Shown: positions 1 through 64,000 of the stretch, piece by piece
Position numbering within the stretch: position 1 is the stretch's first letter
Layout of the letters: each line of letters starts with the position of its first letter
Origin: Arabidopsis thaliana
Lineage: Eukaryota > Streptophyta > Magnoliopsida > Brassicales > Brassicaceae
Direction: 5' to 3'
Length of the DNA: 64,000 bases
Assembly: GCF_000001735.4 (NCBI RefSeq)
Contig: NC_003070.9
Location: 5,580,001 to 5,644,000 of the forward strand
The notes under the pieces: model-generated
What the model was told of the DNA's origin: nothing
Seen by the model: only the letters and a program-made list of their open reading frames with translations
Databases searched by the model: none
Program-made: the position numbers and the translations under genes

Positions 1-19
1 TTCTAATGCTTTATTGCAG

Positions 20-585
20 AGGATTTCAGAACGAAATCGTTAGGGCCTATGCTCAAGATCACCTCTTTGACGTCGTCACTAATTCAATCGGCTTAGCAAC
101 AGCTGTCTTGGCCGTCAAATTCTACTGGTGGATTGATCCTACCGGTGCTATACTTGTAAGTAACTAACTTAGGAATCTAAAATGATCAAGAAATGTCTCG
201 TCGGATTACTAAAACGTTTTTTTTTTCCTTTTTATGGTTGCAGATTGCTTTGTACACCATAGCAACATGGGCAAGAACCGTACTAGAGAACGTCCATTCA
301 CTGATCGGCCGCTCTGCGCCACCAGATTTCTTGGCGAAACTGACATTCTTGATATGGAACCATCACGAACAAATTAAGCATATTGACACAGTAAGGGCTT
401 ACACTTTTGGGTCACACTACTTTGTGGAAGTGGACATTGTTTTGCCAGAGGACATGAGACTACAAGAGGCTCACAACATCGGAGAGACTCTTCAGGAAAA
501 GCTCGAGCAGCTCGCTGAAGTAGAACGAGCTTTTGTCCACATAGACTTTGAGTTCACTCATCGTCCTGAACACAAGTGTAACTAG
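20..585 (+). CDS. MTP10: Cation diffusion facilitator (Mn-CDF/MTP), 3' two exons only
   Basis: Partial gene cut by the left window edge. Two exons are visible, 20-155 and 244-585, with an AG acceptor before 20, GTAAGT at 156 and an AG ending at 243. The first exon reads [19 protein letters not shown] and so on, containing the HLFDV form of the HxxxD metal-site motif of transmembrane helix 5 in the CDF family, followed by a hydrophobic helix. The second exon encodes the last membrane segment and the soluble C-terminal ferredoxin-like domain (about 113 residues), ending in HRPEHKCN before TAG at 583. CDF proteins of this plant group move Mn2+ or similar divalent metals out of the cytosol into endomembrane compartments in exchange for protons. 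The MTP10 assignment (At1g16310) rests on recalled gene order; MTP9 is a close paralogue. Confidence 0.85.
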
Positions 586-950
586 ATTTTAAGTAGTAAT
601 TTGTAGTACTATAATTAGTTCTTTAGTTTATGTACTCTTCGTGTCGTTTTTGTCTATATAGATACTTGAACGTTGTGCCGTCTCTGTTTATCGAATGCGC
701 ATTGTGTGTCGTTTGAAGCTAATCGTCGACATTAATAGCGTTTCAAACACTAAACTCAAAATAAAGATAAAATCATATATAATAAAATAATGAATTTTAA
801 ATGAAAACCACTCAAAATGGTTTTTATCTATCTTCCGACAAAATTCCGTGCTTCATTGCTCTTCTCCACAAGACAACATTTCTCTGGCTCAGAATCGACG
901 CCATGGAAATGTAAAGAAGAAACAAAGACGAGCTCTCAAATCCAGCAGCA
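586..950. other. Intergenic: MTP10 3' region and DUF2358 gene 5' region
   Basis: This stretch lies between two genes on the same strand. It is AT-rich after 720. It should contain the 3'UTR of the metal transporter and the promoter and leader of the next gene. No further coding signal is convincing. Open frames from 817 overlap the next gene's first exon in another frame. Confidence 0.5.
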
Positions 951-1932
951 ATGGCTTTTCTTCTTTCTAATCTATCATCTCCGTCAATCCATCTTCAAAC
1001 CGGAAAATACCCAAACCTTAAACCCATTTTCAGTCAATCTCTATCGTCTTCGTCTTCTGTTAGCTACGAATTTGTAGAAGAGAATCTATCTACACTCTCT
1101 CTATTGAGCATCCAGTCTCCTCCTCTTAAAGACACGCAAGTTCAGACAAGACACAGTTCGCAAGATAAGCATAATAACCACGACAGAGATGAATTCTATA
1201 TCAATCTTGGTGTCGCTGTCCGTACACTTCGTGAAGATTTGCCTTTGCTCTTCACTAGAGATCTTAATTACGACATCTACAGGTAAATTTCTCGTTTGGG
1301 TATTTGATAATTGATGAAAGAAAGAATCTTTGGATGCTATCTTCAGAAATTTATCATTTTGGTATAAAAAAGGAGCTTCCTTTGATCTCTCTGTTTGTGA
1401 ATGTTTCTCTTAGAAATTCAGAATATTTTTTTTGTTTGACAGGGATGATATAACATTTGTGGATCCGATGAACACATTCACTGGGATGGACAACTACAAG
1501 ATTATCTTCTGGGCACTCAGATTTCATGGGAAGATATTGTTCAGAGATATCTCACTTGAGATCTTCAGAGTATGGCAACCATCAGAGAACATGATTCTCA
1601 TCAGGTGGAATCTCAAGGGTGTGCCTAGAGTTCCATGGGAAGCTAAAGGAGAGTTTCAAGGCACTTCTCGGTATAAACTCGACCGTAATGGCAAAATCTA
1701 TGAGCATAAAGTCGATAACTTGGCCTTCAATTTCCCTCAACAGCTCAAACCTGCAGCTTCGGTTTTGGATTTGGTGACTGCTTCCCCTGCAAGCAGTCCT
1801 AATCCTACGTTCTTTTTCAGTCCTGTGGACTCTTATTCATCTTCATGGGTTAAGTTTTATCAAGCGGTGAGAGGGACATTGGAGACAGAGGATATGTTTG
1901 TAACAACAGACTGTTTAGTCACATGCTCATAG
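951..1932 (+). CDS. DUF2358 family protein, probably plastid-targeted
   Basis: Two exons, 951-1282 and 1443-1932, join in phase as ...DIYR|DDITF and give 273 residues. The first about 90 residues are rich in Ser, Pro and Gln with few acidic residues, typical of a chloroplast transit peptide. The conserved part starts near NLGVAVRTLREDLPLLF and continues through RDDITFVDPMNTFTGMDNYK, the usual DUF2358 pattern (an NTF2-like fold is predicted for this family). The biochemical role is unknown. The ATG at 951 is the only start that keeps the transit-like leader in frame. It corresponds by order to At1g16320. It is convergent with the cyclin gene that follows. Confidence 0.85.
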
Positions 1933-2386
1933 TGGAAGTAGAGTTGCGATATAGACACTCAAGGTCACACTTCTCAGGTGTATATAGTTTTTACATTAAA
2001 GGTTTCATATATATGAGTAGATCTGGTTGACTTAATTCTTGGGAAACCTAGAATTGTTATGTTGTTCCAAAAGCTTTATACAACGTTATCAATACAATGG
2101 AGTTTTGTCTTTATGATTATGTGAAACAGTAATATTACTCAGTGGTTAAACACACAGAAAAAAACCAACACACCTAATCAAAGAATCACCATTAGCCTGA
2201 GTTTTCTTAATATCCGGCTAGAGTCCATGTAAATGTTGTATCTCCCTGCAATTTCCGAGTAAGGATGAACAAGATCAGTTCAATAGAGAAAACGAATAGA
2301 AAACAAGTTTTCAGCTCATGAACATATGTATATATATACACACCTTTAGACTGGTCAGGCTTGCCATGACTTTTGTATAGTTCAAC
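1933..2386. other. Convergent 3' intergenic region
   Basis: Facing 3' ends of the DUF2358 gene (+) and the cyclin gene (-). It is AT-rich with several AATAAA-like stretches. No coding region is supported here. Confidence 0.5.
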
Positions 2387-5300
2387 TTAGAGAGGGAGTT
2401 TATCTAAGGGCTTCAAGACTGCGACGTTACTGCGATCTGGATTTATGTACTTCTCATAAGTGACCCTCAGGTTTCCTGTTTTAGCAGCTTTGTGAAACCT
2501 TAAGATCATGTCAGAACAGTCCCTGTGATAAGAAAATTGTGTAAGATTAGTTAAAGAATGTAACTAGTCTAAGTGATCTACAAGGAGGAGTTATTAATGA
2601 GATTTTAACTTACTTCATCTGGGAGACATTGTAGTGGGTATGGTTGTTTAGGAGCGAGGTCCAAACTGGAGTCATATGCAAAGTGCATCTGGCAACATAA
2701 ATGGCTGATGCACATAGCAGTGATGGCTTATACTTCAAAGCTTCGTACTCAACCAAACACAACTCGATAAGGTAGAAGGCGAGTTGTTCAAGCTGATAAT
2801 AGAAATAATACTATTCAATGTCTACCTATTCAAACAGAAGAATTTTATAGGTTATTAAAGCATACAATGCAGGTTTTTCGCGTACCTTCTTATTGGATTG
2901 AGCAGCTTTTAGGAACCTCAACATGAAAACATAGGGGGTGGGTGCATTCAAACGGAACTTTAACTGTTTAAGCATACTTCTCTCCTGAAAATGAAAATTA
3001 GGATAAGTTACAAGGGGAAATACGCAAATGACCCGTATTTTTTATAAAGAATAGAGAAGTTTGACTATAAACAGAGTTCATTATATACCATTCCCAAGAT
3101 TTGTTCTCTGGTGTATGATTCTGCGGATATGCTGATCAAGTCTTTGATCTGCACATGGACAAAGAAAATAGATTGTAAATGTCTATTTTCAGGAGAGGTA
3201 TTAGCTTTCAGGATAAATGTCTCTTACCCTAGGATGCCAGTAGTCCTCATATTTAGATGCCAATAAGAGTGCAGTAAGACCTATCAATTGCATCTCATTT
3301 TTATGTATTGGAACTTGGGAGAGGTAACGGTCTAATAAGTCCATTGTCAGGTAAAGAGTCTCATGCATTAGATCAAATTTGAAATGAACCTGCAAACAAT
3401 AAGTAAAACCTAAGTTTCCACAAGAAGAAGTAGGGATAATATCAAGTTGAAATGGAACCAAAAATATACTGCACTCACTTCGATAAGCCAGTTGATCAAA
3501 ATTCCACGCGTAACTGGACTGACTTCTGCATGAGCTGACAAGTAATGTCCCAAAGCTGGATTTAATGCCTGCAACAATATTTCACGTTAAGCTACTGGAA
3601 AGCTAAAATTCAATATTCAAACTGCAAGTAAAATTACCAAATTAGTAATATTAGAGAAAAAGAAGTTGATGTATGTGGAAGAAATAAGTGGATTACTTCT
3701 GCAGTCCAATAGAACTGATATATGTCATCCACATATTCTGCAACTTCCAGCTGATTGGATTCATCATCAATGCTTGGAAGTTTTTCTGGCTCTGTGGTTT
3801 CACCATTTTTCTCATCGAACTGCAAGTAAAATTACCAAATTAGTAATATTAGAGAAAAAGAAGTCACAAGAAACAACACAACTAATAAATTACGAACCTT
3901 TGATCCATTCACTAGTAGAGATGTGAAAGACTTTCTACGTTTTGATTTTGGCTTCGCTGTAACATCCAACACTTTTGTTGTTGGGTCTTTGTTTCCACTA
4001 GATGAACTCTCTCCTTGAGTGTCTTCTTCAAGACATTTTGTCTCAACCTTTTCCGGAAGTGACAGTGTTGAGGCAACTGCAGAAGAAGGGATTGAAGAAA
4101 TAGATCTTGATTTACTTCTACCCACTGGGGGCTTCTTAAGAGAGCTACGGTTTTGTAGCGAAGTCTTTACAGTTGTCTGGATCTTGAGTAAGAGAGAAAG
4201 CTTATCACATATTTAATAAACAAAAATCCTCAATACGACTGTAACTATTGCCCGATGAAATGATCACGAGCAAGAAAACAAAGATGAAAGAAGAATGATT
4301 TAGCAGTTCAATGATGATAATAGCCAAGGCCAAATAGTGTGGCTTTAATGGAAATGAATCACTTGCATAGATATGAAAGGACTAAGGTGTATACCTTGAT
4401 AGATTTCCTTACGAAACGGACGTTATTCTTACTCTGCTTATTGCCGTCCCTAAGCATGTAAAGAAAATAAACTTAGCAACTTGGGATATAAGTTGCTGCC
4501 CACAAACGATAAAAGAAAAAAATAATCTGATTCTCCAAGATGTAAAAAAGTCGTGCATTGATAATGAAAATGCAAACAAGGATTCTGTGAATGTAGACAA
4601 TTTGATAGTTGGAAGTAGACATGTGTGATACGCAAGAGAGAAACAACTTCACTTATTTAATGATGATATCAGAATTAAGCATATTTACTTACGATTGTAT
4701 AGAGCCGACACTTGTTCGAGTTTTCCAAGTATAGGTTCCGGCACTGCTTAGCTGCGGGACAGCTTGGTTGCTGGCTTTACTGGCTGAAACAATGCAACAT
4801 CAATCATATCAGATACTGACCAATCAAGTTACAATTTTAACATACACATTTCCATCAGAAGTTAGAAAAGAAATCCATGTTACCTAGACCCTGACCCAAT
4901 TGTTTCGAATTTAAGCCTGAGACATTGAACTGCGCCAAGATAGTAAATACACAATTAGTAAACTGTCCTAAATGATTAGCCTCACGAGTTGTTGTACAGC
5001 CAGTTGTAAGAAAAAAAAACAATCTCAAATTAGATTGATAACAACCTTTTTTAAGCTCTTATCTGTGAGGCTTGTTCTCTTTAAAGTTGGTAAGGACTTT
5101 CTGCAAGCACAAATCAATCAAGGAAGTTAATCAATGAATGATGTAAATCATTCTCAGCAGATACTAAAGAAAATGGCTGGTAGATTAATAATGTTTTCGC
5201 TATGGTGAATGAACAACAGGTTACTTGATGAGAGCTTTGACATATTGATAGGTAATGTAGGGCATAAACAAGATATCTATTTTTTCTTGGAAAATTCTTC

Positions 5301-7391
5301 AAACTAGTCTGGAAGCGGATAATCTATTATGCATGAGATTAGCACGAAGGTACCTTGTTCCACCAGCCGTTGATCCAAGGCTCAAGGTTTTGTTTTTGAT
5401 GAATTTCTGACCTAAAATATGATTTAAAACAAAGTTAAGATAAATGGCAAAGATCAACTAAAGCCATAGCCATGAAAACAAACATAACATTTAGGAAGTC
5501 ACCTGTCTTGTAAAGGTTATTGTTCCCAAGTTCGGTGGTTCTTTTACTCACATTCTCCTATATCAGAAAAAAGAAACAATCTAGAATCAAGGCTTGCAAG
5601 AAAAATGAAGGAAATGGCCATCAAGTAGTTTAACTGATGAATCTCATGCTTTAAGACACAAAGTTTGTAATATTTGCTGTAACTCATATGCTGATGAATT
5701 GTGATATTCTGGTTAATCTCATAACTGCATCTAGTCATAGTAATTTGCAAGTATACAACATGATATAGTTTGCCAATACGCTTGCTATACCTTAGTAGAC
5801 TTTTTCACTGAGATATTATTAGCTCTGGTTGGACCAACTGAGACCCTACACATGGAAAGGTCAATTAGCCCAGCATCATCAACTCATTTTCAAACATCAG
5901 ATATTATATACATGGAACTGTACGGATTCGTTCTGTAAAAGCTCATCAACTGAGATGAACGACTAATCCTAAGTAGAGATGTAACGTATTGCATGTATAT
6001 GATGTGTATAGCAGCAGCTAACGATTACTGCATACCTTTTCGGATTTGCCATTTTTACACCTTTCCATTTCCTGCATTGTTGCATGTTCAGTAGAATAGT
6101 TTTAGAACAGAATGCAAATCAGTACAATAAAAACTAACTAACTGATTAAGAAGTGAAGACCATGGCAGTTAATAACTCTTTTCCATGAGGGATAACAAAA
6201 AACCCTTAAAAGTTAAGCAATTTTACATGGTACTGCTGCCACAAAGCGTTGGAATCCTTAGAGTGTTCCCACCAAGATTACTTAAATCAGCCAAAGCTTT
6301 TCTTGTGACTTTAGTGTATTCCTCTGAAAAGGAGACAAATATCGGAGTTAACTTTCAAAACTAGGTCCCAAAAATGTAATGAAGATATACTCTCCCTTAT
6401 AAAGCTTACCCCAGTTTTCAATACTGCTTTTGCCCTTTCCTGTGATTCTCGAATTTTCCTTCTTTTTGAATCAAAACAAAAGTGCATTAACATGTGAATA
6501 AGTGCATAACATCCAACACTTGTATGAACTCAGAAACAGGGAAAAGGGATAAACCTTCATATTGTTTGTGTTAGAAGTTGCTCCTAAACCATTGCTAATT
6601 GTTACAGACTTTCTCCTAAACAATGTAAAAGCAGAAGATTAATTCTTACAGATTCGTAAAGTCAATTTCTTCATGATCAAGCCAAAATATGCACCAGTAA
6701 ATACATCATGTAATGGATGGAAGAAAACAGAATAATTGTAAAAACAGCAACACAAACCTCAAAGGAATACGAGTCTTCTTCTGTGAAGTACCTCTGCAGA
6801 AAGAAATAGGTACAGTTTAATCCAGATTAACAAATAGCAACAGTTTAATTCAGATTACTGAAAGATGAATTGCAAGAGGATCCACTTACATTGTACTGGC
6901 TGGATCAGTTTTCTGATTATCGGAGAAGATTTTGAAACTCCTAGTACTCACTGTTTAACATGTAAACATTTTTTTAGAACTGAATAAGGTTCACCAAGTA
7001 ACTAACAGAGGATAAAATAGTCTCTCTTACCTCGATTTCCAAGAATATCATCTCTACTTAGTCGTGGTGCCTACAAAAGTAAATCAATCGTAAGTGAAAT
7101 AAGAAGCAAGGCTTTATCCCCTGTGATTTTAAGATGAAGTTGATCTAACTAACCAAATCTGAGAGTAGTAAGCTACTGAAAACTCAAGAATCTAATCTTG
7201 TGATAAAAGAAGCAGAAATAGGCAAATACCATAATATCTTCTATCTTCGAAACAATTCAAGATCCCTAATCCTAATCTCGTTTAAAATAACAAGCCCTCG
7301 CTCGAATCTCAAATTCATCTGCGATGAACGTAGTAACCCTAACTCGTTTTTTGAAGAAATTAGGATTTTCACGTACCTTCGCGAACGCCAT
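2387..7391 (-). CDS. CYCB3;1: B3-type mitotic cyclin, 23 coding exons
   Basis: I traced 23 exons: 7391-7377, 7070-7031, 6950-6890, 6793-6758, 6615-6555, 6458-6410, 6323-6227, 6071-6036, 5845-5791, 5557-5503, 5411-5354, 5100-5046, 4929-4884, 4783-4693, 4449-4395, 4176-3898, 3819-3697, 3568-3479, 3389-3228, 3148-3089, 2984-2886, 2792-2614, 2522-2387. They join in phase to about 645 residues (the published model is about 648, so one border may be off). The cyclin box starts near ALNPALGHYLSAHAEVSP and includes INWLIEVHFKFDLMHETLYL, the B-type signature with HxKF. A destruction box of RxxLxxLxN form, RKALADLSN, lies in exon 7 and predicts APC/C-dependent turnover at mitosis. The product should activate CDKs at G2/M in the nucleus. 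The N-terminal half is basic and Ser-rich and is built from many exons of about 36-97 nt. By order it is At1g16330. Confidence 0.85.
3620..3864. repeat. 47-bp perfect direct repeat flanking a cyclin exon
   Basis: The same 47 bases occur at 3620-3666 and 3818-3864 (offset 198 bp), starting AACTGCAAGTAAAATTACCA. The second copy contains the polypyrimidine tract and TTGCAG acceptor of the exon at 3819-3697 as read on the minus strand. The first copy therefore places an identical second acceptor inside the next intron. Confidence 0.9.
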
Positions 7392-8122
7392 TTTCCTCAA
7401 ATCTCCAGATCTTCTGCTTTGTTCTTCCCAGAAACCCAATTGCAAGAGAGTTCTACCGTTGCAAATTCCCAAAAGTAGCGACGCCGCTTCTCAAGTATTT
7501 GAAATTGAGCCTATCTAATTTACGATTATGCCCCTTCTGTTGCTACGTATTTTCTGCTTTTGTTTGGGCTTTGTTTACCCAAGCCCATTTTAATCCAACC
7601 TAGAGCTTGTCAGACCCATCATTCTATTATTCTGAAAAAATAAAATAAAAGAACTTCACTGTTTGCATTTTGTTAGTTTGTTCAGTTTCTCAGAGGATAC
7701 TGTGCAAGTGCAACAACATAAATTTCAAGTCCATAGAAAGAAACCATGCATTATGTAAAAAAACTTAAAGAAAAGACTACAAGATCAGGTATAGAAAAAG
7801 TGCTTTATGTTGACATAAAAAGTAATTTAACTTCTAATTGTTGTTTATTTCTTCAAAAATAAAACAAACTTAGACATTTGATATCATATCAGGCAACATC
7901 AGCTACTTTGAATATACATTAGTCACTGTGGAGAGATGTGTTTTGCCAAATAATGCTTATTGCTCCGACAAGATTGAAATATTATCAAGAAGATGTAGTT
8001 GCACCCAAAGTGACGTACGGACCTGCAAAATGCAGAAAAGAATCAGCAAATGATGAGAAAACAAACAAAGAGAGTTCAACATTTCTATCTTGATTTATCG
8101 GTCACTAACACACCCTTTGATT
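7392..8122. other. Intergenic: cyclin promoter side and KDSA2 3' side
   Basis: No gene is seen. The first part is the 5' leader and promoter of the minus-strand cyclin gene. The part from about 7620 is AT-rich and ends at the 3' side of KDSA2. Small open frames at 7200-7518 have no supporting features. Confidence 0.5.
7454..7464 (-). promoter_or_regulatory. Candidate MSA-like mitotic element upstream of the cyclin gene
   Basis: On the minus strand this reads TTGCAACGGTA, containing the AACGG core of the mitosis-specific activator element bound by three-repeat MYB factors. It lies about 65 bp upstream of the cyclin start codon, where such elements are common in B-type cyclin genes. This is a match by eye to a short motif. 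Confidence 0.35.
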
Positions 8123-10469
<2,347 letters not shown>

Positions 10470-10950
10470 TTCTATAGTAGAGCTTAAGATCAGATAACAA
10501 AACCTCAACTTCCAAAATCAGAATCTAAAATTCACGAAAGAACTTATGATAATTTCTCTACATTGATCTGCATCGAAGAAAATCACAAATCAAGGATTTA
10601 GGATTCTGACCTTTAACTGGAAGTTGTAGTGTGAGTGAAGGCAGTGAGATGCCAAAATAGAAATTGCCAATGGCCGAGAGGTGATGTTCGGATACGCCAA
10701 CAGTACTGTCCCTGGCGTGGATAATCATTATCCGGTTTTAATTCAATTCATAGATCGTTAAACCAATCGGTTAATAAATAAAATTCTATTTGATTTGGTT
10801 TAATTTCTTCGGTTCCGGTTTTATCTTTTCACCAACATTTTCGTTTGTCATCTTTCGCACCTAAACCTTCACCTACTCCTCCACTGAACCCTAGCTTACA
10901 CTCACTGTTCATTTCTCTCTATTGGCATCGACGCCATTGTTGGACTGAAG
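10470..10950. promoter_or_regulatory. Divergent promoter between KDSA2 and IMP dehydrogenase
   Basis: The start codons of KDSA2 (minus) and the IMPDH gene (plus) are 481 bp apart, so both 5' leaders and promoters must lie here. The sequence carries ACCCTAGC near 10885 (close to the telo-box found in many housekeeping plant promoters). No TATA box is obvious on either side. Confidence 0.5.
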
Positions 10951-12872
10951 ATGTCAGGATTCGAAGATGGATTTTCAGCTGAAAAGCTATTCTCACAAGG
11001 ATACTCATACACCTACGACGATGTGATATTTCTACCACACTTCATCGACTTTTCCACTGACGCCGTCTCGCTATCCACGCGTCTCAGCAAGCGCGTCCCA
11101 CTCTCGATCCCATGCGTCGCTTCGCCGATGGACACTGTCTCGGAATCCCACATGGCTGCTGCAATGGCTGCTCTTGGAGGAATCGGAATCGTGCACTATA
11201 ACTGCGACATCGATACTCAAGCTTCCGTTATCCGTCACGCTAAATCGCTTCAAGTTCCGATTGCGTCTGATGCTGTTTTTAAATGCCCAGAGCACCAGAT
11301 TGGTTCTGTTGATGATTTTGGTCCTTCTTCCTTCGTTTTTGTCTCGCAGACGGGTATAATTTCACAATCAATTTCATACCTTTTAGCTGAAAGTTAGCTA
11401 CTTTCATTTTCAAAATTGTGAAATAGTTTCCATTTGACAACTTCGTTGTTGTTTGTTTGATGAATCAGGAACATTGACACCGAAATTGTTGGGTTATGTT
11501 TCAAAATCGGAGTGGTCGAGTATGAAAGATGACCAAAAGGAGGTGAAGATATATGATTACATGAAGAGTTGTGAGAACAAAGATTACTATGTGCCATGGG
11601 ATATTGATCTTGACAAGATTGAGGCGGTTTTGGAAGATAAGCAGAAAGGGTTTGTTGTTCTGGAGAAGGAAGGTGAGACTGTGAACGTAGTAACAAAAGA
11701 CGATGTGGAGAGGGTTAAAGGATATCCCAAGTTAGGGTCAGGAACTGTTGGTGCAGACAAGAAATGGATGGTTGGTGCTGCTATAGGGACAAGGGAATCA
11801 GACAAGGAGAGGCTAGAGCACTTAGTGAAAGCTGGAGCTAATGTTGTGGTGTTGGATAGTTCGCAAGGGAACTCGATTTACCAGCTTGAGATGATCAAGT
11901 ATGTGAAGAATACGTATCCGGAGTTGGATGTGGTCGGTGGGAATGTGGTGACTATGTACCAGGCTGAGAACTTGATCAAAGCAGGAGTTGATGGGTTAAG
12001 AGTTGGTATGGGATCTGGATCTATATGCACAACACAAGAGGTTTGTGCCGTTGGACGAGGACAGGTAAATGAAAAAGCTTTCATATTTGAAATAAAGTGC
12101 TAAGTTGATTCCATGAATTGCACCTTACAAAGTCGGGTTCTTTTATTTTTTGTGATTGGTTCTCTCTTAGGCTACTGCCGTGTACAAAGTCTCGACACTA
12201 GCTGCTCAGCACGGTGTACCTGTTATCGCAGATGGTGGCATCTCAAACTCAGGTCACATTGTGAAGGCTCTAGTTCTGGGAGCATCAACGGTGATGATGG
12301 GAAGCTTCTTGGCTGGAAGCACCGAGGCTCCTGGAGCCTATGAATATCGAGTAATTGCACACACCTTCCTACTTTGGATATTGATTAACCAACTTCCTTG
12401 ATATTTTCCTCAATATCTTGCTTTGTTTGGTCTGTTTTTATAGAACGGTAGGAGAGTGAAGAAATACAGAGGTATGGGTTCATTAGAAGCAATGACCAAA
12501 GGAAGCGACCAGAGATACTTGGGAGATACCGCGAAACTCAAGATTGCACAAGGAGTGGTTGGAGCGGTTGCAGATAAAGGCTCAGTGTTGAAGTTTATAC
12601 CATACACAATGCATGCCGTGAAGCAAGGTTTTCAAGATCTCGGTGCTTCTTCTTTGCAGTCTGCTCACGAGCTATTGAGAGATAATACCCTTAGACTCGA
12701 GGTATGTCGTTAATTCTACTCCTTGGAAAACTATCTTAAGCTGCGATTTCCGCTGTTTTGTTGTTAGTATTTACGTTGATGGTTTTGATGTTGTGAATAG
12801 GCTCGTACCGGTGCAGCACAGATAGAAGGTGGAATCCATGGACTGGTGTCTTACGAAAAGAAATCGTTTTAG
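10951..12872 (+). CDS. Inosine-5'-monophosphate dehydrogenase
   Basis: Five exons, 10951-11353, 11469-12064, 12171-12350, 12444-12701 and 12801-12872, sum to 1509 nt and 502 residues. The enzyme oxidises IMP to XMP with NAD+, the committed step of guanine nucleotide synthesis, in the cytosol. The N-terminus matches the family ([22 protein letters not shown]). The region encoded at the start of exon 2 ([17 protein letters not shown] onward) is the CBS/Bateman insert. The catalytic loop [13 protein letters not shown] has the nucleophilic Cys at about residue 321. The flap [15 protein letters not shown] is in exon 4. Nothing is missing. By order it is At1g16350. Confidence 0.95.
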
Positions 12873-13492
12873 CTTTCCCCAGTTTACTTTCTTATGTTAC
12901 AATGCACTACAGCACTTGTAGTGTCAACAATAAGGTCTTGTCTCACATGTAATCCTGTAATAGTTGAATCGTGTTTCTTAATGCTATTTCACTGCCCCAT
13001 TTCAATCATTTGGGATTATGGAATTATGTTATATAACTTTTGTTCGTGTTTTCAGTTTTGTATTAAACACAATAAATATGAATCTTGCTGGACCAAAATC
13101 AAAAGAAATTTTGTATTAAAATGGCTTGCCAGTTGCCACTCCATGCAAGTTGCAACCACTCATGTCCATTTTACATGATTCTGACATATCGATTCCTGAC
13201 CCAGTGATACCAACAAACTTTCCACCTTGGTCGCAGCGTTTACTTTAGTTAGTTCCCAACAAACTATGGGCCTATTTTGCAAACTAAAGACAGTCTCTAT
13301 CAAACAAAAAAATTATATATGATGTGATATAGTCTTATCATAAGAGCCGCTCTAGTCTTATGGGTTAGTGTCTATACATATAATTTCTCATAAACGGTAA
13401 ACATCTATTCTCATAGTGAATTTATTTACCAAAAGAAGGAGAAGTATGTGACAGATCCCAAATACAACAAACAAGAGCTTAAGAGAATCCTA
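12873..13492. other. Convergent 3' intergenic region
   Basis: This lies between the 3' ends of IMPDH (+) and the ALIS gene (-). It is AT-rich and should hold both 3'UTRs. An open frame at 12894-13178 is just 3'UTR sequence without family features. Confidence 0.5.
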
Positions 13493-15179
13493 TCATCTTC
13501 CACCTCCAGCACTTCTGTTCCATGACAAGTACGATGGATCTCCCAGTTGCCTGAAACACATAGATAAATCGTAACATAAATTTTTGTCATTGCTATATGG
13601 ACTCTTAAAGTCTCAAAAACCAGTGCATCTTTCTAACGAAATGTGGCATTGTAGAGAATGTTATAATATACCTTGGTTTTGCTAGATACAAGACGGAGAA
13701 GGAAACAGCCAAGAACAAGCATATGCTACCAACAGTCAAATACGCAATCCCAAGGAAATCATTCCTTCCACCGAGCCAGCTAGTGGTAGATAGCACAAGC
13801 TTCTTTTTCCCATTAAAGCTATAAGTGTTGTAATTATTCTGCAACAAGACCTTTATCGTATCTCCAGCTTGAAGATCAGTGTCTATTTTGCCATACAGCT
13901 TTCTAAATGTTGGTAAAGCCGCGGTTCGCATCCAGACAATTAGATCTTCTTGCTCACTCAACTATCAGAACCATACATTTTTAAAAATGTTTAGATATCG
14001 ATTGATAGCGAGTAGATTGGTTCATCTCTCTTATATATCACTTTAGATTATTATTTTCCTTAAAAGATGAGATTTCAATACATCAAAAAGACTTACTGGA
14101 ATATCTTGATCAAGACTTTTACCGCCGATGAGAGATCCTTTCTGGAAATTTTTTGGGAAGACATTTTTACCAAACTTTGATTCTCTATCACTCTTCCACG
14201 AGATGTCTTTCTTATTCACTGGAAGTTTTTGGTTGTTTCTAGTGAAATCATAAGTATCATTGAACAAACTCCAAGCAACAAGACCACAAGGAACAATAGG
14301 TTGACCACCTAGTGTATCCTCCGGGGCACATGATTTGGTTTCGTGTTCATCTTTTGGACTTCTCAGTTGTCCATCTTGTCGACTTTTCACATACCTGCAT
14401 TTTGAAAATAAAAATTGGAATGCACCAATAGCACATGCTCAAAGAGGTTCTACTAGATTCCATGAAAAGGTCGCAAAACACAAGTACAATACTAATAGAC
14501 TATTAGTAATAGTGAGAAGTTACCGTCGATGGTTTTGGTAATAGTTCTCTAGCTGATAATATACGTAGACCGGATTCTTCATAGTTTTTGTCACCTATCA
14601 TAACAAAAATTCATCAAAGAAGATTGTGAAAGAAAGTTCAATTAAGAAGAACTGAAGAAGAATATAGAAAGAACTAAAGATGATATAGATATCTACCGTT
14701 ATTGTTCTGTTACACCTCTTATCTTCCAAGCCCTGTATGTATCGGACTTTGTTATCCCTAGAGGATAATGGAATGCAGTCTGTGTCATATCGATCAACAA
14801 TTTCGATGACCTGATCATGTATGTAATAAAAAAAATCAAATCATATACACAAAATATATATAATTGTAGCTGAGGAAAGTGAGAAAAGACTTAAAACATA
14901 CACCCTGAGAAGCAAATAGACAAATCACTCCCAGAGGAATAAAGACAACACCCGAGACAAGAAAAGTCAGAATCACCTGCAAAACAAGATAACCAAAAAA
15001 GAGTTTAACTATATTAAACGTTGGAAATTTTACTTCTGAGACTGTTACATCTTTATGAGTTATTGAAGCTTTACCCATTTTGGAGTAAGAATTGGTTTGC
15101 ATGCTGGAAGCTCCTGTTGGGTAAATCTTGAATCTGATGAAGCAAAGTTAGCCAACAAATTATGTTTCTTTGTTGACAT
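13493..15179 (-). CDS. ALIS4: LEM3/CDC50 family beta subunit of P4-ATPases (ALA-interacting subunit)
   Basis: Seven exons: 15179-15075, 14976-14902, 14810-14697, 14594-14524, 14394-14097, 13961-13672, 13550-13493, giving 336 residues from the ATG at 15179. Such subunits pair with P4-type flippases and are needed for their ER exit and lipid transport. Family motifs are [43 protein letters not shown] (first membrane segment), [69 protein letters not shown] and the second membrane segment before LAKPRQ. Four Cys of the lumenal domain are present. The first 16 codons from this ATG ([16 protein letters not shown]) do not resemble the family. A better first exon lies upstream at 15706-15793. By order it is At1g16360. 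Confidence 0.88.
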
Positions 15180-15705
15180 ATTCTAAGAAACTTATCTTAA
15201 GACTAGAGAAATCAAAAGGTATCACACATTTTAATTTATTGGGAGTTACATTAGTCCAACAACACAAAATGGGTTTCAACTACACCCTTGTTAAACTTTC
15301 ACATGAAATGGATTACTAGAACATACCAAACAAAGAAGAAAACGCAAGTACCCATTTGTGTGTACTAGACTAATATTAATAATCGGAATTTTTTCCTATA
15401 TAATATATCTGTATACACAATGTAAATTTTAGTCATTTGCATTGATAAAGAAATCATAGAATATGATGATCGAGAGACTAGCAACATCTCAAAGAAAGAA
15501 TCTGAGTTCTTAACATTATTTTCAATACGTTCATAACATAGAAGAACTGATCCATTACGAGGTGGAAATTATAAAGGCATTCCAGAAACACTAGGTACGA
15601 TCCCAAAGTACAGATTTGTCAAATCCGCAAAAGAAACAAAAAAATCAGAAAAATAACCGCAAATGACAAAATGTAACAAAAATTAGGGAATAGGTTAGAG
15701 ATCAC

Positions 15706-15793
15706 ATTTTGGACGCTTTGAGGTGTTTTTGGCAGCAGAAGCCTCAGCGGATCCACCCCCTAAGGCAATTGAGGACGTCGCAGAAAAGCTCAT
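15706..15793 (-). CDS. ALIS4: Candidate true first exon of the ALIS4 gene
   Basis: On the minus strand an ATG at 15793 opens 29 codons ending ...SAAKNTSKRPK plus one base, followed by GTGATC. Joining this T to an acceptor (TCATCAG) before 15133 gives codon TAT and then [13 protein letters not shown] in frame. The join [18 protein letters not shown] is the N-terminus expected for ALIS proteins. The intron would be 572 bp (15134-15705) and the protein 350 residues instead of 336. Phase matches exactly (88 + 59 nt = 49 codons). The donor is weaker than GTAAGT. Confidence 0.7.
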
Positions 15794-16761
15794 TACGAAA
15801 GAATTGACAATGAGAAAAAAAAAACTAATTTTGTTAATTCGATATATCTTTTATTCTTTAGTTTTCAAAAATATGCGTTAATTGTTTCGTATTTGACTTT
15901 TTCGTTTATCAATCATTTCACTGATTGTTAAATTTTTGTTTGAGAAATTTTGGCTAGTATCGGATTAGAGGTTAGGATTATTTAACTTGGTCCATCGAAT
16001 TGATTGATAATTTTCAAAGCTCACAAAATTAAAATGTCACCAATCAAACAAGTATGTATGTGAACTAATCCGATCAATGTAACCCTTTCAAATTAAATAA
16101 TTATTCCTACAAATATAGATGCGGTCGACAAAAAAAACTATAGCCTTCCTTCCCCTTTTGTGACAAAAGAAGAAACTTTAGTTGGTAGACATTCTTGTCC
16201 TATCCTGTCGTTCGAAAGATTCCTCTTCATCATTCCTATTATATGAGCTGGAGAAGGCATATAGTAGTGTAACCGATTCATTGTATTTGACGCCAAAAAA
16301 AAGAAAGGATTATCTGTCATGGAAGATGACCAACCTATATTTCCTCTATGCATATAATTTAATAATGAAATTAGGTATTAATTCTTTTTTTTTTTTTAAC
16401 TATTATAGGTACTGAGTAATAATAGTTACATGTTAAGTAAAGTTGAGTTTATAAAATTAGATAAAGCAAATCCACGACTAATGAGTATGAACCGTAATGA
16501 ACTGAATTCATACTTTGACTTCGTGGACCCAAGCTTCACATGAAGCACGTTTGAAATATTATAATAACGCATATTAAACACGGAATGATTTAATAATTTA
16601 TATAGATTTGACATTTTCATTTAATGATAACACAGATTCAGATTTCAGACTTATATTTATACAGTAGTTTGATAAGAATGAATTAATGAGAGTATACCAT
16701 AATACCAATAGTCAAATTCTTCAAATACACCAAAACAAAAAAGCTTTGAAACTAAACGATA
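15794..16761. other. Divergent intergenic region between ALIS4 and OCT6
   Basis: It is very AT-rich, and no gene is seen. It must carry the promoters of the ALIS gene (minus) and OCT6 (plus). Open frames of 60-77 codons at 16138-16620 lack any features. Confidence 0.45.
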
Positions 16762-18327
16762 ATGGCTGATCCAATATCAGAACCATTGTTGTCTCATCTC
16801 ACCGATGATTCTGGAGTCAACGAAAAAACCAGATTAGAAGCATTGACTTTCGACAAGATCGTCGAACAAAGTCTATCAGATTTCGGATTCTGGCAATTTT
16901 TCCAGATTTCCCTCGTTGGACTAGCTTTGCTCTTCGACGCTCAGCAGATATTCATCACCGTGTACACAGATGCTTATCCCACGTGGCACTGTCTTAACCA
17001 CACGATCTGTGATCCTTCAGCCTCCGACATCTGCAAGCTTCCAAGATCAGCTTGGGAATGGGACGGTGGCTCCCAGGGCAAATCCGTCATTTCCGAATTT
17101 GGCCTCGAGTGCTCGAGCTCTTTACTCAGAGGTATGCCTAGTTCTGCTTTCTACATCGGTGCCATTGTTGGAGGGTTTTTTCTTGCTTTGATTCCAGACG
17201 ATTCCTTGGGTCGCAAGAAACTAGTTTTGTTCTCAACCTTTGCAATGTCAATCACTTCAATCTCTGTTATCTTCTCAACCAATGTATGGATTTATACATT
17301 CCTTAAGTTTATCATTGGATTTTCGCGATCACAGACCTGGTCATACGCGTTGGTTCTCATCAGTGAGCGAGTCTCCACCAGATGGAGACCGAGAGCTACG
17401 ATGATTCCATTTACCCTATTCGTTTTAGGGTTTATGTCGTTGTCTGGAATCGCTTTCCTTGCACAAGATTCTTCATGGAGATATCTATATCTATACACAT
17501 CAGTTCCAGCGGTATTTTACTGTATCTTCCTCTACCTCTTCGCACTCGAATCGCCTCGGTGGCTTCACATGCAAGGAAAGGATAAAGAAGCCATTGATGT
17601 TCTCACAAAGATGTCACCGAAGGAAAAAGCTTATTTGGAATCAGTGGTTTCTAAGTTACCCCTCAAGCAAGAAAACTTTGAACAAGCGCCAACTTACTCG
17701 ATTAAGGACTTCTTCTTCCGAAAATGGGCTTTTCGTAGGATTTTAGTTGTTATGATCATAATGTTTGGGTTGGGAATATCGTATTACGGCGTTCCTTTAG
17801 CAGCTAGAGACATAGACGTCAACATCTACTTGAGTGAAACCCTAAATGCATTGGTGGAGTTGCCTACTTTTGTTATCACTCCGATCTTATTGGAGAGATT
17901 CAACAGAAGAAGCTCTGTTCTTGTGAATACCTTACTCGGTGGGGCATCAGGGGTGCTCTGTTTCGTTCTCAGCATTCTCGGCAAAACAGAGATCGCGTTT
18001 GCCTTCGAACTCGGAACATTCTTCTGCGCTAGAATCGGATTTAACCTTATGGCAGTTTTTATGGTTGAAATGTTTCCAACTTGTGTGAGAAGCTCGGCAA
18101 CAATGATGTTTAGACAGGCTCTTGTCGTTGGAGGAGCTTGTTGTCCGCTAATTGCTTCGATTGGAAGATACATACCCTCAGTATCGTTTGCGATTTTTGG
18201 AATTGCAATGTCTGGTTTAGGAATGTTCGTTTTGATTCTGCCTGAGACAAAAGGTTTGAGTCTCTGCGATTCGATGGAAGAACAAGAAAAGAGAGATCAA
18301 GCCGTAAATACCAGCCATGTTTGCTGA
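16762..18327 (+). CDS. OCT6: Organic cation/carnitine transporter, MFS family
   Basis: Single exon of 521 residues starting MADPISEPLLSHL. It is a major facilitator with 12 predicted membrane helices: the first near residue 45 (FFQISLVGLALLFDAQQIFI), a large extracellular Cys-containing loop between helices 1 and 2 (WHCLNHTICDPSASDICKL), then ALIPDDSLGRKK (the DxxGRK motif between helices 2 and 3), ESPRWL after helix 6, FPTCVRSSA and PETKGLSLCDSM at the C-terminus. These are the landmarks of the organic cation transporter group. Plant OCT4-6 are tonoplast proteins; the substrate of this one is not shown by sequence. It is about as long as OCT3 downstream and clearly paralogous to it, without introns. 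By order it is At1g16370. Confidence 0.92.
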   Translation: MADPISEPLLSHLTDDSGVNEKTRLEALTFDKIVEQSLSDFGFWQFFQISLVGLALLFDAQQIFITVYTDAYPTWHCLNHTICDPSASDICKLPRSAWEWDGGSQGKSVISEFGLECSSSLLRGMPSSAFYIGAIVGGFFLALIPDDSLGRKKLVLFSTFAMSITSISVIFSTNVWIYTFLKFIIGFSRSQTWSYALVLISERVSTRWRPRATMIPFTLFVLGFMSLSGIAFLAQDSSWRYLYLYTSVPAVFYCIFLYLFALESPRWLHMQGKDKEAIDVLTKMSPKEKAYLESVVSKLPLKQENFEQAPTYSIKDFFFRKWAFRRILVVMIIMFGLGISYYGVPLAARDIDVNIYLSETLNALVELPTFVITPILLERFNRRSSVLVNTLLGGASGVLCFVLSILGKTEIAFAFELGTFFCARIGFNLMAVFMVEMFPTCVRSSATMMFRQALVVGGACCPLIASIGRYIPSVSFAIFGIAMSGLGMFVLILPETKGLSLCDSMEEQEKRDQAVNTSHVC

Positions 18328-18452
18328 GAGTTTAAGAGTTTGTTTAGCTCAAACATTCTCCATTTTCATATGTTTTCTATTATGTGATGTTTGTCTTGAT
18401 TTTAAGAGTAAACTATTTTAAGTTGTGTCAAGTAAAAACTAAAGAGTATTTG

Positions 18453-21367
18453 CTATTCATCTACAAAGCTATCAAATGAGTTTCTATGTCTTTGAACTAC
18501 TAATACAGAAGCATTTACATCCATATTTGATGAAGCCAAGAAATCTCCGACCGTTCCTAATTCCGGACACTCTTCCCAATCATTCATTCCTGAAGTCATT
18601 GGACAATCTCCTCTGTTTTTTCCTACCACAAACAGTGAATACATCTCCCCGATCTCTCTTAGAATTGTCAGCGTCTGCATTCCGTTGCTCACTCGCTTCT
18701 CTATGAATCCAACTTGCCCCGTCGTCACAAATCTGTCAAGACAAATAAAAACCATCTCTATAAATGAAAAAACAGAGTAACGGAAACAGAGTATGTGTGT
18801 AGGAACATAGAAACAGAGTACTAGTCATGCCAAAAACAGAGTATTTGCAGGAGCAGAGTATTTGTAAGGTACCTGTGATAGAATTCTTCTAAGAAGATTC
18901 GATCTGTTTCGTTTTCGGTTTGATCTTCACTAACAATCTCCAAGAATACTTCGTTGTTTTCCTTGGTCACCGCGTCTCCGACAATTTTCTCTGTCTTTGA
19001 GTCATCCGCCACAAACTGTATGACAGTGAGGTGAATCTGAGAGTTATTGGTAAGCCACTTGCACAAGGACAGAGCCTCACGATCATCAGGACCACCGAAG
19101 AACAATGCAGCAACGTGTTGTACCGAATCAGACCCGTGAAGCTGGTGAAACCCTGTTATGTTTCTATCCACAAAGATACCAATCGAACATTGAGCTTGCT
19201 TTAGAACCTTCCGGTTCATATGTCGAAAAACTTCCCCGTCATTCGTGGTTTTCCCGTCGATCCTCTGGTGTTTATGGAAAGGTAGAAACACGATCGATAC
19301 ACGAAGATCTTCAGTGGCGTTACAGATCTCTTCGTGCATATTCTCCATCGGCGCCACAAGTTTCACCTGCCGGACCATTATTTTTCTGTCTCTAGTAAAC
19401 GAATCGATCGAGTCATTGATCTCTAGTCCTTCATTAGTCCCGAACTCATCGTCTCCGCCGTTGGAATTTCCTGCATCTTCGTCTAATTCGTGGTACAACA
19501 ATTCAGTTTTCCGCTTCTTCGGGAGCGGTATGAGGTGCATAAGGTAAGGCGTGAACGGCGAAGAAGAAGTTCCAGGAGAAAAGCCACTTAGAGCAGAGAC
19601 TAAAGAGATCGATCCACGAGCATGACGAACGCCATAGACGCACGTCAACACTCGTAGCTCCTCGGTAGTGTCAAATAACTCAAGTGATGTTTTTATATGT
19701 GCGAAACTCTTTTCTTGACTTCTAAGCAACAAAGATGTTATAACTCCGCTTAACAAAGTCATGATCACTAGAGCCGCAACGAACATATCATGAACTACCG
19801 GAGTAAACCATTTCTACAAAGAGAAAATCAATAACACGGAGATGAAGATTATCAACCGACTTGAAACCTAAATTAACGAGAAGTCGTAATTTGTTGTAAT
19901 ACCTTGTACATCAAGTTAGAGTCGAGAAGAACAAGACCTATATGACCTTTGACGGAAAGCATGGTTGACAAGAAAAGCCAATACTGCTTTGGGATCTTCA
20001 AGAATGAACAAGCGAATAAAACTCCTAGAAGCTTCCCCAGTAGGCTTAAAGCCACAGTCATACCAAGGACGAGGTAGTGGCGTTTGGTTAACGAATTGAC
20101 GCTGAATCTAAATCCGATGTAACCAAAGTAAACCGGAAGGACAAACTCGTGAATCGGGTAACTCAACCGTTGGATCAACGTTCTGTAAGTTTTTCCTTCT
20201 CTTGGAAACATTAATCCGATGATAAACACAAAAAGCGTTGAGTTTAAGTTGCTGGATTCGATGGTTAACGCGATGATTAGAATAAGGATGATGAAAGCAA
20301 GCGTTTCAGCTTTGGAGAGATATTTCTCTTTAGGGTTTCTTTTTGGGAGCCATGAAGCTAAGAATCTATTAGTCAAGATTATAACTCCTGTGGCAAATGA
20401 GTAGATAAAAATATCAGCAGTCATAGTCCCGGAGATGAAAGAAAGGACGATAGTGTAGATAAATATGTTGGTTATCTCTATGAACAATCCGCATGAGATT
20501 GCTAGCCGTCCGATCTCAGATGTGTGCAGTTTCCAATCGATGATCGAACGGATGACGACAGGAGCTGCCGTGTTGGACAAGGTAATGAGGAAGGCTAAGT
20601 AAAATGTTAAGAAATCGCCTTTGATCTGCATGAAACGGATGAGAAACCAGAGGAAAGGGAGCCAGATGATGCCAGAAATGACTAAGGAGCCCAAAGTTAT
20701 GACAATGGAGTTCTTCAAGTTTCGTTTCATGAAGTCAAGATCGATCTCGAGACCGATCAAGAACACAAAGGCTGTTCGTAAAAGGAATGAGAAAAAGATG
20801 TAATAGCTTGCTGAATCTTTCTGGAGGAAAAATTCGTGGACTTTGCGGATTATTGTGAGCAAACTCAACACAATCCCAGCCTGAGCAAAAATGATTAAAA
20901 CGTCAGTTTTTTCTGAATGTTATAATATGTCAATTTTCCTGAAACGAAACCTTATTAACATTCTTGCACAACAGGCTACTCTTAGGGTTTAAGTGCACAC
21001 TCGTAAAGTTCAGGGAGTAAATTTTGTAAAAAAAATAGAAATCATGGATACTATAATAAAACGTCAATTTATGAGTACTATAATAACGATTTTGTGCATG
21101 AATTTTACTTGGGTTTGGGTTTCACTATCATAGAGTTTAGGAGTCAAATTGCGAAAACTTTAAAACAAAAAAAAAAGTGTTTAGAAAGTATTTTTTAACA
21201 AAACTTACGAGAATCTGGGCAACGGGACCGGCTTGGCCACAGGGTTTTAGGAATAGGTAGAAGAATTGAGAGAAGACGAGAATGCAAGCCATTTGAATAA
21301 ACATTGTATTGAGTGGATTAAACAATGCATCTCCTTCTGGCAAACAAAACAACATCTTTGGATCCAT
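18453..21367 (-). CDS. CHX1: Cation/H+ exchanger, CPA2/CHX family
   Basis: Four exons, 21367-21209, 20880-19903, 19813-18873, 18732-18453, total 2358 nt and 785 residues, the recalled length of CHX1 (At1g16380). The start MDPKMLFCLPEGDALFNPLN follows the family pattern; an open frame extends 10 codons further up but has no ATG. Residues about 25-420 form 10-12 hydrophobic helices (Na_H_Exchanger domain), including RTAFVFLIGLEIDLDFM and SYPIHEFVLPVYFGYIGFRF. The remaining about 370 residues are the hydrophilic C-terminal domain with YGVRHARGSISLVSALSG and FFGGPDDREAL. The region LITLSNTAAPVVIRSI replaces the more common LSVTAFPVLARIL of other CHX proteins. It should exchange K+ or Na+ for H+ in an endomembrane or plasma membrane; many CHX genes are pollen-expressed. 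Confidence 0.92.
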
Positions 21368-22920
21368 TTTCTTGATTCGATTTTGAGCATTCTTCAAAGT
21401 TCAATGCGGGAAAAATAAAATGTGAAAGAAACTTCAATTTCTCCTAAAAAGAAGAATATATATTTTTCAGGTTTTTTAAGTATTAATTTATCTTGGTTGG
21501 AGTTTAAGGGGTTTACATTTACCTGATTATCCTTCGATTACTCCATGCCTCTGTTTTACGCCATTTATTTTTCTTGTCGACACATTTAATTTTCCCCATT
21601 AAAAGCGGATATACTTACTATAATCGGAAAATGCATGAATTATTGGAGTAGGTTTAAAGGAGTAAGTTTTTGTTTTTGTAAGATAATAGAAAAGTGTCGA
21701 TTTCAGCAAGAAAACTATGTAGACTTAATATTTTCAAAAGTATTAATTAACATTGCATCCAACGGAAAAAAAAAAAAAAGCAATAATTTTTTGTCAAGGA
21801 AAAAGTATAGCTTTTATGTATGTAAAATTGTATTGTACTAAATGTATGAATTAAATTAACAGGTATACGTCAAATTATCATTACAACTTGTATCTAATTG
21901 TTACTTCAAAATTTTCTATTATACCTTTTGAAAATGTTATATTCATATTCTTATGATGAAATGAATTTATATTATGCCGCATAAAAATATCAAATATACT
22001 GATATAACCTGCATGAAAAAGAGAGCATCCATCTAAATGTTTTATTAGACTTTCAGTGACATTCCAGTGTTTTGTATCAAACAAAACTATGCCTCCACAA
22101 ATTTGTATATTTTATTTAAGTTCTCTTGCATGCATAAGGCTACGTACAAGCTTCCAAATGACCAAAGACATTCGAATTAAAGACATCTCCCATGCCCTGG
22201 AAAGCAATTACGCTTATCTTGTCCAACTGCAACAACCAGTGCAACTTGATCATTATTGAAACAGATTTATTATAGCGTTTTACAGCATCTATTGATTGTA
22301 ATTTTGTACTTATCTTACAATAAGATATATATAAATATATTTTTTTCCTCACAATAAGATTCAATCTAAGAATATGAATTTATTGACGAAGATGTAAAAT
22401 AAATGAAACTGGCTTTTTTTATGAAGATGTATATCAAGAAATGATAATAATTCATAGAAGAAAAAATGATAATTATAAAGAAGTAGACCCTAAAATAAAT
22501 AGTTAACCCCAAAGTGGTTGAGTGGGGGATCACATGCAGCAAATTAACGGCGGTGGGGAAGAAGGTCTGAGAAATTAACCAAGAGATGGCTCATCCTCAG
22601 CCATTCACTTAGCCATCGAGAGATCTCAAACCCATTAATCATTTAACTTACTGAACATATCTAATAAATGTGTGTTTATATATGTAATGAGTTAGACGCC
22701 AAAAATAAATTATAGACTAGAGACATGTCCTGCTAGCTGGATCCTAGTCATCACGGTCTCACGAGCAGTATTGCATCCAATTTTCGATCACAATATTTAC
22801 AAAAAATTCCCACCACTCTAAAGTTGTAGTTTATTCTCTATATATAGAGTAACATAAATTGATTGGACATGCAAATCAAGTCAAACATAAAAGTAAACAA
22901 AACCCTATCTCTTCCTATAT
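21368..22920. other. Divergent intergenic region between CHX1 and OCT3
   Basis: 1.55 kb, strongly AT-rich. It contains the promoters of both flanking genes. No gene is seen. Open frames of 67-74 codons at 21635-22364 have no recognisable features. Confidence 0.5.
22836..22849 (+). promoter_or_regulatory. Probable TATA box of OCT3
   Basis: The palindromic CTCTATATATAGAG lies about 75 bp before the OCT3 start codon, a normal TATA position for a gene with a short leader. Confidence 0.55.
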
Positions 22921-24477
22921 ATGGCCGACTCGACTCGGCCGCTTCTCTCAGATTTCAACTCGTCCGAGTCAAATCTTCCGCCACCAAGATCCCTTGAGGA
23001 GACGATAGAGCGATGCATTGGAGACTTCGGGTGGGCACAGTTTCTCCAAGCCGCTTTAGTCTCATTCGCTTGGTTCTTCGACGCTCAACAAACATTCATC
23101 ACCGTCTTCACCGACTCACAACCCATGTGGCACTGTGACAACTCGGACCGAGTCGACTCAGTATGCAACACATCCTCCTCCAACCTCTGCACCTTACCCA
23201 ACCAAACCTGGTCTTGGGACTTGAACCCACACGTTTCAATCATTTCCGAGTGGGGGCTACAATGCGCCGGCTCGTTCCTCAAGGGATTTCCTGCAAGCTC
23301 ATTCTTCCTCGGCTGTCTAATCGGCGGCTTAGCTCTCTCTACACTCGCCGACTCATCGCTCGGTCGTAAGAACATGCTCTTGTTGTCGTGTCTCATAATG
23401 TCTCTCTCTTCCATGTTAACAGCTTTCTCAACGAGCATTTGGGTTTATGCGTTTTTGAGATTCTTGAACGGGTGTGGCCGAGCCACGATCGGGACTTGCG
23501 CGCTTGTTCTATCAACGGAGTTAGTCGGTAAAAAATGGCGAGGACAAGTTGGAGCGATGGGTTTCTTTTGCTTCACGCTAGGGTTTTTATCGCTTCCGAT
23601 GTTAGGTTACATTAATGAAGGGAATTCTTGGAGGAATCTGTATGTTTGGACATCGATACCGACTTTAATCTATTGCTGTTTAGTTCGGAGTTTCGTCCGG
23701 GAATCTCCTAGATGGCTTATCGTAAAGGGTCGTAAAGAAGAAGCCGTCTCAATTCTCCAAAGCATTGCTTCTAATGCAATCACTATGAGCTTCACAAACT
23801 TATGTTTTGAAGTAGAAAATGATCAATCCAAGTCAAATCCTGATGTTTATGATGCGTTAAAGATCTTGGTGAGGAAAAGTTGGTCGTTTAGAAGATTATT
23901 AGCGGCAATGGTGGTTGGATTCGGTATCGGTATGGTTTATTATGGAATGCCATTAGCTTTAACGAATCTAAACTTCAATCTTTACTTAGGGGTTGTGTTC
24001 AACGCCTTGTCTGAGTTCCCAGCTTTTCTGATAACGTTTTTCTTCATTGATAAAATCAATAGGAGAGATGCGTTGATCGGATTTACAGCTCTAAGTGGAA
24101 TCTCTAGCGCTCTAATCGCGGTGTTAGGACAACAACTAGGGTCATTACAGATTGTGTTAGAGCTCGTTTCGTTTTTCAGCGCATGCACCGCATTTAACAT
24201 GACGCTTATTTACACAATTGAAATGTTTCCGACATGTGTGAGGAACTCGGCGATTTCGATGGTGAGGCAAGCATTGGTGTTTGGCGGCGTGTTTAGTCCA
24301 GTGATGGTTGCTGCTGGTCGGGAAAATCAGTTTTGGTCGTATGGGTTGTTTGGTTTGATCATAGGATTGTGTGGATTGTTTGTGTTTGGATTGCCGGAGA
24401 CTAGAGGAAGTGTTTTATGCGACACTATGGACGAGGAGGAGTATAAGACTTTGGCAAAAAGACAATTTATTGGTTGA
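22921..24477 (+). CDS. OCT3: Organic cation/carnitine transporter, MFS family
   Basis: Single exon of 518 residues starting MADSTRPLLSDFNSS. It has the same architecture as the OCT6 product: first helix SFAWFFDAQQTFITVFTDSQ, a Cys-rich extracellular loop (WHCDNSDRVDSVCNTSSSNL) with potential N-glycosylation sites, TLADSSLGRKNM between helices 2 and 3, GCGRATIGTCALVLSTEL in helix 4, ESPRWL after helix 6, FPTCVRNSA and LPETRGSVLCDTMDEEEY at the end. The two OCT genes are paralogues in the same orientation with the CHX gene inverted between them. Substrate cannot be deduced from sequence. By order it is At1g16390. Confidence 0.92.
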   Translation: MADSTRPLLSDFNSSESNLPPPRSLEETIERCIGDFGWAQFLQAALVSFAWFFDAQQTFITVFTDSQPMWHCDNSDRVDSVCNTSSSNLCTLPNQTWSWDLNPHVSIISEWGLQCAGSFLKGFPASSFFLGCLIGGLALSTLADSSLGRKNMLLLSCLIMSLSSMLTAFSTSIWVYAFLRFLNGCGRATIGTCALVLSTELVGKKWRGQVGAMGFFCFTLGFLSLPMLGYINEGNSWRNLYVWTSIPTLIYCCLVRSFVRESPRWLIVKGRKEEAVSILQSIASNAITMSFTNLCFEVENDQSKSNPDVYDALKILVRKSWSFRRLLAAMVVGFGIGMVYYGMPLALTNLNFNLYLGVVFNALSEFPAFLITFFFIDKINRRDALIGFTALSGISSALIAVLGQQLGSLQIVLELVSFFSACTAFNMTLIYTIEMFPTCVRNSAISMVRQALVFGGVFSPVMVAAGRENQFWSYGLFGLIIGLCGLFVFGLPETRGSVLCDTMDEEEYKTLAKRQFIG

Positions 24478-24929
24478 TACTTGATACTGTTGTCTTTTGT
24501 TGTAATGGTTAAAAAGTTTGCAGGCTTAAACCAGTTCGGTATTGATTCAAATCAATTCTGATTTTAATACTTATAAACCACGGGTTAACTCCTTACATTA
24601 TAAGTGACTGTCTCATCTGTACCGGACCATAAACCAAATTCAACCAACCATAATCCCCCTTTCAATTTTGATCTATTCAACAATGACTCATGCATACTTT
24701 ATTTCCCTTATCTCATTTCCATATTCGAAATGTAAGCTCTAAAATGGTACTCTTAACTGAAACTAAAATATATATAAAAAAAAAAAAATCTACATTTCTT
24801 GAAGAAACATTTTTAAAATTAACTATAGTTGCTAAATTACTATTTTAGATTGACATATATATATATGTAGACCAACTAATTAACCCACTGAAATGCAAAG
24901 AGATGGTCTGAAAATCAAAACAGACATCT

Positions 24930-24949
24930 AAACGTGGTTACCTACCCAA
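24930..24949 (+). promoter_or_regulatory. Conserved CYP79F promoter block with an ACCTACC (AC-type) site
   Basis: AAACGTGGTTACCTACCCAA recurs in split form before CYP79F1 (28702-28729) and with one change (ACCAACC) before the relic copy (31634). ACCTACC is a typical R2R3-MYB target, and CYP79F genes are known targets of MYB28/MYB29/MYB76. Binding is not shown by the sequence. Confidence 0.5.
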
Positions 24950-25125
24950 GAGCTCACCAGCCTATAGTATCCCATTCCCTTTATATTGAATCACTTTAGA
25001 TTATCTTTTCTCTTTCATCTTTCCAATTCCACTCTATATTAAAGAAATATTATTTTAAGAATAAACAGGATCGTATTTTCATCATATGCCAATATGTTAT
25101 TTGGATTTAAGATTGTTTTCGAATC

Positions 25126-25133
25126 TATAAATA
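25126..25133 (+). promoter_or_regulatory. TATA box of CYP79F2
   Basis: TATAAATA at 105 bp upstream of the CYP79F2 start codon. The same TATAAATA and the following ACACAACAAACA stretch occur before CYP79F1. No ATG lies between this box and the start codon. Confidence 0.65.
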
Positions 25134-25230
25134 CTAATTAACACAACAAACAATTTCCAAATATCGTAGTGTTCATAACGAAACGAGCACACAACTCACT
25201 AAACACTCAAACAAAAATACAAACATTAAG

Positions 25231-27281
25231 ATGATGATGAAGATTAGCTTTAACACATGCTTTCAAATCTTACTAGGATTTATCGTCTTCATCGCATCAA
25301 TCACTTTACTAGGTCGAATATTCTCAAGGCCTTCCAAAACCAAAGACCGGTGTCGCCAGCTTCCTCCTGGCCGACCAGGATGGCCCATCCTCGGCAATCT
25401 ACCCGAACTAATCATGACTCGTCCTAGGTCCAAATATTTCCACCTTGCCATGAAAGAGCTAAAAACGGATATCGCATGTTTCAACTTTGCCGGAACCCAC
25501 ACCATCACCATAAACTCCGACGAGATCGCTAGAGAAGCTTTTAGAGAGCGAGACGCAGATTTGGCAGACCGGCCTCAACTTTCCATCGTAGAGTCCATTG
25601 GAGACAATTACAAAACAATGGGAACCTCATCGTACGGTGAACATTTCATGAAGATGAAAAAAGTGATCACAACGGAAATTATGTCCGTTAAAACGTTGAA
25701 TATGTTGGAAGCTGCGAGAACCATCGAAGCGGATAATCTCATTGCTTACATTCACTCGATGTATCAACGGTCGGAGACGGTCGACGTTAGAGAACTTTCG
25801 AGAGTTTATGGTTACGCAGTGACCATGAGAATGTTGTTTGGAAGGAGACATGTCACGAAAGAAAACATGTTTTCGGATGATGGGAGACTAGGAAAAGCCG
25901 AAAAACATCATCTTGAGGTGATTTTCAACACTCTAAACTGTTTGCCAGGTTTTAGTCCCGTGGATTACGTGGACCGATGGTTAGGTGGTTGGAATATTGA
26001 TGGTGAAGAGGAGAGAGCGAAAGTGAATGTTAATCTTGTTCGTAGTTACAACAATCCCATAATAGACGAGAGGGTCGAAATTTGGAGGGAAAAAGGTGGT
26101 AAGGCTGCTGTGGAAGATTGGCTTGATACGTTCATTACGCTAAAAGATCAAAACGGAAACTACTTGGTTACGCCAGACGAAATCAAAGCTCAATGCGTCG
26201 TAAGTAAAATGTAACTTTTATAAAAGAGTGTATGTTATACACAGAAATTGTACACTAAATAAGCCAAACAGAAAAAAAAAAAATTATGTTGAATACTATA
26301 TATTGACTAAATTGCGAGATCTACACATATATAATCTAAGTATATTAATTATTTGTTATTCTGGTGTTTTTTACAGGAATTTTGTATAGCAGCGATCGAT
26401 AATCCGGCAAATAACATGGAGTGGACACTTGGGGAAATGTTAAAGAACCCGGAGATTCTTAGAAAAGCTCTGAAGGAGTTGGATGAAGTAGTTGGAAAAG
26501 ACAGGCTTGTGCAAGAATCAGACATACGAAATCTAAACTACTTAAAAGCTTGTTGCAGAGAAACATTCAGGATTCACCCAAGCGCTCATTATGTCCCACC
26601 TCATGTTGCCCGTCAAGATACCACCCTTGGGGGTTATTTTATTCCCAAAGGTAAAACATATAGGGAATACATATGTTTTTTATTTACATAAGATTTAACG
26701 TTTATAGCTAGTAAGTTTATGCATGAGCTTCGTTAACAAAATAAAACACATGGTTTTGGTTTGTGGCTACATATGATACAACCTAAATTTTTTTGTAATA
26801 CTTTTTTGTTTAAAATACCAGGACAACTAGTAAATTTATACATAGGTTTCCTTAACAAAATCTCGATACAATTTTGCATTATATATTAAGAAATATTGAT
26901 GATTGGACAGGTAGCCACATTCATGTATGCCGCCCTGGGCTAGGCCGGAACCCTAAAATATGGAAAGATCCATTAGCATACGAACCGGAGCGTCACCTCC
27001 AAGGAGACGGAATCACAAAAGAGGTTACTCTGGTCGAAACAGAGATGCGTTTTGTCTCATTTAGCACTGGTAGACGTGGCTGCGTCGGTGTCAAAGTCGG
27101 GACAATTATGATGGCTATGATGTTGGCTAGGTTTCTTCAAGGTTTTAACTGGAAACTCCATCGAGATTTCGGACCGTTAAGCCTCGAGGAAGATGATGCA
27201 TCATTGCTTATGGCTAAGCCTCTTCTTTTGTCTGTTGAGCCACGCTTGGCATCAAACCTTTATCCAAAATTCCGTCCTTAA
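25231..27281 (+). CDS. CYP79F2: Cytochrome P450, long-chain homomethionine N-hydroxylase
   Basis: Three exons, 25231-26199, 26377-26650, 26911-27281, give 537 residues. It is an ER membrane P450 with an N-terminal anchor (residues about 5-28), the proline hinge LPPGRPGWPILGNLPEL, an I-helix reading AAIDNPANNMEWTL (the NP replacing the usual oxygen-binding Thr is typical of CYP79s), ETFR of the K-helix, PERH, and the haem loop FSTGRRGCVGVKVG with Cys472. CYP79F2 is known to convert penta- and hexahomomethionine to aldoximes, the first core step of long-chain aliphatic glucosinolate synthesis. All three exons have near-identical partners in CYP79F1, 3.6 kb downstream, with the same intron phases. 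The hinge has GRPG where CYP79F1 has GPPG. By order it is At1g16400. Confidence 0.95.
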
Positions 27282-27454
27282 AAACAAGACGCCTTGTTTT
27301 TTCTCTGTGATGTGTTTCGACGCTTTGTCGTTTCTGTATTACTTGACGTACTGTTGTTTTTAGACTATCCATTGCCCGAAAACGCTATATTGTTAAAATC
27401 GTGTGTCTTGTTTATTCTTTTGTATCTCCGTAACTTAATCATGAATATCAATCA

Positions 27455-27576
27455 ATACCATATGAGGTTAATGATTACCGTGTTTAATTGAAATGGTGTG
27501 AAGAATTAGGTTAACTATACCATATGAGGTTAATGATTACCGTGTTTATAAATTGAAATGGCGTGAAGAATTAGAC
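27455..27576. repeat. 62-bp tandem duplication downstream of CYP79F2
   Basis: The unit ATACCATATGAGGTTAATGA and following bases through GTGAAGAATTAG begins at 27455 and again at 27517, with a three-base insertion and one substitution in the second copy. It lies in or just beyond the CYP79F2 3'UTR. Confidence 0.85.
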
Positions 27577-28701
27577 TACATGACACCAACAAGAATGTTT
27601 TCCTTTATCAGGATAAACGTGTTCACCTACCCAAGGTATTATTTATTTATTCAAATAATAGATATTGGTTATGTTTCGCACACACACAACAACAACAAAA
27701 ATTAGATGTAGAAATATTTCACTGGAATTCACCTTTCAATGTTTTATTGATGAAATTGATAGAGCGGAGAGTATTCAAAACTTTAAAAGAATAGTTTTTT
27801 TAAACAGAAAATAGATAAAAATCCAAAAGAATAGTTATAAGTTAAAAAAATAATTGAACCATAGTTGATGATTTTTTTTCCCCGGATTTTTGGAAATCAA
27901 AAATGAATTGAAGTGAATCAAAGTTGATGATAACAAGTGAAGACCAGTTTAAGACAAAACAATCGGATTCTTTGGTTAACTCCGATTCATGATCCAGTTT
28001 GCTGCTAAGCTAAGAGAAAGATCAAAAATGAAATTTTCGGGAGTAACTGGTAGGAGAATGGGAGATGGAAAGCCAAAGGTTGGATAAGTGTATAAAAAGA
28101 GAGAGTCGGATGTTCATAAATTTTGTAATAAAGAACTGCGGTTAAAATCTTGGATCCCTCCACTCCACGGCTCCACTGTGTAGAGTAAATTCTTGACGCA
28201 TGTTCATAGACATAGTAATACGTGAAATGTTGTGATTCGCTTTTTTTCCTTTGGAGGGAAAATCCCCCTTGTATTTGGGATCTCTCATGTTCCATTAACC
28301 TTATCCAGATTCCAATATTGAAATATCGAATATATATAGTCGTGTATATTAGTGATTAAACATATATCACAACACCACTTTACAGTCACATATACATATA
28401 TATTTGAATTAAGTGTTCAAGTTTGTAATATGAGTTTTGTGGATCTAGCAAATAAAATTGAAAGGAATTATATGGATAAATTTATTTTGTTAATTCAATA
28501 TATTTTTTATGGATAATTAATTTTAAAAATTTTACTCTCTTTTTTTTTACGGCTAAAAGACGTTTACATTCAAAATACAAAACAAACTGTTTTTGTGACA
28601 AAACTAAATCCCTTGAAATAGCAGTATAGACGTAGTAGACATTAAAAAATCTATAGAGCTTTTACTATCGCTACTCATCAAACTAGATATAAAATATATA
28701 T

Positions 28702-28729
28702 AAACGTGATTACCGTAGTACCTACCCAA
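28702..28729 (+). promoter_or_regulatory. Conserved CYP79F promoter block, split by 6 bp, in CYP79F1
   Basis: AAACGTGATTACC at 28702 and ACCTACCCAA at 28720 correspond to the contiguous block before CYP79F2. In CYP79F1 six bases (GTAGTA) separate the halves, and the block sits about 130 bp from the start codon rather than 280. Confidence 0.5.
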
Positions 28730-28772
28730 AAGCCCAAACCCTACGTGAGCATCACATGCATGATATCGATTC

Positions 28773-28780
28773 TATAAATA
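28773..28780 (+). promoter_or_regulatory. TATA box of CYP79F1
   Basis: TATAAATA 89 bp upstream of the start codon, in the same sequence context as the CYP79F2 TATA box. Confidence 0.65.
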
Positions 28781-28830
28781 ATCCACACAACAAACACTTT
28801 CCAGATATCGCTAGTGTTCATTTCTAACAA

Positions 28831-29061
28831 ATGCACACCTCACTACACGCATACATACATCATGATGAGCTTTACCACATCATTACCATACCCTTTTCAC
28901 ATCCTACTAGTCTTTATCCTCTCCATGGCATCAATCACTCTACTGGGTCGAATACTCTCAAGGCCCACCAAAACCAAAGACCGATCTTGCCAGCTTCCTC
29001 CTGGCCCACCAGGATGGCCCATCCTCGGCAATCTACCCGAACTATTCATGACTCGTCCTAG
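28831..29061 (+). other. Overlapping upstream open reading frame in CYP79F1
   Basis: An ATG at 28831, between the TATA box and the main start, opens 76 codons in another frame and overlaps the first 200 bases of the CYP79F1 coding region. The peptide looks random; its interest is as a possible brake on translation. CYP79F2 has no such ATG. Confidence 0.5.
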
Positions 29062-31118
29062 GTCCAAATATTTCCGCCTTGCCATGAAAGAGCTAAAAAC
29101 AGATATAGCATGTTTCAACTTTGCCGGCATCCGTGCCATCACCATAAACTCCGACGAGATCGCTAGAGAAGCGTTTAGAGAGCGAGACGCAGATTTGGCA
29201 GACCGGCCTCAACTTTTCATCATGGAGACAATCGGAGACAATTACAAATCAATGGGAATTTCACCGTACGGTGAACAATTCATGAAGATGAAAAGAGTGA
29301 TCACAACGGAAATTATGTCCGTTAAGACGTTGAAAATGTTGGAGGCTGCAAGAACCATCGAAGCGGATAATCTCATAGCTTACGTTCACTCCATGTATCA
29401 ACGGTCCGAGACGGTCGATGTTAGAGAGCTCTCGAGGGTTTATGGTTACGCAGTGACCATGCGAATGTTGTTTGGAAGGAGACATGTTACGAAAGAAAAC
29501 GTGTTTTCTGATGATGGAAGACTAGGAAACGCCGAAAAACATCATCTTGAGGTGATTTTCAACACTCTTAACTGTTTACCGAGTTTTAGTCCAGCGGATT
29601 ACGTGGAACGATGGTTGAGAGGTTGGAATGTTGATGGTCAAGAGAAGAGGGTGACAGAGAACTGTAACATTGTTCGTAGTTACAACAATCCCATAATCGA
29701 CGAGAGGGTCCAGTTGTGGAGGGAAGAAGGTGGTAAGGCTGCTGTTGAAGATTGGCTTGATACGTTCATTACCCTAAAAGATCAAAACGGAAAGTACTTG
29801 GTCACACCAGACGAAATCAAAGCTCAATGCGTAGTAAGTAAAATATTACTTTTATAAAAGAGTGTATGCATATATATATATATATATATATACAAAAATA
29901 GACGTGTACACTAAATAAGATGATCATGTGATGTTTTGTCACAGGAATTTTGTATAGCAGCGATTGATAATCCGGCAAATAACATGGAGTGGACACTTGG
30001 GGAAATGTTAAAGAACCCGGAGATTCTTAGAAAAGCTCTGAAGGAGTTGGATGAAGTAGTTGGAAGAGACAGGCTTGTGCAAGAATCAGACATACCAAAT
30101 CTAAACTACTTAAAAGCTTGTTGTAGAGAAACATTCAGAATTCACCCAAGTGCTCATTATGTCCCTTCCCATCTTGCGCGTCAAGATACCACCCTTGGGG
30201 GTTATTTCATTCCCAAAGGTAAGAAAAAAAAGAAGAAGAGATAATTTAGGCATGCATTGGTTTCGTTAAGAAACAAACAAATGATGCATGGTTATTATAC
30301 GTACAACATGTAAATTCTGTCGTACGTTTTTACCGATAGAATCAATAATGGTATACCCATAAATAGAACGTTTTCATCCCCTACCTCCAATTAATTTTAT
30401 GTTTGGTACTTTTATTTATATATATAGCCTAAATATTAGGCTAACTAGCTATATTTATTTTACTTTAATTGTCAATTACTATGTTAATATATTATTATTA
30501 TTTTGAAAAAACTAGCTATATAGTTCTTATATGTTTTGATTTTCTAGTTTCTCAGTTAAATTTAATTTTTGCATCATATTCATACCTAACCTTAAGCAGG
30601 TTCACAGAGTAGTCTTTGATTATGTTTGTGGTGATTCCACAAAACGTATTCGAGTTTGAATCCAGTCACGTTTATATATCAAACATCTAATAGCATCTTA
30701 ATATGATATGCGTTATCTCATAAGAAAATTGCTGATTTTTTGGACAGGTAGCCACATTCATGTATGCCGCCCTGGACTAGGTCGTAACCCTAAAATATGG
30801 AAAGATCCATTGGTATACAAACCGGAGCGTCACCTCCAAGGAGACGGAATCACAAAAGAGGTTACTCTGGTGGAAACAGAGATGCGTTTTGTCTCGTTTA
30901 GCACCGGTCGACGTGGCTGCATCGGTGTTAAAGTCGGGACGATCATGATGGTTATGTTGTTGGCTAGGTTTCTTCAAGGGTTTAACTGGAAACTCCATCA
31001 AGATTTTGGACCGTTAAGCCTCGAGGAAGATGATGCATCATTGCTTATGGCTAAACCTCTTCACTTGTCCGTTGAGCCACGCTTGGCACCAAACCTTTAT
31101 CCAAAGTTCCGTCCTTAA
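28862..31118 (+). CDS. CYP79F1: Cytochrome P450, homomethionine N-hydroxylase
   Basis: Three exons, 28862-29833, 29945-30218, 30748-31118, give 538 residues. It is an ER-anchored CYP79 with the hinge LPPGPPGWPILGNLPEL, AAIDNPANNMEWTL in the I-helix, RETFR in the K-helix, PERH, and the haem loop FSTGRRGCIGVKVG with Cys473. CYP79F1 is known to convert mono- to hexahomomethionine to aldoximes at the start of aliphatic glucosinolate synthesis; loss gives the bushy/supershoot phenotype. Translation is taken from ATG at 28862 because the upstream in-frame extension has no ATG. An out-of-frame ATG at 28831 lies in the leader. Intron 1 carries a (TA)11 run. Exon 2 differs from that of CYP79F2 at only a few bases, so gene conversion between the pair is possible. 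By order it is At1g16410. Confidence 0.95.
29871..29892. repeat. (TA)11 microsatellite in CYP79F1 intron 1
   Basis: Uninterrupted TA dinucleotides. The corresponding CYP79F2 intron lacks the run, so it arose or expanded after the duplication. Confidence 0.95.
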
Positions 31119-31629
31119 GAAGAAGAAAACAAGATGGTGTCTAAAAAAAAAAAACGCCTTGTTTCTTTCTCTGTTATCTTCTTCAACGCTTAGTCGTTTC
31201 TATGTTATGTTACTACTCTTAGTCGTTTATGTTTTTTAACTTTTACTTGACGTACTGTCGTTTGTTGTTGTCCTTTTCTTTTGAATCTCCGTCACTTCAT
31301 AATAAACACCGATCAAACATTCGGAGTAGCATACTTAATTAGTTATATGATGGTCGTGTATACTCGTGTTTAATTGGAATGTTGTTTAGGACTAGAGTAC
31401 TAAACGGTGAATCCTTAACAAAAAATAAAAAATAAAAAAAAATCCTTATGTAGATAGGAATATAGCGATAGTGATCTTTATTTTCCCAGTAAAGAGAAGA
31501 AATGGAGCTAGAATTATATCTATAGCAGTGAGTCTCCATCACCGTAATCGGATGCGACACTTTCAATGCCAATGTATATCATGATTCATATCTGGCACAT
31601 CAAATTATATAACACAAAAAAGCATTATA
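31119..31629. other. CYP79F1 3' flank
   Basis: Contains the 3'UTR, with a poly(A) stretch at 31145, and similarity to the CYP79F2 3' flank (CGTGTTTAATTG near 31365). No separate gene is seen. Confidence 0.5.
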
Positions 31630-31930
31630 ATATAAACGTGGTTACCAACCCAGAAGCCAGAGGCATCTCAAATCCATTTGACATGAGTATCACACTAATG
31701 ACCGTTTACCATCATCACTCGTTCTCACAACTATTATTACACCAATCAAGATTCCTATTCACGTTATCATCATCACCGATCTAAACATATTCGTCCAGGC
31801 CCACAAGGTCAAAACGGATTAATTTACCGAGGAGATCGCCTTGAGAAGCGTTTTAAGGAGAAGGACGCCTGACCTGACATTCCCTACCGGTCTGTTCTTG
31901 TCCATCTCGCTAACAACAATGTTTGGTCCG
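31630..31930 (+). pseudogene. Degenerate third CYP79F-like copy (promoter plus exon 1 fragments)
   Basis: Starts with AAACGTGGTTACCAACCCA, the CYP79F promoter block, then ATGAGTATCACACTAATGA, which aligns with GTGAGCATCACATGCATGA before CYP79F1. At 31798-31813 CAGGCCCACAAGGTCA resembles the SRPTKTK coding region. At 31829-31862 GAGATCGCC, GAGAAGCGTTTT and GACGCC follow the codons for EIAREAFRERDA, and ACCGGTCT at 31888 matches the DRP codons. The TATA box and most of exon 1 are deleted or scrambled, with frameshifts and stops. It looks like the remnant of a third tandem member, in the same orientation and closer to CYP79F1. Confidence 0.6.
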
Positions 31931-32303
31931 TGTTTTTTGTTTTTCTTTGGCTTAGCTCATTGTTTTTCTTTGACTTAGCTCATTGTCAACTATACATAAC
32001 ATTTGGGTGGTCTTGCATAATAGTTGTTATTTAATTAGAGGTCAGCACGTCACCGTTATAAACATACTGTATATATATTCCATATCTCTAGTATTGAAAT
32101 AATCGTTGTGACTAAGTTGTTATTTTTTTCCATTAATCCTACCTATATAAAATAAAACTGTATATTACTTGAATCACAAGTCACTGAGAGACGGTCAAAT
32201 CTACCCATTTGTTTTTTTAATCTACATAAAAATCTTAAATCACAAAAAGAAATAACTTCAAATGCACCATCAAACAAAACTTTCCAGATGAACTTCTTGT
32301 GTT
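31931..32303. other. Intergenic before the metacaspase gene 3' end
   Basis: AT-rich. It holds a 22-bp imperfect tandem duplication (TTTTTCTTTGGCTTAGCTCA, repeated with one change, about 31939-31983). No gene is seen. Confidence 0.5.
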
Positions 32304-33829
32304 TTAGTAGCATATAAATGGTTTATCAACAAAACGGTCATGACAATACAAGCCTGGTCGTTGACTATACCCCCGTTTCTTGAGAAACACTCTAGCTTCG
32401 GAAACCAATTCTTTGTTCGTAATCTTCTTCTTATCCTTTCTCGGCGCGGACAATATCATCTGAATCGCATCACTGAATGCTCCATAAGCTTTTCCAGTTC
32501 TTGTCACATAAACATCCTCTGATCTCTGATCTGTTTGACATCCACTTAATAGAATCCCATTGTCGGTAACGGCATTCAATCTTGAAGCTCCAGAATCACC
32601 TGCATCAACCTCGCAGTTTCCTAGGTCACTTAAACCTCTCTGACGATTCGGGCTTGGGTCTTCACCGAATAATTTGAGAAGTGTCTGTCTAATTCTCACA
32701 GGTTCGATATTGGTTTGCCCGGTTTGTTCCTTGAGAAGACTTAAGTAGCTTTCGAAAGGTAGATATCTTGTTTTTATATCAAGCGTTTCGTCTTTCTCTA
32801 ATTCTATCTCTCCTCTAAAGCTTTCTTCGCCACCTCCACGGTCTCTCTGAGATTTTGAGACTCCACAAGTCGCTAACAAATTCATCACAATGTTAAGGAA
32901 GTAACTAGCAATCCCGAGTTTTGGCTGCTTCATATGGCTTTCCTCGATCTGCTCCTTAACTTTATCGACCGGCTTCATATGGCTTTCACCGATCTGCTCC
33001 TTTACTTCCTGGATGAGACCACCACTATGACAAGAGTCCGAGATTATCGTCAACTGACAACCTTCTTTTACACGTGACACCATTTCTCTAAATTGCTGGT
33101 CTACAAACACATTTGTGCAAAAAAAAAAAAAAAAAAAAGATTAGAAAAAACAAAAAAATAATCGTAAACACTAAAATTCATAATATCGATGTAAAACCAG
33201 TGGTAACACAAAAACGACCAAGACTTGTTATTTTCAAACTCTATGAACTTATCCAAAAACGCAAAAGATTTGAGGTAAATCGAAATTGCGATCAAAAACG
33301 TATTGCTCTGTTTCAAGAAACAGAGCGCTCTGTTTTCTTTATGCAGCTGAGGGCTATGTTTTAACCAAGAATTTTGTTTGGATGAATGCGTATGTACTCG
33401 AAGAAAGAAACATGAAACAATAAAAAAAAAAAAAAAAGACGTCAAACCCATACAAAAAGGGATTACTTTTGATCTCATACCCTTTATTAGATTCATATCG
33501 CACGGAGTGATACACTCGTCAAACCCTGTAGGGTCTTCTGAGTCTTCTATCCCAGGAGGGATTCTCGTGCCATGTCCACTGTAATGAAAGACCAGAAAAT
33601 CGCCAGATTGCCCTGATGCGATGAGATTATCCAGTTCGTCGCAGATATTCTTGCCCGTAGGTTGTATACATGATTTGTCTGTGTCTATCATTATGACGAT
33701 GTCCTTGTTGGCGAACCCGTAAAGCTCGATTAGGCATTTCTGCATCCGGTGGACGTCGTTGACACAGCCACGTAACTCCACCGCGGTTCCTGGGTAGTTG
33801 ATTCCTATCAAAAGTGCTTTCTTCGCCAT
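32304..33829 (-). CDS. AMC8: Type II metacaspase
   Basis: Two exons, 33829-33481 and 33100-32304, join as ...NLIK|DQQFREM and give 381 residues. It is a caspase-fold cysteine protease that cleaves after Arg or Lys, usually Ca2+-dependent, acting in stress and cell death. The catalytic pair is visible: [11 protein letters not shown] with His at about 86 and [10 protein letters not shown] with Cys at about 140. The long middle part (residues about 150-290) is the linker between the p20- and p10-like regions that marks type II enzymes, and no N-terminal zinc-finger prodomain is present. The C-terminal p10 part includes [17 protein letters not shown]. The 380-bp intron has two poly(A) tracts near 33120 and 33420. 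AtMC8 is reported to be induced by UV-C and peroxide. By order it is At1g16420. Confidence 0.93.
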
Positions 33830-34631
33830 TGACGAATGAATGAATTATACCTTTGTTTTTTCTTTATGAATTGCATTTATTTTTCACTTTATTTATAAAC
33901 GAAAGACTTAGCATTTAAACTACCACGAAAGGTCTGAAGACGGACCAACATGCTTGACTGTTATTTTGCCTCTTCTCCTAAGAGAAACTTTGTGTGGTTT
34001 GCTGTTATTGGCCTTTTACGTCTCATTTTTAATTTTTTCCTTGGTCTTTCTTTTTTGAGTGGCGGCTATTTCCATTGTCGTTTTTATTATCAAATGTTAA
34101 TATAACTCTCATGTTACTCTTAATAAAAAGAAAGTGTTAATGGACTATGGTCTATTATTAAGGAAAAAAACATGAGTGTCATTAAGTTAATCGTCTGGAA
34201 TAGTCTACGGGTGGCCAAAAAGGAATTATATGAGTAGGTTTCATTCATTTTAAAAGAGTTGGCATTAGCTTGTTGACAAAGAAAAAATAATAAAAAGGCT
34301 GGCATTTTCTTTACTAATTATTCCACATGCGGTTGTGAATCTAAGATCCATAAATTAATTCCTATTTTAGGAAACTAAAATTATGCTCTTGACTTTTGAA
34401 TTTCTGTTTGGGTCGCACTTAGCTGATCCAAAAATGAAAAATTCACCAATTATCAAAGTGAGACAAAAACAAAACGGTAGTCCGTAGTAAATAGCAAACA
34501 CAATCGGAATATGTAAGGTCCAATAGTCAATATTAGCTCAATAGTTAAGGCCCAATAGTACTTTTAGGCCTTTTGTGTCTGTACCACTAAAGCCTCCATA
34601 GGTTCCCTTCGTTTCTGTGTAAAGGGCATGA
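33830..34631. other. Divergent intergenic region, metacaspase and MED22
   Basis: About 800 bp holding two promoters. A TATAAA-like motif (TTTATAAACG at 33891) is in place for the metacaspase gene on the minus strand. On the MED22 side the repeated GGCCCAATAG/GGTCCAATAG motifs (34517-34558) resemble site II elements of housekeeping promoters. No other gene is seen. Confidence 0.5.
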
Positions 34632-35397
34632 ATGATGAACAAAGGCGGTGGTTCCGGTGGAGGAAGCGGACCAACAGCTGCTGCGGCAGCCGCTGCGTTA
34701 CAGAAGCAAAAGGCGTTGTTGCAGAGAGTTGATACTGACATCACATCTGTCGTCGATAACTTCAATCAAATCGTCAATGTCGCAAGGGTAAGTGATTTTA
34801 ATTTCGCTTCGTCTTTGGAAATTTGTTTACAATTTTTTCGAATTTTGTGAACATCTGTGGGTTTTTTTTTTTGTAGGTGAGTGATCCGCCAATGAAGAAC
34901 TCTCAGGAAGCATACATGATGGAGATGCGAGCATCAAGATTGGTAATTTGATATCTTCAATCAATCAAATTAGAATGATTATCAAAATTAGGCAGATGCA
35001 ATTAGGGTTTAGGGTTTAGGACAGCATATGCTCACAGATATGAAATGTCTGGATATTTGAAACATTCACTAATGAGTCTCCAAAATCTAATCTTTTTACT
35101 TTTGGTTCAATTGGGTTTGTTTTGCTAGCTTTTATGTAACTGAGTTCTATATTAATGGTGTGGCAGGTTCAAGCAGCTGATTCTCTTTTGAAACTTGTAT
35201 CAGAGCTGAAGCAAACCGCGATTTTTTCAGGATTTGCATCATTAAACGATCATGTAGAACAAAGAATTGCAGAGTTTGATCAAGAGGCCGAGAAGACGAA
35301 TCGATTGTTGGCTAGAATTGCTGATGATGCATCTGCTAGTCTTAAAGAGCTTGAGTCTCACTATTACTCTTCTGCTCAGAGATCGACTCTAGACTAA
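34632..35397 (+). CDS. MED22A: Mediator complex subunit 22 (surfeit locus protein 5 family)
   Basis: Three exons, 34632-34787, 34877-34942, 35167-35397, give 150 residues. The start gives [23 protein letters not shown], a Gly/Ser then Ala-rich head, followed by an all-helical domain: [60 protein letters not shown], and the C-terminal coiled-coil-like [20 protein letters not shown]. This is the Med22/Surf5 pattern. The protein is part of the Mediator head module in the nucleus, linking transcription factors with RNA polymerase II. By order it is At1g16430. A near-identical paralogue is expected on the duplicated segment of the same chromosome. Confidence 0.9.
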
Positions 35398-35840
35398 ATC
35401 CAAGAATCTAGCATTTGTAGGTTTTTCTTCTAATTCCTATAGCCAAATATTTTAGGCTACTTTGTCTGTGAACAAAATTTGATATGAATGAGCATTTAAT
35501 TTTGAAGCTACTTTTAATCCAAAACCTTTACTTCCTTCCACCATCCCCACTTTCTTTGGATTTCATAAAAAAATACTTGTCTCCAGTCATTGTTACCTTA
35601 TTTTTCACCTTAATTCTTAATTCCAAGATTTCTCTTTTGTTCCCAAAAAAACAATGTACGACGTGCACACCTATCTTGGTAGACAATGAAGATTTTGTTA
35701 TGTTCGTGATAACAAGTATGTCGGAATTTAAATGATTAAAGATAGTCAACTCAAAATTGTTGCTTTAAGACAAGATATTTGTTTTCATATCCTCTACGTG
35801 GAAAACAGGCCACTCTTGATCAAGCTTTACTCAGCCGGCG
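35398..35840. other. Intergenic: MED22 3' end and RSH3 promoter
   Basis: No gene is supported. The open frame at 35484-35735 is AT-rich without features. Confidence 0.5.
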
Positions 35841-37632
35841 ATGTTATTGAAACCCGGAAATAAGCTTGTCTCGCCGGAGGTAATTTCTTCTTAAAGAAAG
35901 TGCTAGGATACCTATTGAGATAAGGATTAGGAATAGATTTGTGATTAAGTTTATGATTATCTATATTCTACTTCTCTTGAACCGTGTATATATGTGTTTC
36001 GGTGATGTAACCTAATAACACGAGAGTTTTCTTCAATTCGTTCTACTTTGACAGAAACGTGTAAAGTTCATAATCCCATTGTCTTTTGTTCATGTGCAGA
36101 CGAGTCATCATCGTGACTCTGCCTCAAACTCATCAAACCATAAATGTCAACAACAAAAACCGCGTAAAGATAAGCAGAAGCAAGTTGAGCAAAACACAAA
36201 GAAGATTGAAGAACATCAAATAAAATCAGAGTCGACTCTGTTAATCAGCAATCACAACGTTAACATGAGCTCCCAAAGCAACAACAGCGAAAGCACATCC
36301 ACTAATAATTCCTCTAAGCCTCACACGGGAGGAGATATTAGGTGGGACGCAGTGAATTCCTTGAAATCTAGAGGAATCAAGCTTGGAATCAGCGATTTTC
36401 GTGTTTTGAAACGGCTAGGCTACGGAGATATCGGTAGTGTTTATCTTGTTGAACTCAAAGGGGCAAATCCCACGACGTATTTCGCGATGAAAGTGATGGA
36501 CAAGGCTTCTCTTGTGAGCAGGAACAAGCTGTTGAGAGCTCAGACTGAAAGAGAGATCTTGTCTCAGCTTGATCATCCTTTCTTGCCTACTCTTTACTCT
36601 CACTTCGAAACTGATAAATTCTATTGCTTGGTGATGGAGTTTTGTAGTGGTGGAAATCTCTATTCCTTGAGACAGAAGCAACCCAACAAGTGTTTCACAG
36701 AAGACGCTGCAAGGTTAGTATACAAACAGAGTCTTTAGAAACAGAGGAAAAGTACATCTTAAGGGTTTGTTTTTTTGGCTTATAGGTTCTTTGCATCAGA
36801 AGTGTTATTAGCATTAGAGTACTTACATATGCTCGGAATCGTATACCGAGATTTAAAGCCAGAGAACGTTCTGGTTCGAGACGACGGTCACATTATGCTC
36901 TCCGATTTCGATTTATCCCTCCGATGTTCAGTCAACCCAACACTTGTCAAATCTTTCAACGGCGGTGGAACCACCGGAATCATTGACGACAATGCGGCGG
37001 TACAAGGATGTTACCAACCATCCGCATTCTTCCCACGAATGCTCCAATCCTCGAAGAAAAACCGTAAATCCAAATCCGATTTCGATGGATCGTTACCAGA
37101 ACTCATGGCAGAGCCGACAAACGTGAAATCAATGTCTTTTGTCGGAACACACGAGTATTTAGCGCCGGAGATTATCAAAAACGAAGGTCACGGAAGCGCC
37201 GTCGATTGGTGGACGTTCGGGATATTCATCTACGAGCTTCTTCATGGAGCAACACCATTTAAAGGACAAGGAAACAAAGCCACGCTTTATAATGTAATCG
37301 GACAACCTCTTAGATTCCCGGAATATTCTCAGGTTAGCTCGACGGCGAAGGATTTGATCAAAGGTTTATTGGTAAAAGAGCCGCAAAACAGAATTGCGTA
37401 TAAGCGAGGCGCGACGGAGATCAAGCAACATCCATTTTTTGAAGGTGTGAATTGGGCGTTGATTCGTGGAGAAACACCGCCACATTTGCCGGAGCCGGTG
37501 GATTTCTCGTGTTATGTGAAGAAGGAGAAGGAGTCTTTGCCGCCGGCGGCAACGGAAAAGAAGAGCAAGATGTTTGATGAAGCTAATAAGAGCGGTAGTG
37601 ATCCTGATTACATTGTTTTTGAATATTTTTAG
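35841..37632 (+). CDS. RSH3: AGC group VIII protein kinase (root-hair specific 3)
   Basis: Three exons, 35841-35879, 36100-36713, 36786-37632, total 1500 nt and 499 residues, the recalled length of At1g16440. The first exon is only 13 codons ([13 protein letters not shown]) and ends in GTAATT. The kinase domain starts at [20 protein letters not shown] (about residues 113-132), has the ATP-site Lys in YFAMKVM, the catalytic loop [10 protein letters not shown] (Asp near 240), and SDFDLSL, where DFD replaces DFG, a hallmark of plant AGC-VIII kinases. An insertion of about 75 residues precedes [10 protein letters not shown], another AGC-VIII trait. The C-terminus [10 protein letters not shown] resembles a PDK1-docking (PIF) motif. 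Residues 14-100 are polar, Ser/Asn/Gln-rich and probably disordered. D6PK and PINOID relatives phosphorylate auxin exporters; the substrate here is unknown. Confidence 0.9.
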
Positions 37633-37701
37633 CCATAATCACCATTATATAGTTGTAACACGAAACGTCGTCGTGCTTTTTCTTTTTCTTTGAGATATAA
37701 C

Positions 37702-37727
37702 TATTGGGCCGAAGATAAAGCCCAATA
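37702..37727. promoter_or_regulatory. Inverted pair of site II-like motifs upstream of the methyltransferase gene
   Basis: TATTGGGC and GCCCAATA form a perfect 8-bp inverted pair with a 10-bp spacer, 84 bp before the start codon at 37811. GGGCC/GGCCCA motifs are TCP-type targets common in promoters of translation and organelle genes. Stem formation is also possible. Confidence 0.45.
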
Positions 37728-37810
37728 TGATTCTGTAAGGTTTTTTTAGACCCAAGTGTAAGAAAACATTTTATTAAGAGCAGATCGAAGCTTTGTTTAA
37801 AAACTCAGCA

Positions 37811-39303
37811 ATGGCGGCTGGGTTCTTTCAAGCAGAGATGTCAATTTTATCCTCTACGTTGGCGCGCTCATACTCGTTACCTATCCGCAAAACGCTTATG
37901 ACCTTCGATTTTCGAATTGCAATGCAACGAAACCCTTGTCTCAGAATTCGACGTTCTTGTGTAGCTGCTTTTAGCTCGACTCCTTCGCATTCACGAAATT
38001 TTCCAATTCGAGGTGAAATTATTTGACATTTAGCTACCCAAAACTGTTATTAGAAAGGAATTGAGTTAGACACGGAGCTTCTGAATCTTAATTATCGTTT
38101 ATTTGCTTAAAGTTCAGTTTTTTACTTTTTTCCTCGTTTCAGGACTAGAGGATGTTTTTGTTGGTTATCTATTTGGGAGGAAGAAGGCAACGGAAGTAGC
38201 TCATGTGTGAGTACTTTCAACCCAAACTTTAAATTAATAACAAAAAAAATGACTTCTTATACGTCTTCACATTTAAAGCTTTTAGACTTTATGTATCTCA
38301 ATAGCTTAACCTTGGAGCTTACTATCTCTTGATTAAAGAAAATTGAAGCTTTGGATCTTAGTGTTATGGAGAATGTTGATGCTTTAAAGCTACATAAAAA
38401 CTTGCTTACGACATCACTGCTGATTATCCTTTCAGTGTGTGGGAGCAGGTAATCCAAAAGGGGGATACGGTCATTGATGCTACCTGTGGAAACGGGAACG
38501 ATACTTTAGCAATGTTGAAGATGGTTATGCATGATTCTGTTGGTTGTGGTGGTTATGTCTATGCTATGGACATTCAAAAAGATGCCATTGAAAGCACTTC
38601 ATCTTTGCTCGATCAAGCCGTTGGTTCAAAAGAGGTTAGATGATTACCAGAGCTTGCTTCCTATAGCAGTGTGGTTCTTACTAATATCGAGCCTTGTTCC
38701 ATTTCTGCTGAAGAAATACAGAAGGAATGCGTCAAACTTTTTAACCTCTGTCATAGTAAAATGGGAGAGATTGTCCCTGAAAACGCCCGAGTGAGGTACA
38801 GTGTAAATTCATTGACTCGATGCCACATTGTTGATGAACCCCTGGCAAAAATTTCCTCACTTTGCACACTGCTTTAGGTTTTCGCTAATCTTCATATGAT
38901 GATCTCAGGATGGTTGCATTCAATCTGGGGTATCTTCCAGGAGGCAACAAGTCGATAATCACTCTCTCGGATACAACATTATCGGCATTGAAAGCTGCTG
39001 AGAGAATCTTAAAGCCCGGTGGTCTCATCAGTTTGGTGGTTTACATTGGCCATCCTGGTGGAAGGTAATAAAAAAATGCTAGCAAAATTTCTCTGATTAT
39101 CTAATGAGATATGAACTTTCCTAACATACTTTGCTCCATGTTTCTTGTTGTTGTGAATTGGTTCGGTCTTCAGAGAAGAGTTAGAAGTGGTTGAAGCTTT
39201 TGGGTCGGGTTTACCGGTCAGTGATTGGATCTGCTGCAAATTCCAAATGTTGAACCGACCGTTAGCTCCAGTTCTTGTTTTCATGTTCAAGAGAGAAAAC
39301 TGA
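37811..39303 (+). CDS. SAM-dependent methyltransferase, putative rRNA methylase family
   Basis: Six exons, 37811-38012, 38143-38206, 38436-38634, 38722-38795, 38909-39064, 39174-39303, sum to 825 nt and 274 residues with all phases consistent. The first about 65 residues ([20 protein letters not shown] onward) are Arg/Ser-rich with almost no acids, suggesting import into plastids or mitochondria. The SAM-binding motif [16 protein letters not shown] is in exon 3, then [10 protein letters not shown], and [20 protein letters not shown], which matches the putative rRNA methylase (YtqB-like, PF06962) family. [14 protein letters not shown] and VFMFKREN close the protein. Bacterial relatives modify RNA; the target here is not shown. 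By order it is At1g16445. Confidence 0.85.
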
Positions 39304-39464
39304 AAAGTGATTTATTTTGATCCACCAGAAGCTTTGTCTGCATCTGCCGAACCATTCACTATTGTATATCCAATCTATATTACCTTTGTTGATGACAGTT
39401 TTCAAAATCTGTTTATACGCGGAGGAGAAGAGGTTTATGAAAAAAGTAAATTGATAACATAAAT

Positions 39465-39470
39465 AAAAAA
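39465..39470 (-). terminator. RNA polymerase III terminator of the tRNA-Arg gene
   Basis: Six T on the minus strand directly after the tRNA 3' end. Confidence 0.8.
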
Positions 39471-39543
39471 CGACCACGGTGGGACTCGAACCCACAATCT
39501 CCCGCTCCGGAGGCGAGCGCCTTATCCATTAGGCCACGCGGTC
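39471..39543 (-). tRNA. tRNA-Arg (anticodon CCG)
   Basis: Read on the minus strand, the 73-nt gene folds as a cloverleaf: acceptor stem GACCGCG with CGTGGTC, D arm GGCCTAATGGATAAGGC, anticodon stem CTCGC/GCGGG around loop CTCCGGA (anticodon CCG, decoding CGG), and T arm with GGTTCGAGTCC, which is the B box. There is no intron. The base after the acceptor stem is G73. A run of T follows at once on the minus strand (complement of 39465-39470), a normal RNA polymerase III terminator. Confidence 0.95.
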
Positions 39544-39847
39544 CTTTTGATAGTCAACTACAATTACATCAATATATCTATTTATCTTAATCACAATCCA
39601 TGTAATCTAGTAAATGATATGCAACACAGAATTGTCAATTGTGTAACAAACAACAAGAACATTAAGACTTTTAATCAATCTCCACAAAGATGAGACCAAA
39701 CTCAAGAATCCTGAATACTGATGTATAATACTAATACAACCCTCCCAGCAATTTGTTAAAGTTTAACACAGAAATGGATTGAACCAAGCTAAGCTTATAA
39801 ATATATATCCACTGGCTTGTGATCTTGTAGCTTTTTCTTGGACTTTC
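39544..39847. other. Intergenic between tRNA-Arg and the sulfurtransferase gene
   Basis: About 300 bp of AT-rich sequence, including the upstream flank of the tRNA gene and the sulfurtransferase 3'UTR. No other feature is seen. Confidence 0.5.
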
Positions 39848-41981
39848 TTATGAAGAAGAACCCACTATGGGCAAGTTTGGTGCAGTTGCCCATTCAGTCC
39901 AAGACCCATCATAGATTGCCACATTAGTTTTTCCCAGACGATAAAGTCCCTGACCAGTAAAATAAAGAGGAATCAGTCTTTAGTTTTTATCATATGATCA
40001 CAGTAAATGAATGAATTCTAGATCATCATTTAGTTACCAATGCCAAAATACAAGCTGTTACACCGGTTCCACATGAGGCCGCAATCGGACTGTCCAGAGA
40101 TATGTCTGCAGATAAACGGATAAGTAATTGCATAAAACAACTACTTGAGACTTCATTTTGTTTTACCTTCCTGTTCAAACTGCTTCTTCAGCTCCTCTGC
40201 TGGTAACAGTGTTTGAGAGGAATCAAACATCTACATAAGAATATGTTATCATATATCTGGTTTCAAAGAGCAGATATAACGGTAAGCCCTTCAAGTTAGA
40301 CGGTGGCTTACTAGGGGAAAAGGGACACACTTGCTACCGGGTATATGACCACTCGGTAAACCCTTCCAAGGTTCTGGAGCAATACCGTCAAATCTGTGAA
40401 ACAGAGTAAATTCTATATCAGATCCTATGAGCGGAATCAACTTAAAACCATTAGCATATTATAGTGAAATTACAATCCAGAACAAGCAATAATTTTGGCA
40501 TGATACCTAGCCTTTGAACGCGCATCGATGTGCTGATAAGTCTTATCCTCGATGTTTTCCTTCACCTGTCAATTATCCAGTTAGCTCCCCTAGTTTACTA
40601 GCAACTATGTATAAACTTCATTTAAGAAACGGTAACCTGATCAAGTGCCAATACAAGATGTGGCCGGAACTTCGTCTGAAAAGTTATTGGGCTAATCTGT
40701 GCAAATGGCAAAGATGTGAATAAACCATATGTAGCAGGTAAACCAACTAAATATGCAATTTTCAGATACATCAGATTGGCAAAAACTTTTCGATGAATGA
40801 ATCAACTTACTGTTTGTCCTTGATAGATCTTCTCTATAGCCTCAGTTGCTGCACTGGCTTTCAAAATGGCATCATTTGAAACACTGGATTCAACGTCATA
40901 GCCTGAAGCACGCCATTTCGGCAAGCCTCCATCAAGTACCCATACTTTGTCATGTCCAAAGACTCTAAACATCCTGTTTTAACAAAAGGAGGACTCATCG
41001 ATTTGATAATACCAGAGAAAACATATTGAGGAATGATAAAAAGGCTAATGGACATGAGATTCATAACTCACCACCATACACGAGCTGCACTAAAGAGCCC
41101 CATTCCATCATACACAACCACTCCATCGTTGTTCTCGATTCCAAGAGCAGAACAACCAGCAGCAAAAGCTTCCTCAGATGGTAGCATGTGTCGTAACTGC
41201 ACATGTAATTCAAATAATATACAATACTTTTTGGTTGTTGCGCATACAGACACATAGAAGCTCACAGCCAGAAGGCTTGCCAAAGCTATTAATGGGAATC
41301 TCTGAACAGAAAAGAGTCCAGATTTTTGCGTCAAAGAAACAACAATATGTTCAAATGACTGCAATGAAGAATAGTTACTGATAATATTTCATTTATACAT
41401 ATAAGCGATGGCAGTGTAAACTGTAAAGTCAATAAGTTAGAAATAAACAACACAATAACATCTTCTCAAGAAAAAAGACAGTGATTCTCACATTTGTTTT
41501 TCGATCTGCTATTCCATTCAAATCAAAGAAGAGAGCACCTGGAATATGAGCAACCTGTAGACGAGGACAACATACAAGTCAATCAACATTCAGTCGTGTA
41601 GTGACCCTGATGAAAAGTTTCATAGCGCTCATTCAGAACAAAGGCTTATAGCTTATTTACGTAGTTATTTACAAAAGTGTAAATCTTCTCACTTGATACT
41701 CTTGGATTGGATTTCTTTGCTCATGTGCCATGTACCATGAGGCATCCAAAACCTGACCATGAAACAAACAAGTTACATAAGAATCATGGCAGAAAAAGGC
41801 TACAATCTCAACAAGTGCAAACTATAAGCATTCTGAGACGAAAATAAACACAGCAAGAACGTCAGGTTACCTTTATATCAGCATCTCCAAGATTAGAGTG
41901 GAGCCAATCAACAGACACAACAGGTTCATTGGTAGATATGGGTGCGTAATTAGCTTTTGCCTCAGATCCAGAAGAAGCCAT
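39848..41981 (-). CDS. STR2: Thiosulfate/3-mercaptopyruvate sulfurtransferase, cytosolic form
   Basis: Eleven coding exons: 41981-41871, 41752-41693, 41554-41492, 41196-41072, 40973-40811, 40696-40637, 40565-40507, 40393-40312, 40230-40167, 40105-40038, 39949-39848. They give 957 nt and 318 residues from the first in-frame ATG (MASSGSEAKANYAPIS). It is a two-domain rhodanese. The N-terminal domain has VSVDWLHSNL, AHIPGALFFDLNGI and VVVYDGMGLFSAARVWW. The C-terminal domain has YQHIDARSKAR, SGHIPGSKCVPFP and the active-site loop AASCGTGVTACIL with the persulfide Cys at about residue 274. It transfers sulfur from 3-mercaptopyruvate or thiosulfate to acceptors. Its mitochondrial sister is STR1. 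The coding exon is open for 23 more codons upstream (to 42050) without an ATG, and the leader contains a presequence-like fossil. By order it is At1g16460. The published model may start further upstream. Confidence 0.88.
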
Positions 41982-42372
41982 GACTCGACCAAAGTGAGTA
42001 GATTTAGAAGCTGGATAGGCAGAGCGTAACTGTGAGCTGAATGCTCTCTTCTGCAAGTAATCATTTACAATCTCGGAATTACAAAACAGAAGATATAAAA
42101 AAATCGAAACTTTGAACACAATTCAGTAGAGTGAATTATACAAGAGAAAGTTAAACTCAGATTTGAATCATGTGACTCAGATATTATCGGATATCTACAC
42201 ACAGCTAACTATAACTCCCAATGTGAAACCTTTCTAAACTCGAAAGCCCACTACTAGTAGTACCCAAATTATACAAACAATTTAAACAGTAACTAGAAGT
42301 GAATATCTAAGCTCAGAGAAGGTCGAAATCGAATTAAGAAACAACTTAAATTCAAAAAGGTTGCGCAATTAC

Positions 42373-42463
42373 GAGTCTTGTGATGAGGAACAGCAGATAG
42401 AGAGGGATTAATCTGGCAGTGACCAGAAACCAATAAAGTTGTTGAGAAAAGTGTCGAAGCCAA
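42373..42463 (-). pseudogene. Fossil organelle presequence in the STR2 5' leader
   Basis: On the minus strand the leader reads TTGGCTTCGACACTTTTCTC, which translates as LASTLFSTTLLVSGH and then NPSLSAVPHHK. From memory STR1 begins MASTLFSRTFLA, so this is its start with ATG changed to TTG. The segment ends at a donor (GTAATT), and joining it to the next exon at 42050 would be out of frame with the rhodanese. Confidence 0.6.
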
Positions 42464-42479
42464 ATCACCTCAAAATACC

Positions 42480-43121
42480 ATGTACAGAACAAATTGCTGA
42501 GTTAAAGCCGCCAAATTTTGCTACTTCCAGATTCTCTGAGCTCGCAACTTTTTCAAGCTTCTTCGTTCTCAACGATGCTGCTTCTGCCACCTAGATGATT
42601 AATAGATTATCACTGATCACTAGTGATCAGGATAAGTGACGCGACTAACGCATGTTTAATTATATAAAATTCACGTTTGCCTTCTCTTTGATATAATTCG
42701 CGTTCGCGTTCTCTTTATTAAAAATCGCGTTTCTGATAAAACGCAGTCGTTTGGTTTTACTTCCCTTTTCTTCTTCCAGAAAAGAATTCGTAAAATCTCA
42801 CTTCAACCTTCTCTTCTCTGCAAGAAACCTAAAAGCCTATTTATTTCACCTCTCTCTCTCTCTCTCTGCAACTAATCACTTGTTCGATCTCGAAGCTGAA
42901 GCTAAAGGTAAGCTATTCTCTTCACAGCGCTAGTTCTTTTCCGAAGATTCGTGTCGATCTCAAAAATCCCATTCTATCAAATTGTTTTTAAGACTCTAAT
43001 GATTTAACCAAACCAAAACCTGAATCGTTTGATCCCGGTGACGTTGAAACCCTGAATTCCGGGGAAATTGATCCTACTCGTTTGTGTTGTTCACAGCTTT
43101 CGCTAATTTGCTTAAGGAGCT
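42480..43121. promoter_or_regulatory. Divergent promoter region of STR2 and PAB1
   Basis: Holds the 5' ends of both genes. On the PAB1 side are a (CT)n run at 42851-42867 and a leader intron. At 42672-42731 related blocks around TTCACGTTTGCC and TTCGCGTTCGCG are repeated imperfectly with the following TTCTCTTT. Confidence 0.5.
42908..43096 (+). other. PAB1: Probable 5'UTR intron of PAB1
   Basis: GCTAAAG|GTAAGC at 42908 and TTCACAG ending at 43096 give a good GT-AG intron 25 bp before the start codon. Leader introns are common in highly expressed plant housekeeping genes. Confidence 0.6.
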
Positions 43122-45439
43122 ATGGGAGATAGTCAGTACTCGTTTTCTCTCACCACTTTCAGGTACGAACTTGGTTAATCATAGTGAGTATTTTGGTTAG
43201 TTTTTGCTGCGACTAATTTGTTGTACTGTGTCTGAAACAGCCCATCTGGTAAGCTGGTGCAGATAGAACATGCCCTTACAGCTGTTGGATCTGGCCAAAC
43301 ATCTTTAGGGATTAAAGGTTTGTCAATGTCATGATGAAATTGTTTATAGATCAATGAAAAATTTGTAGATTTCTTCTGATAACTTGGTTTCTTACTGCAG
43401 CTTCTAATGGAGTTGTCATTGCAACTGAAAAGAAGTTGCCTTCTATTCTGGTTGATGAAGCATCTGTAAGTTGATAATCAACAAGAATATTCGTATCATT
43501 ACCATATAGCCATGCTCTGTGATGCTTTCTTCGATTGTGTAATTTAGTCAACATCTCTGACATTAGTTTTCTCTTTTGCCTGTTTCAGGTTCAAAAAATT
43601 CAGCATTTGACTCCTAATATTGGAGTTGTTTACAGGTTTGCTCATCATTTATTTTAAGTTTTTAGTTGTTTTTGTTTTTGATGTTATAGCTTAAGGACTA
43701 ACTTTTTCTGCATTTTCTTCTATGAAGTGGCATGGGTCCTGATTTTCGAGTTCTTGTTAGGAAGAGTAGGAAACAGGCTGAGCAATATCTTCGTCTGTAC
43801 AAAGTAATCCTTTCTCTCTCTTTTCTCAAATTTGCTTGAAATACTTGCTAATGTGATATGGTTTCACCTAAGGAAGCTTTATTGTTACAGGAACCCATCC
43901 CTGTTACCCAACTTGTAAGGGAAACCGCTACTGTTATGCAAGAGTTTACTCAATCGGGGTGAGTGCTATATTTAACTGTAAATTCAACCTCATCTGTCAT
44001 ATTTTTACTTCCTCCCATAGTCCTAATATGTTTGAATTGAACTGAACTATTTCTTCAGCAAAAGTAACTGTCGAGTGGTAGCTTTTCACTTGCAATTTGA
44101 GATTTGAAAATTGACTTGGCGTAAATTTTGTTGCTTTAGCAAATTTGTACCCATTGTAAATCCTGTTTCTAATTTGTATTACTTCTCTGAAATAATTTTG
44201 CTTTAGCAAATTTGTACCCATTGTATATCCTGTTTCTAATTTTGGTTACTGTCTCTTGTTTATAGAGGTGTTAGGCCTTTCGGGGTTTCCTTGCTGGTGG
44301 CTGGATATGATGACAAGGGTCCACAATTGTATCAGGTTTTTCCTCCTTAGGATATGTGTTAGTTGATTGAGCACAATCGAGTCTCCCAATCTTCTTAGCT
44401 CAATTTCCATTCTTTTCAGCGCTGAAATACTAAACTTTAGCAAAACTTGTAGCAGAGTATTTACCTTTCTGTTCTATCATGTTACAATAGTTACCACCTT
44501 ATGTTTCTGTCTAAACTGAATTACCATCTCATCTTGAGAATATAACCTGAGAATTAAAACTTTGCTTTTGAATTTCCTTACTCGGGGTTTAATTCAAATC
44601 ATTTTGTTTTTGCACTAGGTGGATCCATCTGGCTCTTATTTCTCCTGGAAAGCTTCAGCCATGGGGAAGAACGTTTCTAATGCAAAAACCTTCCTTGAGA
44701 AAAGGTAATACTGTTTACAATTTGTTGATATCCAAAGATATATAACCAGTATACTGATTTTGAAAATTTTCTTTTACTACTCAAATTTCGATAATATAGG
44801 CTCCTGTCATAACAATATGAAACCACTCTTCGTCGCTGACAAACCTTAACCAATTACGATTTCCTTGCAGGTACACAGAAGACATGGAACTTGACGATGC
44901 CATTCACACAGCGATACTGACATTGAAAGAAGGGTAAGTACAAATCTACATTATTATTAGAAAGTAGTTCGCCTGATAATCAGAGTTCACTTCATATTCA
45001 TAGATCACACTCTCAGTGTGACTGATAGATTACCAAACCCATAGCACTGTCTTTTATAATGAAAGCACAGGGTTTTAAAACGTTTGTATTCTTGTGGTAA
45101 ACCTTAAGCTGTTTCTGATGATGGTGTACACACACACACACACATACATACATGTGTAACTTTAGTCTTCATACACTGTGCCGAAAAGCCTTCACCTCAT
45201 TTGTCTTTTGTTTTTTGTTTGTGATAGCTTTGAGGGAGAGATCTCAAGCAAAAATATTGAAATTGGCAAAATCGGTGCTGACAAAGTTTTCAGGTACCCT
45301 TTTTCTTTGAAACAAAGAATCTTTTTTGCTGCTGATGATGTTTGAATAGAATGTTGTTGATACTCAATTGGTTTTTTGGGATTAATGCAGGGTACTAACA
45401 CCAGCAGAGATCGATGATTACCTTGCTGAAGTCGAGTAA
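43122..45439 (+). CDS. PAB1: 20S proteasome alpha2 subunit
   Basis: Eleven exons: 43122-43162, 43241-43317, 43401-43465, 43589-43635, 43728-43803, 43891-43958, 44266-44335, 44619-44704, 44871-44933, 45228-45293, 45391-45439, giving 708 nt and 235 residues, the expected length. The N-terminus MGDSQYSFSLTTFSPSGKLV with QIEHAL is the alpha-subunit signature (the N-terminal gate helix). GIKASNGVVIATEKK and GMGPDFRVLVRKSRKQA follow the family, as do RPFGVSLLVAGYDDKGPQLY and DPSGSYFSWKASAMG. Alpha subunits form the outer rings of the 20S core and lack the catalytic Thr. By order it is At1g16470. PAB2 is the paralogue on the duplicated segment. Confidence 0.95.
44131..44250. repeat. 67-bp tandem duplication in PAB1 intron 6
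   Basis: TTGCTTTAGCAAATTTGTAC and the following bases start at 44131 and again at 44198, with small differences (CCATTGTAAATCC versus CCATTGTATATCC). It is intronic and recent-looking. Confidence 0.85.
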
Positions 45440-45842
45440 CTCCCAGCATAGTCTAGCAACAAAGTTTAAGACCGGAATTTCGTGGCATTTACAGTCTTAA
45501 AGAGTTGTTTTTTCTGTAAAACTTTGGATCTTTAAATAGTTTGTTGCTGAACACAAGCTGAGTGTCTCTCAATAACTAATGAAATCTGTTTCTTTTTTTC
45601 TCACTCAGTGAAGGTTTCAGAGAAATCTTATAGTAGTCTCGTCTTATCAGTCTTTAAATTGGTCGCATGTCCACTCACCTCCAATCGAGAAATTGCAAAT
45701 TCTAAAACCAATTTTATTTAATTCTTTACAACACAATAAAATCATGGAGTAATGTCCCAAAACTGTTGAAACCCAGAACCTTTACCAAACAATCCTATAA
45801 TGAAAACTTTGTCAGCTAGCTACTGTACAGACTTCTCTTCTT
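45440..45842. other. Convergent 3' intergenic region
   Basis: Between PAB1 (+) and the PPR gene (-). 3'UTR sequence only; no gene is seen. Confidence 0.5.
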
Positions 45843-48656
45843 TCACCAGTAATCCTTACAAGAACACAAACCTCTCTCAAAATGGTGAAACCGATACTGA
45901 TCTCTCAACACGATTCTACGTCCGATGACTCTACTAACAAACTTATAAACAGAGTGACAATCACTGCATATGCGAAGGTTTTTAAAGATTCTAACCGTAG
46001 AACCTTCAGGAGTACTCATCAGTGCATAAGCAAGAGCGAGTCTTTCGCTGTGGTTCCAAAGATTGTGCTCTTTTTGTTCTTCATCTGTGTCTTGCAAAGC
46101 CTGACTAGTATCTGCGACATACCCAGATTCTTTGATCAGCTTCTTGATGTCTTCTAGCTTTGCGTATATCTCCATTGTTTGTGGATGAGTTCTGTCTCCA
46201 ATACCAAACGAACTCACTTTGTCTTTTAGTTTCACCCAACTGCAAGCTTGTTTCTTCTTGATGTTCTTGAAACCCATTTGCTTTCTCACATTCTCTACAT
46301 CTTCCCATCTACCTGTAGTTGCGAACATATTTGAGGACAAGACATAAACAGAATCATCCTCTGGTTCTAGCTTCGAGAGATTTTCCGCTGCTTTTCTTCC
46401 GCGGTCTAAATTCCCGTGGATTTTGCAGGAAGCTAACAAACTACGCCACACGAGGTCGTTTGGTTTCATTGGCATCTTAGATATAAAGGTTTCAGCTTCA
46501 GCTAACCTCCCTGATCTTCCAAGAAGATCAATTACACAGATGCAATGTTCAATCGCCGGTTCTAATCCAAAATCTCTAGCAATCATGTCGTAATACGCAA
46601 GGCCTTTGTCTACTAATCCCCCGTGGCTGCATGCTGTAAGAAGAGAGACAAATGTGACATGGCCCGGCTTGATTCCCATTTCAAGCATCTCATGGAAAGT
46701 CGCACAAACTTCCTCGAAATACCCGTGTCTTCCCAAAGCTGATATTAGTATGTTCCATGAGGGGAGTGATCGATTGACTGATGGAGGAAGCATTTTCACC
46801 ACTTCACCTATTTCCCCGCATTTGCTATACATGTCTGCAGCAGCGTTAAAGATAAAAGAATCATGTTCAAACCCGAGTTTTACAGCTAAGCCATGAAGTT
46901 GTTGGCCTTCCTCTAGGACGGCTAGCTTCGCAGCGGCAGAAAGTCCCTCAGAGAAACTAAACTGGTCTAGACTCACCCCAAAGCTTCTCATCTTTGATAC
47001 AAGTTTTAGCACCTCTTCTCCATGACCGTGGTGAGCATTTGCCGCAAGCATAGCATTCCACGTGATGATATTCCTATTATCTAATCCGTTAAATAGGTCC
47101 TGACTCGAGCTTAAATCACCACATTTGGCGTACATAGTGATAAGCGAATTTTTCACGTGTTCATCTGATTCAAACCCAGCAGAAACTATATAGGCGTGTA
47201 ATGGTTTCCCCCGTTCAAGTAAATCACCCGGCAATAAGCAAGCACTAAGAACACTTACCACTGTGATATAATTTGAAGAAACACCTTCCACTCGCATAGT
47301 TTGAAAAGCCGCCAGGGCCTTGTCGGGATCTTCGTCCTCAGCATAGCCACCAATAAGAGCATTCCAAGCTACTACATCTCGTCTAGGCATCTGTAATAGT
47401 ACCCGTCTCGATTCGCTCATCTCACCTATCTTTCCGTACATGGAAACCAATGCATTACCAATAATCTGATTGTAAAATAAACCGCTGACCACTACAAGTC
47501 CATGAAGGATCCTACCCTTCTCAAAAAAATCAGGAGTAAAGCAGGCAGCCAATGCGCTTGTAAAAGTCACATAGTTCACTGATTTTCCGGAACTTATCAT
47601 TGAACAAAGAAGTCCTAACGCATCTAAGCTCCTCCCATCGTTGACAAAAGAAGCCATCAAGGAGTTCCATGAGATCAAATCTTTAGTGGGCATTTGTTTG
47701 AACACTAAATTTGCCTCTACTGATCTTCCAGCGCCTGCATACATTCTCAAAAGAGTATTGCACACACAAACAACCGAATCAAACCCCATTTTAACCACTA
47801 AACCATGAATTCCTCTACCCCATTTTTGGTGATCTACATGACCCAAAACTGATAACAGAGTAGACACAGTGGTGGAGTTCACTTCATCATGAAAACGACG
47901 CATCAAACTGAAAATCCTAAATGATTCCTCGATATGACCATTTTGTGCATATGCCGCAGCAATCGAATTCCATGAAATTGTGTCACGTTCAGACATTTGA
48001 TCAAAAATATAATTTGCATAGTCTACATTTCCCATACTACCTAACATGGATATGAGCGAATTCTCCACTGCCAGCTTACTCTCCAGTCCCGATTTGACAA
48101 CCTGTCCGATAATTTGACGACCCAAAGATTCATCTTTAAGCAATCCGCAGGAACTGATTACCAAAGACATGGAATTTTCGTTACACCCAACTCCTTCTCC
48201 TCTCATACCTTTATAGATATCAATTACTTCCTCTGGCTCACCCTTATCCGAGTAACCAACCATCAGTGAAGTCCAAGACACCACGTTTCGGTCAGGCATC
48301 TCCTCAAAAACCTTCCTTGAACACGAAACCAATCCATAAACCCCATAGAGATGCAAGATAGCAGTACTAACGTAAACATCAGACAACAAACCAGACTTAG
48401 CCACAAAGCCGTGAACTTGAACCCCTTCTCTGAACATAGAACCAGACCGACCACAAGCTGTTACTAAACTAGCAATCACAAAGCTACTTGGCTTAATACC
48501 AAGATCACACATCTTCCGAAAAAATTCCATTCCTTCCAAATACAATCCAACACGGACTATCCCCGACATCATGGTATTCCAAGAGACTTCGTTTCTCACA
48601 GGCATTATATCGAACAGGTGGCGCGCAGGTTTGACTCGGCCAAACTTGGTGTACAT
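45843..48656 (-). CDS. Pentatricopeptide repeat protein, PLS-DYW subclass
   Basis: A single exon, 937 residues from the first in-frame ATG at 48656 (MYTKFGRVKPARHLFD). It consists of a long series of P, L and S repeats with the usual phrases (NEVSWNTMMSGI, RNVVSWTSLMVGYSDKGEP, RDTISWNSIAAAYAQNGHIE, KDLISWNSLMASFVNDG, RDVVAWNALIGGYAEDEDP), then the E and E+ motifs near KPNDLVWRSLLASCKIHGN and a full DYW domain at the C-terminus. The DYW domain has the deaminase-like HSE (NHSERLA), CSDCH and the terminal CSCKDYW. Such proteins bind organelle RNA and catalyse C-to-U editing; the target cannot be read here. The frame is open for 111 more codons upstream and reads like a PPR repeat there, so the true start is probably missing from this model. 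By order it is At1g16480. Confidence 0.9.
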   Translation of the reverse strand: MYTKFGRVKPARHLFDIMPVRNEVSWNTMMSGIVRVGLYLEGMEFFRKMCDLGIKPSSFVIASLVTACGRSGSMFREGVQVHGFVAKSGLLSDVYVSTAILHLYGVYGLVSCSRKVFEEMPDRNVVSWTSLMVGYSDKGEPEEVIDIYKGMRGEGVGCNENSMSLVISSCGLLKDESLGRQIIGQVVKSGLESKLAVENSLISMLGSMGNVDYANYIFDQMSERDTISWNSIAAAYAQNGHIEESFRIFSLMRRFHDEVNSTTVSTLLSVLGHVDHQKWGRGIHGLVVKMGFDSVVCVCNTLLRMYAGAGRSVEANLVFKQMPTKDLISWNSLMASFVNDGRSLDALGLLCSMISSGKSVNYVTFTSALAACFTPDFFEKGRILHGLVVVSGLFYNQIIGNALVSMYGKIGEMSESRRVLLQMPRRDVVAWNALIGGYAEDEDPDKALAAFQTMRVEGVSSNYITVVSVLSACLLPGDLLERGKPLHAYIVSAGFESDEHVKNSLITMYAKCGDLSSSQDLFNGLDNRNIITWNAMLAANAHHGHGEEVLKLVSKMRSFGVSLDQFSFSEGLSAAAKLAVLEEGQQLHGLAVKLGFEHDSFIFNAAADMYSKCGEIGEVVKMLPPSVNRSLPSWNILISALGRHGYFEEVCATFHEMLEMGIKPGHVTFVSLLTACSHGGLVDKGLAYYDMIARDFGLEPAIEHCICVIDLLGRSGRLAEAETFISKMPMKPNDLVWRSLLASCKIHGNLDRGRKAAENLSKLEPEDDSVYVLSSNMFATTGRWEDVENVRKQMGFKNIKKKQACSWVKLKDKVSSFGIGDRTHPQTMEIYAKLEDIKKLIKESGYVADTSQALQDTDEEQKEHNLWNHSERLALAYALMSTPEGSTVRIFKNLRICSDCHSVYKFVSRVIGRRIVLRDQYRFHHFERGLCSCKDYW

Positions 48657-49858
48657 GTTAATCAAAGTGTTGGTGTGCAACACACTCAGACGAACTAATC
48701 CCTTGACACAAAGCGCATGCACAGCTCTCCCCGTAGTCTCTATAGTGATTTGAGAGAAACCAATTTGATCGAAACAAGATATTTCCGGGTTCCAATGGTC
48801 TGAGAGCGAGAAACATCCACTCAATCTGGTAACTTTTTTTCCTTCCACTCTTTTCAAACATTGCAATGTCGAGATTCGTCGCGTCTTGAACTGGCGGGAG
48901 ACAGATCCACTGAGCAAACGAGAATCGCCGCCCTGAAAAAACAGGACTTTGCGTCGCCAGCTGGCCAGCTCTAATTCGTCGGTGTTCAACGGTGGTTCCC
49001 GGAAAGATCAACGATTTGAAACCAACCTAGAAAGCAAAAAAGACTGCTCTTTTAAATCAAAAACCAAAATAACCGGAAAGGCGTACCAGAAACCGGAATC
49101 ACTGGACTATATAAAACCGTTTTGTACCGGATCTTAAAAACAATAATTGCAATATAAACCCTGTATTATTATTTTATTACTTATTTTACCCCAAGTGTTT
49201 TCTCCTACACCATTTGAACCCTCTGCAAGTCTCACAGTGTTTCTAGGTCTCGCAACGACAAATGGACGAAGAAAGATTGGAAAATTGATCGGATTTTTTC
49301 GGGTAAGTTCTCTGAATCGTTTGTATTCTACTTCACCTTCCACATGGTTGAGAACTCAGATGTAGCGTAAGTGAATCTAATATCTACAGAAACAAACAAA
49401 AGCAAAACAAAAAAAAATGATTCCTTTGAAATTCAGCATTTGCAATTGAAACTGTGTGAATGATTCAATCGATGTATTCATCAGAATCTGTGAAAGCTAA
49501 AACATTTTCGTTCTTCAAGTTTTACTCTCTTGGCTGAAGATATATCTATTTTGGAAGAGAAGTCTATGTTTGTTCTTATGTAGAAACTGTTAGGTGATGA
49601 ATCAATTTTCATCTGTCAGCTTTCCAAATCTAGGTGGTTGTTACTTGTTAGCTTGTGATAACTTGATTTCACTACAAAGCAATCATTTGCAAAATACAAT
49701 CTTTCAACTCTGTAATATCTACATTTTGTCTACAATTCGACGTTTCTTCGTTGTTGCTACTACATGCGCCTATCTGATCTTGCTTATATACTAATAATGC
49801 CAATAAGTTAGCTAATAATTCCATTTTCAAGGTGAAAATGACTTGCTTTATGGCTTCA
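48657..49858. other. PPR gene 5' side and MYB58 3' side
   Basis: 48657-48989 is open in the PPR frame and looks coding, without an ATG. From about 49010 to 49858 there is AT-rich sequence that should hold the PPR promoter and the MYB58 3'UTR. No other gene is supported. Confidence 0.5.
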
Positions 49859-50844
49859 TTAATGTATGAGGAGCTCGTAACTCTCCAAGAGTGATGATGA
49901 ATGTTCATCTTCTGTTCCCTGTTTATGCTGTTGTTGTTGTTGTTGGTTATCGTTTTCTTCTAACCCGAGTTCGCTTTCCAGGTGCTTAAACCATTTATCA
50001 ACTTCATCTTCTTCAGACTCTTGAAGAGCTCTGTTCTCTGGTTGTTGGAATGAGTCTGAACCATCTATGAAACTCCAAATGTCAGGATCTAAATCAAAAG
50101 GCATCTCCAGCAGCTCTGGTTTGTCTACCTCTTGTAACATCCCCGTAAACTCGCTATAAGTTAGAATGTGCTCAAACATTTGACTTATCTGTGCATCATC
50201 GTCTTTGCTTGAAATGTTGGAACCAGCAAAAGACATTGAAGCATTTGGAGATGACTCTTGAGAGTTCTCTTCTTCATTCAAAGAACCTTTTGAACCCGCT
50301 TCATCGGCATTAAGGTTAGTTTCCGAGCTCAATCTTTTCTTGAGATGTGTATGCCACACATTCTTGATCTCATTGTCTGTTCTTCCAGGCAGCTTAGAAG
50401 CAATCTTCGACCACCTGAATCCAAAATGCAGAAAAGCTATTGTCAAAATCAAAACTTTGAGCCCACAACAAGACATTAACAAGATAACACATACTTGTTA
50501 CCAAAGCTCTGGTGAAGTTTGATGATGGTGTCTTCTTCCTCTGCACTGAAATTGCCACGTTTCACATCAGGTCTGAGGTAATTAATCCATCGCAGACGAC
50601 AACTCTTGCCACACCTCAACAATCCTTCATTGCATGCATAGATAGAATCAGAACCAGAAGACTAGAAAAGCTAAAGAAAGAGGCTTTTAAAGATCATAGA
50701 CATACCAGCTTGCTTTGGGAGAGATCTCCAATTCTCATGACCATTCTTGTGAATGAAAGAGATGAGTTTCAAGTCTTCATCATGGCTCCATGGTCCTCTC
50801 TTCACTTTGGTTTTGTCACAACATGGTGCTCTTCCTTTGCCCAT
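49859..50844 (-). CDS. MYB58: R2R3-MYB transcription factor, lignin regulator
   Basis: Three exons, 50844-50706, 50624-50495, 50414-49859, sum to 825 nt and 274 residues, matching recalled MYB58 (At1g16490). The start [20 protein letters not shown] is standard for R2R3 MYBs; nine more codons upstream are open but less likely. R2 runs to about residue 60 with the regular Trp pattern ([36 protein letters not shown]). R3 has [11 protein letters not shown] and [26 protein letters not shown]. The C-terminal half is acidic (for example [19 protein letters not shown]) with a Gln run, fitting an activation domain. MYB58 and MYB63 (subgroup 3) are known to bind AC elements and activate lignin genes during secondary wall formation in the nucleus. 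Confidence 0.93.
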
Positions 50845-53768
50845 ATTCTCTCTCTCCTCTCTCACAGACACACACTTTTGAGATTCCCTCTTACCAAATC
50901 CAATTGCTTTTATGTGTATTTATACATGAGAAGTGGTGTGTGTGATCCTGACATTGAGAAACATGTTATAAACCACAGACATTGACAAATGTCACATCAG
51001 ATTTGTTGAGGTTAAAAACTTGTCTATATTGTGGATGAGTATCTGGCAAAATTCACATCTTTTTTATAATTGTATAGTTCGCATTTCTATATGTCATTAA
51101 TAAACTATTATGAAAATGTAATCAACTAAACACAGATGAAACATGTTTGAAACTTAGATACTGAGTCTCATATTTTTTATTCAATCATGAAACCTATAAA
51201 GATTGCCTCTGACCAATCTATAAGTTGAATCCATCTTTATGATGTCAAAAGAAAGGAAAAAAAAAAATACCTGTTCCTGTGATTAGTGCTGTTATCCTAA
51301 ATTATTTTGACTAATTTTGTTGTACTGCTGCAAAATGCGCAACTCGTTAGTTAATATTAGCTAATTTTGAGATTTGACTAATTAGGGTGTCTGAGTCAAA
51401 TCAGATAGGATTGTAATAATTTTTTTCTGTCTATGGCTATACCAACTTTTGAAAAACGGTTTTAAATTTTAACAAAATGAGAAAGTTTGATAAGTGGAAA
51501 TTTCATGAATAAAACTTGACTTAGTAATCTACCAAACAAGACGTAAGGATGCTATCACCTTCCGATTGGCACTCATATTTATAAGGAAGAAAAAATTGAC
51601 TGGTTAGGGTTAAGAATCGTGGAAGGCTGAATAAAATTCTAATCTATAACCATATTATACATATAAAATCATGCTTAAGAACAGTAAGAAAAAATATGTA
51701 CATCAGTCCATAGTGGATTTATTTTAAAGAAAATGGGTCCTATAACCCTGTAACATGTGTATACTTTTTTGTTTTCTTCGAATACAATGATCAAATTAGC
51801 TTTCCTTTACTTTATACACACACAACATTTCTCGACGTTCTATCTTTTTCTCCTCTTTTTTTTAGTCTCCATCCCTCTCATCATGACTCTTTTAAATAAT
51901 TTTAATCATGTCGTCTATATATTTCTCATATATATTTGGATTTAAATAACATACACAAATTATTTGGTCAAGTCATAAATATTATAAACGAAACATATAT
52001 GACATATGTTTAAAATGTTATAGAACAATATGGTTATCCAAAACCTCTAACATTTATATATCTTTTACTTTTTGAAAATTGTTATAAAACAATATCGTAA
52101 GCTTTTACCACTACTTTAACTTTAGTTTATGGTACTCAATTTAGTCATTTTGGCCATAATATACTAACCTAAATTCTAAAGATACAATGTATATCCACTA
52201 CTGATTAATATTACGTTCATCAATCTAAAGAAACATACATATCAGCATCAATCGCTTACTTAATAGGAAGTTAAGTTAAAGATTCCAAATCAATAGTATG
52301 ATTTATATTCCATATGCCAAACAAGATATGACGAAACACATCATGCTTACGTTAAATTATATGACGAAAATTAAAGTTGACATGGTGTTATTTTGGCAAC
52401 ATAAATAAAACTCAACTAGCAACTACAACAACAACAATTTTTGTTCTCACATGCATGTCCTGTATAGTTTTGTCTTTAAATCAAAACATATAACCAAAAA
52501 TCAATTAGTATATTGATGGATCTTCTAACATAATAAAGAAACTTTTTTGGAGAAGATATAAGTATTTATTCGACAATAGCATTATTGTGCATGCATCTCT
52601 AGTAAAGTTATAATCATATGTTCCTTTGTTTGGTGAACAACTTACGAAAATGTTATTTTAACTAGAACCAATTAGGTTCGCACTGGAAAAAGAAAAGTTT
52701 AGTAAACTAGGTTGAAAAAATGGAAGAAAGTTGAAATATCCCAATTTGCATGACGAAAGCAAACGTGTTGCTATTGGCACGCCTCTGTCTCTAGTCTTTG
52801 ATTTGGTTCGGCCGCCCGTTTTCGTAAATAAAATACCACAAGTACAATGAAATGAATCCGTAGTACATTTTCTGTTTACTAAGGTGTGAATAATAGTTGA
52901 ATTTGCCTTTTAATATTTGTACCGCTAACTAGCTAGCAACGAAGAGTGGTGAACGTATGTTACAATATAAGAAATTTGGTCTATATCTTATTGCGGTTGG
53001 ACTGCATAAATGTGGTACAACAAATTAATAATTCTATGTTAAAATGTATAAAATTATACTTTGGACTAGTACTGGTGAGCGTCATATATTATCCCTTTAA
53101 AGGAGAGATGGCTCCCTAATTCAACTATTCGGTCTCAAACGTATTAAAATGTATAAAACTGAAATGAGCTCAACTGTTTAACAATATAATTCTCTCTATT
53201 CTATAGTTGTTTCATGTTTGAATAGAGAACCATATTTTTAATTGATTGCAACGTTTGTTCTTTTTTCTACAACAAAAGTTACAAAACAAAAATACTAAAT
53301 AGAGGATGTATATATGTTTGGTGACAGTATGTATGTACAATATAATGTATTTGTTTGGTGAAACACCAAAGTTTTTTACTAATAGAAAGATGTTTTTATT
53401 AATAGATTTGATTATGCATTTGATTGGTGACTGGTGTGATACTAATGGTCATACTCATACGTCGGTAGCAGTTGAGCAAGATCTTGTTTGCCAAACAAAT
53501 TAATTAGGATTATATGTATATTTCTTGGCAAAAACAAAAGAGATTTATATTTTCTTTGCCTTATGTGCAATGAAATTCAGAAATGCATCCCTACTGCAAT
53601 TCGATTTGGTCAAAATCATTCAACGTCAAGATCATATTCACTGACTTTTTGTTTATAACAATGGTCTAATAGAACAAGTTATGTATATATAATAGTGTGT
53701 TCACATCATAAACCAACTATAAACTATTTGAATTAGAAATTATAATATATGTCTATTTATTGATGTTG

Positions 53769-53780
53769 TTGTAATAATAG

Positions 53781-53811
<31 letters not shown>

Positions 53812-53959
53812 AAAACTTACCTTCATTAAATGGGAAAAGTTACAAAGTGCCTCCAGATCGAGTAACACCTATTAGGAAACAAACATACAACAACCACAAC
53901 AAGAGCACATTATCAATCAAAGAGACCAAACCAAGTGGCGAGGAAGTTTGTAATAATAG
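53769..53959 (-). mobile_element. Retroposed fragment with poly(A) tail and target-site duplication
   Basis: The element body, about 167 bp at 53781-53947, ends on the minus strand in a run of about 28 A (the T tract at 53781-53808). It is bounded on both sides by TTGTAATAATAGTTT (from 53769 and from 53948). A direct repeat of 12-15 bp plus a poly(A) end is the mark of LINE-driven retroposition, either a 5'-truncated LINE or another transcript copied by LINE machinery. The body is too short to show which. Confidence 0.75.
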
Positions 53960-56900
53960 TTTAAGAATGCATGCACGCATTGTTTGATATATTTTGGCCT
54001 CTCGCGTTTAATTTTTATAATTTAAAAATAATTTAAGAAATACATATATCACAAGTTACACACAAAAATATAGTTGATTGTAATGGATGAACTTTTTCAT
54101 GTTTTGGAGTTTCTGAGTTTATAAATAACAACTTACATCTCAACAATTAATATGTAATGATAATACATTATACATCTGGCAAGTGATTAATTCAGAATAA
54201 TGGAAGTTTAGAATATGATATGCTGAGTCATGTCTTCCTATGTTTTTTTTTCTACAGATTCTCATGTCTTCCTATGTTAATTGAACAAAAATATAGTTGA
54301 TTAAAATTACCTAATCATTACATGCATGACGTGTGTTCCATAACTTGAAAAATGAAAACATTGGTCGATCGAATAATTATAAAGTAACTCCAGTGTGGCA
54401 CCTAATCTTGGAAAATATATAAATAAAACTTTTACAATTATAGGAGTTGGTTGGTAGAGGATTTGCTTAAATAGTGATGACATTTTTCATAAGTTATGAC
54501 TACCTAACTAATCACTCATAAGGTCCAAACACAGGACTCATAAATTTATATATAATTCAAAAAAAAAAAAACGCATAATGTAAGAAACAAAACAAGTACG
54601 TGATGGATTGAGAAAAAGAGAGACGATCACATTACATATGCATGACGCATCGTTAATTATTATTATTTTATTAAAAAATTTTATCAATTATGAAGAACCT
54701 TTGACAAAAAAAATTCTTGTTATCAATTTTTAAGGAAAGCTCATACATAAATACTAAAAATTGAAATAAACAATGTTATTAGTACAGATTTTATGCTGTA
54801 CAGCATGCTCGGAAAAAATAAGATTTAACGACATAAATTCTACGAAACAAATATTTATTTAGGTTAATTACAAAAGTAATACTGATAATAGAAAAGAATA
54901 TTAATAAAACTAAAATATTATGTAAAAACCTAACTTATTTATACGTTTAAGTATATATAACTTAAACAAAGAAATGTTTTCTCGTTATTATATACATATA
55001 GAGTTTTCTATCATCATACATGCAAAATAAATGCATTTGCTGATGTTAAAAAACAAATCTGAATAATATGGTTTTGAAACATTTGTAGCTTTACATTTAT
55101 ATGGGCTTAAGATATGATAGATATATGGGCTTTTAAAGTCTTTAAGCCCAATCCTCTAAAACTATAAGTGATTTTCATTTTCGAATTTTCAGCCAATGTA
55201 AGTTTGATAGTGGTGCGGCGGTGAATGCGACCGAGATGATTGTAATTTTTAATAATGTTTGTTTGATTAGGCTAATGCGTGAATCGTGATTTGCATGGAA
55301 GATTATACGTAGGATCAAAAGTGACGACTACATTGCCTTGTAAATTGTAACCGTGATTTCCCTGGAGTTTGCATCTACAATTAGTAAATTACTGTCTGTT
55401 GATTCATGTCTTTGTACAGATGACATGTCATTTCTTTTACGTTATCACCTTTGATATAAAAATATAAGCCTAACAGGCTAACACCTGTTTAATAATTTTA
55501 CAATACTTAATATAATCTTAAACTAAAGGTAAATACTAGGGTAAACATAGTGTATTTGTATATAAAATATACAAATATTGTTAACTGAATACTCCCTCCA
55601 AAATTTGGTTATGTAACAAATAAAGCCAACTTGAAACAGACTCCATATTCCAGACACTAAAAGGTCAACAAAATTTTGGTAAAAGGAACATTGAACCATT
55701 TGTACATTGGAAGCAAACAAAAAAATACTAAGAAATATTGAAAAAGTTGGTTGGTGGTGGAAAATCCGATCTCAGACTGCTGCAACTTCCTTATGGCCTC
55801 GGAATTTAAGGTTTTCAGATGCATTTTTTAACAATTAAAGTGAACATAAAAGGTGAGTGCCATTTAATTTTTGTATTAAAAACCCTTACCGATCTCGCCT
55901 TTAAATGCATTCAAATCCCAAGACCAGTCTCGCTACCATTAATAAATATATGTCCAATTTAATTCATACTATTACTATATGTGTCTCCCTGTATACATTT
56001 AGGGCTTAGCCGTCTAGTTAGGAGTAACTCGCATATATTGATTTCTGCTAGAAATATAGACAAAATAAATAAATAAATTTTTGTTTGGTACAATACTTTA
56101 TTTGTTCCAACCAACTACTCCAAATTAAAAACTCTTTCCGTTTCGTGAAGAAAATCTTTAAAACCCATGGAGATTAATTTTTCAGTTTTTATGTACTATT
56201 ACGTTAACAAAATATGACGAGAGATGTTTAAATAGCATGAATTACTACTGGTTCATGATTATGGGAATCAAGTGTTTAGTGTGAGCTAGGAATAGTGCAT
56301 TTATAATTATTTTAATTATATAACGTAATCACTATTTTTTTATTTAATATGTGTAAAAATTGAAAAATTAAGAACGTTGTGTCCATCTATATTGCCCGCT
56401 TACTTATTAAATTTGATACATGTTATAATTTATGAAAAATAAAAGGTACGTGCATGTATTTTGAACAGTATTGTGTGTGTTGAAAATTAAAGTGTTTTAT
56501 TAATTGTGCTGGTGTCATGAGAATATCGCCCGTGAGCATCATCACTTCCTCACCTTTTTACTTGTACTATAAGGAAATAGAAATTTATGTTTATCATAAC
56601 GTTTTCAACGTTATTATTTAAAGCTCTTAAATGCACACCTTCCTTATTTTCCTAGAAACTCCATTTAACTAGTTGTCCCACCAATATACATTTTTGCAAT
56701 TTTTTTGCTTATTATCGGATACTAGCAAATAAACCATACGCATTTGGTAGTAATTAGCACTTAAATTTCGAGTATGTGTTGTTTCTACCAATGTAAAGAA
56801 GGACCGTCATTAATTCAGTTTGCATGTTGAGCACATTTTCCGATTAATTAAAAAAAAAAAGAGAGAGAAAGTAAATACTTTAAATGCGTTGATTATCAAA

Positions 56901-57109
56901 GATTCAAAAACACATAAAATTGTGTACGAAAAGAGTGAAAGAAAAAAGTTAGATAATTGCCTTATTGGATTAGTTGGATGAACGGAAAAGTTCGTTGCCA
57001 CCTCCGACGGAAAGATACGTCAAACGTGGTCAAGAGCCCATGCAACAATCTAGCCTAAAAAATATTTTAAAATAATAATAATAATAATAATCAAACCTTT
57101 TCCTTATAA

Positions 57110-57660
57110 ATTTAATTAATAAAAATTAATTGGTAAATTGCTGATTTATGTTGATATTATTTATATATATTGTAGATTATAAATATAAATGATATTCTTA
57201 TATTTTAAAAAGACAATAGAACGTTACAAGTTTGAATAATAAATTTTGACCGGTAAATTGATGGTTTGTGTTGATATCATTACGTATTATATATTATTGA
57301 CAAAAAACATAAATACTGATATTTTTAGATTTTAAAATTTGAAAATAGAACGTTATAAATTTTAACTAGTAAGTTGGTTGTTTGTGTTAATATCGTTTGT
57401 ATTATATAAAATCGACAAAAAAATAAACGATATTTTAATTTTTCAAAAGGTAATAGAACGTTGTAAGTTTAAATAATAAATTTGACTGATAAATTAGCAG
57501 TTTGTGTTAATATCATTGTATAGATTATATATTATTGACAAAAAACGTATATGACATTTTGGATTTTTAAAAAGATAATAGAACATTATAAATTTTAATG
57601 GTAATATCGTTGTCCATATTATATATTATCGACAAAGGTTCTAAAAAAGACAATACAATC
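57110..57660. repeat. Degenerate AT-rich tandem repeat, period about 108-129 bp, 4-5 copies
   Basis: Copies are marked by GACAATAGAACGTT at 57212, GAAAATAGAACGTT at 57341, GGTAATAGAACGTT at 57449 and GATAATAGAACATT at 57574. Each is followed by a TAAATTTT(G)AC stretch (variably degraded), GGTTTGTGTTGATATCATT (or variants) and TATATATTATTGACAAAAAA. A partial copy precedes 57212. It has no coding sense. Confidence 0.8.
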
Positions 57661-58381
57661 TTGAAAAGTTTTTTTCTAACGCCTTATAACGGTTACTTTA
57701 TTTAATTTAGTTCTCTATAATTTTATATTAAATGAATATTATCAAATAATTTAAATTTATATCAAATTATAACAATAGTAGTATAATTTTTTTTGTTTCA
57801 GTTAACTTGAAATCCTTAACTCTAAATTTCAAACGTTAAATTCTTAGAAAATATACCATGAATATAAAAGTTGAAATTCTAAACTCATAAATCATAAAAT
57901 TTAACTCACAACAAAAATATATTTTACTCTAAAATATAAACTAATTCACCATAGTCGAATATAGGTATGCAACAACAGAAAGAATATAGGTATAGACAGA
58001 CTGAATAGTGGCTGAAATTATTGGGGACATAAAAAACATATCCAACCTATGGCCTTAATATGTGTAAGAGTTTGGTTCTAATAAGATTTCGAAAAGTCAA
58101 GAAATATATGAAGGATATGTTCTTGTTTTATCTTTTTTGCTAAAGGGATATAGATTGGTGTTAAACACATAATACTAATGGTGGTTTACTCTAAATACCA
58201 CATTCGTACCAATACCTACTTCATTAAATATCTTTGACGTGCCCAATAAAAAAGAGAAGACGAAGTGCATTAAATACATGGTTCATCAATGCGTGTAGTT
58301 AATTGAGTAATTAATTGAATTTGAACGTAAGACTAAGAAAAATTTGAAAATTATGATTACAACAAGTAGAGAGAGAGGAGT

Positions 58382-58618
58382 ATGACAAGGGGTAAAATAT
58401 GTAATTTAATGGATAGAAGCTTGAATCTACTTGTAGTTTCCATGCATTTAATGCGTTTTATTTTCTTAGCATTTATTACACTTTGTGTCTGCTTCCTCCT
58501 TGAATTCCTCCCTCCACACCTTTTCTTTGGCCTTTTTGCTGTTAATTTGTTACTCTTATTTATTTATTCATTTAATACTTATGTTGGCAACAACAAAAAA
58601 AAGAGTTTGAAAGTTTAG
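58382..58618 (+). other. Small hydrophobic open reading frame of uncertain status
   Basis: A 78-codon frame starting MTRGKICNLMDRSLNLLVVS has two hydrophobic stretches separated by PP and ends in a Lys-rich tail (NNKKKSLKV). That resembles a small membrane protein. There is no family match, no clear promoter and AT-rich surroundings, so chance is likely. Confidence 0.2.
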
Positions 58619-59000
58619 TTCGTCGATGAAAAAGATGATTCATAAAGTTCTGAATTATGGGTTTGATGATATTTACCTTAGCCTTTTTCCACTTAGGCAT
58701 GAATGGAATGGGTACAATCTCCAGTTTATAAACGTATGACAAAAATATGAAATATGAAATGATTCATATACTATCTTTCACAGATTGTAAGGTGTAGAAT
58801 ACAAAATTACACATGAAATTAAATCTTTCACGGTAGACAAAAGATGGTACAACAATAAAGAATTTCCATGCAAACAAAAGTATCCTAGTATATTCACAAT
58901 AAATGAAAGAAATTAATTGGCTATAAATTTACTACTTATAACCGTCCTCGTAATTAACTTTGAGAGTAGAAGGCTCTGTTTTTCTTACAATGGCCCCATC

Positions 59001-59008
59001 TATATAAC
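59001..59008 (+). promoter_or_regulatory. TATA box of the WW-like protein gene, with CT-rich leader
   Basis: TATATAAC lies 78 bp before the start codon at 59079. It is followed by CT-rich stretches at 59009-59019 and 59040-59068, a common plant 5' leader composition. Confidence 0.5.
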
Positions 59009-59078
59009 TCTCTCTCTGCCTAACAGACCCCATAACTGACCTCCCCTCTCTCTCTCTCTTTCTCTCTGCTTTCTTGGT

Positions 59079-59995
59079 ATGGCTGCTGACGTCAGCTCTC
59101 TCGTACGGATACTGAGTAGGTTCAAGGATGATCGGACGGTTGTAAAAGATTCCACCGGACCAAGATCCACGGTGGCGCTCATGACACGCGATCTCCTCGG
59201 AATCGGCGGTTGTGTGGGTGGAGGAGGAGGAGGAGACGAACAGTCGCTGGAGCTTGACCTTGACGTCCAAGTCCCTAACGGATGGGAAAAACGTCTCGAC
59301 TTAAAGGTTCGTCGCTATTTTCTTTCTTCTTGATTTTTGTAGTTTCGTGTTCTCGAGAGAATTTGGAGATAAGAAACTAACAAAACAGAGAGGTTTCCAA
59401 AGATTTGAATGATTTATAGATTCGTTGTGATTTTTTTGAACAGTCAGGGAAAGTGTATCTGCAACAACAATGCAATTCAACGAGCTCGTCATCATCGTCT
59501 CATCATCATCATCATCATCACGAAGACCAAACCAACCAAACAGTTCCAAGATTTCAAGATTTGAATGTGCCACCGATTTCCGATAAGTTTCCGGCGAAAC
59601 CATTGTTAAGCCTCTTCGACGATGACGACGACACAAGCCTTGAACTGAAGCTAGTTCCGTCTTCTATCTCTCGTCCTCTTCCTCCTCCTCTGTCTTCTTT
59701 TTCTCCAAATCAGTCTCTCTCGTATCTATCGAGTGTTTGCACACTAGATAAGGTGAAATTGGCTTTGGAAAGGGCGGAGAAAGATACAAAGAAACGCCAA
59801 TCTCCTGAAGATGACGGCGTTTACGATGGAACCGCTTCTGCCACCGTCGCGGCGTCTCAGGTGGCGGCTGGATGTCCAGGGTGCTTATCGTACGTGTTTG
59901 TGGCAAAGAACAATCCGAAATGCCCGAGGTGTCATTCGTTTGTTCCTTTGCCTGCCATGAAGAAGCCTAAGATTGATCTTAACATTTCGATGTGA
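59079..59995 (+). CDS. Plant-specific small protein with WW-like segment, CxxC zinc-ribbon and EAR-like C-terminus
   Basis: Two exons, 59079-59306 and 59444-59995, give 259 residues. No enzymatic family is recognised. Residues about 66-82 (VPNGWEKRLDLKSGKVYLQ) match the first half of a WW domain, and the intron falls inside it; the second Trp is absent. Ser and His runs (SSSSSS then HHHHHHH) follow. The C-terminal part has VCTLDKVKLALERAEKDTKK and then CPGCLSYVFVAKNNPKCPRC, four Cys in two CxxC pairs that could hold a zinc ion. The protein ends KKPKIDLNISM, an EAR-like DLN motif. Together this suggests a nuclear adaptor or repressor, as proposed for plant proteins with the same C-terminal block, but the role is inference. 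By order it is At1g16500. Confidence 0.8.
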
Positions 59996-60403
59996 AAAAA
60001 ACTTTGGGGGATAGAATTGAATGGTTTTATTTTGTAGGTTCGATTTCTGTAAATGATAGATAAAATCAGGGGGTTTCATTGAAAAGAAATTAAATGCAGA
60101 AAGGAAGAGATGGATGTTATTTTGTAAATTGTTATGTAATGGATTTTCTCTGATGAATGAATAGTTGATCTTTAATTATTTGAAAAACGCTCTAATTAAT
60201 TAGATACTACTAGAGAGTAAGAGGTAACCAAATTATACTCTTATATTATTTGGTCAACATATTTCATTATATTTACTTCAACTGTACTGGTATTTATTCC
60301 GCATCTTAAAGAACCCAATGTTTTTATTTGTCATATTAAGGAAGCAACTTAAGTCACGGGTTAGTTCAAAGTTAGTTGGAGAAATTTATATAAGTTACTT
60401 TAT
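59996..60403. other. 3' flank of the WW-like protein gene
   Basis: 3'UTR followed by AT-rich intergenic sequence. Nothing else is seen. Confidence 0.5.
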
Positions 60404-60657
60404 TATTCTCTCTGTTTCGAGATATATTTTAGTATATGTTTAGTTTTTATACATGATGTATACTGTATAAAAACTTATTTGCAATTACAAAGTGTATACC
60501 ATTGTTTGTATATTCATATTATTTAGAAAATTTCTTTAGTATTAAATTAGGTGTAAACTAAAAGGTAAAATAAAAAACATTCAATGAAAAAAAAAATCTA
60601 ATTTCTGAAACGAGAAGAAATATTCCACAACATCTAGTATTTGAAACGGATGGAGTA
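60404..60657. mobile_element. Stowaway-like MITE (TA target duplication)
   Basis: The left end TATTCTCTCTGTTTCGAGAT and the complement of the right end, TACTCCATCCGTTTCAAATA, match imperfectly over about 20 bp. They resemble the CTCCCTCCGTTTC ends typical of plant Stowaway/Tc1-mariner MITEs. TA flanks both sides. The 254-bp interior is AT-rich and non-coding. Confidence 0.65.
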
Positions 60658-63600
60658 TTTTGAAAATCATATTCTTATACAAAATGCACACGCTTGCAGC
60701 CTTAAACAATCTGGCTTGATTCTTTTATTTTAGTGTAACGGAATATTTACATTAAGGTAATCTAATGACGTTTCAGTATTTTCAAGTATCTTTTGTTCCC
60801 AATGACATTAAGTGGAGTATGACGAATTCACCGTAGACATAGAGTACTGGTAAGGCTACTTAATACATTGATTAAACCGACGAAAAATGAGAATTTAAGT
60901 GGAATAATGAGTCATTAAAGTTTGCTGACCTAACTCCACTTCCATAGGGTAACGATGCATGTTAATGCACACGCATATACCGTATAAAAATATTTTTCGA
61001 AACAAGTAATCTTCTCAAAACAATATTCATGGATTAAAAAAAAAATCACTATAAGAAATTGCTAATTTTATTCAAGTGAGTACACTGCTATTACAACAAT
61101 AGAAGAAGTGTTTAATAATTGTTTCAGTAGGACCTTAAGTAATTAAAATATCTCGTGGAATAACTTTTCCATTTAACACATTCCTGATGGAGTACGGATA
61201 TACGCTTTGGTTGGTATTTGTCTTTATCAAATATTGAAAACGTTTAAGTGTATTTATGAGTCAACCGTTACAAACTTTGGTCCAAATCAATACATTATTT
61301 TAAAACTCATATCACACCAATATCTGAAGTAAATAAGTCACTTTAAACATCAACAACTTATTGGTAAAAATGCCAGAATTCGAAGTTTTTTTGTGTGTGT
61401 ATGTAAGAAAGTGTTCCTCAAAGGGCCATCGGTATTCCTAAAGAGATTTACCATATGGTAAAAGATAAAATGGATTGGGGTTGAAGTCTTTGTTTTGTTA
61501 ACTAAACAAAAAAAAAGGGAGAGAAAGAGAGCATGGAAAGTCATGCTAGTGAAAACAAAGTCAGTTAATTGGATAGCGACCTCTACTAATAAATACCAAT
61601 TAATGCTCTTAAAACAATTTTGAGTTATTATTTTTTAGCTTTAAGGAAAAGTCTAAAATCTTCGAGTCAGCATCTACATTAAATTATGCTGGCACTTAGT
61701 ATTGCTTCAAAGGCAATCCCGAAAAGGAAGAAATACAATTTCTGATTGTAAATAATATTCCACGCCATTATATCGCACGTCACTATTCATTTGCAGATAC
61801 AAAAATCGTAATTAAGTAAAGGGACGTGAATCTGTCTTTAAAACAACGAAAATTCAACTTCCGATCCCTACTTTATACAGTACTTTTCTTTATTTAAAAA
61901 AAACTCCTCAATATTTCCAAAAAATCATTGACCAGAACATACATTTTATACGTAGACATTTTTTTCAATATCTTTATCAGAATTTTCGTTTTCAAAAATT
62001 TAAAAAATTGTAAAAACAAATACCGCTCATTATAGAAAATAAATTTGGTAAAAGAATATAAGTAGATTTATGATTGCTGAAAAATATTTGTTAGTCACCT
62101 TAAATTTTGTTGTTTCAGAAATTGCTTCCATTTTTTTCACACAATATGTTTGTTTTCGTCTGCCCGTGACTATGCAATAGTGAATAGTCCCGTCTTAAGT
62201 CTTCGGCCTTCTCTTGATACGACCTTGTTTAATCAGCTAGAAATTTTTAAAAGGTGTGGTGTTCTGGTGCCTTCTCTTAATACGTTACTGTTATTGAGTT
62301 TCACTAAGTTATAGGCTTATAGCTTACATAGCTTTTTAAGAAGTTAGCTTACAAAGTAATCTAGGCCCATATAAAAGTTAGTATGCTCAGGCCCAATACG
62401 ATGATTGCTTTTGTATGCTCTGTCGAGAAAAAGCCTAGACCTATAAATTTATTTTCTAAAAAATTTCAGTCACCGATGATTCCATGGGAACTACGGGGAA
62501 AATAAGCATACGAATTTATTTTGTCTGTTTAGTATTTCAATTAATACATGTAATATACTCAGTTACTTACACGACTATGAATACATATGGTTGTGGTTAT
62601 TGATCTAGGGATGTTTCCTAAAACCTTCTATATATTGCGTCTTCTAGAATTCTTAGTTCGAATCTTATCTAGACAAAATTTAGGTTATGATAGGGAGATA
62701 TATAAGTCTCAAACCTTTTGAAAAAAAAAAGTTGTACATTCATGAAAGTACATATACAAAAGTTGGTCGTTGGTGTACGCCTGTACGGATTTAAGGTTGC
62801 CCAGCTGCAACTCATGCTTTTATTTTATTTTTTCACTATATACATATGCGTACTTGTTAGCTTTAGCTTTTTTACTTAAGTTTCCCCAACTTCGTACGAA
62901 ATAGAAGCACACATGTGCAATAAGATTTGCCAAATCAACCTTCTAGGCTTCTAGCCAATAGTTGACTGCCACATCACTAATTCTGCAGATTCGTGGATAT
63001 TATAAAATTTGTAGATCTCAATATTCCGGCAAATAGTCCAACACCGTACCGTACCATCCCGATTCATGATTTTCATCTTCTTAAATAATTGTAGTTTCAT
63101 ACACTGGATATTTCTTGCTCTGGTTTAATTAAGACGAACTTTGGTTTGACTGTTACAATGTTGAAGAAAAAGTGCTTCTATATTTTCCATCTAATTATTT
63201 GAATGAATGCAGATCCACTAATCGGTTTGACTTTAATAGTTACATAAAACACCAAAAAATATTTATGTATATCACATTTCTTTTTTTTGTTCTCTTGCAA
63301 AACTTGTCGTTGCTGTTTTGCTCAACAAAAAAAGACTTCTTGTTGTTGTAATTTATTCTTTCCTCTAATGGACAACCTGCATATACGACTAAATAAACCG
63401 CTATACTAACGTCGTTGTACTAGTTTTTCTCTGTTTTACCAAAATTTACAATGTAAGTAAATATGAAATAGGTAAGACAAATTCCTTTTAATTTGTTTGA
63501 CAATGATTTCTTAAGATATACAAATAGAATTTGTCCTAGTACTAGTGGATTCTCCACTCAAATGTAGTGACATCTACGTTATAAAATTAGAATTTTCGGT

Positions 63601-64000
63601 GTCAAAGAGCTTTAAGGTTAGGTTATTTAAGGGCAAAAAAACTCAAACCAATTTGTGAGTTTATAGTTTGACCTAAGACCGAAATATATACATACATACG
63701 TGATATATCCCTGTTATTAATTAGATGCAACTAATAAACATCTAATCAATACAATCCAACGAAAATGTCGGCAGCTTTACAATATTAACAAGAAGTTAAA
63801 AGAGTACATAACCAATTCGCAACTTTGATAAAAATAATTAAAAAAATTAAACAAATTATATAAAACGTAAACACCAAAAAGTGTACGCCAAAAACAAGGT
63901 GCATGTCGACTGTACCTGTGCAAAATCCAAATAAAAATTAAAAAAATCAAAATTTTCTTAATGGATCTTTCTGTATCTAATTGTTTAAAAATTTAAATTT
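60658..64000. other. Gene-empty AT-rich interval to the right window edge
   Basis: No gene is seen on either strand; the longest open frame (61350-61544, minus) is 64 codons without features. It probably includes the distant promoter of the next gene outside the window. Confidence 0.5.

Follow-up and report, generated by a model that had tools for sequence, protein, structure and literature searches.

The segment that extends from position 15793 to position 15706 on the minus strand of the stretch analyzed here is, in all likelihood, the exon with which the coding sequence of ALIS4 (At1g16360) truly begins, as judged from its sequence, its reading frame, its conservation among paralogs and its alignments, all of which were obtained in the present analysis. 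Very probably, it is the ordinary start of the close family of this gene, so that the point concerns the gene model, is of low novelty and involves no new kind of biology: what is already known is the kind, that is, the standard ALIS first exon. The ALIS4 locus lies within the window, by which we mean the entire 64-kb stretch (NC_003070.9, positions 5,580,001-5,644,000, chromosome 1 of Arabidopsis thaliana), and the gene is on the minus strand. We infer that it is ALIS4/At1g16360, which encodes a beta-subunit, of the CDC50 type, of lipid flippases (P4-ATPases). Its product matches the Pfam CDC50/LEM3 family PF03381 with 298.5 bits against a cut-off of 28.6, over profile positions 2-286 of 286, and its 350 residues agree with the length near 350 expected of the ALIS subgroup; the names ALIS1-5 are those that we take to belong to the five loci of the family. 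The order tabulated for this region, with the IMPDH-like gene At1g16350, the LEM3/CDC50 gene At1g16360 and OCT6, At1g16370, agrees with the locus (PMC6175328). The passages on At1g16360 in two papers are silent on the gene model (PMC6175328, PMC3257299); they report that root hair length was best predicted, in an inverse manner, by the expression of this gene (PMC3257299) and that a T-DNA line of the gene did not differ consistently when assayed with ABA and jasmonate (PMC6175328).

The spliced model of ALIS4 comprises 8 exons separated by GT-AG introns and yields 350 residues up to the stop codon; UniProt apparently lists an ALIS4 of 336 residues. Coding exon 1 (15706-15793, 88 nt) opens with the minus-strand ATG at 15793-15791 and consists of 29 codons, encoding MSFSATSSIALGGGSAEASAAKNTSKRPK, followed by T at 15706 as the first base of codon 30, with GTGATC starting at 15705. 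Intron 1 (15134-15705, 572 nt, phase 1) runs from GTGATC to CATCAG; its terminal TCATCAG ends at 15134, and ATTCAAGATTTACC begins at 15133, where exon 2 (15075-15133, seen in both the frame reading and the spliced model) supplies the rest of the Y codon, so that exons 1 and 2 join in phase 1. The spliced model further gives exon 3 at 14902-14976, exon 4 at 14697-14810, exon 5 at 14524-14594, exon 6 at 14097-14394, exon 7 at 13672-13961 and exon 8, which includes the stop codon, at 13493-13550, all on the minus strand. The coordinates of exon 1, the donor GTGATC and the acceptor TCATCAG, as proposed in an earlier note on this DNA, were reproduced both on direct reading and on recomputation, and the complete spliced model likewise agrees with its claim that splicing exon 1 to exon 2 keeps the frame and gives 350 residues. 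Elsewhere in the window, a tRNA-Arg gene with the anticodon CCG occupies 39471-39543 on the minus strand, and the G+C content is 0.29-0.32 across 52001-64000 vs 0.35-0.40 in the remainder.

A search of the genome with the Pfam CDC50 family produced at least 13 exon-level matches at no fewer than five loci. We take the locus at 29.887-29.890 Mb of chromosome 1 to be ALIS5 (At1g79450), and those at 4.05 Mb of chromosome 3 and 20.28 Mb of chromosome 1 to be, respectively, ALIS1 and ALIS3. In ALIS5, ALIS3 and ALIS1, exon 1 consists of 29, 29 and 30 codons, respectively, that end with SKRPK and are followed by T, a phase-1 intron and an AG/ATTC acceptor (the slash marks the splice junction); ALIS1 has a single additional residue as compared to ALIS4. 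All four genes share the SKRPKYS(R/K) start, with the intron inserted after the first base of the Y codon. The length of intron 1 varies, from 572 nt in ALIS4 to 452 nt in ALIS5, 243 nt in ALIS3 and 208 nt in ALIS1. According to the spliced alignments, the seven introns of ALIS4 are located at identical codons and in identical phases in all three close paralogs. There is an element of circularity in these alignments, given that the paralog proteins were modelled with the ALIS4 350-mer as the guide; the paralog exons were, however, also read from frame translations, independently of the ALIS4-guided models. In the reverse test, alignment of each of the three paralog proteins (ALIS5, ALIS3 and ALIS1) with the ALIS4 locus recovered the ATG at 15793 and the intron 15705-15134 (3/3), and replacement of 15800-15681 by A cut the scores by 91, 72 and 74, respectively.

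The closest likeness is to ALIS5, which shares with ALIS4 the 29-codon exon 1 ending with TSKRPK, nine donor bases (AAT/GTGATC), the phase, AG/ATTC and the seven intron places. ALIS1 and ALIS3 resemble ALIS4 in an exon 1 that ends with NSKRPK, in the phase-1 intron and in AG/ATTC, but have the donor AGT/GTATTT, shorter introns and K instead of R in S(R/K)FTQQ. ALIS5 has, at a distance of no more than about 20 kb, a match to OCT6 (72% protein identity) and a piece of IMPDH (81%); ALIS4 likewise has OCT and IMPDH neighbours, which suggests duplicated blocks, and ALIS5 is apparently the block-duplicate sister of ALIS4. The expectation of the earlier note that plant ALIS proteins start with SKRPKYS(R/K) and are about 350 residues long is in accord with the starts of the four proteins and with the lengths of ALIS4 (350), ALIS5 (350) and ALIS3 (349), the latter two being those of models with the stop codons left aside; in the alignment of the 350-residue translation with other ALIS proteins that it envisaged, the exon 1 start is matched in ALIS5, ALIS3 and ALIS1.

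For ALIS2, the automatic spliced alignment gave a poor N-terminus, with extra introns and lacking an ATG, and a manual reading was used instead. Read by hand, ALIS2 starts with MMEVEGS...RSRRSK and continues, after a 170-nt intron in phase 1, with LYQFKQQ; the distance from this intron to the FxQQ motif is greater by one residue than in ALIS4, and the sequence differs as well. A match at Chr4:690837-690908 was considered as a spliced retrocopy that would prove the junction between exons 1 and 2, and was rejected as a genomic copy of ALIS1 with intron flanks. The copy at 690794-691015 of chromosome 4 (223 bp, 97% identical) covers ALIS1 exon 2 and parts of both flanking introns; apart from it, the 4.0-kb ALIS1 locus matches nothing in 9.5 kb of the surrounding chromosome 4 sequence. 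Apparently, the copy is a small duplicated gene fragment that is mute on splicing.

The splice sites of intron 1 are weak or mediocre when taken alone, and their strength by itself does not single out the pair. With position weight matrices trained on 18 introns per test, one gene being left out and first introns excluded, the ALIS4 donor AAT/GTGATC scores 2.8 bits, which places it 8th of the 44 GT dinucleotides in the neighbourhood, and the acceptor scores 1.4 bits, 4th of 25 AG. The first-intron donors of ALIS4, ALIS5, ALIS3 and ALIS1 all fall between 2.5 and 4.7 bits. Since a few later introns score equally low (for example, a donor of ALIS1 with 0.5 bits and an acceptor of ALIS4 with -0.5), a matrix this small appears to be a poor judge of sites. 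In all four genes, the first-intron donor has T at -1 and lacks G at +5; perhaps, the weakness of the donor is due to the splitting of the conserved Tyr codon. A weak first-intron donor could leave room for some intron retention.

Such retention is one of the routes by which ALIS4 might produce two real isoforms, the 350-residue form and a 336-residue form that starts at position 15179, the other route being a promoter inside the intron. We consider this possibility rather unlikely. The ATG at 15179 indeed has an open path into exon 2 in frame, and recomputation confirmed the 336-residue reading reported in the earlier note, as well as its statement that the first 16 residues are unlike those of other ALIS proteins. 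A weak donor would also permit some retention. However, the 46-nt stretch that carries this start (15134-15179, minus strand) is the 3' end of an intron common to these genes. Intron 1 of ALIS4 contains 15 ATGs, of which 14 lie upstream of 15179, and each of the 14 frames closes before that position; a transcript that starts upstream and retains the intron would be translated in the frame of exon 1 first, ending with ...KRPKCDL at the stop codon 15697-15695. Given these upstream ATGs and this early stop, efficient translation of the 336-residue form would most likely require a promoter of its own inside intron 1. Furthermore, in none of the three paralogs examined (ALIS5, ALIS3 and ALIS1) is there an in-frame ATG at the equivalent place, where 45, 8 and 2 codons, respectively, are open before the acceptor; the absence of such an ATG from its open stretch sets ALIS5 apart from ALIS4. 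Hence, of the two readings offered in the earlier note, that of alternative isoforms retains the in-frame ATG itself and finds no counterpart of it in the paralogs, with nothing that favours it, and the short intronic start is most readily taken as fortuitous or, at most, as the source of a minor form.

Were the short form made, Phe and Ala would take the place of Lys-26 and Arg-27 of the 350-residue form, and a tail devoid of K-R-P might alter the coupling of the flippase. This extension, which would add to the preferred explanation rather than replace it, is hardly more than a slim prospect. Even less probable, in our view, is the idea that ALIS4 alone, as compared to ALIS5, ALIS3 and ALIS1, gained a second, intronic start and that a cell-type-specific choice between the starts, for example, in root non-hair cells, tunes the flippase; if true, the second start would give a beta-subunit that lacks the basic residues of the exit gate.

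It seems very unlikely that the 336-residue form is the sole product and that exon 1 is a relic that has been out of use since the duplication. In favour of a relic are the weak donor and a conservation below that of the remainder of the gene: exon 1 of ALIS4 and ALIS5 is identical in 18 of 29 residues, as compared to 274 of 321 elsewhere in the protein. Nevertheless, the start codon, the frame, the length (29 codons, as in ALIS5) and the splice dinucleotides have all been kept, the nine donor bases are identical in ALIS5, and so are the last six residues of the exon, TSKRPK. The differences between the two first exons number 5, 7 and 14 at codon positions 1, 2 and 3, respectively, so that 14 of the 26 are found at third positions, an excess that is drawn from few sites. 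At the DNA level, exon 1 of ALIS4 compared with that of ALIS5 scores 36 vs 2.1 +- 1.4 for 60 shuffles; intron 1, with a gapped score of 18.5 vs 4.3 +- 1.9 (60 shuffles), retains some similarity too, and thus the similarity of DNA alone is no proof of coding. It is the conserved peptide, together with its place and phase, that carries the case for the putative coding exon.

That case was put in numbers by scoring each GT in the 64-kb window as the end of an ALIS-like first exon (3385 + 3524 = 6909 sites on both strands), with the first-exon peptides of ALIS5, ALIS3 and ALIS1 as the three queries. The donor at 15705 scores 82, 67 and 63, respectively, and is the best of the 6909 sites, the next unrelated site reaching 15; the maximum over 200 dinucleotide-preserving shuffles of 15135-18000 (minus strand) is 27, as compared to 82 for the true sequence. 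Genome-wide, the exon 1 match by itself is weak (E = 0.025), and among the 9 places scored in that search 3 are exon-1 matches (ALIS5, ALIS4 and ALIS3), with exon 1 of ALIS1 not among them. The view that an open frame merely happens to resemble an ALIS tail can draw on this modest E value, but has a negligible chance of being correct considering the gap between 82 and both 15 and 27 at precisely the expected place, strand and phase. The Pfam CDC50 score, which was tried as an arbiter of the starts, proved uninformative (298.5 vs 298.7 bits), being blind to the choice, since the tail lies upstream of the matched region.

Under the preferred explanation, with exon 1 as the start of ALIS4, transcription would begin upstream of 15793, intron 1 (15705-15134) would be spliced out in vivo, as presumed for the paralogs, and the product would be a 350-residue beta-subunit of the CDC50 family, to which exon 1 would contribute a cytosolic N-terminal tail with K26-R27-P28 at its end. 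The homology with yeast Lem3 suggests that, in plants too, the tail may rest on the TM4-P-domain loop of its P4-ATPase partner, with one of its basic residues at the gate through which lipids exit on the cytosolic side. Between this loop and the beta-subunit tail, a conserved contact has been described (PMC12424579). In Dnf1-Lem3, Arg-51 of Lem3 contacts lipid at the exit site; the R51A replacement raised glucosylceramide transport 1.5- to 2-fold, leaving PC and PE unchanged and not stopping exit from the ER, and deletion of residues 2-49, with Arg-51 left in place, lowered the uptake of PC, PE and GlcCer (PMC7773333). An analogous arginine is present in Cdc50 (PMC11460456). In Arabidopsis, the P4-ATPase is said to determine the substrate specificity (PMC4404812, citing Lopez-Marques 2010), which counts against a role of the tail in substrate choice in plants. 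ALIS1, ALIS3 and ALIS5 have been reported to form a complex with ALA1 and to enable its exit from the ER, in a paper the main text of which contains no occurrence of the term ALIS4 (PMC3326016); a phrase search for the CDC50 N-terminal tail in PMC9045818 gave no hit. For cloning or tagging of ALIS4, the 350-residue form is the suggested N-terminus, as it keeps the tail for which homology predicts contact with the P4-ATPase; functional tests of a 336-residue construct, in which the basic motif of the exit gate would be missing, could be misleading.

The proposal of the earlier note to take the upstream exon as the real start gains support from the equal exon-intron anatomy of three paralogs and from the presence of the basic-Pro motif in human CDC50A and yeast Lem3. 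The end of exon 1 encodes a basic-basic-Pro motif, K26-R27-P28, in the cytosolic tail of ALIS4. Human CDC50A (chain 6k7g_C) aligns with ALIS4 with E 2.3e-57 over query residues 12-325 of 350, the end of the tail included, and its R-R-P falls, free of gaps, on K26-R27-P28. In the yeast Lem3 chain, RRPKEDAFTQQRL begins at residue 51 (R-R-P-K), and chain 9dzv_B has K-R-P at that place, as in ALIS4. When the shared Phe is lined up, Arg-51, Arg-52 and Pro-53 of Lem3 correspond to Lys-26, Arg-27 and Pro-28 of ALIS4, a pairing by spacing rather than by direct alignment that holds provided the residue numbering of Lem3 is the same in the chain and in the paper. The upstream portions of the tails of yeast Lem3 and human CDC50A largely differ from that of ALIS4, and Arg-51 in Lem3 and Arg-26 in CDC50A stand against Lys-26, whereas the basic-basic-Pro motif and the FxQQxL motif, at equal spacing, are common to all three proteins.
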